Below are positions 1 to 36,461 of a stretch of DNA of 36,461 nucleotides, in pieces. Each line of letters starts with the position of its first letter. Positions within the stretch are counted from its first letter, which is position 1. Made by a program: the position numbers and the translations under genes. The DNA is from a virus. The notes under the pieces are model-generated. The model saw only the letters and a program-made list of their open reading frames with translations. It was not told the origin of the DNA and did not search any database. The DNA is taken from positions 1 to 36,461 of IMG/VR virus record IMGVR_UViG_3300031576_000192, one strand, 5' to 3'.

Positions 1-2
1 GC

Positions 3-401
3 TACCCGTACAAGCGCAAGGACGGAAAGACCGGGGTGCGCACGGTGGATGCCTCGGGGAAGCTGGGAAAATACTGGCGCAAGGTAGTCGCCTGGACGGC
101 CAAGGAAGCGGCCGGGCCGATGATTCCGTTTCCGGCGGGGCCGCTAGAGGTCCGCATGGTGTTCATAATGCTCCGCCCGCTCTCGCACTACGTTGGCGGA
201 AAACGCGAGAATGGATTAAGGCCGGATGCGGCATACTGGCACACGTCACGGCCTGACCGTGGGAAGCTCATGCGGTCGGTAGACGACGCGCTCACCGGGA
301 TCATGTGGACGGATGACAGCCAGCCGTGTTGCGGCCAGGTCGAGAAAGTCTACGGGGAACGTCCGGGAGTGCAGGTGACGGTGAGGAGGATTGTGCCGTG
401 A
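3..401 (+). CDS. RusA-like Holliday junction resolvase (5' partial)
   Basis: The frame is open from the left edge of the window, so the true start lies upstream; the GTG at 36 is only an internal candidate. The protein reads as the RusA family (PF05866), a metal-dependent endonuclease that resolves four-way DNA junctions before packaging. The signature is a PD..KL segment, then DDALTG and a downstream W-x-DDSQ, the usual acidic cluster. The family usually has a second Asp in the first cluster (PDxDK/N); here it is PDRGK, so one predicted metal ligand is Gly. The stop overlaps the next gene by 4 bp (GTGA). It probably belongs to the same rightward early operon as the genes at the right end. 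The family call is good; activity is less certain because of the substitution. Confidence 0.85.
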   Translation, partial: YPYKRKDGKTGVRTVDASGKLGKYWRKVVAWTAKEAAGPMIPFPAGPLEVRMVFIMLRPLSHYVGGKRENGLRPDAAYWHTSRPDRGKLMRSVDDALTGIMWTDDSQPCCGQVEKVYGERPGVQVTVRRIVP

Positions 402-931
402 GCCAACACTGTGAAACTGGGTGCATCCCGGTATGCATAACGTGCGGGCGAGAAAAGAAGCCGGTGGGGCGCTCCGCGCCTCTGGAGATGACAAACGGCC
501 TCTGTAACGACGACTGTCCCGGATACCGAGAGGCTCCGACACCGTGCGACCTGTGGCCGGGCGAGAAGCGCGAACATGGGAGGATGGCCATGACGACAGC
601 AGCAGCCTTACCGCGCGGCGAGAGTGGGGCCGATCGTCTATCGTCGCGCGTGCCTGACGCACAGCCTATTGTCTTCGTACACGCAGTCCCAACCAAGCCT
701 TGCATCACGAAGATTGTCGTTACGAACTCTGTCGGTCTGACGGTGTCCATGATTGCGCCGTGCCAAGAACCCAGTGTAACGACCGGGGGGGTCCTTAGCG
801 CGATGCTGGCCGCGAAACTTCTATTCCCAATGGAATCTTTGGAGGCAATGGACGAAGAGTTTGAAGCCTGGGAGGCGGCCAGTGATGAAGATTTTAGGAA
901 TCTTGAGATTGATAATGACCTATCACCGTAG
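398..931 (+). CDS. Cys-rich hypothetical protein, possible zinc-binding N-terminus
   Basis: The start is the GTG at 398, chosen because it overlaps the RusA stop by 4 bp and has a GAGGAGGA ribosome site about 7 bases upstream. The product is 177 residues. The first 50 residues hold about eight Cys, including CETGC, CITC, CNDDC and a later PCD, which suggests one or two metal-binding knuckles. The middle is a Val/Ile-rich segment with two more Cys and the C-terminus is strongly acidic. I do not recognise a family. An internal ATG near 590 also has a good ribosome site (GGGAGG), so a shorter product is possible. The end overlaps the converging leftward transcription unit by 9 bp. Confidence 0.6.
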   Translation: MSQHCETGCIPVCITCGREKKPVGRSAPLEMTNGLCNDDCPGYREAPTPCDLWPGEKREHGRMAMTTAAALPRGESGADRLSSRVPDAQPIVFVHAVPTKPCITKIVVTNSVGLTVSMIAPCQEPSVTTGGVLSAMLAAKLLFPMESLEAMDEEFEAWEAASDEDFRNLEIDNDLSP

Positions 932-1156
932 GCTGTCCGGCTCCACGTCGGGGAGCACGTACCATCCTTCCGGCAAGTCCGCCTTGACCGGAATCTCCGT
1001 TCCGTCCGCTCCCGCGACCCAGACTTTGACATCGCGCAGGGTCTCACGGAGCCGGAGCGGTTCCCCCGGCGGGACCACGATGGCGCGATTCCCGCACCCG
1101 CTCACGCAGGCGCTCGCGCAGAGCGTCGCGCCTAGCACCATCCTCCACCGTGTCAT
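923..1156 (-). CDS. Small lipoprotein, o-spanin-like candidate
   Basis: A 77-residue protein with a basic N-terminus, a short hydrophobic core and a lipobox-like VSGC (Cys at about residue 21), consistent with a lipoprotein anchored in the outer membrane. The rest is short and ends with a PEGWYVLPD block that I recall from other phage lysis regions, without a defined function. The ATG has GGAGGG 8 bases upstream. It starts inside the preceding gene (1044-1259) in another frame and runs past its end, the nested arrangement known for Rz/Rz1 spanin pairs. It is the last gene of the leftward late operon. Spanin function is inferred from position and lipobox only. Confidence 0.6.
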   Translation of the reverse strand: MTRWRMVLGATLCASACVSGCGNRAIVVPPGEPLRLRETLRDVKVWVAGADGTEIPVKADLPEGWYVLPDVEPDSLR

Positions 1157-1259
1157 GTAGCACTCCCTCCATAGCGTGCCGGATCACATCGGCCAGGGCC
1201 GGGCCGCACTCGACCAGGACGGCGGCGACGAAGCGGCCCAAGGTGGCGGCGAGGCTCAC
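1044..1259 (-). CDS. Small protein between holin and lipoprotein, possible i-spanin-like
   Basis: The GTG at 1259 overlaps the holin stop (GTGA), which fixes the start and gives 71 residues. The N-terminal third is hydrophobic (Leu/Val/Ala-rich with one Cys) and may be a membrane or amphipathic helix. The C-terminal half is highly charged, rich in Arg and Glu (ARRDALRERLRERVRE), and likely helical. The downstream lipoprotein gene begins inside it in a different frame. Helix plus charged tail next to a lipoprotein resembles an inner-membrane spanin subunit, but it is shorter than usual and the membrane segment is weak, so the role is open. Confidence 0.5.
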   Translation of the reverse strand: MSLAATLGRFVAAVLVECGPALADVIRHAMEGVLHDTVEDGARRDALRERLRERVRESRHRGPAGGTAPAP

Positions 1260-1468
1260 TTCTTCGCGCCCACGGCCTCCGAGCTGCGGTTGTCGTCGCG
1301 GGCGAAGAGTAGCCCGGCGGCCGGGGCGATGATCGCCCAGAACTTCCCCCACTCCGCGGCTGTCGCCGCGTCACCGTCCATGAGCGGCTTGATAACGAGG
1401 GTGATCGCACTTGCCAGGATGCCCAGCAACCCGGCGAGAGTCGTTTTCCAGCTTTTGTTCGGTAACAT
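1256..1468 (-). CDS. Phage holin-like membrane protein
   Basis: A 70-residue protein. The N-terminus (K-S-W-K-T-T) is followed by a hydrophobic stretch at about residues 10-26, a short turn with MDGD, and a second hydrophobic stretch at about 43-55, ending in a charged tail (ARDDNRSSEA). This matches small phage holins that begin with a KTTLAG-like helix and end in G-x-x-x-A-R/K-D. Holins form inner-membrane lesions that release the endolysin. AAGGAGA lies just upstream of the ATG. It sits in the lysis block with the SleB-like hydrolase at 1978-2430 and the lipoprotein at 923-1156. Confidence 0.75.
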   Translation of the reverse strand: MLPNKSWKTTLAGLLGILASAITLVIKPLMDGDAATAAEWGKFWAIIAPAAGLLFARDDNRSSEAVGAKK

Positions 1469-1471
1469 TTG

Positions 1472-1696
1472 CTATCTCCTTTTCTTGCTACCCAGCGTTT
1501 GGACCAGGGCGTCAAGTCGTAGCGCCTGCGCCCGCTGCTCCTCGTGGATGGCCTCGATGCTGCCCTGGATCGCTTCCAGGCGCGTCTCCTCACGGGTGGG
1601 CGGCGGTCCCTTCACCCACTTCATCCGGGGATCCTTTGCCGCGCGCTCATAGCCACGCTTCCCGAGCGCCTCCAGGACGCGGAGGATGGCGACCAC
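1472..1696 (-). CDS. Small charged coiled-coil protein
   Basis: A 74-residue product from the GTG at 1696, just upstream of the holin. The N-terminal part is a hydrophobic/amphipathic helix, then a Pro-rich turn (GPPPTREE), then a heptad-like helix (about residues 35-68) and a basic tail. The reading frame stays open well upstream (past 1790) without an ATG, GTG or TTG, and the upstream residues (IDTAAIVGAVVAIL) look like a natural helix. The true start may therefore be a non-canonical codon near 1720, or a base may be wrong. The best ribosome site for GTG1696 is a close GGAG. No family recognised. Confidence 0.5.
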   Translation of the reverse strand: MVAILRVLEALGKRGYERAAKDPRMKWVKGPPPTREETRLEAIQGSIEAIHEEQRAQALRLDALVQTLGSKKRR

Positions 1697-1719
1697 GGCT
1701 CCGACGATGGCGGCGGTGT

Positions 1720-1929
1720 CTATGTGACCTGAAACGTGTCCGATTGCTCTATCTCCTGCACACGTGTAGGCCAGAACCAGGTGTTGCTTGTACCCGGTGC
1801 GTCATCAGGTGCCTGCCTGCGCTCATAGCTCTCCAGCAGTTTGCCCCAGGAGCTCTCCTTGTCCCCTTTGGTTATCTCAATTGACCTCTCCGCGATGTCG
1901 CGGGAGCTCCCTTTGAACCTCGGGGCCAC
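1720..1929 (-). CDS. Small hydrophilic protein, probably the 3' part of a frameshifted gene
   Basis: An open frame of 69 residues from a GTG at 1929 with no ribosome site in front of it. The product is hydrophilic, with KGDKESSWGKLLESYERR and a Trp-Phe-Trp near the C-terminus. The short frame 1877-1957 immediately upstream has a good ribosome site and ATG. Removing one C from the GGCCCC run near 1923-1927 would join the two into a smooth 78-residue protein. I therefore treat this as probably one gene broken by one base, either an error or a real shift. No function assigned. Confidence 0.45.
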   Translation of the reverse strand: MAPRFKGSSRDIAERSIEITKGDKESSWGKLLESYERRQAPDDAPGTSNTWFWPTRVQEIEQSDTFQVT

Positions 1930-1957
1930 TGTCGTCCATTCTGTCCTTTGACTTCAT
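1877..1957 (-). CDS. 26-residue frame, probable 5' part of the 1720-1929 gene
   Basis: ATG at 1957 is preceded by AGGAGG and a closer AGGA, the only good initiation signal for the gene ending at 1720. As written, the frame encodes 26 charged residues (starting MKSKDRMDDSG) and stops at 1877. The first ten or so residues would continue naturally into the overlapping frame 1720-1929 if the C4 run were C3. As a stand-alone peptide I find it less convincing. Confidence 0.35.
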   Translation of the reverse strand: MKSKDRMDDSGPEVQRELPRHRGEVN

Positions 1958-1977
1958 GACAATCCTAAACTCCTCCT

Positions 1978-2430
1978 CTACCCCTTGAGTTTGAGAAAGG
2001 TATGCTGCCCAATTTTCGCCGTTACCAGATCGGGGCGGACCTGGCGGCGGTCGAACGGCATCGCCGCCCATGAGGGAAGCACTCCGACCACCTTTAGAAC
2101 AAGCCCGATGTTGAGGTAGTGCGTCGCCGCTTTCGTCAGGTTGGAATCTTCAGAGAGCGCCTCGTCCCAGGCGGTGTAGCACTCGATCATCGCCGGATCG
2201 TCCTCCGGGAGCATGAGCGCCCAGCCCCGCCGGCGGCTGTCCCCGTTCCAGCAGGAGAACTGCATCGGCTTGAATACGGTGTCCTCCACCGTCCCGTCGC
2301 TCAACAGCTGTAGGAGGGTCCGGTTTCGTATGACCTCGGCGACAGCCACCTTCCCCTCGTGGGGTTCACTGCCCGCCTCTAGGAGCACCGTCCGCGCGCC
2401 CAGCATCCGAGCGGTGATGAGCCTCACCAT
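1978..2430 (-). CDS. Cell wall hydrolase, SleB/CwlJ-like endolysin
   Basis: ATG at 2430 was chosen because it overlaps the upstream gene's stop; an open frame extends further up but is antisense-type filler. The product has 150 residues. It matches the Hydrolase_2 family (PF07486): a family-typical ARTVLLEAG with the presumed catalytic Glu at residue 19, then EGKVAVAEVIRNR (residues 25-37), a FKPMQFSCWN block (53-62) and a central A-x-HYLN near residue 102-107. Such enzymes cut peptidoglycan glycan strands and serve as phage endolysins. There is no signal peptide, so release would depend on the holin at 1256-1468. Confidence 0.88.
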   Translation of the reverse strand: MVRLITARMLGARTVLLEAGSEPHEGKVAVAEVIRNRTLLQLLSDGTVEDTVFKPMQFSCWNGDSRRRGWALMLPEDDPAMIECYTAWDEALSEDSNLTKAATHYLNIGLVLKVVGVLPSWAAMPFDRRQVRPDLVTAKIGQHTFLKLKG

Positions 2431-2741
2431 AGCACCAGCGCCGCCATGGCCGTGGCCCCCAGAACGTCCGCCATCGAGTCGCAGACCCAAGCCCGGACGC
2501 TCCCGTAGATCAGGGTAGTCTCCAGTCGCCCAGGATGGTCTATTCCCGCCTCCACGGCTTCCCAGGCCAGGGCCAGGACGAAAACGGCTCCTAGGGCAAG
2601 CCAGGGGGCAAGGTGAGGCTCCAGGAGGCGCGCCAGGATCGCCCCTGCCAGCATATGGAGCCAGAGCCAGCGGTTTCCCCATACCCCCTCGCGGAAAAAC
2701 GCCCAGCGGTGAAGCCATGAGGTCATCATGGAGGTTTTCAT
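2424..2741 (-). CDS. Small integral membrane protein (VanZ-like topology)
   Basis: ATG at 2741, with GGAG 5 bases upstream and a 4-bp overlap with the gene above; the longer open frame to 2822 lacks such a signal. The 105 residues contain three or four hydrophobic helices: about 27-42, 45-62 and 85-103. A conserved-looking WEAVEAGID follows the second helix, and a DSMADVLGA segment opens the last. This resembles small phage and VanZ-like membrane proteins, but the exact family is uncertain. It directly precedes the endolysin with a 7-bp overlap, so a lysis-accessory role is possible but unproven. Confidence 0.65.
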   Translation of the reverse strand: MKTSMMTSWLHRWAFFREGVWGNRWLWLHMLAGAILARLLEPHLAPWLALGAVFVLALAWEAVEAGIDHPGRLETTLIYGSVRAWVCDSMADVLGATAMAALVLW

Positions 2742-2938
2742 GATCTCCAGTCCCACCATTCCCATGCTTGCGCCTCGCTGTCGTAGATGGGCGAAGAGAA
2801 GTGACACCCGGACCGCTGGCATTGGATTTGCCAGCTATCATCCGCCTGATCGTAATGCGACTTCCCCGCGCCGATACAACGCAGGCATGGCATGTGTGGG
2901 GCCGCGCGCGGTTCGCTCCGCTGCACAGGTTCCGTCAT
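2738..2938 (-). CDS. Lar-like zinc ribbon protein
   Basis: A 66-residue protein with a C-x2-C knuckle (Cys18, Cys21), a central DSWQIQC strand and a second knuckle (Cys40, Cys45). It then has the YDSEAQAWEWW tail matching the D-s-e-x-e-A-x-x-x-W ending of the restriction alleviation protein family (PF14354). Members modulate host type I restriction or are uncharacterised phage zinc proteins. The gene overlaps the membrane gene below by 4 bp and follows a phage DNA methyltransferase, so an anti-restriction setting is plausible. GAGAGG abuts the ATG unusually closely, making the start slightly uncertain. Confidence 0.7.
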   Translation of the reverse strand: MTEPVQRSEPRAAPHMPCLRCIGAGKSHYDQADDSWQIQCQRSGCHFSSPIYDSEAQAWEWWDWRS

Positions 2939-2986
2939 CCTCTCGTAGTCCTCAACGGCTTGTCCCCCGGCGCGTCCACGCGGTTT

Positions 2987-3757
2987 TCATAGCAATACTT
3001 CCTGGCTCAACCGTTTCGCGGCCATCTCGCAGTATCGCTCATCAATCTCTATTCCTATGGAACGGCGGCCGAGAGATTTCGCCGCGACGAGCGTTGTTCC
3101 AGAACCCATGAAAGGGTCAAGGACGACATCTCCCGGCAAGGTATGAAGGCCAATAAACCAGGCCGGAAGTTCAAGGGGTTTCACGGTCGGGTGTTGCCAA
3201 GCTTGGGGAATGATCTTTTCGAAACGCACCACGTTCGGCACATTGTTTCCCCCATACCACTTGCAGGCGGCTCCCTTTTTCTGTCCCACCAGGACCATCT
3301 CGTAATTGCGCCGGTAGTGCCACCCCATCCCCAGCCTACACTTATCCCATACCACCGCGTGCTTGAAGCCGATTGCCTCGTCCAGCCAAAGCGACCAGCG
3401 CGCGAATTGCGGATCGGGACCGCCGCCGCCGCCGCAGCAGCAGCAGCAGGCTCCTGGACGCAAAAGCCGCTCCGATTCCTCGTAGAACCACCGGACCAAT
3501 TCATTAGCTTCTGGCCCATCATTCGCCATGGGACGCGCAGCTGCAGGCGGACCGTGCCGCGCAAGACCAAGAGCTTTTTCCCAGTGGTGAATCAAATCGC
3601 CGTTGTTGTTGTTGTTGTGTCCATAGGGTGGATCGGCAAAGATGAAATCTATGGAGCAGGCATCATAGCTTGGCAACACGTCCCTAGCATCGGCGTAAAT
3701 CACAGTTGCTAAGTCATCCTGATAGTAGACCTGCAAGCCAACCACCAGCGCGTCCAC
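2987..3757 (-). CDS. DNA methyltransferase, beta-type N4-cytosine/N6-adenine
   Basis: A 256-residue enzyme of the N6_N4_Mtase family (PF01555). The catalytic DPPY (residues 42-45) comes first, a target-recognition region follows, and the SAM-binding DPFMGSGTT (about 214-222) lies near the C-terminus; this motif order defines the beta class. HPTVKPLELPAW (about 190-201) is the typical motif X region. It probably modifies phage DNA against host restriction. The DPPY is followed by five Asn in a row, and residues 104-113 are Cys5 then Gly5, both encoded by pure triplet repeats. The start is GTG 3757 by default; other GTG/TTG starts a few codons in are possible. The stop lies 49 bp before the Lar-like gene. 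Confidence 0.88.
   Translation of the reverse strand: MDALVVGLQVYYQDDLATVIYADARDVLPSYDACSIDFIFADPPYGHNNNNNGDLIHHWEKALGLARHGPPAAARPMANDGPEANELVRWFYEESERLLRPGACCCCCGGGGGPDPQFARWSLWLDEAIGFKHAVVWDKCRLGMGWHYRRNYEMVLVGQKKGAACKWYGGNNVPNVVRFEKIIPQAWQHPTVKPLELPAWFIGLHTLPGDVVLDPFMGSGTTLVAAKSLGRRSIGIEIDERYCEMAAKRLSQEVLL
3421..3450. repeat. Triplet-repeat tract in the methyltransferase gene (Cys5Gly5)
   Basis: A run of five GCC-type triplets abuts a run of five GCA-type triplets on the plus strand. In the gene these read as TGC x5 then GGC/GGT x5. Changes of whole repeat units would lengthen or shorten the protein without shifting the frame. Confidence 0.9.
3602..3616. repeat. GTT5 triplet run in the methyltransferase gene (Asn5)
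   Basis: Five consecutive GTT triplets on the plus strand (AAC x5 in the gene) encode Asn48-52, directly after the catalytic DPPYGH. The pure single-codon usage makes it prone to polymerase slippage. Confidence 0.9.
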
Positions 3758-3799
3758 TCTAATGAACCTCTGCTTCCCACCACAGACAGGGTATCATGA

Positions 3800-4210
3800 T
3801 CAGTCCTCCTGGCGGCTGTCCCCCGGCGCGTCCTTCTTCGCCCCGCCGTTCGTCTCGGGAATGATGTGAACGCCATTAGTTACCACAGCGAAGAAAATGT
3901 AATCTTTCGCCTTCATTGTTTGAGAAAGCTCTTCAAAAGGAACAAAGCAAGGGTGTTCCTTTTTTTCGGGACTTTTCGTCTCGCCGTAGTGCCATCCGTC
4001 CTTTTCTTTTTCTCTCAGCCAAGAGCGATGGGAGTCTCCAGGAGTAGTGATTTCGCCAGCCAGGATCGCCGCGACTCCAGCGCACGATGACTTTCTCTGC
4101 CATTCGGGAGCCTTGTCCCAAGGGAAATGAGAATTGTCATCGAGACTGGAACAATAGGCTCTATTTATTTCATGAGCCAATTGAGCTAGGATTTCAACTT
4201 TCCTGTCCAT
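3800..4210 (-). CDS. RyR-domain protein
   Basis: A 136-residue protein whose first 100 residues follow the RyR domain pattern (PF02026): AHEINRAYC (12-20), a W-D-x-A-P-x-W block, SSCAGVAAIL, H-x-x-W (about 61-64), KDGWHYGETK and EKKEHPCFVPFEELS, ending with KDYIFFAVV. RyR domains occur in ryanodine receptors and also in many phage and bacterial proteins, where they are thought to bind ligands or proteins; the phage role is not established. GGAGG lies upstream of the ATG. The C-terminal 25 residues are hydrophilic and share a 17-bp DNA word with the region before the Lar-like gene. Confidence 0.8.
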   Translation of the reverse strand: MDRKVEILAQLAHEINRAYCSSLDDNSHFPWDKAPEWQRKSSCAGVAAILAGEITTPGDSHRSWLREKEKDGWHYGETKSPEKKEHPCFVPFEELSQTMKAKDYIFFAVVTNGVHIIPETNGGAKKDAPGDSRQED

Positions 4211-4248
4211 TACGATCCTCCAATATGTTAGGGAATGTGACCCAGTAA

Positions 4249-4479
4249 CTACTCCTCTTTTCCTCCACCGCCACCGTTGATCCTCCAGGCAAGACTCGCC
4301 CCGATGGTGAGATTGTCCGGGCCGGGCCGGTAGATTACGACCATCCCCGCCGAGAGCCGGTCGGTCAAGGGCTCAATCGCCTGGAGGCCGATGAGGGCGG
4401 TCCTCTCGAAGGGATCAGGGGACTGGCGCACCTCGAAGGTTTCCACGCCCGCCAGTAAAAACAGCATAGGGATCATCAT
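4249..4479 (-). CDS. Small exported/membrane-type protein overlapping the coiled-coil gene
   Basis: ATG at 4479, with AAGGAGA 8 bases upstream, inside the 3' end of the preceding gene (65-bp overlap, other frame). The product has 76 residues. It begins with a hydrophobic MMIPMLFLLAG like a signal peptide, but the residue after LLAG, where a lipobox Cys would sit, is Val. The middle alternates in a beta-strand pattern (TALIGLQAI, GMVVIYRP, LTIGASLAWRI), and the tail is a Gly run. The nested arrangement behind a TM/coiled-coil gene is Rz1-like, but without the Cys it is not a standard outer spanin. Function unknown. Confidence 0.5.
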   Translation of the reverse strand: MMIPMLFLLAGVETFEVRQSPDPFERTALIGLQAIEPLTDRLSAGMVVIYRPGPDNLTIGASLAWRINGGGGGKEE

Positions 4480-4744
4480 GGGAAATCTCCTTCCACTCCG
4501 TGCGTGATTGTTTGTCCAACTGAAACAGCCGCTCCATGAGCTGCAGGTTCTTCCGCTCCACGGCGGCCCGTTCCGCTTCGCACGCGGCCAGTTTCGTTTC
4601 CAGCTCCTGCACTCGTTCGTCAATCTGCACGGCGTATTCCAGGTCCGCCTTCGTGACACTCATCCGCACCGTCACGACGAAACTGCCGGCGGCGATGATG
4701 ATAGCGGCGAGCGGGATGCTCCAGGAAGCCAGCACCTCACGCAT
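4415..4744 (-). CDS. N-terminal TM plus coiled-coil protein, i-spanin-like
   Basis: A 109-residue protein with one hydrophobic helix (about residues 10-28), then a long charged helix (about 33-85: DERVQELETKLAACEAERAAVERK) and a short Gly/Pro tail. Inner-membrane spanins have this layout: N-terminal anchor with a periplasmic coiled coil. The ATG overlaps the stop of the preceding membrane gene by 8 bp, and a smaller gene with a signal-like start is nested at its 3' end. It lies 3 kb from the endolysin and holin, so a virion or membrane role other than lysis cannot be excluded. Confidence 0.6.
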   Translation of the reverse strand: MREVLASWSIPLAAIIIAAGSFVVTVRMSVTKADLEYAVQIDERVQELETKLAACEAERAAVERKNLQLMERLFQLDKQSRTEWKEISHDDPYAVFTGGRGNLRGAPVP

Positions 4745-5198
4745 CTTTCCTCCTGCTCCCGCCGAACATCACCGCCAGCGTATGCGCGAGCCCGACCAGC
4801 GTAAAGATGATCTGATCGGCGGCGATGAAGGCTCGGGGCGCGGGGTAGCCGTCCGCGTAATGCCCGGTCATGATGGCGACCCAGCCCCCGGCGGCGGTGG
4901 TCATGACGATCACCTGCTGCGGGACCACGAGAAGCCAATTCTTGATCGAGGGCGGGCGGCGCAACGCCTCCAGGGAAAGAAACGAGGCCACGACCAGGAT
5001 AAGCGCGTGGATTCCGGGAACAAGGTGCAAACCGAAAATCTCCACGAAACTCACAAACCCGTGGATGCTGGTTATCATCGCCGCCTTGTCGTCCAGGAGG
5101 AGCAGCGGAGCCCAGATGAAATGCAGCGCCGCCGCGATCCAGATGACGACGTGGCCATGCGAGAGAAGGGCGTCTATGGCCGCGCGCAGGAGCTTCAT
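4737..5198 (-). CDS. Multi-pass membrane protein
   Basis: A 153-residue protein with four clear hydrophobic segments: about 15-35, 40-72 (possibly two), 86-108 and 125-145. The loops are short and the C-terminus is basic (GGSRRKDA). It has no recognisable catalytic motif. It overlaps neighbours on both sides by 4-8 bp and sits in a run of four small membrane-protein genes after the ejection proteins. A holin-like or membrane-remodelling role is possible from size and topology, but I cannot assign a family. Confidence 0.6.
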   Translation of the reverse strand: MKLLRAAIDALLSHGHVVIWIAAALHFIWAPLLLLDDKAAMITSIHGFVSFVEIFGLHLVPGIHALILVVASFLSLEALRRPPSIKNWLLVVPQQVIVMTTAAGGWVAIMTGHYADGYPAPRAFIAADQIIFTLVGLAHTLAVMFGGSRRKDA

Positions 5199-5407
5199 GG
5201 TGTTGTTTCCTTGTGCAGGTCCAGGATGTGGACCAGGATCGAATCCTGCGCGGCTCTGATTTCATACAGCACGGCAGCGACCGCCGACTCACGCCCGCGG
5301 ATCATGTTGCGGCGGCTGGCGAGCCCGACCGCGAGAGAGGCCAGGGCGAGAAGGACCGCCAGCGTCGCGGAGAAAAAGGTAGCCCGCCCCCAGCCGTTCG
5401 GCTTCAT
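5195..5407 (-). CDS. Small single-pass membrane protein
   Basis: A 70-residue protein with a hydrophobic helix at about residues 9-30 (ATFFSATLAVLLALASLAVGLA), a basic stop-transfer RRNMIRGR, and a 35-residue amphipathic tail. It overlaps the gene below by 4 bp (ATGA) and the acidic micro-gene above by 3 bp, so translation is probably coupled. It resembles the TM-plus-helix proteins of lysis cassettes but is too short and generic to classify. Confidence 0.55.
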   Translation of the reverse strand: MKPNGWGRATFFSATLAVLLALASLAVGLASRRNMIRGRESAVAAVLYEIRAAQDSILVHILDLHKETTP

Positions 5408-5532
5408 TCGCCGTCGTCCGTAAAATCCCAGACCTCTGCGTCTGTAACGTCAGCCTCGTCATCCTCGGCTATCTCATCCCGGAGCGCGTCTAGGTGCTCA
5501 TCGGCGTCTATGGGGTCGCGCGGAATCTTCAT
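5404..5532 (-). CDS. Very small acidic protein
   Basis: A 42-residue frame with ATG at 5532 and a strong GGAGGAGG ribosome site about 9 bases upstream; its stop overlaps the next gene's ATG (ATGA). The product is very acidic: about 17 of 42 residues are Asp or Glu, with almost no Lys/Arg after residue 18. It fills the space between the large ejection protein and the membrane-protein run, and the coupling on its 3' side argues that it is real. It might act as a DNA mimic or a binding partner, but nothing in the sequence proves this. Confidence 0.6.
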   Translation of the reverse strand: MKIPRDPIDADEHLDALRDEIAEDDEADVTDAEVWDFTDDGE

Positions 5533-5567
5533 GGTGTCGTTTCCTCCTCCTGGATGTGCGGCCACCT

Positions 5568-8564
5568 TCATTCCGCCGCTTCCTCTTCACGGCGCCGCTG
5601 TTCCTTTTCCTGTTCGGCCAAGAGGCGCGAGGAAAACTTCCGCGTAGCCGCCCGGCGCTCGAACGCGGCCGACGCTTGCCGCCGCGCCATCTCCTTGCGC
5701 GCGTTCACATCATAGAGCTTGGCGCCAAATGCCAGGCGCGGAATCTCTTGTTTCCCTTCGCCGCGCTGCACCGCCTGGCTCACCCGGTAGAACTCTCCCG
5801 CGAGCCGGGAAGCCCTGGTCAAGGCGAAATGCAGCCTCGCATCCATCTCCACCGGACCCAGCGGTCGTTTTTCGCCTTTAGTATAAACCCGCCGGATATC
5901 GTAGGGCTCGGACATGGCGACATCCACATTCAAGAGTTCCGACAAGGAGATCGTGATAACCGGGGTAAGCATGTCGGCCAGTGACCCCGGATCAAACATG
6001 CGCACCAGATCCGCCGCCGGAAGCCAGTACCCCATGGCGAAATACTTCGCCTCCTCCGGCTTCTGGTTCTTCGAGCGCCAGACACGGATAGGCGTATACG
6101 GCTCCAGCCATTGAGGCACCACCTCGGGCACGCTGATCTCCCCTTCGGTAGCGCCATGGACCGCCTGGAGGGCGCGCGTAAGCCCGGTGTATTTCCCCGG
6201 CTCCATGGCCATCATCTGCAACTGTAACGGGACGTTCTTCCGCGTCCACCCCCAAAAAGGGAAAATCCATGTGCGTATAAAGTGGTCAACCGACGAGAGC
6301 TCGGAATAGTCAAAGAGGAACGTGCGCACCGCCGTGGCGGCTTCCTTGCGCGTAGAACCCTTTGCCAGGCGGTCGAGATAAAGCGCGATACGGGCGTTGG
6401 ATTCGAGTCCGCGTCCCACGCGCGCCGCGTGATGGATCGGGTAGAAATCGCGTTTCCATGGCTGCCAGGTGGACAACCCGCCTCCTACCGCTTCGACATC
6501 GAAGAAACCACGGGTGGCAACCCCATCCTCCTTCACCCACTTGTGGACTTCCTCCACCGGAACCCAGGAGTCCCCGACCTGGACCTTCCCCGGCATGGAA
6601 ATCCCGGTTCGCCTCCGGGTGGCGAGGAGCATCTTTTTCATCCGCTCATTTTCGGGAAGGCCCTGCACCGCCGCCGCCTCGGCATACTTACTCATGTCCC
6701 GCAGTCCCCCGAGCCAGTTGTTCCAGAAGTTCCCGATCTCGTTTCGGAAATGATAGGCGGGGAAAAGCGGTAGCGTCCAAGCCTTCCAGAGATTGTGGGC
6801 CTCCTTCCATCCGGCGATGAGTTCCTTCGCCTTCCCAGAATCCCGGAAGATTTCAGCGGAGTCGTTCAGCGCGCGGGCGACATCACGGTCCATGATATAC
6901 AGGGGCAGGTCGGGGGAAGCGTGACGCGCGCCGACCGCTTCCACGGTATCCAGCGCCTTGAGCGCCTCTTTCTGCGTCCCGACCAGCGAGAACTTATCCA
7001 TCTTCGCTCCGAAGCGGCTAAGGTAGATGCCTTCGTTGGGACGGATGGAGCGGAGAAGGTCCAGGTCAATGACCTCGCGGGCGAGGCGCTGGTCGGTAAT
7101 GACCGACTGCAACATGTCCTGGGCGTTAAAGACCGCCGCGTGGCGCATGGCGCGGATCGAGGTCGCCTTCGCCGGGTCGCGCAGGAAAAGTGACCAGCCC
7201 AAGAGACCGTCCATTTCCTGAATAGTCATCTTGTGCTTCCGCTGCTTGGCGAAGGTAGCGGCGGTCCGCACGGTGGTCACCGCGTTCAGAAGGTCTTTAT
7301 AGGCACTCCGGGACATCCCTTGGGGTGGAGCGAGTTTCTTCGCCGGTTCCCGCAGCGCCGATTCGATAATGGACTCCTCGATCTCGCGTTTGAGCGGCGA
7401 CCCAGCCTTCGCCGCCGACATCTGCGCGGTCATGAGCTCCATCTTTTTCATAAGCCCGGCGGTGGAAATATTGTCCAGGACGTGTGGAAAGTAGTTCCTG
7501 AAGGTCCGGTACATGATCCCCACTTCATGTTCCCGTTTGCGAAACTCGTCAAAGAGACGGACCAGCCGCTCCTGGCGGTCCAGGAGGGAAATGACGTTTC
7601 CCGCCTTGTCGGTGATGGTCCCCGACATCCAGCGCCCGCCCTCGATCGCCTCCCGGATTTCAATAGCCGACTTGTGGTCCAAGCCTTGAAAGATGCCCCG
7701 GATGACCTTGATAAGATCTTCCTGGTACCCGGCGCCTCGGGCTTTGGCATCCCGCACCTTCTCTAGCAGAAGATCCCAGGTTTCACGCGGGACGCCTGGC
7801 GGGCGAAAAGGGAGACCCACCGTATGACGGCCGAGGGAGGAGACGCCGGGAACTTGCTTGGCGGCCTCGCCAGCTCGCTCCAGAGCTTCATAGGCTTTGA
7901 CCCCTCGCGCGGGGGTAAGGAGCTGCTTTCCGGCGAAGGATACCTTGAGCGCGCGGGCTACCGGGGCCGCGGACGCCGCGAGTCCCGCCGCCGCTCCGGG
8001 GACGCCTCCCGCCGCCGCTCCAACGGCGGTTTTAAGATAGGTCGAAGGTGAGGAGAGCATATCGGCCAGGGCACCGCCCACTTCGTAGAGCGGCCTGGTA
8101 GGCACCGGCAGCGGAACGCCGCCAGGGCCTGCGCCCGGAAGGTAGGAAACCGGCGGTGCTTGTCGGCTGGCCGCCCGGAAATAGTGCTGCGCGGTGAGCG
8201 GGAAGGCTTCCTTCTCCGATTCCGCGCGCGCCCGCGCTTCGAGGCCGGGATCCAGACGGCGCATGAGCGGCGAGGTCACCGCTTTCGTAAACCCGATCGG
8301 TTCCAGAGAAAGGCCGATCATCCCTTTCTTGACCAATCCGGTGCCGTGACGCTTCAGGTCCTCGTAGCTAGGGATGGAAGGGAATGAAGGGTGAAGAGGA
8401 TCGCGGCGGCCTATCTTCCCTTCCGTCTTGAGGACGGATTCCACCGAGGACTGCGTTTCCTGGTCGCCCGCGCGGTGCGCCGCCGAAAGGAAATGGTCCC
8501 AGGTAAGGTCGGGGACTTCCTGGCGCATCCGATCGTAGGACGCGCGGAGCTGGGATTCGTTCAT
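5568..8564 (-). CDS. Large internal virion / DNA-ejection-type protein
   Basis: At 998 residues this is the longest gene. Residues 1-33 form a helical motif shared with the next protein (8561-10072). An Ala/Gly-rich hydrophobic section follows at about 165-205, then long charged helices, aromatic blocks (GNFWNNWL near 610; FPFWGWTRKN near 771), and a Glu/Arg-rich helical C-terminus. Aromatic/amphipathic patches in a very long helical protein, placed after the tail genes, fit the large internal proteins of podoviruses that enter the host envelope with the DNA. I recognise no enzymatic motif, such as a lytic transglycosylase, with confidence. The ATG overlaps the preceding stop by 4 bp. Confidence 0.65.
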   Translation of the reverse strand: MNESQLRASYDRMRQEVPDLTWDHFLSAAHRAGDQETQSSVESVLKTEGKIGRRDPLHPSFPSIPSYEDLKRHGTGLVKKGMIGLSLEPIGFTKAVTSPLMRRLDPGLEARARAESEKEAFPLTAQHYFRAASRQAPPVSYLPGAGPGGVPLPVPTRPLYEVGGALADMLSSPSTYLKTAVGAAAGGVPGAAAGLAASAAPVARALKVSFAGKQLLTPARGVKAYEALERAGEAAKQVPGVSSLGRHTVGLPFRPPGVPRETWDLLLEKVRDAKARGAGYQEDLIKVIRGIFQGLDHKSAIEIREAIEGGRWMSGTITDKAGNVISLLDRQERLVRLFDEFRKREHEVGIMYRTFRNYFPHVLDNISTAGLMKKMELMTAQMSAAKAGSPLKREIEESIIESALREPAKKLAPPQGMSRSAYKDLLNAVTTVRTAATFAKQRKHKMTIQEMDGLLGWSLFLRDPAKATSIRAMRHAAVFNAQDMLQSVITDQRLAREVIDLDLLRSIRPNEGIYLSRFGAKMDKFSLVGTQKEALKALDTVEAVGARHASPDLPLYIMDRDVARALNDSAEIFRDSGKAKELIAGWKEAHNLWKAWTLPLFPAYHFRNEIGNFWNNWLGGLRDMSKYAEAAAVQGLPENERMKKMLLATRRRTGISMPGKVQVGDSWVPVEEVHKWVKEDGVATRGFFDVEAVGGGLSTWQPWKRDFYPIHHAARVGRGLESNARIALYLDRLAKGSTRKEAATAVRTFLFDYSELSSVDHFIRTWIFPFWGWTRKNVPLQLQMMAMEPGKYTGLTRALQAVHGATEGEISVPEVVPQWLEPYTPIRVWRSKNQKPEEAKYFAMGYWLPAADLVRMFDPGSLADMLTPVITISLSELLNVDVAMSEPYDIRRVYTKGEKRPLGPVEMDARLHFALTRASRLAGEFYRVSQAVQRGEGKQEIPRLAFGAKLYDVNARKEMARRQASAAFERRAATRKFSSRLLAEQEKEQRRREEEAAE

Positions 8565-10072
8565 TCTTTGGGACGGTTCTTTCTCGGCGGGTACTTCATC
8601 CCCAGCGCCTTGAGCGCCTCGCCCATCTCTTGCTTCTCCGTTACTTCCCGGGCGGCCTCCGCCGTCGCCACCTCGGCGCTTGCCATCGCCTGGCGCTTGG
8701 CAAGCATCTTTTGCGCGGCCTCTTTGCTGGAGTTCTCGGCGAACACCGACCAGTCACGACCTCCCGCCTTCCTAAAGATAACGGCAAACGGCAGGCGGAT
8801 CTTGCCGGAAACCAAAGGATCGGTCTTGGCCACGACCTTCCACTCATCCTTGCTTGCCGCGGAGGGAAGAAGCTTAGGCTTTTCCGGCTTGGCAGCGGGC
8901 TTTCCCTTTATCCCCAAACCAGTCTTCATATGTGCCGACAGCTCAGTCTTAGGCGCGGGAGCCGCCGGCGTGGTGGACGGAGCCTTGGGGACGGCCTTAG
9001 CCGGGCCTTCCTTCTTACGAGGTATCTTCGCCAAACTCTCCTTCATCTGCGCCGCCAGCTCTTTCACCGGAATCTTAGGCGCGGGAGCCGCTACCGGCGT
9101 GACGGGAGCGGAAGGAATCTCCTTGGCCATCTGTTCCGCTTGCATAAGCAAAGGATCGGGCGGAATCGCTTCCCTTTCCACCCAACCCTTCTTTATCCCC
9201 GCCGGTTTGGGCGGAGGAAGAGGCTTGGGAACCGTTATACGCACAGGGGGCTTGAGATACCGCTCCTGGCCTACAAGCGCGTCGAAAAGCTCGCCGGCAA
9301 GAATGTCTGCCGGAGGAGAAGACGGCTCCAGTCCCGGAAGGCCCCTGCCCGGACGGCTATAACCTCGGTGCGGGTCAAGCGGAGGCAGATTGGCAGTTTC
9401 CGCCAGATGGCGGCTCCAGAGGTCAGCCATAGCCGCTGGCGATCCACGAGGCAGGCCCTTTTCCGCTCCCAGGATCTCATAGAGCTCGGCAAGATTCGGG
9501 GGAAGCCCTTCCGGGGACGGTGTTGCCGGTATCCTCGGCAGCGAGCCGCGGGATCTCTGGAGCACAGCCCTTCCCAGTCCGCCAAGACCACGCCCGCCAG
9601 AGAGCCCTCCGGCCAAGGAGCTCATACCGAAGGAGTAGGGATGCTCGCGCAGCGTCCGCAGGGGATGACGGATGGATTGGTAGGCGCCAGACGCCATCCC
9701 CGGGACGAGGCCCAGCGCTGCGCCACCAGCCGTGCCTCCCCCAGGGAGCTTCAGGAACGCCCCCGCGGGAGTTCCCATCGCCCCGACCGTTCCGGCAAGC
9801 CCCATGATCCCCTGTCCCATCTCCCGCACGTCAGGAACAAATCGCTCCCGCATACGTCCGAAATAGGAAGGAGCTGGGCGGGAGGGATGCGGGAGATTCC
9901 CCGATGCGGTAAGAGGTCCTTCCGCGGGTCCCGGCGGTCCCGGCGACTCCGGCACCGCGGAAGGCGGTGTCGCCCGGTAGGCCGCCGCGTAAGCGAGATA
10001 CTCTTCCTTCGTCAGGCTGGGGTATTCTTTCTTGAGGCGTCCGTAAATATAATCATCGCGTCCCAGGGGCAC
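8561..10072 (-). CDS. Pro/Ala-rich internal virion protein
   Basis: GTG at 10072 was chosen because AAGGGAG lies 6 bases upstream; a longer frame begins with TTG at 10108 without such a site. The product has 503 residues. The N-terminal helix (about residues 3-30: YGRLKKEYPSLTKEEYL) matches the N-terminus of the 998-residue neighbour. A Gly-rich hydrophobic segment (about 75-150) may touch membranes. The C-terminal half is a Pro/Ala/Lys-rich linker with a loosely repeated PAPK..ELxAxMK unit, then a compact KIRLPFAVIFRKAGGRDWSVFAE domain and a charged helix. The likely role is a virion interior or ejection protein, inferred from position and composition. Confidence 0.6.
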   Translation of the reverse strand: MPLGRDDYIYGRLKKEYPSLTKEEYLAYAAAYRATPPSAVPESPGPPGPAEGPLTASGNLPHPSRPAPSYFGRMRERFVPDVREMGQGIMGLAGTVGAMGTPAGAFLKLPGGGTAGGAALGLVPGMASGAYQSIRHPLRTLREHPYSFGMSSLAGGLSGGRGLGGLGRAVLQRSRGSLPRIPATPSPEGLPPNLAELYEILGAEKGLPRGSPAAMADLWSRHLAETANLPPLDPHRGYSRPGRGLPGLEPSSPPADILAGELFDALVGQERYLKPPVRITVPKPLPPPKPAGIKKGWVEREAIPPDPLLMQAEQMAKEIPSAPVTPVAAPAPKIPVKELAAQMKESLAKIPRKKEGPAKAVPKAPSTTPAAPAPKTELSAHMKTGLGIKGKPAAKPEKPKLLPSAASKDEWKVVAKTDPLVSGKIRLPFAVIFRKAGGRDWSVFAENSSKEAAQKMLAKRQAMASAEVATAEAAREVTEKQEMGEALKALGMKYPPRKNRPKE

Positions 10073-10967
10073 CGGCTGCTCCCTTCGTTTCCCCACGATC
10101 ACGCTCAATGAGTTCGCGGATACCTTTCAGCTCTTCGTCCAAGGGCGCGGTCCCGCCACCACCCGCTTCGGGGAAATAGCCTCCGCCGATCGTCCGTCCT
10201 TCCAGCTCGAAATACTTGAGGTTCAATTCGTCGGCGTAGGTTTTCAGCCCCGGCAGCGTGTACTCCATGAACATCTGCTTGGCGAAAGCGTCTTCAATCC
10301 CCATGGAGCTGGCCACATGGGACGCTTTGGCCATCTCCGCCTGTACGGCGAAGTAAGCGTCCCAAATCTTATGGGCATCTTTAGAACCCATCGCCTCGTT
10401 GGCCATGGTGGCCGTTTGAGCCCGGGACTTCTGGAGCTCCGCCCTGGCGTTTTGAAGAGCGATCTTGGATTGCAAATCCTGGCTTTTCAGCCCCAGGTAA
10501 CGCGCGCGGCTTTCCGGGTCCATGTAGTCGAGCTCGCTCTCGGGCTTGGCGAGTCTTTCCCGTTCTATTCGATTGGCGTCCTCGCTCAGGAGATGTTCCT
10601 GTTCCGCCTGCCACCGTCCTTCTCGCTGTTCCTGTTCCCAGCGGCGGGTGCTTTCTCCCGCTTCCCAAGCCGCGACATCCCGCGCGCTGGCGGATTCCTT
10701 CGCGGCGACTTCCCGGGCCTTGCGCGCCTCCATCCCTCCAAGAACCGAACCGATGTTCTGTAGCCCCGTCTGGACCGCGCCGGACATGTCCTGGCGAAAA
10801 CGGGGTTTGGAGCGTTCGGCGATGGCGGGCGCGACCCCGGCGAGAAGCCCCAGGATCGCCTCCCAGGGCCGCATCCCTTTGGGCTGAAAATCTTCCCGGC
10901 GCTGATATTCGGCGGAGCGAAGATCGCCAGAAGGCACATAGGAAGAATTGCCACCGATCGCGGCCAT
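10053..10967 (-). CDS. Helical internal virion protein
   Basis: A 304-residue protein. It has a hydrophobic patch at about 37-52 (AILGLLAGVAPAIAE), a Met/Gly stretch, and a long charged coiled coil at about 78-200 (EARKAREVAAKE through ALQNARAELQKSRAQTATMANEA). A globular-looking C-terminal part and a disordered Gly/Glu tail follow. Long Gln/Ala/Arg coiled coils of this kind are typical of podovirus core and ejection proteins. It overlaps the next gene by 20 bp with the chosen start. No specific family is claimed. Confidence 0.6.
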   Translation of the reverse strand: MAAIGGNSSYVPSGDLRSAEYQRREDFQPKGMRPWEAILGLLAGVAPAIAERSKPRFRQDMSGAVQTGLQNIGSVLGGMEARKAREVAAKESASARDVAAWEAGESTRRWEQEQREGRWQAEQEHLLSEDANRIERERLAKPESELDYMDPESRARYLGLKSQDLQSKIALQNARAELQKSRAQTATMANEAMGSKDAHKIWDAYFAVQAEMAKASHVASSMGIEDAFAKQMFMEYTLPGLKTYADELNLKYFELEGRTIGGGYFPEAGGGGTAPLDEELKGIRELIERDRGETKGAAGAPGTR

Positions 10968-10972
10968 TTCCC

Positions 10973-11287
10973 CTACATCTCCCCGGTCATCGGCCCGTAG
11001 CGCGGCTGGCGTCCGTAGGACGGGAAGCCGCGCCCGGCGAGCGCGCGGACCATCTCGCGCGAGGCCAGCTTCTTCGGATCATCCTCTTCCTCTTCGTCCG
11101 GCTTCGCCACCATCTGTTTCATCTCGTATGCCTTCATGAGCATGTCCGAAAGATAGCTCCCGCCGCCGCGCTGTCCGTACTTCCAGGGATCTTGGGACTC
11201 TTTCCGCCACTGTCGGCCGGTTTGCACTAACGACGCGGCGCCTCCAGCTGCGCCAAGGATTTTGGCCAGTACGGCAAGAAAGCCCAC
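10973..11287 (-). CDS. Small virion-associated protein
   Basis: A 104-residue protein. The N-terminal 22 residues are hydrophobic and Gly/Ala-rich (FLAVLAKILGAAGGAASL), followed by a basic segment, a Met-rich helix (about 47-60), an acidic DEEEEDDPKK run and a Gly/Arg/Pro tail. Its stop is 5 bp before the next gene and its start directly abuts the stop of the gene above. The signal-like N-terminus may be a membrane-active helix released on ejection; position supports an internal virion role. No family recognised. Confidence 0.55.
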   Translation of the reverse strand: MGFLAVLAKILGAAGGAASLVQTGRQWRKESQDPWKYGQRGGGSYLSDMLMKAYEMKQMVAKPDEEEEDDPKKLASREMVRALAGRGFPSYGRQPRYGPMTGEM

Positions 11288-12004
11288 CTACCAACGCCCC
11301 CCAATCCCGCCGCCGCCACCACCCCACCGCCTATTGTACTCATCCACGTCAATACGGGGCTGCTGAGGCTGGTTGAGCGCGTCGAGAAGCTCGGAGTCAG
11401 GACGGCTGATACCATACTGGTCCTCAAGAATCTGCCATTCGGCGTCGGTGATATTCCCTTCTCCCCCTTGCTCGGCACGAATGAGCTTCCTCTTAAGGAA
11501 CGTATCGAGAGCCATCCTGTCACGGTCGGCCTGTTCCTTCATCTCCCAGGGTGTCAGTCCGCCCTCCCCACGCATGTAGTCAAATCCTAGCTGGTGCCCC
11601 TGCTGTTCAAGCGCCTGCTGGCCGCGGAATCCCTGCATTAGATTTTCAAACTCACGCTGGCGTTCCGCTTCGGCCGCCGCCCCTTCCTGTTCGAGATAGG
11701 ACTGCTGCACCCCGAGGCGTTCCCGCGAGAGCGCGTCGAAGAGCGAGCCCATGTTCTGGCTGAACCCCTGGGGGCCGGTCATGCCGTACTGCCCGGCCCG
11801 CTCGGCGCCAGCCGCTTCCATCTCGCGGCGGCGCTGGCCGTAGTTCGTTCCCACGCCGGTCATGGCGGTCTGGTAGGCGGCTTGGCGCTGGGGGTTCTGG
11901 TTCTGGCCGGTCCACTGGTACTGTGACTGGCCGCCGTAGACGCCACCGGCGTACTTCTTCGAGATCGCGTTGGGATCGTAGGTGTAACCGGAACTGTACG
12001 GCAT
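11288..12004 (-). CDS. Gln/Gly-rich virion protein
   Basis: A 238-residue protein with an unusual composition: a Tyr/Gly/Gln-rich N-terminus (about 1-50), a Glu/Gln/Ala helical centre (about 55-150: EMEAAGAERAGQYG, SYLEQEGAAAEAERQREFENLMQGF), and a poly-Gly C-terminus. The arrangement resembles small podovirus internal proteins that precede the large ejection proteins. It ends one base before the 10973-11287 gene starts. Function inferred from position only. Confidence 0.55.
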   Translation of the reverse strand: MPYSSGYTYDPNAISKKYAGGVYGGQSQYQWTGQNQNPQRQAAYQTAMTGVGTNYGQRRREMEAAGAERAGQYGMTGPQGFSQNMGSLFDALSRERLGVQQSYLEQEGAAAEAERQREFENLMQGFRGQQALEQQGHQLGFDYMRGEGGLTPWEMKEQADRDRMALDTFLKRKLIRAEQGGEGNITDAEWQILEDQYGISRPDSELLDALNQPQQPRIDVDEYNRRWGGGGGGIGGRW

Positions 12005-12008
12005 CGCG

Positions 12009-12395
12009 TTACTCTCCTTGCCAGAGACGGACGGTGATCCTGCCCGCGGTTACGGCGACCACGCGGAAACTCACATGTTCCGAGGACCAGGGTTTCGCGC
12101 GGTCCCGGTACACTCTCGCGTCCGCCGTCCGCTCTATCACCGTCCACTCATTCGGTGTCAAGGGCTTCCCTTGGGCGTCCTGGAGGGTGTGCCGGACCCC
12201 GAAGAGCTTGTTATCCCCCGCCTCGACCTCGAAGCCCACCTTGACCGACTGCACATGACCCCCGAAGGGGCGGCAGGAGCGCGGGGCGAAGTTCTCCTCA
12301 CCCAAATCGGAGGTGAGATCGGCCAGCACCCGGTCTAGGGCGTCGTTAAACCCCATCGCTTCACGGACCGAAGGCATTTTCGGCGCGCGTTGCAT
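12009..12395 (-). CDS. Hypothetical structural-region protein
   Basis: A 128-residue protein between the fibre-like genes and the internal proteins. The first 40 residues are helical and charged. The rest alternates hydrophobic and polar residues (VQSVKVGFEVEAG, SFRVVAVTAGRITVRLWQGE), suggesting a small beta domain, and ends in Trp-Gln-Gly-Glu. Gaps to both neighbours are under 5 bp, so it is part of the late operon. I recognise no family. Confidence 0.55.
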   Translation of the reverse strand: MQRAPKMPSVREAMGFNDALDRVLADLTSDLGEENFAPRSCRPFGGHVQSVKVGFEVEAGDNKLFGVRHTLQDAQGKPLTPNEWTVIERTADARVYRDRAKPWSSEHVSFRVVAVTAGRITVRLWQGE

Positions 12396-12397
12396 CG

Positions 12398-13162
12398 CTA
12401 GTAGTAGACCACGGCGAACCAGTCAAGGGCATAGGTCCGGTTCGCGTTGTTGGTGTTCCGCTGCTGCCAGTTCGCCCCGTCCCACTCGTACTGGACCAGC
12501 CGAACGTCAAATCCGTTGGCGCCCAAACTCCCCGTATCCACCTGGGGGACCACGATCGCCGGGATATTCTCCGGGAGATCGGTAGAGAACCGCCACGACG
12601 CGCCCGCGCCGCCGTTCGGCATGACGAAGGGCCGGATCGTGGAAGAATAGGGGGTTGCGATGGTCTGGTTGTTGGCCTCATCGGCGTCGGCGGTCGTCCA
12701 GTTGACGGTGACCGTCTTCGTCGCGTCCGCCGGTCCCGGGGTGTCCCCGGTCATGGTGACCGTCTTCTGGCCGCGCAGGAGCAAGACCTTCGCCCGGTGC
12801 GTCTGCGCCGCCCGGATATGCCCGGACTTCTTACGGAGTGCCAGCACCCGCTGCCGGAGCGATGTGGCGTTGATACTCCCCGTGGTAAGTCCCACGTCGG
12901 CCACCACGTCTCCGGTGAGGGACCGGCCGCTGCCCTGGAGGGTGAAGTTCGTGTTGGTGACCGTGGTGGCGGCGAGATGTTCTTCCCGGAATCCGGCATC
13001 CTCGGCGATATTCGTCCAGTCCATGATAGACGCGGCACCGCCGGATTTCGCCCCCATGAACTCCGCCAGGCCGTTCAGCATGTTTTGAATCCGCGTCGCG
13101 GCGGCGGCCTCGGTCAATCCCGCCACCAGCCGGTCCCCGGCGCTGTAGCTATAGTCGCCCAT
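12398..13162 (-). CDS. Fibre/receptor-binding-like structural protein, paralogue 1
   Basis: A 254-residue protein with a helical N-terminus (AAAATRIQNMLNGLAEFMG) and a beta-rich body. Its body has a TIATP motif and its C-terminus an aromatic strand (YALDWFAVVYY). The two upstream genes (13162-13776, 13776-14411) share this plan: a short N-terminal helix, an N-T/S-rich middle, T-x-x-TP and a terminal W-containing strand. I read the three as diverged copies of one virion surface protein. The 3' neighbour gap is 2 bp. A lectin-like fold is possible but not shown. Confidence 0.55.
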   Translation of the reverse strand: MGDYSYSAGDRLVAGLTEAAAATRIQNMLNGLAEFMGAKSGGAASIMDWTNIAEDAGFREEHLAATTVTNTNFTLQGSGRSLTGDVVADVGLTTGSINATSLRQRVLALRKKSGHIRAAQTHRAKVLLLRGQKTVTMTGDTPGPADATKTVTVNWTTADADEANNQTIATPYSSTIRPFVMPNGGAGASWRFSTDLPENIPAIVVPQVDTGSLGANGFDVRLVQYEWDGANWQQRNTNNANRTYALDWFAVVYY

Positions 13163-13776
13163 TACGGCAGCACCCCGCTCCAGATGATCCAGTAGAGCGT
13201 GAACGCGAAGGCGCCAGACACGTTCTGCGGCGTCTTCAGTTCAACGTCCATACCGCTCGTCGAGAGGTTGTATGCCCTCATGCTTATCGGATGCGAGCAG
13301 AAGGTCGCCCCGCTGGCGGCAAGCTGGATGAACCCGCGCACCGGAGTTTGCAGGGTCTTGCGGGGGGGCTGGTCCCCCGCCAGCAGCGACACCGTAGTCC
13401 CGCTCGTCCCGCTGGCGATGGTCCCGGTGGCCGATCCGGCCAGGACCGCCCAGCCTTCCTGCGGATCGCGCAGCAAGGTCACGCTCGCCCAGTTCATCGT
13501 GTCGTGGGTAAAACATTCGTCTTCCCAGTTGGTTTCGGGAAATCCCGAGGAAATCTGCGTGGTGGTGATCGTCTTCAGTTTCACGTTCGCCGGAAGCAGT
13601 TCGGAGGAAGCGATCTGCGTCCCGGCGATTCCGGCGGCGGGGGAAAGAGAAAAGTTGGAGCCGTCCATTTTCTTGAGGACGACATGATCGCGGAGCGTAT
13701 CGAGATTCGCCTGAATCCGCTCGAAATCCTTTTCGGTGAGATTCTCCGTGGGCTGCGGGAACTGGGCCTGGCTCAT
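13162..13776 (-). CDS. Fibre/receptor-binding-like structural protein, paralogue 2
   Basis: A 204-residue protein. The N-terminal helix (EKDFERIQANLDTLRDHV) is followed by DGSNFS and a TQIASSELLPANVKL stretch. The C-terminal part has TLQTP (about residues 141-145) and ends with an aromatic strand (FTLYWIIWSG). The DG(S/A)N, TQ and TLxTP motifs are shared with the next gene upstream. It overlaps both neighbours by one base. Placed after the tail tube-like protein, it may be a short tail fibre or an attachment protein. Confidence 0.55.
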   Translation of the reverse strand: MSQAQFPQPTENLTEKDFERIQANLDTLRDHVVLKKMDGSNFSLSPAAGIAGTQIASSELLPANVKLKTITTTQISSGFPETNWEDECFTHDTMNWASVTLLRDPQEGWAVLAGSATGTIASGTSGTTVSLLAGDQPPRKTLQTPVRGFIQLAASGATFCSHPISMRAYNLSTSGMDVELKTPQNVSGAFAFTLYWIIWSGVLP

Positions 13777-14411
13777 TAGTTGGTCGCCTTCGCCCAGATG
13801 GCGTAGTGGGCGGTGAAGCTCCAGGCGCTATCGAGGCCCGCCGGGTCGGTGATCGCCCACAGAAACGTAAGGACGGTAGTAGTGACCGAGGAAATCTGCA
13901 CCGAAAGAACGCCGGGCGAGCCGTGGCCGTTGGCGTCCGGGAACGCCGTCATCTCCAGCATGATAGCCGCACGAAGCGGCGTCGTGAGCGTCTCCTTGGG
14001 GACACCGTCCGCTTCCCCCACCGTGGCGTAGGTTATCGTTTCCGTACCGCCGACCCTCCCGGCCACATAGGAAAAATCCTTCTTCCCATGGAGCGAGGTC
14101 ACGCGAATCGCCGGGGAGCGGAGCGCGTATACGCCCGTGTAATCGAAATCGGTGTCGGCCACGGTGTTGGTCGCGAGGCAGCGCGTGGCGAGCGTCCTTC
14201 GCTCGAAACGGCCGGAGAGAATGGTGGACGCGGCGATCTTGGAGGCGCTTATTTCCCGCGCCCCGAACTGCGTGCAGCGCAGGTTCGCGGAGGCGGCCAG
14301 GTTCGCCCCGTCCAGCCGACCGCTGTTAACAAAGGTCTGGAGATCCTTCATGTTCTGCACCGCCTGGGCGATGGTGGTCGGCGCGGGATTGGTGAAAGTC
14401 ACGAGTGACAT
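13776..14411 (-). CDS. Fibre/receptor-binding-like structural protein, paralogue 3
   Basis: A 211-residue protein. The N-terminal helix (IAQAVQNMKDLQTFVN) leads into RLDGANLAASANLRCTQFG, then a beta-rich body with TLTTP and a C-terminal SFTAHYAIWAK strand. It shares DGAN, TQ, TLTTP and the terminal aromatic strand with 13162-13776, and more distantly with 12398-13162. It follows the 659-residue tail protein directly. Likely part of the adhesion apparatus; the family is not recognised. Confidence 0.55.
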   Translation of the reverse strand: MSLVTFTNPAPTTIAQAVQNMKDLQTFVNSGRLDGANLAASANLRCTQFGAREISASKIAASTILSGRFERRTLATRCLATNTVADTDFDYTGVYALRSPAIRVTSLHGKKDFSYVAGRVGGTETITYATVGEADGVPKETLTTPLRAAIMLEMTAFPDANGHGSPGVLSVQISSVTTTVLTFLWAITDPAGLDSAWSFTAHYAIWAKATN

Positions 14412-16391
14412 CTAAAATACCCGCGGGCTCATTTCGACTTCCAGCCCATGCACCGCCCAGCGGCCCAGATCGTTCACCGTCCCGCCGCTGTCCTGGTTTT
14501 TCACTTCCAGGCGGAACTCCCTGGCGAACTCCCGCGCGAGCGCGAAGCGGAACTCATCCGGCCGGCGGCTGGCGGTGGTAGTGGTGGCCAGGGCCGCCGC
14601 CCCGTAGAACCCGTTCCCGGCATAGAGCTTCTGGTAGGTGCCCTCGGTCCCGTCCGAGACCGGGAAGAGATAAAGCGGGGTCGTGGCGTTGCCGTACACG
14701 TCGGCGTCACAACGCACCCGCAAGGGCACGACTCCACGTCCAACCGGGGCGGGGTTGAGATTCCCTATGAGAAGCCGCCCGCGAATCTTGTCGTTCGTTC
14801 CGCCGTTCATATTGTAGTCCGTCCGAATGAAGGAGTTGACCTGGAGGACGCGCGGATAGAACCGCGCTTCGGCAAAGAGCAGCCGGTCTTTGTCCAGGCA
14901 CCAGACCCCGGGGTAGTACCCCTTGTCCGGCGGATACCAGACGCCGGTGGAAAGGTTGAACTTCAAGGTCCGGGTGTTGCCCTGCCCGGAGACCGGAACA
15001 TCCCGGCGATCGGGGTAGGAAAGGCAGTAGAGATCCCCGGAGACGACGGCGCTGGCCAGCCTCAGGTTGGAACAGTATTCCAGGAGAAACTCGTATATCC
15101 GCCGTCCGACATCCTCGCCTCCCTGGCCGCCAACCCGCTCCGGGGAGCCCCCGGAGAAGGAGATAACCCCCTCGCGGGAGAGCCACAGGACCTCGTTACG
15201 GCCCACGGCAAGCGATTTGGGCGCGACGCAGCCGTAGCGCGACTCCAGCGTCCGAAACGCCCCGAAATCGGCTATACGGGCCTCGGTGACCGAGCTGGGG
15301 GTCAGGACGTAGAGTGATCCACGGAATGACTGGAGCCCGGTAATGGGATCCCCTGACTCCGCCCGGATGTCTTCGGCGTTTGTGGCGGGGACCAGATCAG
15401 GGCGGTTTGGTTCCGACCACCACACCCGGTTGGGGAACTCGATGGTCCTGGCGTAGACGACCCTCCCGTTGTGCCAGATGGCGAACTGCGCGGGCGGGGG
15501 TGTCTTGGGGTCATCGAAGAGGTACTTTTCCGAGATGACCGCGTTGGAAAGATCGGCGTCGGCCAGCCGGTCCCGGAAGGAAACCGAGGTCATGTCGTTA
15601 ACCTGGTTGAGGAAGAAGTAGGGGCCTTCCCGTTCCCCTCCGGCGAGCGTGCGGTACACCCGGCGCCCCCATGCCCCGTCGTAGATGGTTCCCGCCGGGA
15701 TATACGCCCCGCCAGCTATAGGGAGGGTGGTGGAAACGACATCGGCCGTCTGCGAGGCGGGGACGGCAAAAGTCGTCACCGCGCCCAGCGTGGACTCTCC
15801 CCATTTCCCATTCTGTCCGTAGAGGATTGTCACGGCGTAGTAGTAATGCCCGGCGGCAAGTCCGGGGATTCCCGCCGAGGACGCCGAATAGGTGGCGGTA
15901 AGGGTGATCGCCAGATCGTCGTCGTCCACGTAGGGGCCGGGGCAGCCCGCCCACATATCCCGGTCCCCCGAAGCCGCGGTGGGCGTGAACTTCATGGGCA
16001 GGCCAGAACCGCAAGTAAGCCATGCGGTGTCCCCGATAAGAACCATGTCCCCATGCCAGGACCCTCCGGCGGTAAGCCCGGAGGGAGTCGCCGCCGCCGC
16101 TATGTCCCGCCCCTGAAAGCGCACCGCCGTTCCGGTATCGAGAAGCCCGGTAAGCCAGTAGTCACCGCCGGTGAAATCCAGGGCCTTCAGAGCGACCAGC
16201 CGGAACGTGCCCGCGCCGGTATCCAGGTCGTTCGTGTAGGCCAGTTCGGTCCCCGCCCGGATCGCGGCGAAGTCGGGAAGAAGCTCCATGTTTTCCCCGT
16301 CTTCCACCGACCCCAAAGGTTTCTGGCGGCTCCACCGGCTCCAGAGGAACCCCAGCGGGAACCCCACCTCCGTTTTGACGATCCCCGGCAT
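14412..16391 (-). CDS. Large beta-rich tail protein (nozzle / beta-propeller-like)
   Basis: A 659-residue protein made almost wholly of short beta-type segments with repeated Gly-Asp/Trp turns. Examples are SWHGDMVLIGDTAWLTCGSG, FAIWHNGRVVYA, SFRGSLYVLTPSSV, GRNEVLWLSREGVISFSGG and SGDLYCLSYP. Blade-like units of this sort suggest a beta-propeller, as seen in podovirus tail nozzle/hub proteins, which attach below the adaptor ring and end the short tail. Position right after the two adaptor-like genes supports this. The GHYYYAVTILYGQNG segment (about 180-195) is an Ig-like strand pattern. The precise family is uncertain. Confidence 0.6.
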   Translation of the reverse strand: MPGIVKTEVGFPLGFLWSRWSRQKPLGSVEDGENMELLPDFAAIRAGTELAYTNDLDTGAGTFRLVALKALDFTGGDYWLTGLLDTGTAVRFQGRDIAAAATPSGLTAGGSWHGDMVLIGDTAWLTCGSGLPMKFTPTAASGDRDMWAGCPGPYVDDDDLAITLTATYSASSAGIPGLAAGHYYYAVTILYGQNGKWGESTLGAVTTFAVPASQTADVVSTTLPIAGGAYIPAGTIYDGAWGRRVYRTLAGGEREGPYFFLNQVNDMTSVSFRDRLADADLSNAVISEKYLFDDPKTPPPAQFAIWHNGRVVYARTIEFPNRVWWSEPNRPDLVPATNAEDIRAESGDPITGLQSFRGSLYVLTPSSVTEARIADFGAFRTLESRYGCVAPKSLAVGRNEVLWLSREGVISFSGGSPERVGGQGGEDVGRRIYEFLLEYCSNLRLASAVVSGDLYCLSYPDRRDVPVSGQGNTRTLKFNLSTGVWYPPDKGYYPGVWCLDKDRLLFAEARFYPRVLQVNSFIRTDYNMNGGTNDKIRGRLLIGNLNPAPVGRGVVPLRVRCDADVYGNATTPLYLFPVSDGTEGTYQKLYAGNGFYGAAALATTTTASRRPDEFRFALAREFAREFRLEVKNQDSGGTVNDLGRWAVHGLEVEMSPRVF

Positions 16392-17026
16392 CAGCTATGC
16401 ACCCCCCAGACGGATTCGGCGTAAGCCGAGGCCCGCTGTACCGCCTTCTCGTAGTCTTTCCGGTGTTCCATCGCCTCTCCCCACTGGCGGTAGTGCATCA
16501 TCATGCGGGAGAGAACGTAGTGGCGCACGTCGTAGAGAAACTCCGGCGCGAGATCGCTAACCCCGGTATCGTCGGGGAGCCACAAGGGAAGCCCCCAGCC
16601 TTCGAGAAAAATCTCGTAGACCGCGCCGGGTATAGGGGCCAGGCCCAGCCGAAGGAGGCCGACGGGGGAGACGCCGCTCACATAGCGGCGATCCGTCCAG
16701 GCGTGGGTAGATTGCGACTGCCCGGCGGGAAGCATCTTCTCCGGGTACGGCTCATCCACCACCCGCAAGTCTTGATACCAGTTGGTTCCTAGCTTCAACT
16801 GCGCGAGGCGGGCGCCGTAGAGGTCGGAGAGAACGTAGGTTTCCGTCCCCGCCACCGTGTTCACCGTCTCCGTCCGGTAGAGAATACGGGTCCGCGCCGC
16901 GTAGTCGCGGCTCCCGAAATTGGTGTAGTAGACGAGCTCCGCCGTCGGCCAGCGCTTCCCGTTCGGGTCCCCCGCCTCGCGGCGGAGGTCGGGGATGAAC
17001 ACGTCTAGGTTCGCGGTAAGCGGCAT
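16391..17026 (-). CDS. Head-tail adaptor-like protein A
   Basis: A 211-residue protein. The opening (FIPDLRREAGDPNGKRWPTAELVYYTNFGSRD) is typical of phage adaptor proteins that start with a helix, a W-x-x-x-E-L turn and a second helix bearing N-x-G/A. A beta middle (TYVLSDLYGARLAQL) and two long C-terminal helices (YDVRHYVLSRMMMHYRQWGEAMEHRKDYEKAV) follow. Such proteins form a dodecameric ring under the portal. The protein upstream (17028-17663) has the same size and plan and may be a paralogue or second ring. It overlaps the tail protein gene by one base. Confidence 0.65.
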   Translation of the reverse strand: MPLTANLDVFIPDLRREAGDPNGKRWPTAELVYYTNFGSRDYAARTRILYRTETVNTVAGTETYVLSDLYGARLAQLKLGTNWYQDLRVVDEPYPEKMLPAGQSQSTHAWTDRRYVSGVSPVGLLRLGLAPIPGAVYEIFLEGWGLPLWLPDDTGVSDLAPEFLYDVRHYVLSRMMMHYRQWGEAMEHRKDYEKAVQRASAYAESVWGVHS

Positions 17027-17027
17027 C

Positions 17028-17663
17028 TCAGGTGCTCCAGGAATCCTCGAAGGGGCTCGCCACGTCGGACAATCCGAAATGTCCCACCGTCGCGGTAAGG
17101 AGCTGCGGCTCCGCGAGCGCCATCTCCGCCTCGATGGCCCCCGCCGCCCCGGCGTCCGCCTCCGAGGCGATGAGGGACCTCATCGTTTCCATGAGGAGCG
17201 GCCCTTCGCACTCCGCCGGGATCCCCACCTGCGGCGCGGTGTCGGTGGGAACCACCGTCGCCACGACGCGATAGGCTTCCGCCGTGTTGGGATAGGGCCA
17301 GACGTTCAAGGAGGTAGGCGGCACGAAGAAGTACTGCGAAGGTCTCCCGCCGATGGGGCGCTTTTTCTTTCCTTCGCGGGGGTCTATCGCCTTAAGTGTC
17401 CGCCGGTCGGCTCCGGTCCCAATGATGACCTTGTGAATCTCCACCACCCGCCCGGCGACCAGATCGTTCTGCGCCATCTGATTGATGGTAAGGGTGCCGG
17501 AGACATCTTCCAGAAAACAGCGGTAGAGATTCCCGATCTTGCGAAGCGCCTTCGTCCACGCCTCGTCAATTCGCTCGTCGGTAAAGACGGCCGCTCCTAC
17601 GTCATCTAAAAGATAACGGAGCGTCGTCCGGTAGTAGGCGGGCTGGACTTCCGCCGTCGACAC
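17028..17663 (-). CDS. Head-tail adaptor-like protein B
   Basis: Also 211 residues, with the same plan as its neighbour: N-terminal helices (TTLRYLLDDVGAAVFTDERIDEAWTKALRKIGNLYR), a beta middle (VAGRVVEIHKVII), a PSQYFFVPPTSLNVWPYPN stretch, and C-terminal Ala/Glu-rich helices. The P-x-x-Y-F-F/L pattern followed by L-x-V/W-P-x-P is common in phage adaptor proteins. Two successive adaptor genes would fit a two-ring neck. Coupling is tight: one base separates it from the next gene, and it overlaps the upstream stop. Confidence 0.6.
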   Translation of the reverse strand: MSTAEVQPAYYRTTLRYLLDDVGAAVFTDERIDEAWTKALRKIGNLYRCFLEDVSGTLTINQMAQNDLVAGRVVEIHKVIIGTGADRRTLKAIDPREGKKKRPIGGRPSQYFFVPPTSLNVWPYPNTAEAYRVVATVVPTDTAPQVGIPAECEGPLLMETMRSLIASEADAGAAGAIEAEMALAEPQLLTATVGHFGLSDVASPFEDSWST

Positions 17664-18073
17664 TATTCATCCCCCACCATGAAGGAGAGGACCCCGGCGG
17701 CCGCGCCGGGAACGATGGCGGTGAAGGAATCGAAGTCGGCGAACTTCATGACCGGAAGAGTCCTCCCGGATTTTACGAGAAAGGTGTCCGCCGCGGCACC
17801 GGAAGGAAGCCCCGCGCCCAAAGGGACGATCTTCGTGTCCACGCTGGCGTCCAGGATGTAGAGATAGTTGGCGTTGGTGAACCCGAACCCGCGCGTCCCA
17901 CCGAGGGAGGCTATCTGCAAGGTGTCCGAGCGCACGCTGTCCATCCCGTCCATCTGGTCGTAGATATTGTTATGCACCGCAAAGGAGGTCCGGTTGGGCG
18001 CGTCCAAACCGAGAATCGAGAGCAGCGCCGCGCCCAGGACAATCCCCAGGACCAGGAATCCGTAAGGTTTCAT
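17663..18073 (-). CDS. Virion-region protein with N-terminal hydrophobic helix
   Basis: A 136-residue protein beginning with a TM- or signal-like segment (residues 5-22: GFLVLGIVLGAALLSILG), followed by a mostly beta-rich soluble part with several Gly turns. There is no Cys lipobox. It is unusual among head genes in having a membrane-type N-terminus, so it might be a minor virion protein that contacts membrane or a propeptide-processed decoration protein. Its start is 2 bases from the stop of the small paralogue upstream. Function unknown. Confidence 0.5.
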   Translation of the reverse strand: MKPYGFLVLGIVLGAALLSILGLDAPNRTSFAVHNNIYDQMDGMDSVRSDTLQIASLGGTRGFGFTNANYLYILDASVDTKIVPLGAGLPSGAAADTFLVKSGRTLPVMKFADFDSFTAIVPGAAAGVLSFMVGDE

Positions 18074-18074
18074 C

Positions 18075-18347
18075 TCAGTACCCCGTGACGGTGACGATCG
18101 CCGTGCTCGCCGCGCCGGTGTAGGAGATGCGAAGCCAGCCAGCCAGCGTCCCCGCGGCGTTCTTGTTCTTCATGACGTATCCCTGGTTCTCCACGTCTTT
18201 GTTTTCGGCGAAGGCGCTCCTCACCGAGCTAAGGCCGGTGTTCACTTCGTCTGTGATATCCGATCCGGTGACAGTGACCTCGAAGGTGCGCCGCTTCCAG
18301 CGCCCGGCCGAGTCGTGGCGAAGGCTCGCCTTGGTCAAAGTGGCCAT
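18075..18347 (-). CDS. Small head-region protein, paralogue 1 of 3
   Basis: ATG at 18347 was chosen for its position just after the upstream stop; the longer open frame to 18497 overlaps the neighbouring gene and is rejected. The 90-residue product contains NTGLSSVRSAFAENKD, KNKNAAGTLAG and a terminal VTVTGY. The next two genes upstream have the same length and equivalent blocks, so these are three diverged copies. They lie between the capsid gene and the adaptors, where capsid decoration or head fibre proteins are often encoded. Confidence 0.65.
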   Translation of the reverse strand: MATLTKASLRHDSAGRWKRRTFEVTVTGSDITDEVNTGLSSVRSAFAENKDVENQGYVMKNKNAAGTLAGWLRISYTGAASTAIVTVTGY

Positions 18348-18348
18348 G

Positions 18349-18633
18349 TTAGTACCCCACCGCCATACAGCGGACGATGCCATGCCCCGGGGAGGCGTTG
18401 ATACGGCAGGCACCGGCGAGCGCGGCACCGGCGCTGTCCTTGTTGGGGACGACGATCTGATCGCTGTAATTGGCCGAGGTATGCAGCGCCAGGGCATGGT
18501 CCACCCCGTTCAATTTCGTCACGATGTGGTCATCGCCGCCCGATACGGAATCCGATGTGTTGAAGAAGATCGTCTTCATCCGCCCGTCCGTCCACCGGCG
18601 GATCGTGGTCGTGTCTATCGCCAGCGCCGCCAT
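18349..18633 (-). CDS. Small head-region protein, paralogue 2 of 3
   Basis: ATG at 18633, one or two bases past the previous stop; the frame reaching 18693 is not used. The 94-residue product shows the shared plan: KLNGVDHALALHTSA in the middle, PNKDSAGAALAG, then a terminal CMAVGY. Identity to its neighbours is low but the motif order and length agree. Possible decoration/head protein. The tight packing of the three genes (1-2 base gaps) suggests coexpression in matched amounts. Confidence 0.65.
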   Translation of the reverse strand: MAALAIDTTTIRRWTDGRMKTIFFNTSDSVSGGDDHIVTKLNGVDHALALHTSANYSDQIVVPNKDSAGAALAGACRINASPGHGIVRCMAVGY

Positions 18634-18635
18634 GT

Positions 18636-18914
18636 TCAGTACCCCCAGGCGGTGAAATGCCCGGCGCCCGCACCCGCCGCGCGCGTATTGCACCAGCCGT
18701 TCTTTACCGCCCCGCTCTTGTCATTGTTGTAGTTCACTCCGGGCGCTCCGGCGACATCCTGCTCGACGAAACAGCAGAACACCACGTTCAGCCCGGTATT
18801 GAAATCGTTGTAGTCCGGCGCGGCGTTCAGGCTGGACAGGTCCCCGGAAACCTCGGTAACGCCGCCCGCCCGGTTCCAGGTCTTGTTGGAAACAGTCAAG
18901 GTCTGGTCAGCCAT
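18636..18914 (-). CDS. Small head-region protein, paralogue 3 of 3
   Basis: A 92-residue protein with AAGGAG upstream of its ATG and a strong hairpin immediately before that. It has the shared blocks NTGLNVVFCCFVEQD, NNDKSGAV and a terminal FTAWGY. Four Cys (two adjacent, FCCF) distinguish it from the other two copies. As the first of the three and the one behind the hairpin, it may be translated from a processed transcript end. Decoration-protein role inferred from position. Confidence 0.65.
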   Translation of the reverse strand: MADQTLTVSNKTWNRAGGVTEVSGDLSSLNAAPDYNDFNTGLNVVFCCFVEQDVAGAPGVNYNNDKSGAVKNGWCNTRAAGAGAGHFTAWGY

Positions 18915-18927
18915 CGTACTCTCCTTG

Positions 18928-18960
18928 CCCCCTGGGACCTTCCGGCCCCAGGGGGTTTTT
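18928..18960 (+). terminator. Strong hairpin with T5, oriented for plus-strand transcription
   Basis: A perfect 9-bp GC-rich stem (18928-18936 with 18947-18955, CCCCCTGGG paired with CCCAGGGGG) and a 10-base loop, followed on the plus strand by TTTTT (18956-18960). This is a textbook intrinsic terminator for rightward RNA, yet every gene here is leftward. In the leftward RNA the T-run becomes an A-run before the hairpin and no U-run follows. There it could block antisense transcription, or serve as a processing/stability element in front of 18636-18914. Confidence 0.7.
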
Positions 18961-18968
18961 CATTTCTG

Positions 18969-19502
18969 CTACCACTTGGGGCAGAACAAGACGAGATTCA
19001 CGGTCGTCGCCGCATCAGCCGCCGTTTCCGGCGCCATGGCGAAGGGATGCGAAATATCCGTCCCCAGATACTTCTTGCACGATCCGGCGGCCGCGCTCGC
19101 GGTCATGAGATCACCGGCGGTAGGACCGCTCGCCGCCACGGTGGATTTCACCACCGCCGTGAGATAGCCCGCCCGCTGCAACCAGAAGAAATTGCCGCTG
19201 GTAATCGCGGCGACCGGCACGGCGCCGGCGACGAAATCTCCCGCCGCCGCCGTCGCTTCCACTGTGTACTGGTTGGCCGGGGTGGTGCCCATCGCCTGCA
19301 CCTTGACGCGCATGATCTGTTTCAGCGTCAAGGCGGCCCCGGCCTTGCAGTAGGTAAAGATGTTGCGAAAGCCGTTCGTGTCGAGCGCGGTCGCCTCCGT
19401 CCCCAGGGGATAGAGCTGGTCCGCCGTATCCGAACGTCCGTCCGCCACGATTCCATTCTCCAAATACGCCTTGTTGGAGCCAAAGGCGTCATGCTCAGCC
19501 AT
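18969..19502 (-). CDS. Capsid-associated (decoration-like) protein
   Basis: A 177-residue protein, Ala/Thr/Val-rich, with alternating strands (ALTLKQIMRVKVQAMG, YLTAVVKSTVAASGP) and few charges, typical of beta-rich capsid accessory proteins. It is encoded directly after the major capsid protein with GAGGAGG before its ATG. An alternative is a head-closure protein. No sequence family recognised. The A5/hairpin element follows its stop. Confidence 0.6.
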   Translation of the reverse strand: MAEHDAFGSNKAYLENGIVADGRSDTADQLYPLGTEATALDTNGFRNIFTYCKAGAALTLKQIMRVKVQAMGTTPANQYTVEATAAAGDFVAGAVPVAAITSGNFFWLQRAGYLTAVVKSTVAASGPTAGDLMTASAAAGSCKKYLGTDISHPFAMAPETAADAATTVNLVLFCPKW

Positions 19503-19518
19503 TCTTCTTTCCTCCTCG

Positions 19519-20454
19519 TTAGCTCAGCGTGATCTTGCCCTGGGTCTTGCGCCGGGCGCACATGAGGAACCCACGGAAGAAGATGTGCTGAACATTCGCG
19601 TCCTGGCCCTCGACCTCGCGCCACGGACGCACCTTGAAGTTGTAGTCGCTCTTCACCTGGAACTCCAGGTCGTCGGTGGACAGGAGATAGATGACACTCG
19701 CGGTGCAGTCGAGATCGTGCCACACCGGGATCATCTCCACCTCAATAGCCCGCGCGCCGGTGCGGTACTTGATCTCGGACTGCGTGATGATCCGCCGGTC
19801 CTGCGGCTGGAGCTGCGCGCGGATCTCCTTCCAGACCGTGGCGGTCGTTACCGCCATGGTGACATCACCCTTGTTGTCCCGGATGTCCAGCGACTGGTCG
19901 GAGATGTACTTGGGGATATCCCCGGTGAGAGACCCGGTATCGGCGTCCGCCTGCCACCAGGTCTCGGCCACGCCGTCAATCCCCAGGAAGTTCGTGGAGG
20001 CGTTGTCGGTCATGGCCGCCACTCCCAGGAACCCCTTGGAACTCACCGCGGCCGCCGAGGCCGAGTAGAGATCCTGGCTCATGAGATCGCGGAGCGCATC
20101 CACCGACTCGTCCCACTTCGCCTTGGAGATGTCCTTCACGACGATGGCCCCCGCCCCCGAGTCGGAGAGCTCATCGCCGGTAATCATGCAGGCCGTGTGG
20201 TACTTCCCCCAGAAGGAGGAGACCGCCGCGGTGTGCACGGGAGTGTGCGTCACGGTCAGGGGGTCCAAGCCCGCCGTGCGGTTGGCATTGGTTCTCTTGT
20301 AGCGCAGGGCCTTGTGCGGGAAGGTGCCCACACCCACTTTCTTCATGTTCTTCAGCGCCCACTCCAGGAGAGGCCGCCGCTCGGCAAGCTGGTCGGCTAT
20401 GCCGGGGAGGTAGATCTCATGGGTTAAGGCGTTGAGCTCGGTTACGAGCGCCAT
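19519..20454 (-). CDS. Major capsid protein
   Basis: A 311-residue protein. The order portal, micro-genes, scaffold, then this gene is the classical head module. The N-terminus is an amphipathic arm (MALVTELNALTHEIYLPGIADQLAERRPLLEW), followed by a P-domain-like helix/strand mix and a beta-rich C-terminus (HIFFRGFLMCARRK). KISDQSLD- and TMAVTTATVWKEIRAQL-type segments resemble HK97-fold capsid proteins of podoviruses. AAGGAGA precedes the ATG. The capsid role rests on gene order, size and general pattern rather than a diagnostic motif. Confidence 0.82.
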   Translation of the reverse strand: MALVTELNALTHEIYLPGIADQLAERRPLLEWALKNMKKVGVGTFPHKALRYKRTNANRTAGLDPLTVTHTPVHTAAVSSFWGKYHTACMITGDELSDSGAGAIVVKDISKAKWDESVDALRDLMSQDLYSASAAAVSSKGFLGVAAMTDNASTNFLGIDGVAETWWQADADTGSLTGDIPKYISDQSLDIRDNKGDVTMAVTTATVWKEIRAQLQPQDRRIITQSEIKYRTGARAIEVEMIPVWHDLDCTASVIYLLSTDDLEFQVKSDYNFKVRPWREVEGQDANVQHIFFRGFLMCARRKTQGKITLS

Positions 20455-20486
20455 TTCTTCTCCTTACCTCAAGGCCCTTGACGCTT

Positions 20487-21326
20487 TCAGCGCAGCGATT
20501 CGGGAAGGTACGCATCCGGGTTTTTCATGACCTCGTCGGCGTAGGCGTCCCGTTCCTCGGGGGTCATCTTCCGCACGTCGCGTTTTACCGGACGCACCGA
20601 GGCGCCCCCGCGGGCGGCGCTGGCGGCGTGGGCCGCTTGTTTATCATTCGCCTTTTGCGCGAGGACCGCGGCTTTCGCCACGGCCTCCTTCGTCTTATCC
20701 CCGTTCGCCGTCATGTTGTCGTAGAGCGCCGCCTTGTAGGCGGTCTCCAGGATGGTCCCGTTGTCGCCTTCGCGTAGGCGCTCCACCAACGGCCGCATGA
20801 GGGCTACGGTTTCCGGCTCCACGTCGCGGTACTGCGCTTGGAAGTTCAGGACCGCGCGCTCGGCTATCCGCATCCTGTCCCGCTCGGCGTCGCGCACATC
20901 CCGCTCGGACATGGCGTGCCGGAGAGTCAGAATCTCCCGGTGAACCGGGTCTTCGGGATCGAGAACGGTCTGTGTCTCGCGCTTCAGGAGTTCCTGGACG
21001 GTGGGGTTCTGGGCGATCTCCTGGTAGCGCCGGTAGAGATCGGTCTCCCGCGCTTCCCTGGCCGCCCTCTCCTCCGCCCATTCCCGTTCCTTCCGTCCGA
21101 GCAACAGACCTTTTTGCAGGAGTTCTTCTTCCCGGTCGGGCGAGATGTCTTCCCGCCGCCCCTCGAACGTCACCGTCCGCAAGGAAGGGGTGGCGGGCGT
21201 TTCCTGGCCCTGGGGGGTCGGTTCCTGCTTCGCCGGCGCTGGTTCCTGGGATTTCGCCTCGGCGCTTTCCTCTTGCGCCTTGAGAACGTCGTCCAAGGTG
21301 ACGCTCACCGCTTTGTCACCAGTCAT
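20487..21326 (-). CDS. Capsid scaffolding protein
   Basis: A 279-residue, highly charged, mostly helical protein without Cys. A disordered Gln/Pro/Ala N-terminus (about 18-48) is followed by continuous Glu/Arg/Gln helices (about 65-215) and a C-terminal Lys/Arg-rich end (RPVKRDVRKMTPEERDAYADEV). Scaffolds guide capsid assembly through such a C-terminal basic helix-turn-helix and are absent from mature heads. It lies 32 bp upstream of the capsid gene, as usual. AAGGAAC lies before the ATG. Confidence 0.82.
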   Translation of the reverse strand: MTGDKAVSVTLDDVLKAQEESAEAKSQEPAPAKQEPTPQGQETPATPSLRTVTFEGRREDISPDREEELLQKGLLLGRKEREWAEERAAREARETDLYRRYQEIAQNPTVQELLKRETQTVLDPEDPVHREILTLRHAMSERDVRDAERDRMRIAERAVLNFQAQYRDVEPETVALMRPLVERLREGDNGTILETAYKAALYDNMTANGDKTKEAVAKAAVLAQKANDKQAAHAASAARGGASVRPVKRDVRKMTPEERDAYADEVMKNPDAYLPESLR

Positions 21327-21341
21327 GTCGTTCCTTTCGTG

Positions 21342-21413
21342 CTACTTCTTCGACTTCTTCGCCTTGCAGACCGGGCACTTGCATCCTTTGGGATGCGGTT
21401 TTCCGTGTTTCAC
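21342..21413 (-). CDS. 23-residue basic zinc-knuckle micro-protein
   Basis: The GTG at 21413 overlaps the stop of the 50-residue gene before it (GTGA), and the frame ends at 21342, 15 bp before the scaffold ATG. The peptide is strongly basic (about 10 of 23 residues are Lys) and has Cys11-x-Cys13-x2-Cys16 plus two His, a possible metal site. Start/stop overlap, compact fit between genes and clear composition support it, though a peptide this short could be fortuitous. Confidence 0.45.
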   Translation of the reverse strand: MKHGKPHPKGCKCPVCKAKKSKK

Positions 21414-21562
21414 GATTTCCCTTTCTTCCCCTTGGGGGAAAGTTTCTTGCCAGTCTTATACGACTGTCCGGTAGCCGCCTGGCAAGCGGCATAAGGATTC
21501 ACGTTCTTGCCGGACTCCTTCACCTTCTGGACGCAGCGGTGGACCCGCGTTCCTTTGGGCAT
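21410..21562 (-). CDS. Small basic virion-region protein
   Basis: A 50-residue frame from ATG 21562, six bases before the portal stop codon. The pattern PKGTRVHRCVQKVKESG...NPYAACQAATGQSYKTGK is one I recognise from small phage and large-virus proteins of unknown role; Cys10 and Cys27 flank the helical core and the C-terminus is poly-basic. It lies between portal and scaffold, where minor head genes are common. Its stop overlaps the next micro-gene. Confidence 0.7.
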   Translation of the reverse strand: MPKGTRVHRCVQKVKESGKNVNPYAACQAATGQSYKTGKKLSPKGKKGKS

Positions 21563-21567
21563 GAGCC

Positions 21568-23469
21568 TCAGCCTCCTTCCGCGGCGAAAAGGGCCGCGTC
21601 TTGGGGGGATAGTTGCCCGGGCGCCTGGGGCGCCGGGCCTCCCGGGGGTAGACCCTGGGGAGGACCGCCGGGGGGAAGCCCGCCCGGCGGAGGGGCCATC
21701 TGGCCCTCTGGCGGCTGGAGGAACTCCGCGTGGGCGGAGAAATCGGTGGTGGCTAGGAGCTGCTGGGTATTCAGCACCCCGTCTTCATGGCGCTGCGTGT
21801 TATAGAGGGTGATCGCCTGCGAGAAGCGCGCTTCGGGATCGGAAGGAAGGGTAGAGCCCGTTTTAATCTCGAAATCGAAGCGGGAGTCGTGGAAGCGGGA
21901 GACGATCTGGAGCTTCGGAATCATCATGGGAAGCCCGCTCATCTCGTCTATCTCCGGTGTCCCATCTTCCATTTCGGAGGGGATCATTTCTTCCTGCCCG
22001 TCTTCCCCGACGACGGGGAGGAATTGCCGGGACATCTCTTCCATTCGGAACATGCCGTTGGGGAGGGCAATACGGATCACCCGGTCGTCGGTCCAGTATT
22101 GCGCGATCCGTTCGGTGTGCCGGGCGCCGATCTCGCCCAGGGATGATTCCAGGTGCCGGATGCCAATGCGCACCCCGCGCTCCATGACTTTCTGGAGGGA
22201 GCGGATCGCCACCCCCGAGCGGATCTCGCCCGGTTCCTGGCCGCGGTCCACCGAGAAGACCATGGACACGACATCGAAGTTTTCCCGGAACATCTTGTAG
22301 ATCGCGGCGAAGTCGGCGGAAAGACCGGCCGCCTGGAGCCAGGCCGGGCGGGAACCGGAGGCGATTTCCCGGAAGCGGATAAGGTGCCGGGGGTCCCGGA
22401 GCGAGCGGTCGGTCACCCCGGAGCCTTCCGGGACCATGAGCCACGGCCGGGCTTCGAGGAACATGTGATCGGCGAACATGCGGAGCATGTGGCCGATTTG
22501 CCGCTCCATGGGGATCAGCTGCTCCACCAGCCCCGAGGGACCGGAGCGGGTAACGTCGGTCGTCACCACTTCGTCGAAGACGAGCGGGACGAAGGGGAAG
22601 GCGTGATGTTCCCAGTCCCGGTAGGGGTTCTCGCTGTCATCCAGAAGGGTGTTCCCGGCGACCACCACCCGGCGCCCGCGGTCGAGCGAGAGTCTTTCCC
22701 CGGTGCGGATGGGTTCGGGTCCGGTCCACAGTTCGTAGAGCATGACCATCTCCCCGGCGTCAGGGGAGAAGGCGGTGTACTCATCCCGGGGGAGCTGCGC
22801 TATTTTCCCGGCCGACGCGGAGATGGCCTCGATCGTCTTCGGTTCCTTCTCCACTATGTCTTCGATATCCGGCCGCATGGTCATGGGGGCGTCTGTGGTG
22901 TAGCGGTACTCGGCGCGCACGTCTTTCGCCTTCTCCCCGTAGATGCGCTTCAGGCGGGCTAGGGGAACGAGGGTGCGGCGGCAGAGCCACGCCGCCTGTT
23001 CCACCCGGTCAACGTCCGGGTCCCAATCCATATTCCGGGCGTCCACCACCTCGAGAACCGCTTCCCTGGCGAACGGATTCCAGCCCACGTCCATGAAGGC
23101 CATTCCGGCGACCCACATGTCGCGGACGTAGCGTTCGATTAAGCGTTCGATCTTCAGGCGGCCGTGCTCGAAGACGATGCACTCGTTCATCAAGGCGGAG
23201 AGTCCGGCATCGTCGGGGTTACGGGGGAGGACGACCGATTGCGGCCGGGAGTCGGTGGCCGCGGCGATGATGTGCTCGATGGTCGGCCGGATCATGCGGG
23301 AGCGGACCTTCGACTGCCAGTCGTAGCTCGTTTCCACGTCCGGCTCGCCGTAGCGGTAGTACATCTGGCAGCGGTTCACCCGCTCGTAGAAGTTCTGGTG
23401 CGTCCTCCGGGCGCGGGATGTTTCCGACCGCACCCAATCCACCAGCGCGGCGTTCTTCCCGGAAGCCAT
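21568..23469 (-). CDS. Portal protein
   Basis: A 633-residue protein following the terminase block and preceding scaffold and capsid, as portals do. The N-terminal region is helical (ARRTHQNFYERVNRCQMYYRYGEP). The middle contains portal-typical elements: WVAGMAFMDVGWNP, VVDARNMDWDPDVDRVEQAAWLCRR, and PFVPLVFDEV leading into a long helix (LVEQLIPMERQIGHMLRMFADHM), followed by a SGVAIRSLQ helix. The last 45 residues are a Pro/Gly-rich tail (repeated GGLPPGGP-like units). Portals form the dodecameric DNA channel at one vertex. GGAGA lies upstream of the ATG. Confidence 0.88.
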   Translation of the reverse strand: MASGKNAALVDWVRSETSRARRTHQNFYERVNRCQMYYRYGEPDVETSYDWQSKVRSRMIRPTIEHIIAAATDSRPQSVVLPRNPDDAGLSALMNECIVFEHGRLKIERLIERYVRDMWVAGMAFMDVGWNPFAREAVLEVVDARNMDWDPDVDRVEQAAWLCRRTLVPLARLKRIYGEKAKDVRAEYRYTTDAPMTMRPDIEDIVEKEPKTIEAISASAGKIAQLPRDEYTAFSPDAGEMVMLYELWTGPEPIRTGERLSLDRGRRVVVAGNTLLDDSENPYRDWEHHAFPFVPLVFDEVVTTDVTRSGPSGLVEQLIPMERQIGHMLRMFADHMFLEARPWLMVPEGSGVTDRSLRDPRHLIRFREIASGSRPAWLQAAGLSADFAAIYKMFRENFDVVSMVFSVDRGQEPGEIRSGVAIRSLQKVMERGVRIGIRHLESSLGEIGARHTERIAQYWTDDRVIRIALPNGMFRMEEMSRQFLPVVGEDGQEEMIPSEMEDGTPEIDEMSGLPMMIPKLQIVSRFHDSRFDFEIKTGSTLPSDPEARFSQAITLYNTQRHEDGVLNTQQLLATTDFSAHAEFLQPPEGQMAPPPGGLPPGGPPQGLPPGGPAPQAPGQLSPQDAALFAAEGG

Positions 23470-23796
23470 CTAGCGGCTCTCCAGGGCGGCTTCTTCCCAG
23501 TTGCGGTTTTCGGGATAGCTTTCGTAGTAGCCGTGGCCGCGGGCCTCGTGGGTTACACGGGAGCGGGCGAGGAGGCTTTTCCGGTGGGCGGGGGATTCGA
23601 CGCGGAGGCCGAAGCCTTTGTCGAAGTAGGGGTACCCCTTCCGGGTAAACGGCTGCGCGTCTTGGGGAACCGACCAGAGGCGCGGCATCTTTTTCCGGCA
23701 GATTCCGCAGCGCGGGGCCAGGCGGTCTCTGTCGGCCACGGCGAGAACCCGGAGTTCGGTTCCCGGATGTCTGGCGCACGCATACTCGTAGAGCAT
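23470..23796 (-). CDS. FmdB-type zinc ribbon protein
   Basis: A 108-residue protein opening with MLYEYACARH, the usual start of FmdB-type zinc ribbons (PF09723). It has a C-x2-H at residues 7-10 and C-x2-C at 30-33 followed by a basic K-K-M-x-R. The remaining 70 residues are Arg/Tyr/Glu-rich and unassigned. Its stop directly abuts the portal gene. The ATG lacks a ribosome site and follows a 49-bp gap after the terminase nuclease gene; a 5-bp hairpin (23804-23817) lies just upstream. A role with terminase/portal is only suggested by position. Confidence 0.65.
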   Translation of the reverse strand: MLYEYACARHPGTELRVLAVADRDRLAPRCGICRKKMPRLWSVPQDAQPFTRKGYPYFDKGFGLRVESPAHRKSLLARSRVTHEARGHGYYESYPENRNWEEAALESR

Positions 23797-23845
23797 GGCG
23801 AACGCTCTAGCGAGAGCTACTAAGCGGCTGTCAAGGGAGTAAAAA

Positions 23846-24586
23846 TCAGCGGTCGCTTCCGCCCCAGGATCCTTCGGCGTCCCAGGCGAGCGTGGTTCTG
23901 GCGGCGTCTTCCTCGTCTTCTTCCAGCATCATTTCTTCCTGCCATCCACGCAGTTTCACCACCATACCCGGTCTCCGCTGTGGTTTCTCGTCTTCCATTT
24001 CGCGCAGCACGAGCGAGAGCATGACATGGGCGGCGATGGCGGCGGCGTCGGCGCGGTCGTCCCGGCGCCCGCGGCCCACGCCTATCTTCTCCGACCCGGT
24101 GCGGGAGCGGTCGTAATTGTAGGCGTTCATTTCGTGGAGGGTTTCCGGGCAGAAGAATACGATTTCATCGTGTTCGAGGAGTTCGCGGAGCCGGGAGATC
24201 GCCTCATGTTTGGACGCCTGCGAGGAGTACCAGCCCAGGCGCCGGCGGCGGGCGCCGAAGACCCCCTGGCTCATCTTCTGAAAGACCTGCCGCCCGCCCA
24301 GATTGTAGACATCGGTTATGACGGCATGTCCGGTGTTGTTCTCTTCTATGGCGACGAGGGCGTCGTTGTAGACCTTGGCCACCCCAAAGGCCTGCCGGGC
24401 TTGTTCCCGGGGGGAAATCCAGCCGTGGAAGGTGGCCACTTGCGTAAAGGGGATGGCGGTGCGGTCGAAAACGTGGGCGGCGGAAGGGTCCCCGTTCTCC
24501 AAACCCAGGGAGGTATCCATGGAAAGGAGGTATTCGTGGTCGGGCAGGGGGGCTTCGTTAACCTTCCAGAGCGGCCTTCTTAGCAC
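23846..24586 (-). CDS. Terminase large subunit, separate nuclease domain
   Basis: A 246-residue protein equal to the C-terminal RNase H-like nuclease half of TerL. It has the first catalytic Asp in LLSMDTSLG (Asp24), a Glu in ALVAIEENN (Glu81/82), and an acidic pair in RGRRDDRADAAAIA near residue 180, the usual three metal ligands. It cuts concatemeric DNA during packaging. The start is GTG 24586 with GGGAGG 6 bases upstream, so it is translated on its own. The ATPase half is 24905-25945, with a third gene between. The acidic C-terminal segment (EEDEEDAAR) is unassigned. Confidence 0.8.
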   Translation of the reverse strand: MLRRPLWKVNEAPLPDHEYLLSMDTSLGLENGDPSAAHVFDRTAIPFTQVATFHGWISPREQARQAFGVAKVYNDALVAIEENNTGHAVITDVYNLGGRQVFQKMSQGVFGARRRRLGWYSSQASKHEAISRLRELLEHDEIVFFCPETLHEMNAYNYDRSRTGSEKIGVGRGRRDDRADAAAIAAHVMLSLVLREMEDEKPQRRPGMVVKLRGWQEEMMLEEDEEDAARTTLAWDAEGSWGGSDR

Positions 24587-24929
24587 GCATAGCCTCCCGG
24601 GCGCGCAGGGCTCCCGCCTGACGGTTTTGCCTGGCCACCACCGCCTTCTCGGCCATCCGCTCCTCTACCGAGGGCTTTTCCTGGAAGGATGTTCCACATG
24701 GAACATTTCGCGGAGGGTCTTTTTCGCAGTAGTAGTCGGCGAGATGGATGATGGCGGAGAGGGCGGGTCCGTCGCCCTGCACCATGCGCCGGGAGACGGC
24801 GCGTACCCCTTCGGCCAGGTTGACGAAGGCTTCCATGGCCGCCCGTTTCACCTTTTCCGCTCGCAGCGGATGTGTCAGGGACACCGGCACGTCAGCGCCG
24901 GGGGCTAGGCCGCCGCTTCCATTGTCCAT
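24558..24929 (-). CDS. Hypothetical helical protein inserted between terminase halves
   Basis: A 123-residue protein in a different frame from both terminase halves. Its ATG (24929) has AAGGAGG 10 bases upstream and overlaps the end of the ATPase gene by 25 bp; its end overlaps the start of the nuclease gene by 29 bp. It is mostly helical: VKRAAMEAFVNLAEGVRAVSRRM, a Cys-containing centre, and an Ala/Arg-rich C-terminus (ERMAEKAVVARQNRQAGALRAREAMRAKK). There is no HNH or LAGLIDADG motif. It might bind DNA or bridge the two terminase parts. The parS-like 16-mer lies inside it. Confidence 0.6.
   Translation of the reverse strand: MDNGSGGLAPGADVPVSLTHPLRAEKVKRAAMEAFVNLAEGVRAVSRRMVQGDGPALSAIIHLADYYCEKDPPRNVPCGTSFQEKPSVEERMAEKAVVARQNRQAGALRAREAMRAKKAALEG
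24690..24705. other. 16-bp near-palindrome resembling a ParB parS site
   Basis: TGTTCCACATGGAACA has perfect 7-bp arms around a central CA. It differs by one base from the parS form TGTTCCACGTGGAACA that I recall for several bacteria. It lies within the coding sequence 24558-24929. No ParB gene is present in the window, so binding would require a host ParB. It may be chance. Confidence 0.35.
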
Positions 24930-25945
24930 CGGCTGTTTTCCTCCTTCAGCTCACAGGTTTTGGCCGTTCCGGTGATTGCGGATAGATGTCTTTTCAATGT
25001 CCGCGGGGCGATAAAGGGCTTCCCGGAGGACCCCAGGAAGGCGGTCACCTCGTCTTCCGGGTATTGCGTCTGGAAGATCGCTTCCCCGACTCCCCCTTCC
25101 TGGCAGTCTCCCGGGCACAGTTCGTAGATCTTGTCCCGGCGCCAGCGGATCTGGTCGGCGCGGAGCCCTTCTTCTTCCATGAGGGCTTTTTCCGAGCCCC
25201 AGAGAGTACCCAGTCGAGCTTGCGGGTCACCCCGCCGGTAGTCGTCAGCCCACCACCACGGGACGAACATCTTTTTCCAGATGCCGTCATCCCGCACTGA
25301 AACGTACCGCTCGTAGAACTGGCCTTCGGGGCCGTAGGAAACGGACTCCACAATGAGAACACCGCCGAACTCAGGGGGAGGGACAGATTCGGAAACACCC
25401 GCCATGAGCTCATCGGTGAACTTGGGGTGCGCGGCTTCCGAGCAGAGGACGCGGTGGTTGGTGTACGACTGCCCCGGGGCAACCTGGCCGGCGGTCTGGA
25501 TGAAGACGCGGCTTTCCGTTCTGGCGAAGGTCTTTTCAAAGATCGAGTCATGTTTCATCTCCGGCCGGAGCCACTCCGGCGTCAGTTTCATCATGAGCGC
25601 GAAGCGCCCCAGGGCGGTCAAGGTCGCCTTCTCATCGTGCAAGAGCACCATGATGTTGAGCGAGCGGTCCCCGAAGAGCTCGGCCAGGACGATCTCCTGG
25701 TGCGCGGCGGCGAGAAAGTGCAGGGTCTTCCCGTTCTGCCGCGGCCCGAGGAGAATCAGCCGCTTCGCCCCGAGAGCGTCCACCTTCCGCTGCATGGTGT
25801 TCAGGACGAAGGGGATGAGCCGCCCGCGCTTGTCGGTGATCTTGACAAAGTACCGGCACCATTCGGCGAAGGAGAGATTACCCAGCGTCTCCCGGCTCTC
25901 CCGGAGCTCTCCCAAAGTCAACGTACCCGGCTTCGAGGGCGGCAT
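24905..25945 (-). CDS. Terminase large subunit, separate ATPase domain
   Basis: A 346-residue protein equal to the N-terminal packaging ATPase half of TerL. It has a Walker A motif GPRQNGKT (about residues 67-74), a Walker B-like HRVLCSEAA where the usual Asp-Glu is Ser-Glu, and a coupling motif region GVLIVESVSYGPEGQFYE. This fits the motor that pumps DNA through the portal. The frame stops at 24905 just where the linker to the nuclease domain would be. The nuclease (23846-24586) is a separate gene. AAGGAGAAGGG lies upstream of the ATG, and the 5' end overlaps TerS by 68 bp. Confidence 0.82.
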   Translation of the reverse strand: MPPSKPGTLTLGELRESRETLGNLSFAEWCRYFVKITDKRGRLIPFVLNTMQRKVDALGAKRLILLGPRQNGKTLHFLAAAHQEIVLAELFGDRSLNIMVLLHDEKATLTALGRFALMMKLTPEWLRPEMKHDSIFEKTFARTESRVFIQTAGQVAPGQSYTNHRVLCSEAAHPKFTDELMAGVSESVPPPEFGGVLIVESVSYGPEGQFYERYVSVRDDGIWKKMFVPWWWADDYRRGDPQARLGTLWGSEKALMEEEGLRADQIRWRRDKIYELCPGDCQEGGVGEAIFQTQYPEDEVTAFLGSSGKPFIAPRTLKRHLSAITGTAKTCELKEENSRWTMEAAA

Positions 25946-26594
25946 CGAGTCCCTTCTCCTTCATGAGCCGTTGTTCCTCTTCGATCTTCTTCGCTTCCTC
26001 GTCTCGTTCCCTGAAGTACTGTTTCATGGCGGAGGCGGCGAGAACCCCGCCAGCGGCGCCGGCGGCCGCGCCTTCGGCGACCGCCTCCTTCAGCCGGGTC
26101 CCGGCCGCTCCGAGATCCCCGTGAATGGTGAAGAAGGTCTTTCTGTCCGGCGCCCCCAGCGGTCCTCCGAGATTGGCGGAGTCCACCAGCGACTTGAAGG
26201 TATGCGCGTAGGCATAGCTCGCCTTCATCTTCGCCCGTTCACGGAACTCCCGCTGGACGTGCGGCTGCCGGAGCCAGCGGGTCACCTGATCGGCCCCGTA
26301 GCCCACCTGCGTGCAGAGCTCGTAGAAGTTATTGGGCATCCGGTCGTTTGGCCGGTCCTCCAGCCAGCGAAAGACTTTCATCTCGGCGGGGGAAAGGCGG
26401 GTGGGTTTTCCGGGCGGCGGAGGGTTCTTGCGAATCATGAAGGACCAGCGCGGCACCTTACGGTGCGAACCGAAGGAACCCATGACCCGGCCGGTGAAGA
26501 TGGAAAGGGCGGTGCCGTGGTTGTGACGCTCCGCTCGCTCGCGGGCCATCTCCTCCAGCGTGCGCGCCCCAGGCTCTAGTTTATCCTCATCCAT
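25878..26594 (-). CDS. Terminase small subunit-like protein
   Basis: ATG at 26594 gives 238 residues; the longer open frame to 26888 runs antisense-like through the neighbour and is rejected. A helix-turn-helix-like section (about 90-125: NNFYELCTQVGYGADQVTRWLRQPHVQREFRERAKM) resembles TerS DNA-binding domains, where G-x-x-x-x-x-V-x-R-W/Y-L is followed by a P-x-F/V. An Ala/Gly-rich hydrophobic segment (about 178-197) and a charged C-terminal helix follow. It is directly upstream of the ATPase gene, as TerS normally is, and recognises packaging sites. The 3' overlap with TerL is unusually long (68 bp). Confidence 0.7.
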   Translation of the reverse strand: MDEDKLEPGARTLEEMARERAERHNHGTALSIFTGRVMGSFGSHRKVPRWSFMIRKNPPPPGKPTRLSPAEMKVFRWLEDRPNDRMPNNFYELCTQVGYGADQVTRWLRQPHVQREFRERAKMKASYAYAHTFKSLVDSANLGGPLGAPDRKTFFTIHGDLGAAGTRLKEAVAEGAAAGAAGGVLAASAMKQYFRERDEEAKKIEEEQRLMKEKGLDAALEAGYVDFGRAPGEPGDAG

Positions 26595-26851
26595 CCGGTC
26601 ATCTCCAGGAGATCGGCTTCGGATACGGGATCGCCCACGATGATGAAACAGGCGGTCCCCGAGACGATCCTCACCATGACCGACCCGGCCTGCATGAGAG
26701 CGAGATAGAAGCCGTCCTCCCCCGGAATACTGCCTCGCGCAACGGCGTCGGCCGCGGAGGCCAGGGCGGCAATCTGTTCTATGACCGCGTCGTCGGGAAC
26801 GAAAAACTCGCGGGACCCGTCCTCTCCGGTAACAATGACCCGGTGTGTCAC
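26576..26851 (-). CDS. Small hypothetical protein before terminase
   Basis: The GTG at 26851 overlaps the preceding stop (GTGA), with AAGGAG 9 bases upstream. The 91-residue product has strand-rich ends (THRVIVTGEDGSREFFV, VMVRIVSGTACFIIVGD) and an Ala-rich central helix (AVIEQIAALASAADAVA), suggesting a small alpha/beta domain. It overlaps the TerS start by 19 bp. No family recognised. Confidence 0.55.
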   Translation of the reverse strand: MTHRVIVTGEDGSREFFVPDDAVIEQIAALASAADAVARGSIPGEDGFYLALMQAGSVMVRIVSGTACFIIVGDPVSEADLLEMTGWMRIN

Positions 26852-27036
26852 GAGACGGACTCCTTCTCACTCCCGGAAAACGGCTCACTCACCTCCGACT
26901 CCGCCTCCAGGACCAGAAACCCGGGAGACGGAACATAGTCAACCAACCTCCAGCCCATCCCGGCCCATGCGTTCAAAACCTTCTCATGCTCACCCCAGGT
27001 ATCCGACGCCTTCAACTGGACAAAACGATACTTCAT
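26848..27036 (-). CDS. DUF4177-like small protein
   Basis: ATG 27036 with AGGAG 9 bases upstream gives 62 residues; the longer frame to 27105 overlaps the zinc-ribbon gene and is not used. The pattern MKYRFVQ...W..HEKVLNAWAGMGWRLVDYV matches DUF4177 (PF13783), in which a short strand, a helix L-N-x-x-G-x-x-G-W and a second strand form a small domain of unknown role. The tail is acidic. It is coupled on both sides by ATGA/GTGA overlaps. Confidence 0.65.
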   Translation of the reverse strand: MKYRFVQLKASDTWGEHEKVLNAWAGMGWRLVDYVPSPGFLVLEAESEVSEPFSGSEKESVS

Positions 27037-27248
27037 GACAAACACTCCTCTCGGGGAACCGAAGGTGGAATGGTCTGATAGAACAAAGTCACCAACCCCG
27101 GACATTCAGGACAGATAAGCACCGGCAGTAAATACGGGCCTCCCGGACAACACGGGAAAAGCGCCACGGCATACTCGTACCCACACTGCGGGCACTCCCA
27201 AGAGACGCGAGGCGCATCCCTTCGAATTACTTCGCCGCTTCCGTCCAC
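27033..27248 (-). CDS. Small double zinc-ribbon-like protein
   Basis: GTG 27248 has AAGGAG about 5 bases upstream, giving 71 residues. Three Cys pairs are present: Cys19-x2-Cys22 (WECPQCGYEY), adjacent Cys33-Cys34, and Cys46-x2-Cys49 (LICPECPG), a classic zinc-ribbon arrangement with the middle pair extra. It overlaps the preceding gene by 22 bp and the next by 4 bp. It could be a small transcription or nucleic-acid-binding accessory factor at the head of the late operon; this is inference. Confidence 0.6.
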   Translation of the reverse strand: MDGSGEVIRRDAPRVSWECPQCGYEYAVALFPCCPGGPYLLPVLICPECPGLVTLFYQTIPPSVPREECLS

Positions 27249-27586
27249 GTCTCCTTCCCTTCCGGCGGCCCAACATGCGGAAACGCCTCCTGCAAAGTCT
27301 TCTGAATCTGCTGCGCCACCCTCTCCTCGGCGTCCCGCTCCAGAAGCTCCCCCGTCCTCGCCCCAGCCACCATCTCCGAAGGAAGCCTCGGAGGACCCAC
27401 ATACCCCTCAACCAACGCCCACCACGCCGTCACCAGATCCCGCGGATCCACCCGACAGGCGAAGCCCTCAAATAAAGAAGGCATCGAAGGAAAATCGAAA
27501 GTCAATAAACCATCCGGGAGAAGCGTAACCTCGGCCGAAACCGGATCGCCCTGAACCACAAACAAAACCCGCACACTCCTAACCAC
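27227..27586 (-). CDS. Hypothetical protein near the start of the late operon
   Basis: The start was placed at GTG 27586 because it shares a base with the stop of the previous gene (TAGTG) and GGAGGG lies just upstream; the frame itself extends a few codons to a TTG. The product has about 119 residues. It begins with strands (VRVLFVVQGDPVSAEVTLLPDGLLTFDF), and continues with a RDLVTAWWALVEGYVG helix and a Glu/Gln-rich C-terminus. The DNA is strongly G-skewed on the coding strand. No family recognised. Confidence 0.55.
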   Translation of the reverse strand: MVRSVRVLFVVQGDPVSAEVTLLPDGLLTFDFPSMPSLFEGFACRVDPRDLVTAWWALVEGYVGPPRLPSEMVAGARTGELLERDAEERVAQQIQKTLQEAFPHVGPPEGKETWTEAAK

Positions 27587-27897
27587 TACTCCCTCCAAGC
27601 CCCAGTATCCAACCGCTCCGATCCAATCTCCCGATCATCCACCACCACCCCCTCAAACTTGACCTGCACCGACCTCACCCGCTCCTCCGTATCCTCCAAC
27701 CCCAAATCCCCCTTCCCCACCGCATCCCCCAAAACCTCCGGCAACTTCCGATGATCCTTGAAAGTAGGATCCCTCAACGCCACCCTCCGATTCACCGCAG
27801 CATTTCTCCTCCCCAACTCCTCCAAACTCAACCCACGCCTCCCCCCAACCACCAACCTCCCCTTCACAACCTTCCTCCCCTTCACAACCTTCTTCAT
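27586..27897 (-). CDS. Basic hypothetical protein, first gene of the late operon
   Basis: ATG 27897 gives 103 residues. The N-terminus is very basic with a repeated KVVKGR unit, then GGRRGLSLEELGRRNAAVNRR, a possible DNA-binding helix, followed by an acidic/mixed C-terminal half. The + strand here is almost G-free (27841-27900 has 33 C and 1 G), so the coding strand is a G-rich tract and codon choice is unlike the neighbours. A weak promoter-like pair lies just upstream. No family recognised. Confidence 0.5.
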   Translation of the reverse strand: MKKVVKGRKVVKGRLVVGGRRGLSLEELGRRNAAVNRRVALRDPTFKDHRKLPEVLGDAVGKGDLGLEDTEERVRSVQVKFEGVVVDDREIGSERLDTGAWRE

Positions 27898-27905
27898 GAC
27901 CAAAA

Positions 27906-27934
27906 GAACTAACCCCCCAGAAACACACTGTCAA
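27906..27934 (-). promoter_or_regulatory. Weak promoter candidate for the leftward late operon
   Basis: On the minus strand a perfect -35 (TTGACA, plus-strand 27929-27934) is followed 16-17 bases later by only a poor -10 (TTAGTT or TAGTTC). It lies right before the first late gene. A consensus -35 with a weak -10 would suit a promoter needing an activator. The predicted start would fall almost on the ATG at 27897. Confidence 0.3.
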
Positions 27935-28388
27935 GCCCCCAAACCCCCCAGAACAACCCTCATTCCATTCCAGATAATGTGTAAACCTGGACCACCCCCA
28001 TAACCCCCCACCCCCAAACCCTTTACCACTTTCCCCTTGACAACACACGGAAAAACATGGGACTAAGACAGCCATCCCCCTCCGTATTCCCCCCAGGGAA
28101 TACTCCAGGGGATGCATCCTTCCCTCCCCACTAACTAAATCCAAACAAGGTTTGTAACCGTCCGAGAGCAAGGAATCCTTGTAAGAAGGGTCCGGTGATT
28201 TTTCCCCTCCTGGGTGGCATCGCGGTGGCGATGCCGAAATAATTTCAGGCGGGGGTTGACAGCGAAAAACGGTGGGCGAAACGTGGAGGTGAACGAGGGG
28301 AAAAGGAATACTTGAGTACCTACTCAACTATTCAGGAAAAGGAAAAGCCTACTCTAGAGTACGTGGAGACAAGAGGAGAAGGGGAAGA

Positions 28389-28419
28389 AGAGTAGCCTTG
28401 CGGGGTGCAAGGCTACTCT
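28389..28419 (-). terminator. Hairpin after the leftward early block
   Basis: A perfect 12-bp stem with a 7-base loop (28389-28400 with 28408-28419), 18 bases past the stop of 28437-28616. The leftward RNA continues into a pyrimidine-rich stretch (TCTTCCCCTTCTCC) rather than a pure U-run, so termination strength is uncertain. Its arms carry the GAGTA/TACTC word of the neighbouring palindromes. Confidence 0.5.
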
Positions 28420-28436
28420 AGAAGCGAAGAGGGGTA

Positions 28437-28616
28437 CTAGCGGGTGATTACGAGGCAGTAGATAATCACGGCTTCTAGGATCGCGCATCCCGTCAGCATG
28501 GCGGAGGTAAGATACGCCAGTGAGATGTTGCGCCGTGGTGGTGGTGCGCTAAGCAGGATGGCTTCGAGTGTTCCTACTCGCGCGGCCAGTTCTACTGCGT
28601 CATTATTCGTGTTCAC
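28437..28616 (-). CDS. Small membrane protein with N-terminal amphipathic helix
   Basis: A 59-residue frame from GTG 28616 to TAG 28437, just after the stop of 28620-29051. The N-terminal helix (ELAARVGTLEAILLSA) resembles that of its upstream neighbour (ELVQRMGQLETLLLR). A PPPRR turn and one TM helix (about 34-57, ending IIYCLVITR) follow. There is no clear ribosome site, so translational coupling across the 3-bp gap is likely. It is the last gene before the repeat-rich region. Function unknown. Confidence 0.55.
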   Translation of the reverse strand: MNTNNDAVELAARVGTLEAILLSAPPPRRNISLAYLTSAMLTGCAILEAVIIYCLVITR

Positions 28617-28619
28617 GAG

Positions 28620-29051
28620 TTACTCTCCGTTCTTCGGGTTGATTGCCCAGTATTCCCCGTGTTGGCCTTTATCGCGGTGGATTCCGGGGAGGGACTTGAT
28701 CGTAGCGAGTGATGGGGCAAGCCAAGCGCCCTTGTAGGCGCCGAAGCCGTTCCTCCGGAGATCGTAGGCTGGATCGCTTGAGATTTCGCGGGGGACGCGG
28801 AAAACTGCTAGGGCGGCGTCCCTGCGGCGTTGGCATTCGGCGCCGTAGGCCGCGCGGTCTTGTGCCGTGAACGTGCGCCGCTTGCCGTTTGGCTTGCCGT
28901 TTGGCTTGCCGTTCCGTTTGCCGTTGGAGCGGCGCTTCTCTGGAGCCTCTGGAGCCTCTGGAACCGTAGCTACGCGGAGCAAGAGTGTCTCGAGCTGCCC
29001 CATGCGTTGCACGAGCTCGGCGAGGGGGTCTACTGCGGGTTTCCGCGGCAT
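28620..29051 (-). CDS. Hypothetical protein with repetitive basic linker
   Basis: A 143-residue protein. It has an amphipathic N-terminal helix (about 9-28), an EAPEAPE repeat (9-bp DNA repeats), and a NGKRNGKPNGKPNGKRR linker (12-bp DNA repeats at about 28878-28925). A C-terminal domain follows with DRAAYGAECQRRRDAALAVF and GQHGEYWAINP. The basic linker suggests nucleic-acid contact. A clean promoter (29110-29138) lies about 60 bp upstream. No family recognised. Confidence 0.6.
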   Translation of the reverse strand: MPRKPAVDPLAELVQRMGQLETLLLRVATVPEAPEAPEKRRSNGKRNGKPNGKPNGKRRTFTAQDRAAYGAECQRRRDAALAVFRVPREISSDPAYDLRRNGFGAYKGAWLAPSLATIKSLPGIHRDKGQHGEYWAINPKNGE

Positions 29052-29109
29052 GATTTGACCATCCTTCCTGGTTCAGCCTTGCCGCGCCATGCGGCAATCT
29101 GTTGACCTC

Positions 29110-29138
29110 AGCATAGCCTATCCGTGGTAGTTCGTCAA
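29110..29138 (-). promoter_or_regulatory. Sigma70-type promoter for 28620-29051
   Basis: On the minus strand: TTGACG (29133-29138), a 17-bp spacer, then TATGCT (29110-29115). The predicted start is near 29103, about 50 bases before the ATG. The spacer contains GGATAGG, the half-site word of the operators at 34183-34296. The 157-bp gap 29052-29208 holds nothing else I can identify. Confidence 0.6.
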
Positions 29139-29208
29139 GGGTTGCGTGGTTTGAGGGGTCGGGTTCTGGTGCCCCTCCGCCGCGTCCGCCCGGTCCACCG
29201 CGGCTTTT

Positions 29209-29409
29209 TTACCTTCCATTGTTCTCATCCCATGGTCCCTCCTCGCTGCTGCATCCATTGACGTTCACCAGACGCCGCACACCGCACTCGATGCACTCCT
29301 GTGTAATCGTGATGTTTCCGTGCGCGCTCCGGTCCTCCTCCGCTCCCGGGATCGGTCCCATAAAGCAGCGGGGAGGTCCGACCTGTCGTATATTCTCATG
29401 AGTGCACAT
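29209..29409 (-). CDS. Small Cys/His protein
   Basis: A 66-residue protein with AGGAGG before the ATG. It has Cys2-x-His4 at the N-terminus, a Cys at 15, then CIEC (39-42) and a further Cys near 53, so a zinc site formed by C-x-H and C-x2-C is likely. The short TITQECIECGVRRLVNVNG strand pattern is typical of small phage zinc proteins. It follows the VWA gene by 56 bp and may be the last gene of that transcript. Confidence 0.55.
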   Translation of the reverse strand: MCTHENIRQVGPPRCFMGPIPGAEEDRSAHGNITITQECIECGVRRLVNVNGCSSEEGPWDENNGR

Positions 29410-29465
29410 TGTGCCCTTTTTCCTCCTTTTGGATTGCCTTCCCGTCCCCCGCCGCGGCGTTCTTT

Positions 29466-30665
29466 TCAGACTCCCTTTAGCGCGGTGCTTTTATCTTTCA
29501 TGACCGCTCCGCAGCTTACTAGAATCGTTTTGACCTCCTCCCTCGTGAGTTCACATCCTACGTGGCCCTTCATCGCTTCTTCGGCGCTGTCTCCCGTCCA
29601 CCACTGTCCGTCTGTAATCCAGGTGCGGGGGCCTGGTTGTCTTGAGAACCAGGCCGCGATGCCCTTTTCAAGCGCGCAGTTTCCGTGTCCTTGATGCAAG
29701 AGTAGGGTATGCAGCATCTTGTCGGCAACGCGGTATCCCTTCTCCGCGATTACATGAAGTCTGTACCCGTAAGGGTTCCTCAGTCCGTATATCGCAATCG
29801 TCTCAATTCCTTCCAGCTCCAGGAGGGAACGCAATTCCTCTTCCGTCCAGGAAACAGAGTAGGATGCGTCAATGACAGCACTACCAAACCTTTCTCTGGG
29901 CCGCGAGAAGATCTTGCCATCGGTAACGAGGCGGAACATGCTCCCGGCTTTCCCGACAAAAGATGGCAATCTCATCCCGCCTTTCACGGCTACGGGATAG
30001 GGATACTTGACAATCTCGGGATCAAGCCACACGCGACCATTGGCCATTATCTCTAATATCGCTGCCAGTTTGTCCGTTCCTTTCTTGAGCTCGTCCGTTC
30101 CCCTAGCCAGGAGTTCCGCCAGCTCGCGGCAAGCGCGATTGAATCCCCTCTTCCAGCGGCGGCGACTGATCTTGCCTCTGAGAAGTATCCACGTCAATCT
30201 CGTGCCGATCTCTCTCCCCGCCCGCTCTCTGTTGCTTTGAGGATCTCGCGTAAATCGCGCCGCCGAGAGAATCGCGCCATCCGAATCCGCCGGGAGCTCT
30301 TCGCCATCCTGCTCTAGCATGGGCAGGTCCAGTTTCTTCGCTTGGTCCTGGACGCAGGCATCCATAACGCACTGGATGATGAGATAGCCGATTCCCGGAT
30401 GAACCATTTTCGTCAAGCTTCTCATGAGCTGTAAAATCTGTTTCTGATCGGGTTCCAGGCCGAGGCGATGAAGATGCGCGTGAAGGATTTCGTGCGTTTG
30501 CACCGAGGCTCCGCCGCTCTCCCGCGCCGTCAAGACCGCGATGGAATGATCCTTCGGCCTCCATTCGCCTAGAAGATGCGCCTTCGGGTTACGGTGGACA
30601 GTCGCCTGCCGGATCGGTTCGGCGGCGGCCGAAGCCGCCGCCGCCCCCAGATGGGGATGTCTCAT
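29466..30665 (-). CDS. VWA protein with N-terminal HExxH metallopeptidase-like domain
   Basis: A 399-residue protein with two recognisable parts. The N-terminal half carries HEILH (residues 58-62), an HExxH zinc-protease-type motif followed by H/R-rich helices, as in the N-terminal domain of DUF2201 proteins (PF13203). The C-terminal part is a VWA domain. It has a MIDAS DASYS (266-270), then ETIAIYG, a GHGNCALEKGIAAWF helix and RTWITDG (Thr351, Asp352), close to PF09967-type domains. The ATG overlaps the MoxR-like ATPase stop by 4 bp. MoxR/VWA pairs act as metal-dependent remodelling chaperones; the phage substrate is unknown. Confidence 0.75.
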   Translation of the reverse strand: MRHPHLGAAAASAAAEPIRQATVHRNPKAHLLGEWRPKDHSIAVLTARESGGASVQTHEILHAHLHRLGLEPDQKQILQLMRSLTKMVHPGIGYLIIQCVMDACVQDQAKKLDLPMLEQDGEELPADSDGAILSAARFTRDPQSNRERAGREIGTRLTWILLRGKISRRRWKRGFNRACRELAELLARGTDELKKGTDKLAAILEIMANGRVWLDPEIVKYPYPVAVKGGMRLPSFVGKAGSMFRLVTDGKIFSRPRERFGSAVIDASYSVSWTEEELRSLLELEGIETIAIYGLRNPYGYRLHVIAEKGYRVADKMLHTLLLHQGHGNCALEKGIAAWFSRQPGPRTWITDGQWWTGDSAEEAMKGHVGCELTREEVKTILVSCGAVMKDKSTALKGV

Positions 30666-31360
30666 GTAGTCACCTCACTCTCGTCTGTCGAAACCCGCAT
30701 CGCTGCGATAACCGCCGGGGAAACCTCATCGTCCCAGACAAGAGACGCGGCTTGCTCGTCCTCCATTGTCTTCCGCAAACGTCCGAACGCCATGACCTTA
30801 CGGGGATCAAATCCGCCGTTCTCGGTGTCTATCCATGAGTTCTTGACCATCTTTCCCAGACCGGCCTGGAACCCATCTAGATACAAAAGGAGAGAATCGG
30901 ACGGGCATTCCGCGCGAATCTCCACTTCGATCCGCGATCGAATCGCTTCGGGAAGATCAAGGAAGCCGTTGTTCGTCGTCAGGATAATCAGGGGAATGTC
31001 GCTGAACATGACCGATGTCTCATTTCCTAGAATCATGCGTGATCCCGCCCCCGAGTCCAGCATCGTCCGACAGGCATCAATCACTGAGCCCGACGCCGAC
31101 CCCAGCTCGTTAATCACGAGCGGTAGTTTCTTCTTCGCGGCGACGGTAACCGGGCCGTCCAGCCATGATCCGTCCGCTCCTGGCATGAACATTCCAACCA
31201 GCTCTTGAGGCGCCAGGTCTCTGTGCATCGTGACAGAGACGCAGGAGTTTCCAGCGTGGCGCTCCGCTTCGTGGGACTTCCCCACCGCTGGCCGTCCGTG
31301 AATCCCGATCACTCTCGCGCCGTTCTCGACCGCGAGAGTGAGCTTCTCCGTCCAGGTCAT
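30662..31360 (-). CDS. MoxR-type AAA+ ATPase
   Basis: ATG 31360, with an AGGAAGG site upstream, gives 232 residues. Walker A is GRPAVGKS (22-29), the Walker B region LPLVINELG (Glu85; the usual Asp before it is Asn84), sensor-1 LIILTTNN (124-131), and an arginine-finger region RSRIEVE (141-147). This matches the MoxR branch of AAA+ ATPases, ring remodellers that usually pair with a VWA protein. Its partner is the overlapping gene 29466-30665. A TM protein gene (31110-31475) starts just upstream and overlaps it, so the three are probably coexpressed. Confidence 0.82.
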   Translation of the reverse strand: MTWTEKLTLAVENGARVIGIHGRPAVGKSHEAERHAGNSCVSVTMHRDLAPQELVGMFMPGADGSWLDGPVTVAAKKKLPLVINELGSASGSVIDACRTMLDSGAGSRMILGNETSVMFSDIPLIILTTNNGFLDLPEAIRSRIEVEIRAECPSDSLLLYLDGFQAGLGKMVKNSWIDTENGGFDPRKVMAFGRLRKTMEDEQAASLVWDDEVSPAVIAAMRVSTDESEVTT

Positions 31361-31475
31361 CAGAACCTTCCTTCCTGCTGCGGCGCCAGACCGCGGCAAA
31401 GAGAACATAGGCCAGTATTGGAATCACCATGAGACATACGGCGATCCAGAAGATCGCCTCCCAGAAAATCTTCAC
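31110..31475 (-). CDS. Small TM protein upstream of the MoxR ATPase (C-terminus doubtful)
   Basis: ATG 31475 has a strong GGAGG site 10 bases upstream. The N-terminus is one clear TM helix (about 8-28: IFWIAVCLMVIPILAYVLFAAV) and a basic RRSRKEG. The frame then continues 83 residues across the MoxR coding region in another frame, and that part (Arg/Gly/Ser-rich) looks like antisense-type filler. A one-base shift near 31365 would end the protein at a TGA overlapping the MoxR ATG (TGATG), the usual coupling. I trust the TM part; the long overlap is doubtful. Confidence 0.5.
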   Translation of the reverse strand: MKIFWEAIFWIAVCLMVIPILAYVLFAAVWRRSRKEGSDDLDGEAHSRGRERRESDRDSRTASGGEVPRSGAPRWKLLRLCHDAQRPGASRAGWNVHARSGRIMAGRPGYRRREEETTARD

Positions 31476-31478
31476 ATT

Positions 31479-31910
31479 CTAGATCCTCCTTTCCCAAGAA
31501 TCGGTCGAACGCAAACCAAGACACTTTCCCTTGCCGACAATCACGTGATCTAGAATCTCGATCCCTACCACCGCGCCGGCCTCACGCAACCGGCGGGTAA
31601 TTTCGACATCTTCCGCCGATGGTTCCAGATTCCCCGAGGGGTGATTATGACTCAATATGATCGTGCTAGCTCCGTCCTTGATGGCGCGGCGGAACACATC
31701 CCGGGGGTGAACCAGTGAGGCATTGATCGTTCCCAGTGAAACCAGCTCGATGGAGAGAACGGCATTCTTGTTGTCCAGGAGAATGACGTAAAAGTGCTCC
31801 TGGACATCGGAAACAAGCGGATTGACAAGCCGCAAGACATCTTCCGGGCACCTGACACAGGCTTGTTCTTCGAGAACGGCCTCCCGTACCATGCTGACCG
31901 TGTAGGACAT
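31479..31910 (-). CDS. RadC-like JAMM/JAB-domain protein
   Basis: A 143-residue protein of the RadC family (PF04002). It has EHFYVILLDNKN (Glu38), HPRDVFRRAI, then the metal-binding SHNHPSGN (His88, His90) with PSAEDVEIT (Asp101), and an ILDHVIVG ending. These residues form a JAMM zinc-hydrolase site. RadC proteins are widespread in mobile elements and phages; their biochemical role is unsettled despite the DNA-repair name. A strong promoter lies 71-99 bases upstream and GGAAGG precedes the ATG. It heads the block RadC, TM protein, MoxR, VWA. Confidence 0.88.
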   Translation of the reverse strand: MSYTVSMVREAVLEEQACVRCPEDVLRLVNPLVSDVQEHFYVILLDNKNAVLSIELVSLGTINASLVHPRDVFRRAIKDGASTIILSHNHPSGNLEPSAEDVEITRRLREAGAVVGIEILDHVIVGKGKCLGLRSTDSWERRI

Positions 31911-31980
31911 AGAAACTCACACCTTCCTTTCCCGGTTTCAGGAGAAAAGCCATTTTCCCCCTGCCCACACCCGCAACCAC

Positions 31981-32009
31981 AGTATGTCCCGCGAAGCGCC
32001 AACTGTCAA
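31981..32009 (-). promoter_or_regulatory. Sigma70-type promoter for the RadC-MoxR-VWA block
   Basis: On the minus strand: TTGACA (32004-32009), a 17-bp spacer, then CATACT (31981-31986). The predicted start is near 31974, giving a leader of about 64 bases before the RadC-like ATG. There is no TG extension. The 171-bp gap 31911-32081 also holds a T9 run at 32069-32077 with no stem. Confidence 0.65.
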
Positions 32010-32081
32010 CCCATTGCGGCTAAATCACTTGGGCCGTGGCGCTCACCGTTGCTTCATTCCTGGAGTAATTTTTTTTTAGAC

Positions 32082-32420
32082 TTACCGTTCGCTGGCTGCC
32101 AGGTAAAGACATCGTGGTGACCTGCAGGCTCGTTCCGCGCCGGGCATGGCATCTTTCCCCAGGACGGCATCGAAAAGGGCTCCTGCGTCATGGTGGGTCC
32201 ACATGTGGCATACCCTGCTGTTGTTGAGCTCCTCAATCCAGTCTAGGAATCCCTGGAAGCCGGGGGAGGCTATGCTTTCCCGGAGAGCGTAGTGGTAGTA
32301 GCATTTCCCGTTGACGGTAGGGTACACCTTGCACCCGGCGGGGGTGTGTCCCGGGCAGCGGGGGGTCTCCTCCACGATGCCTCCAGGCTTCCTGGGTTCA
32401 CTTGAGCGCTCTTTAGCCAC
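32082..32420 (-). CDS. Cys/His protein following the replication gene, possibly frameshifted
   Basis: GTG 32420, with GGGAGGGC upstream, overlaps the replication gene by 8 bp and gives 112 residues. The middle has CPGHTPAGCKVYPTVNGKCYYH, a Cys/His cluster likely to bind zinc, then LDWIEELNNSR and CHMWTHHDAGALFDAVLGKD. After GKDAMPGA the frame becomes Arg/Cys-rich and stops at 32082. The +1 frame there reads NEPAGHHDVFTWQPANGKSKKK and ends at 32054, which looks more natural. One G too many in the GGCGCGG region would explain this. No family recognised. Confidence 0.55.
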   Translation of the reverse strand: MAKERSSEPRKPGGIVEETPRCPGHTPAGCKVYPTVNGKCYYHYALRESIASPGFQGFLDWIEELNNSRVCHMWTHHDAGALFDAVLGKDAMPGAERACRSPRCLYLAASER

Positions 32421-33267
32421 GGTACTTGCCCTCCCATGTCTTCAAGCAGTTCTCCACGCCATCCTTGCCCTTCTGAAGCAGCCAGTCCAGGTCGGCCGTG
32501 AATCCCTCATGTCCGTTCCCGTTCCTCAATCCGCGGAGGAAGGGTGACTTGGCGATTTCGGCGAAGGTCCGCTCCCACCAGGATTCGTCGGGGAAGCGGG
32601 CGAGGTAGTCCCTGGCCTTCTTACGGCGGCCATCGGATATGGCCTGTACGGCGGGGCACTCGTCAGGGGTGAGCCGGTTGTAGGCGGCCACGAGTCTCTC
32701 CACCGACGGCCAGGGGTAGAGTGCCGGATCAGCTGCCGGATCGAACCCGACAGTTCGGCTAGGGGTCCGCGCCCGAACGCGGACAAGGAGCTCCCTGTCT
32801 TCAGGGAGCTCAATCCTGTTTCCTGCTCCTGCTCCTGCTCCTGGCGGACATACCCTATCTGATACCCTATCCGATAGGGTATACTTAAGTAGTTTCTTTA
32901 CATCAGGATAGGTTTCTACGAACTCTTTAGACAGTGGGGAGTCGGCGAGTGTTTCGACCTGGCGGGCGCAGGAGGTCATGACGCGGGGTCCTTTGCCTTG
33001 ATATCGGAGCATCCGGCGCACGAAAACCACCTCACGCTCCCCGTCCCGGAGTGCCAGCCCGGCCCCTTCCAGCTCCCGCCATGCCGCGGGTAGATTCCGG
33101 GCGGGGATCCTGGTTTCCCGGAGTATGGCGGCGTCGGACAGGTAGTAGAGGCCGGAGAGGTGCGAGTGAGGGGAGGTGATGAGGTAGACGAACAGGTAGC
33201 GCGCCAAGGATGAAAGGGGAGCGACCTTGCCGTCAATCCACAGGGTCGCTTCGATCGTCCGGTACAC
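32413..33267 (-). CDS. Phage replication protein (O-like / replisome organiser)
   Basis: GTG 33267 gives 284 residues; its ribosome site is weak. The N-terminal domain (YRTIEATLWIDGKVAPLSSLARYLFVYLITSPHSHLSGLYYL) is a pattern I know from phage replication proteins with a winged-helix start. The C-terminal part (VAAYNRLTPDECPAV, RRKKARDYLARFPDESWWERTFAEIAKSPFLRGLRNGNGHEGFTADLDWLLQ) is typical of phage DnaD/O-like proteins that recruit the helicase. The hinge contains GAGAGAG and SDRVSDRV, the latter encoded by the 12-bp repeats at 32851-32882. The last residues overlap the next gene. Confidence 0.75.
   Translation of the reverse strand: MYRTIEATLWIDGKVAPLSSLARYLFVYLITSPHSHLSGLYYLSDAAILRETRIPARNLPAAWRELEGAGLALRDGEREVVFVRRMLRYQGKGPRVMTSCARQVETLADSPLSKEFVETYPDVKKLLKYTLSDRVSDRVCPPGAGAGAGNRIELPEDRELLVRVRARTPSRTVGFDPAADPALYPWPSVERLVAAYNRLTPDECPAVQAISDGRRKKARDYLARFPDESWWERTFAEIAKSPFLRGLRNGNGHEGFTADLDWLLQKGKDGVENCLKTWEGKYRG
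32851..32882. repeat. 12-bp iteron-like repeats with a palindromic copy inside the replication gene
   Basis: TACCCTAT occurs at 32851-32858 and again 12 bp on at 32863-32870, followed after CCG by the inverted ATAGGGTA (32874-32881); the last pair forms 9-bp arms. The word contains CCTAT/ATAGG, as do the operators at 34183-34296. The position inside an O-like gene is where lambdoid phages place their origin. Confidence 0.55.
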
Positions 33268-33274
33268 GGCGGGA

Positions 33275-33466
33275 CTACTTCGCCGCCGCGGCCGTTATTT
33301 CGCGGTCCGCCTCGCTCCACAGGCGCATGAGACGTAGACGGTGTTCGCCCGCCGGATGTTGCGCGAGGAAGAAAACGGACTCGGCCAGGGCACGCCGGAG
33401 GGTTTCGCGAGCCTCATAGTAATTATAGTCGTATGCGGAAGGAGAAGAACAAATACGGCTGGACAT
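33275..33466 (-). CDS. Small helical hypothetical protein
   Basis: A 63-residue protein. The ATG is preceded by GGGAGGGG at 9 bases. It is mostly one amphipathic helix (EARETLRRALAESVFFLAQH) and a second (RLRLMRLWSEADREITAAAAK), with a Tyr/Ser-rich start. Its stop is 8 bp before the replication gene start. No motif recognised; the position suggests an early gene related to replication. The gap 33467-33580 contains nothing I can identify. Confidence 0.5.
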   Translation of the reverse strand: MSSRICSSPSAYDYNYYEARETLRRALAESVFFLAQHPAGEHRLRLMRLWSEADREITAAAAK

Positions 33467-33580
33467 TGGGGCGCCCCTCCCGTCTGGGGGGTCGTCTCGA
33501 TGGTAATGGCGGGGGCACCCGGAGACGGTGCGGGAGTTCAGCCGCGGGCGCGAACCACAGCCTAGCCCCCACCCTTTAGC

Positions 33581-33703
33581 TCATCGCAAGTACCAGAAGA
33601 TGTCGAGAATCCCAGGACTGGAGAGCTCGCCGGCAAAGAGCACAGCCATCCAGGTCAATCCGTACACGAGCGCCGATCCGCAATAGAGAGCAGCGGTTTT
33701 CAC
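33581..33703 (-). CDS. Very small membrane protein (40 residues)
   Basis: GTG 33703 has GGAGG about 11 bases upstream; the longer frame to 33811 overlaps the gene above and is Gly/Arg filler. The product is almost all hydrophobic (about residues 3-24: TAALYCGSALVYGLTWMAVLFA) with a short polar tail ending FWYLR, so it is a single-pass membrane peptide. It is one of two adjacent early membrane micro-genes; such genes often target host membrane functions, but nothing specific can be said. Confidence 0.5.
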   Translation of the reverse strand: MKTAALYCGSALVYGLTWMAVLFAGELSSPGILDIFWYLR

Positions 33704-33726
33704 GAGCCCGGTCCTCCCTCCCTTCT

Positions 33727-33837
33727 TTACGGCAGCGACCGGGCGAGCTCGAGGATACCCTGCACGGCCCCCAGGCCCGCCACGGCCACCGCCAGCGAGA
33801 TACCCAGCCACCGTCCTAAAGCGAGAACACGCTTCAT
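33727..33837 (-). CDS. Very small membrane protein (36 residues)
   Basis: ATG 33837 has GGAGG at 9 bases; the longer frame to 33945 would begin before the likely transcription start, so the short form is preferred. A basic start (MKR, GR) leads into one TM helix (about residues 11-31: LGISLAVAVAGLGAVQGILEL). It is the first gene downstream of the promoter at 33949-33976. Function unknown. Confidence 0.55.
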   Translation of the reverse strand: MKRVLALGRWLGISLAVAVAGLGAVQGILELARSLP

Positions 33838-33948
33838 ATTTTGCCTCCAGGGATCGAGGCTAAAACGAGAGGCCGGGCAGCTCCGTTGCTTCCGAGAAAG
33901 TTTAAGGTTGTCCCGGCCCCCCGGTTGGAGGTGTCCCAACATCAAATC

Positions 33949-33976
33949 AGTCTAGCAGGGGATTCTTGGCCGTCAA
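33949..33976 (-). promoter_or_regulatory. Sigma70-type promoter for the leftward early block
   Basis: On the minus strand: TTGACG (33971-33976), a 16-bp spacer, then TAGACT (33949-33954), 14 bp after the end of the RHH gene. The predicted start is near 33942, with a leader of about 105 bases before 33837. Confidence 0.55.
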
Positions 33977-33989
33977 GGGGAGGGTGCCG

Positions 33990-34181
33990 TCACCACACAT
34001 CGGGCACTCCCTCCTTCTCCAGTCGCTCCCGGATCGCCCGCCGGACGAACTCCGAGCGGACCAGCTTTGCCCTGCGACACACACGGATCACGGCGTCTCT
34101 CATCTCCGTGGTGAGCATTATATTCGATAACTCCACCGTGTACGGCCCCTCGGGCGGCCTGCCGATCTTTGGCTTTTCCAT
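33990..34181 (-). CDS. Ribbon-helix-helix transcriptional repressor candidate
   Basis: A 63-residue protein with the RHH layout: a basic arm (KPKIGRPPEG), a strand (YTVELSNIML, about 14-23), helix 1 (TTEMRDAVIRVCRRAK, 24-39) and helix 2 (RSEFVRRAIRERLEKEG, 42-58). The turn before helix 2 carries the usual R/S-E. RHH dimers insert a two-stranded sheet into the DNA major groove. The promoter 34188-34216 predicts transcription starting on the ATG itself, so the mRNA would be leaderless. Twin inverted repeats flank its promoter and the divergent one, implying autoregulation and control of the rightward early operon. Confidence 0.8.
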   Translation of the reverse strand: MEKPKIGRPPEGPYTVELSNIMLTTEMRDAVIRVCRRAKLVRSEFVRRAIRERLEKEGVPDVW

Positions 34182-34182
34182 C

Positions 34183-34202
34183 CCTATATAATAGTGGATA
34201 GG
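34183..34202. promoter_or_regulatory. Operator candidate O1 over the repressor -10 box
   Basis: CCTAT (34183-34187), ten bases, then ATAGG (34198-34202). The ten-base spacer contains the -10 box (34188-34193) of the leftward promoter, so a bound repressor would block it. Same architecture as O2. Confidence 0.6.
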
Positions 34203-34216
34203 ACCTACGCCGTCAA
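34188..34216 (-). promoter_or_regulatory. Sigma70 promoter of the RHH repressor
   Basis: On the minus strand: TTGACG (34211-34216), a 17-bp spacer, then TATTAT (34188-34193). Six bases separate the -10 box from the ATG at 34181, so the transcript should begin at or within a base of the start codon. Confidence 0.8.
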
Positions 34217-34253
34217 CCCCACAACTATTTTGCTCTCCCTGGAAATTAGGGGG

Positions 34254-34282
34254 TTGACAGCCTAATTACTATCCCCTATAAT
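34254..34282 (+). promoter_or_regulatory. Consensus sigma70 promoter of the rightward early operon
   Basis: TTGACA (34254-34259), a 17-bp spacer, then TATAAT (34277-34282): both hexamers match consensus exactly. The predicted start is near 34289, giving a 55-base leader to the ATG at 34344. Operator O2 overlaps the -10 box and the start point. Confidence 0.88.
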
Positions 34283-34296
34283 GTCAGGCATAGGGG
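34273..34296. promoter_or_regulatory. Operator candidate O2 over the rightward promoter
   Basis: CCCCTAT (34273-34279), ten bases, then ATAGGGG (34290-34296): 7-bp perfect arms. It covers the -10 box and start point of the rightward promoter. Spacer length and core match O1. Confidence 0.65.
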
Positions 34297-34343
34297 GCTG
34301 CCGCATGGTACGGTGGCCGAGTGGAATGGGAAGGAGAAGCGAA

Positions 34344-34523
34344 ATGTGTGCCAAGATCAGCGCCTACGTTCTGGACGATGGTGACCTGCACGATTATCTG
34401 ACTGGCGACTATCTCCGGGCCGGCACCGCGGAGGAGAAGATCAGGAGCATAGAGGCTGCCAGGCATGATGGGGGTGCCGGAGTCATCGAGGTGTCCCGGG
34501 AGTCCATCGAAGGAGGAGAGTAG
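34344..34523 (+). CDS. Small acidic early protein
   Basis: ATG 34344 has AAGGAGAA 8 bases upstream and lies downstream of the consensus promoter. The frame extends up to an ATG at 34281, but that lies within the -10 box and cannot be in the transcript. The product has 59 residues, acidic (DDGDLHDYL), with an AEEKIRSIEAARHD helix and a GAGVIEVSRE strand. As the first gene of the rightward early operon it could be an early regulator or host-takeover protein, but I recognise no family. Confidence 0.6.
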   Translation: MCAKISAYVLDDGDLHDYLTGDYLRAGTAEEKIRSIEAARHDGGAGVIEVSRESIEGGE

Positions 34524-34527
34524 CAAA

Positions 34528-35241
34528 ATGCCGCAAGAACAGACTGGCATCGTGATGATCCACGGGCGCGAGTACCAGACAGTCGCGCTCCGCGTGCGAA
34601 AGTTCCGCGAGCAGCACCCGGACTGGTCGCTCACGAGCGAGATCATCCAGCGTGATGATATGATCGTCGTCATGCGATCCTCCATCGCCGACCCGGCGGG
34701 CCGGGTGCTCGCGACCGGGCACGCCGAGGAAGTGCGGTCGGCCTCGCAAATAAACGAAACATCAGCCCTAGAAAACTGCGAGACTTCCGCGCACGGCCGC
34801 GCGCTCGCGGCGCTCGGGTTCGGCGGGTCCGAGTTCGCTTCCGCGGACGAAGTGGCGAACGCTATCCACCAGCAGGCGCAGCCCCCCGCGGTGCCGCGAC
34901 CCGCGCCATCCGGTCCCCCGGCGGTGCCGCGACCCGCGCCATCCGGTAAGCTCGGAGATTTCTTCGTGGATGGCGTGGTCGGGGACTACCAGCCTCCCAA
35001 GGAGGGGAAGAGCGGTAGATACGGTCCCGCCGCCTTCACGGTGGGAGGAATGGTGGTGAAAACCTTTGACGGAAAAGTACGGCAACTGATGGAAGCGGCA
35101 TACAGCGCGCAAGTGCCTGCCAAGGTCTGGTACGAGAAGAAGACATCCCGCTATGGGATGGACCTCTGGATCGTGGACGCGCAGGCGCAGGGAATTCCCG
35201 ATCCCGGCGAGTTTGGGGATGGCGCAAATGAAGAAGCATGA
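34528..35241 (+). CDS. ERF-type single-strand annealing protein candidate
   Basis: ATG 34528 has GGAGGAG upstream and lies 5 bp after the previous stop. The product has 237 residues. The N-terminal half (RVRKFREQHPDWSLTSEII, MIVVMRSSIADPAGRVLATGHAEE, NETSALENCETSAHGRALAALGFGG, FASADEVANAI) matches a phage family that I associate with ERF/Rad52-like annealing proteins; the TSAxGRALAxLG helix is characteristic. Two 11-residue Pro repeats (119-140) link it to a C-terminal domain (GDFFVDGVVGDYQ, AFTVGGMVVKTFDG, AKVWYEKK) that looks OB-fold-like. RusA at the left end would be a natural partner in recombination. Confidence 0.65.
   Translation: MPQEQTGIVMIHGREYQTVALRVRKFREQHPDWSLTSEIIQRDDMIVVMRSSIADPAGRVLATGHAEEVRSASQINETSALENCETSAHGRALAALGFGGSEFASADEVANAIHQQAQPPAVPRPAPSGPPAVPRPAPSGKLGDFFVDGVVGDYQPPKEGKSGRYGPAAFTVGGMVVKTFDGKVRQLMEAAYSAQVPAKVWYEKKTSRYGMDLWIVDAQAQGIPDPGEFGDGANEEA
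34882..34947 (+). repeat. Two tandem 33-bp repeats in the annealing-protein gene
   Basis: Units 34882-34914 and 34915-34947 are nearly identical and encode PPAVPRPAPSG twice, the linker between the two domains. The repeat is in frame, so unit gain or loss would only change the linker length. Confidence 0.9.
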
Positions 35242-35265
35242 TCCAGAGGTAGGGGGGAGCGTGAT

Positions 35266-35418
35266 ATGAGCCCGATGCTCTCCTATCACAACGACCCCGC
35301 GATCAAAGCAAAGTACCTGGAGCGGGTGAGGATGCACCGGGAGGCGGCGGAGTATAAATGGCTGGGCGATGTGCTCTGCGAGGAGATGGCGCGTGCTGGG
35401 GAGACGCGCCATGAGTGA
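35266..35418 (+). CDS. Small helical early protein (50 residues)
   Basis: ATG 35266 is preceded by GGGGGGAG about 8 bases away, and the stop overlaps the next gene's ATG by 8 bp. The protein is one long charged helix (KAKYLERVRMHREAAEYKWLGDVLCEEMARAGE). No motif recognised. Coupling on the 3' side and the good ribosome site support it. Confidence 0.6.
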   Translation: MSPMLSYHNDPAIKAKYLERVRMHREAAEYKWLGDVLCEEMARAGETRHE

Positions 35419-35695
35419 CAGCCCCGGTGACGCCACTCGCTACGCGCGGTTCCTCGCCTGGGCGGGCATCTTCGCCCTGGCGCTGTCCTTCGCGATCTAC
35501 GGCTGGTTCGGCGGTCATGGCTGGTGGCTGTCGGCCTTGGCTGTCGCCGGACTCGCATGGGCGGTGTTCGGGCTGCTGTGGGGCTTGTGCGCCGTGGGCG
35601 CCCAGCATGACGACTGCTGCCCCTTTTGCGGCGCGTCCCCAGCGGGCGAGTACAAGTGCGATCGGTGCGAGACGGTGTGGCTGGATCAACTGTAG
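35411..35695 (+). CDS. Two-TM protein with C-terminal zinc ribbon
   Basis: ATG 35411 gives 94 residues, overlapping the previous gene by 8 bp; the open frame extends upstream without a ribosome site. Two TM helices (about 14-33 and 38-62) are followed by a cytosolic or periplasmic zinc ribbon, Cys70-x2-Cys73 and Cys83-x2-Cys86 (CPFCGASPAGEYKCDRC). Membrane-anchored zinc ribbons are rare among small phage proteins. Possibly a host-interaction factor; no family recognised. Confidence 0.6.
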   Translation: MSDSPGDATRYARFLAWAGIFALALSFAIYGWFGGHGWWLSALAVAGLAWAVFGLLWGLCAVGAQHDDCCPFCGASPAGEYKCDRCETVWLDQL

Positions 35696-35721
35696 TACAA
35701 AGCAAGAGGAGGGAAAGACCC

Positions 35722-36033
35722 ATGCAGTATAGACAGGGTGACGTGTTGCTCGTGCGGGTGGACTCCCTGCCCGCCGGAGACCGCAAGGATGCCAGAGGCG
35801 AAGGTCAAATCGTCCTCGCTCGCGGTGAGGCGACAGGTCACGCGCACACGATAGAGGATGCGCCGCCGGGGACGGAGTTCGTCGAGATCGGAGGGGTGTG
35901 CTTCCTCATACTCACGGAGGCGGCGGACCTGGTGCATCAGGAGCACGGCACGATCACCGTGCCGCCCGGGACTTACACGGTCAAGCGACAGCGCGAATAC
36001 ACGCCGGAGGCGGTCCGTAATGTCCAGGACTAG
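35722..36033 (+). CDS. Conserved phage protein (GDVLL / TGHAH type)
   Basis: ATG 35722 has GAGGAGGG upstream, giving 103 residues. MQYRQGDVLLVRVDSLP, ARGEATGHAHTIED, and the ending LVHQEHGTITVPPGTYTVKRQREYTPEAVR form a set that I recognise from many phages and some bacteria, always uncharacterised. The beta-rich pattern and conserved His residues suggest a small barrel. It overlaps the next gene by 14 bp. Confidence 0.7.
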   Translation: MQYRQGDVLLVRVDSLPAGDRKDARGEGQIVLARGEATGHAHTIEDAPPGTEFVEIGGVCFLILTEAADLVHQEHGTITVPPGTYTVKRQREYTPEAVRNVQD

Positions 36034-36461
36034 GCTCTACACCCTGACGGATGAACACCGCGCCCAGCTCCCGGGCTGGGCGCGGAAGTGGATCGCCAAT
36101 GCGATGTCTACGAGTTCGATGGATGCGCACGAGCGCGAGATAGTATCGGGCGCAGTACTCGGGCTGTATGAGGCTGCTGGCCTGCCGCCTCCCAAGCATA
36201 TCGTCTTTGTCCCTAGCCCATTCGTGCTACGCTTTGCTGGGGGATTCGCCGCTGCCATCTGGTATCACCACCACAATACAACGAGCGCCGCCACCGACGC
36301 CGCCGTCGCCGCCACCCGCGCCGCCACCCGCGACGCCACCTACGCCGCCACCCGCGACGCCACCCGCGCCGCCACCCGCGCCGCCACCAGCGCCGCCACC
36401 AGCACCGCCACCAGCGCCGCCACCTACGAAGCCACCTACGAAGCCACCGACGACGCCACCC
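36020..36461 (+). CDS. Phage protein with C-terminal Ala-Thr tetrapeptide repeats (3' partial)
   Basis: ATG 36020 lies inside the 3' end of the previous gene, and the frame runs off the right edge (147 codons visible). The N-terminal 85 residues (LTDEHRAQLPGWARKWIANAMS, LYEAAGLPPPKHIVFVPSPFVLRFAGGFAAAIW) match a conserved phage protein I recall as uncharacterised. From about residue 89 the sequence becomes a regular four-residue repeat [A/D/E]-A-T-x, at least 15 units. Such strict periodicity suggests a right-handed or solenoid-like fold. The full length is unknown. Confidence 0.7.
   Translation, partial: MSRTRLYTLTDEHRAQLPGWARKWIANAMSTSSMDAHEREIVSGAVLGLYEAAGLPPPKHIVFVPSPFVLRFAGGFAAAIWYHHHNTTSAATDAAVAATRAATRDATYAATRDATRAATRAATSAATSTATSAATYEATYEATDDAT
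36284..36461 (+). repeat. 12-bp tandem repeat array encoding AAT-type units
   Basis: About fifteen degenerate copies of a GCCGCCACCCGC-like 12-mer continue to the edge of the window. Copies vary mainly at the fourth codon of each unit. The array is GC-rich and likely hard to assemble, which may explain why the contig ends here. Confidence 0.85.

Follow-up and report, generated by a model that had tools for sequence, protein, structure and literature searches.

The divergent gap and its promoters

The window analyzed here is the whole IMG/VR virus record IMGVR_UViG_3300031576_000192 (36,461 bases), which belongs to an unclassified phage. Its assigned genes run nearly all leftward (a methyltransferase, an endolysin, a P22-like portal, a head protein, a terminase, RadC, an AAA ATPase, and a DnaD-like or O-like replication initiation gene at 32413..33267, minus strand); searches with the portal and DnaD-like genes gave no close relative. 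At the head of this leftward block, upstream of the DnaD-like gene, lies a 63-codon gene (33990..34181, minus strand, ATG at 34181). A divergent gap separates it from a short run of small rightward genes, and the part of the gap that holds divergent promoters and repeated sites covers about 120 bases. An Rfam search of positions 33500-35000 returned no match.

The rightward block opens with a gene for a 59-amino-acid protein (34344..34523, plus strand), which is preceded by the Shine-Dalgarno sequence AAGGAG and has no assigned function. Its one relative, over 34 residues, is in locus L149 and lacks shared synteny; we set this locus aside as a comparison because it has only that short stretch, and not the promoter arrangement, in common with the gene. 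The second rightward gene (34528..35241, plus strand) encodes a probable Mgm101-like DNA-annealing recombination protein (phrog_11717; best phage match annotated "mgM101-like protein"). An in-frame 33-bp duplication within this gene (34882-34947) gives rise to a Pro-rich AVPRPAPSG repeat. Repeats also occupy the end of the record (36285-36461), where tandem units of 12, 24, and 36 bp of the GCGCCGCCACCC type may be the reason that the assembly stopped, and C-rich tandem repeats are found at 27856-28021; positions 27001-28000 have a strong local GC skew (−0.45).

An earlier note, made from the letters of this DNA, described two strong divergent promoters in the gap, and both are present at the positions claimed, with the same sequences and spacers. 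The rightward promoter, TTGACA-17-TATAAT (34254-34282, plus strand; −10 box at 34277-34282), is a full sigma-70 consensus, and the leftward promoter is TTGACG-17-TATTAT (34216 to 34188, minus strand; −10 box at 34188-34193). In a scan of the window they match the consensus at 12/12 and 10/12 positions, respectively, with spacers of 17 bases each; the leftward promoter shares second place with a site at 32009, and nothing apart from the rightward promoter exceeds 10. Outside the hexamers, 16/21 bases are common to the two promoters (0 of 200,000 shuffles), which may therefore be an inverted duplication and share ancestry. Between the 63-codon gene and the next leftward gene there is also a weaker promoter-like site that reads leftward and has an extended −10 (TTGACG-16-TAGACT, 33976-33949); it could drive the leftward genes downstream on its own.

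The A of the ATG at 34181 is the seventh base past the leftward −10 box, and no Shine-Dalgarno-like triplet precedes this ATG; such a triplet, at least in partial form, is present at most other starts checked, among them those of all rightward genes. Because of this spacing and the absent Shine-Dalgarno sequence, we expect a leaderless mRNA whose predicted 5′ end is the AUG itself, in line with the proposal that the geometry of the leftward promoter places its start on this codon.

The 63-residue protein

The earlier note took the product of the 63-codon gene to be a ribbon-helix-helix (RHH) protein. Directly, it matches Pfam RHH_1 at 15.6 bits, below the cut-off of 20.5, and this subthreshold match is the only one to RHH_1 in the record. 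A relative from Anaeromassilibacillus (locus L129) has 39% identity to it over 49 residues that take in the stretch RSEFVRRAI, and passes the RHH_1 cut-off at 30.2 bits. Mainly through this relative, we accept the assignment of the 63-residue protein as a predicted RHH protein. Its predicted model has helices at residues 25-37 and 44-57, at a low pLDDT of 63 and with the strand unresolved in the monomer. Both proteins carry a GRP motif near the N terminus, which favors a start at the ATG (34181) rather than inside the gene; an internal GTG is less likely, since the motif shared with the relative is encoded upstream of it.

A profile of the two sequences retrieved leucine-rich-repeat designs as its top PDB matches and the RHH proteins NikR and ORF56 only at E values of 0.09-0.4, and we did not use these matches. 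Neither the single sequence (E up to 10) nor the two-sequence profile (E up to 1) matched Arc or Mnt among PDB chains, and tblastn with the 63-residue protein gave no phage match; the protein may still be a remote homologue of Arc or Mnt. Viral contigs, phages, and plasmids yielded no close relative of it. In the promoter region of the Anaeromassilibacillus relative (L129:2933-2969), GCTACGAAA occurs twice, 28 bp apart, on either side of a −10-like box, and this pair is possibly the operator of that protein.

Inverted repeats and a 7-bp grid over both promoters

The earlier note also reported twin CCTAT-N10-ATAGG inverted repeats with the same core and spacing. These are present, at 34183..34202 on the left and at 34275-34294 on the right, the latter forming the core of a longer repeat with 7-bp arms (CCCCTAT-N10-ATAGGGG, 34273..34296), and they are the only two copies in the whole record. 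A third, perfect inverted repeat with 7-bp arms (AATTAGG-N10-CCTAATT, 34244..34267) spans the rightward −35 box. A pair of repeats with the same core and the same spacer appeared in 0 of 5000 shuffles in which the promoter hexamers were held fixed. The repeats are thus real features of the gap and are unlikely to have arisen by chance. A CCTA-TAGG repeat of this kind is absent in the loci of annealing-protein relatives (L003-L008).

How the repeats sit on the promoters fits the earlier description only in part. The leftward −10 box (34188-34193) does lie inside the N10 spacer; the rightward one (34277-34282), however, runs into the left arm (34275-34279), whose TAT it shares. The positions of the two repeats relative to their own promoters differ by 7 bp; the repeats are hence not equivalent, and this offset suggests another binding unit.

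Such a unit may be provided by the CTAT/ATAG cores, which within each promoter are all spaced by multiples of 7 bp. The left array (34184..34208) consists of CTAT at 34184, ATAG at 34191 and 34198, and a weaker CTAC at 34205; the right array (34262..34293) consists of a weaker CTAA at 34262, CTAT at 34269 and 34276, and ATAG at 34290, with no core at 34283, so that it is not contiguous. The weaker CTAC and CTAA fall on the same grid. Measured from the −10 box, CTAT stands at −8 and −1 in both promoters, followed by ATAG at +6 on the left or +13 on the right. CTAT-N3-CTAT has two copies in the 36-kb window (0.23 expected), one per promoter, in the direction of transcription and at the same promoter positions.

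With the hexamers fixed, three pairs of any 4-mer spaced by 7 bp were seen in 0/3000 shuffles, and three 4-mer pairs at any period from 5 to 12 in a fraction of 0.0003; this any-motif, any-period statistic weakens to 0.015 with plain dinucleotide shuffles. Among 249 other viral promoters with this consensus, 3 repeat a 4-mer that overlaps the −10 box 7 bp upstream. These figures describe a grid that was noticed post hoc, after inspection of the gap, and three-quarters of the −1 core consists of −10 box bases. Moreover, if the promoters are an inverted duplication, the cores that they have in common are not independent evidence. The extended pattern TTGAC-N10-CTATCC-N-CTAT-N-AT is also found in 19 viral-contig stretches from apparently unrelated phages; we rejected the CTATCC-N-CTAT promoter matches elsewhere as a sign of conservation, as they come mostly from low-GC phages and no RHH gene was seen at the site.

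Known RHH dimers bind short neighboring sites, and on that ground the 7-bp grid is a stronger candidate for the binding unit than are arms with 10 bp between them. RelB binds four 6-bp sites and tolerates no added spacing (PMC2812701), and the half-sites of the RHH protein AmrZ are 5 bp apart. The omega (ParB) repressor of plasmid pSM19035, also an RHH protein, binds WATCACW repeats of 7 bp, which lie over promoters, its own among them, and may have either orientation (PMC9499535). The cores here are CTAT/ATAG and do not follow the WATCACW consensus of omega-type sites.

A candidate early switch

We propose that the 63-residue RHH protein is an autorepressor of an early divergent promoter pair, acting at contiguous 7-bp sites and occluding both −10 boxes, and we give this reading a probability of about one-half. 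Upon infection, both promoters would fire. The rightward promoter would drive a small early operon that includes the DNA-annealing protein gene, and the leftward promoter would drive the RHH gene, with an mRNA beginning at its own AUG. As RHH dimers accumulated, they would bind side by side on the 7-bp CTAT/ATAG sites; the bound sites would run from the promoter spacer over the −10 box to the start site, and the dimers would occlude RNA polymerase at both promoters. Early transcription would thus be turned off and the level of the repressor would limit itself. The promoters, the repeats, the 7-bp grid, the RHH relationship, and the missing Shine-Dalgarno sequence are observed; from this anatomy we infer the binding, its contiguous-dimer mode, the transcript starts, the timing, and the repression.

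The circuit of autoregulation plus control of the rightward genes that the earlier note had outlined is in keeping with the small RHH gene beside sites that overlap both promoters and with the leaderless-type promoter. Its operator unit fares less well. A reading in which each CCTAT-N10-ATAGG repeat is a single operator for the RHH protein, which would thereby repress both promoters, is consistent with the count of just two such repeats in the record, each over a −10 box, with the shuffle result for same-core, same-spacer pairs, and with the third N10 repeat, whose 7-bp arms span the rightward −35 box. However, the two repeats are out of phase by 7 bp relative to their promoters, the 15-17 bp between arm centers is wide for adjacent RHH dimers when set against AmrZ and RelB, and the CTATCC element common to the promoters is left unexplained. 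The half-site spacing and promoter phase thus fit the N10 repeat poorly and the 7-bp repeats better; CCTAT-N10-ATAGG is probably not the RHH binding unit, and we consider this alternative unlikely.

Slightly less likely again, the repeats may be operators of a different regulator of the phage or the host, such as an HTH dimer, with the RHH protein acting elsewhere. HTH dimers commonly use N10-spaced inverted repeats, and several proteins of the window have no assignment; against this, the record contains no HTH_3 match, and its sole RHH gene starts at the repeat itself. Least likely is that the repeats have no operator function and reflect the recent duplication, in inverted orientation, of a single strong promoter, with an unrelated RHH protein: the 16/21 shared non-hexamer bases and the presence of CTATCC-N-CTAT-N-AT in other phage promoters with no RHH gene seen nearby favor it, but duplication alone does not make two inverted repeats that differ in phase, and it leaves the third inverted repeat unexplained as well.

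The proposed autorepressor on 7-bp sites has close parallels in known systems. It would resemble omega in its RHH dimers and in 7-bp sites of either orientation that overlap promoters, site binding being predicted here; omega, by contrast, uses WATCACW in runs of 7-10 and takes part in partition with ParA, whereas here CTAT cores form runs of about 3-5, and a search for AAA_31 (ParA-type) matches was negative. P22 Arc and Mnt, of the immI region, are small RHH repressors of a tailed phage that act at nearby promoters, Arc autogenously (PMC2629481). The predicted RHH repressor likewise belongs to a tailed phage and lies beside the promoters that it would control, but immI controls an antirepressor gene and the neighboring genes here serve recombination and replication. 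The spindle-shaped archaeal virus SSV1 has a CI-like RHH repressor, F55, that acts through tandem ATAG-containing repeats at early promoters and its own (PMC5569661). The candidate sites here are similar ATAG-containing repeats at corresponding promoters; F55 differs in its archaeal promoters, its role in lysogeny, and its tandem ATAGATAG sites. AvtR of AFV6, another RHH protein, covers about 100 nt between two neighboring promoters, one of them its own (PMC5569661). Comparable coverage is predicted here, although AvtR is a tandem RHH monomer of an archaeal virus and can activate as well as repress.

Leaderless repressor mRNAs are known for lambda cI and for PY54 cI and cro, the PY54 ends having been mapped by RACE (PMC4488713). 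A transcript start at the repressor AUG, predicted here from promoter spacing, is the shared feature; the lambda and PY54 proteins are repressors of temperate phages. The analogy with lambda cI drawn in the earlier note accordingly extends to the leaderless-type promoter of the repressor gene and not clearly beyond it. Neither Phage_integrase, Resolvase, nor HTH_3 had a match in the record, which may be a fragment, and the RHH gene is the first of the leftward block, for which reason early shut-off by an autoregulated repressor is a better fit than a role like that of cI.

The suggestion in the note that an RHH switch is less usual in tailed phages is likewise not supported, given P22 Arc and Mnt and, as a CI-like repressor, SSV1 F55. 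Virus RHH repressors (Arc, Mnt, F55, AvtR) and leaderless repressor mRNAs are already known, and the arrangement is of a well-known kind. A fuller combination, in which the main early switch of a tailed phage consists of RHH dimers arrayed side by side, in the manner of omega, on 7-bp CTAT sites that keep one register over two divergent promoters, with a leaderless repressor mRNA, is more tentative, and we hold it at clearly longer odds than the core proposal.

A 63-residue protein, a DNA target of about 120 bp, and promoters near the sigma-70 consensus make the module readily testable. If the proposal is true, a phage without a close known relative would have a compact early-control module that lends itself to testing, and the RHH repressors that act on short contiguous repeats would gain a tailed-phage case.
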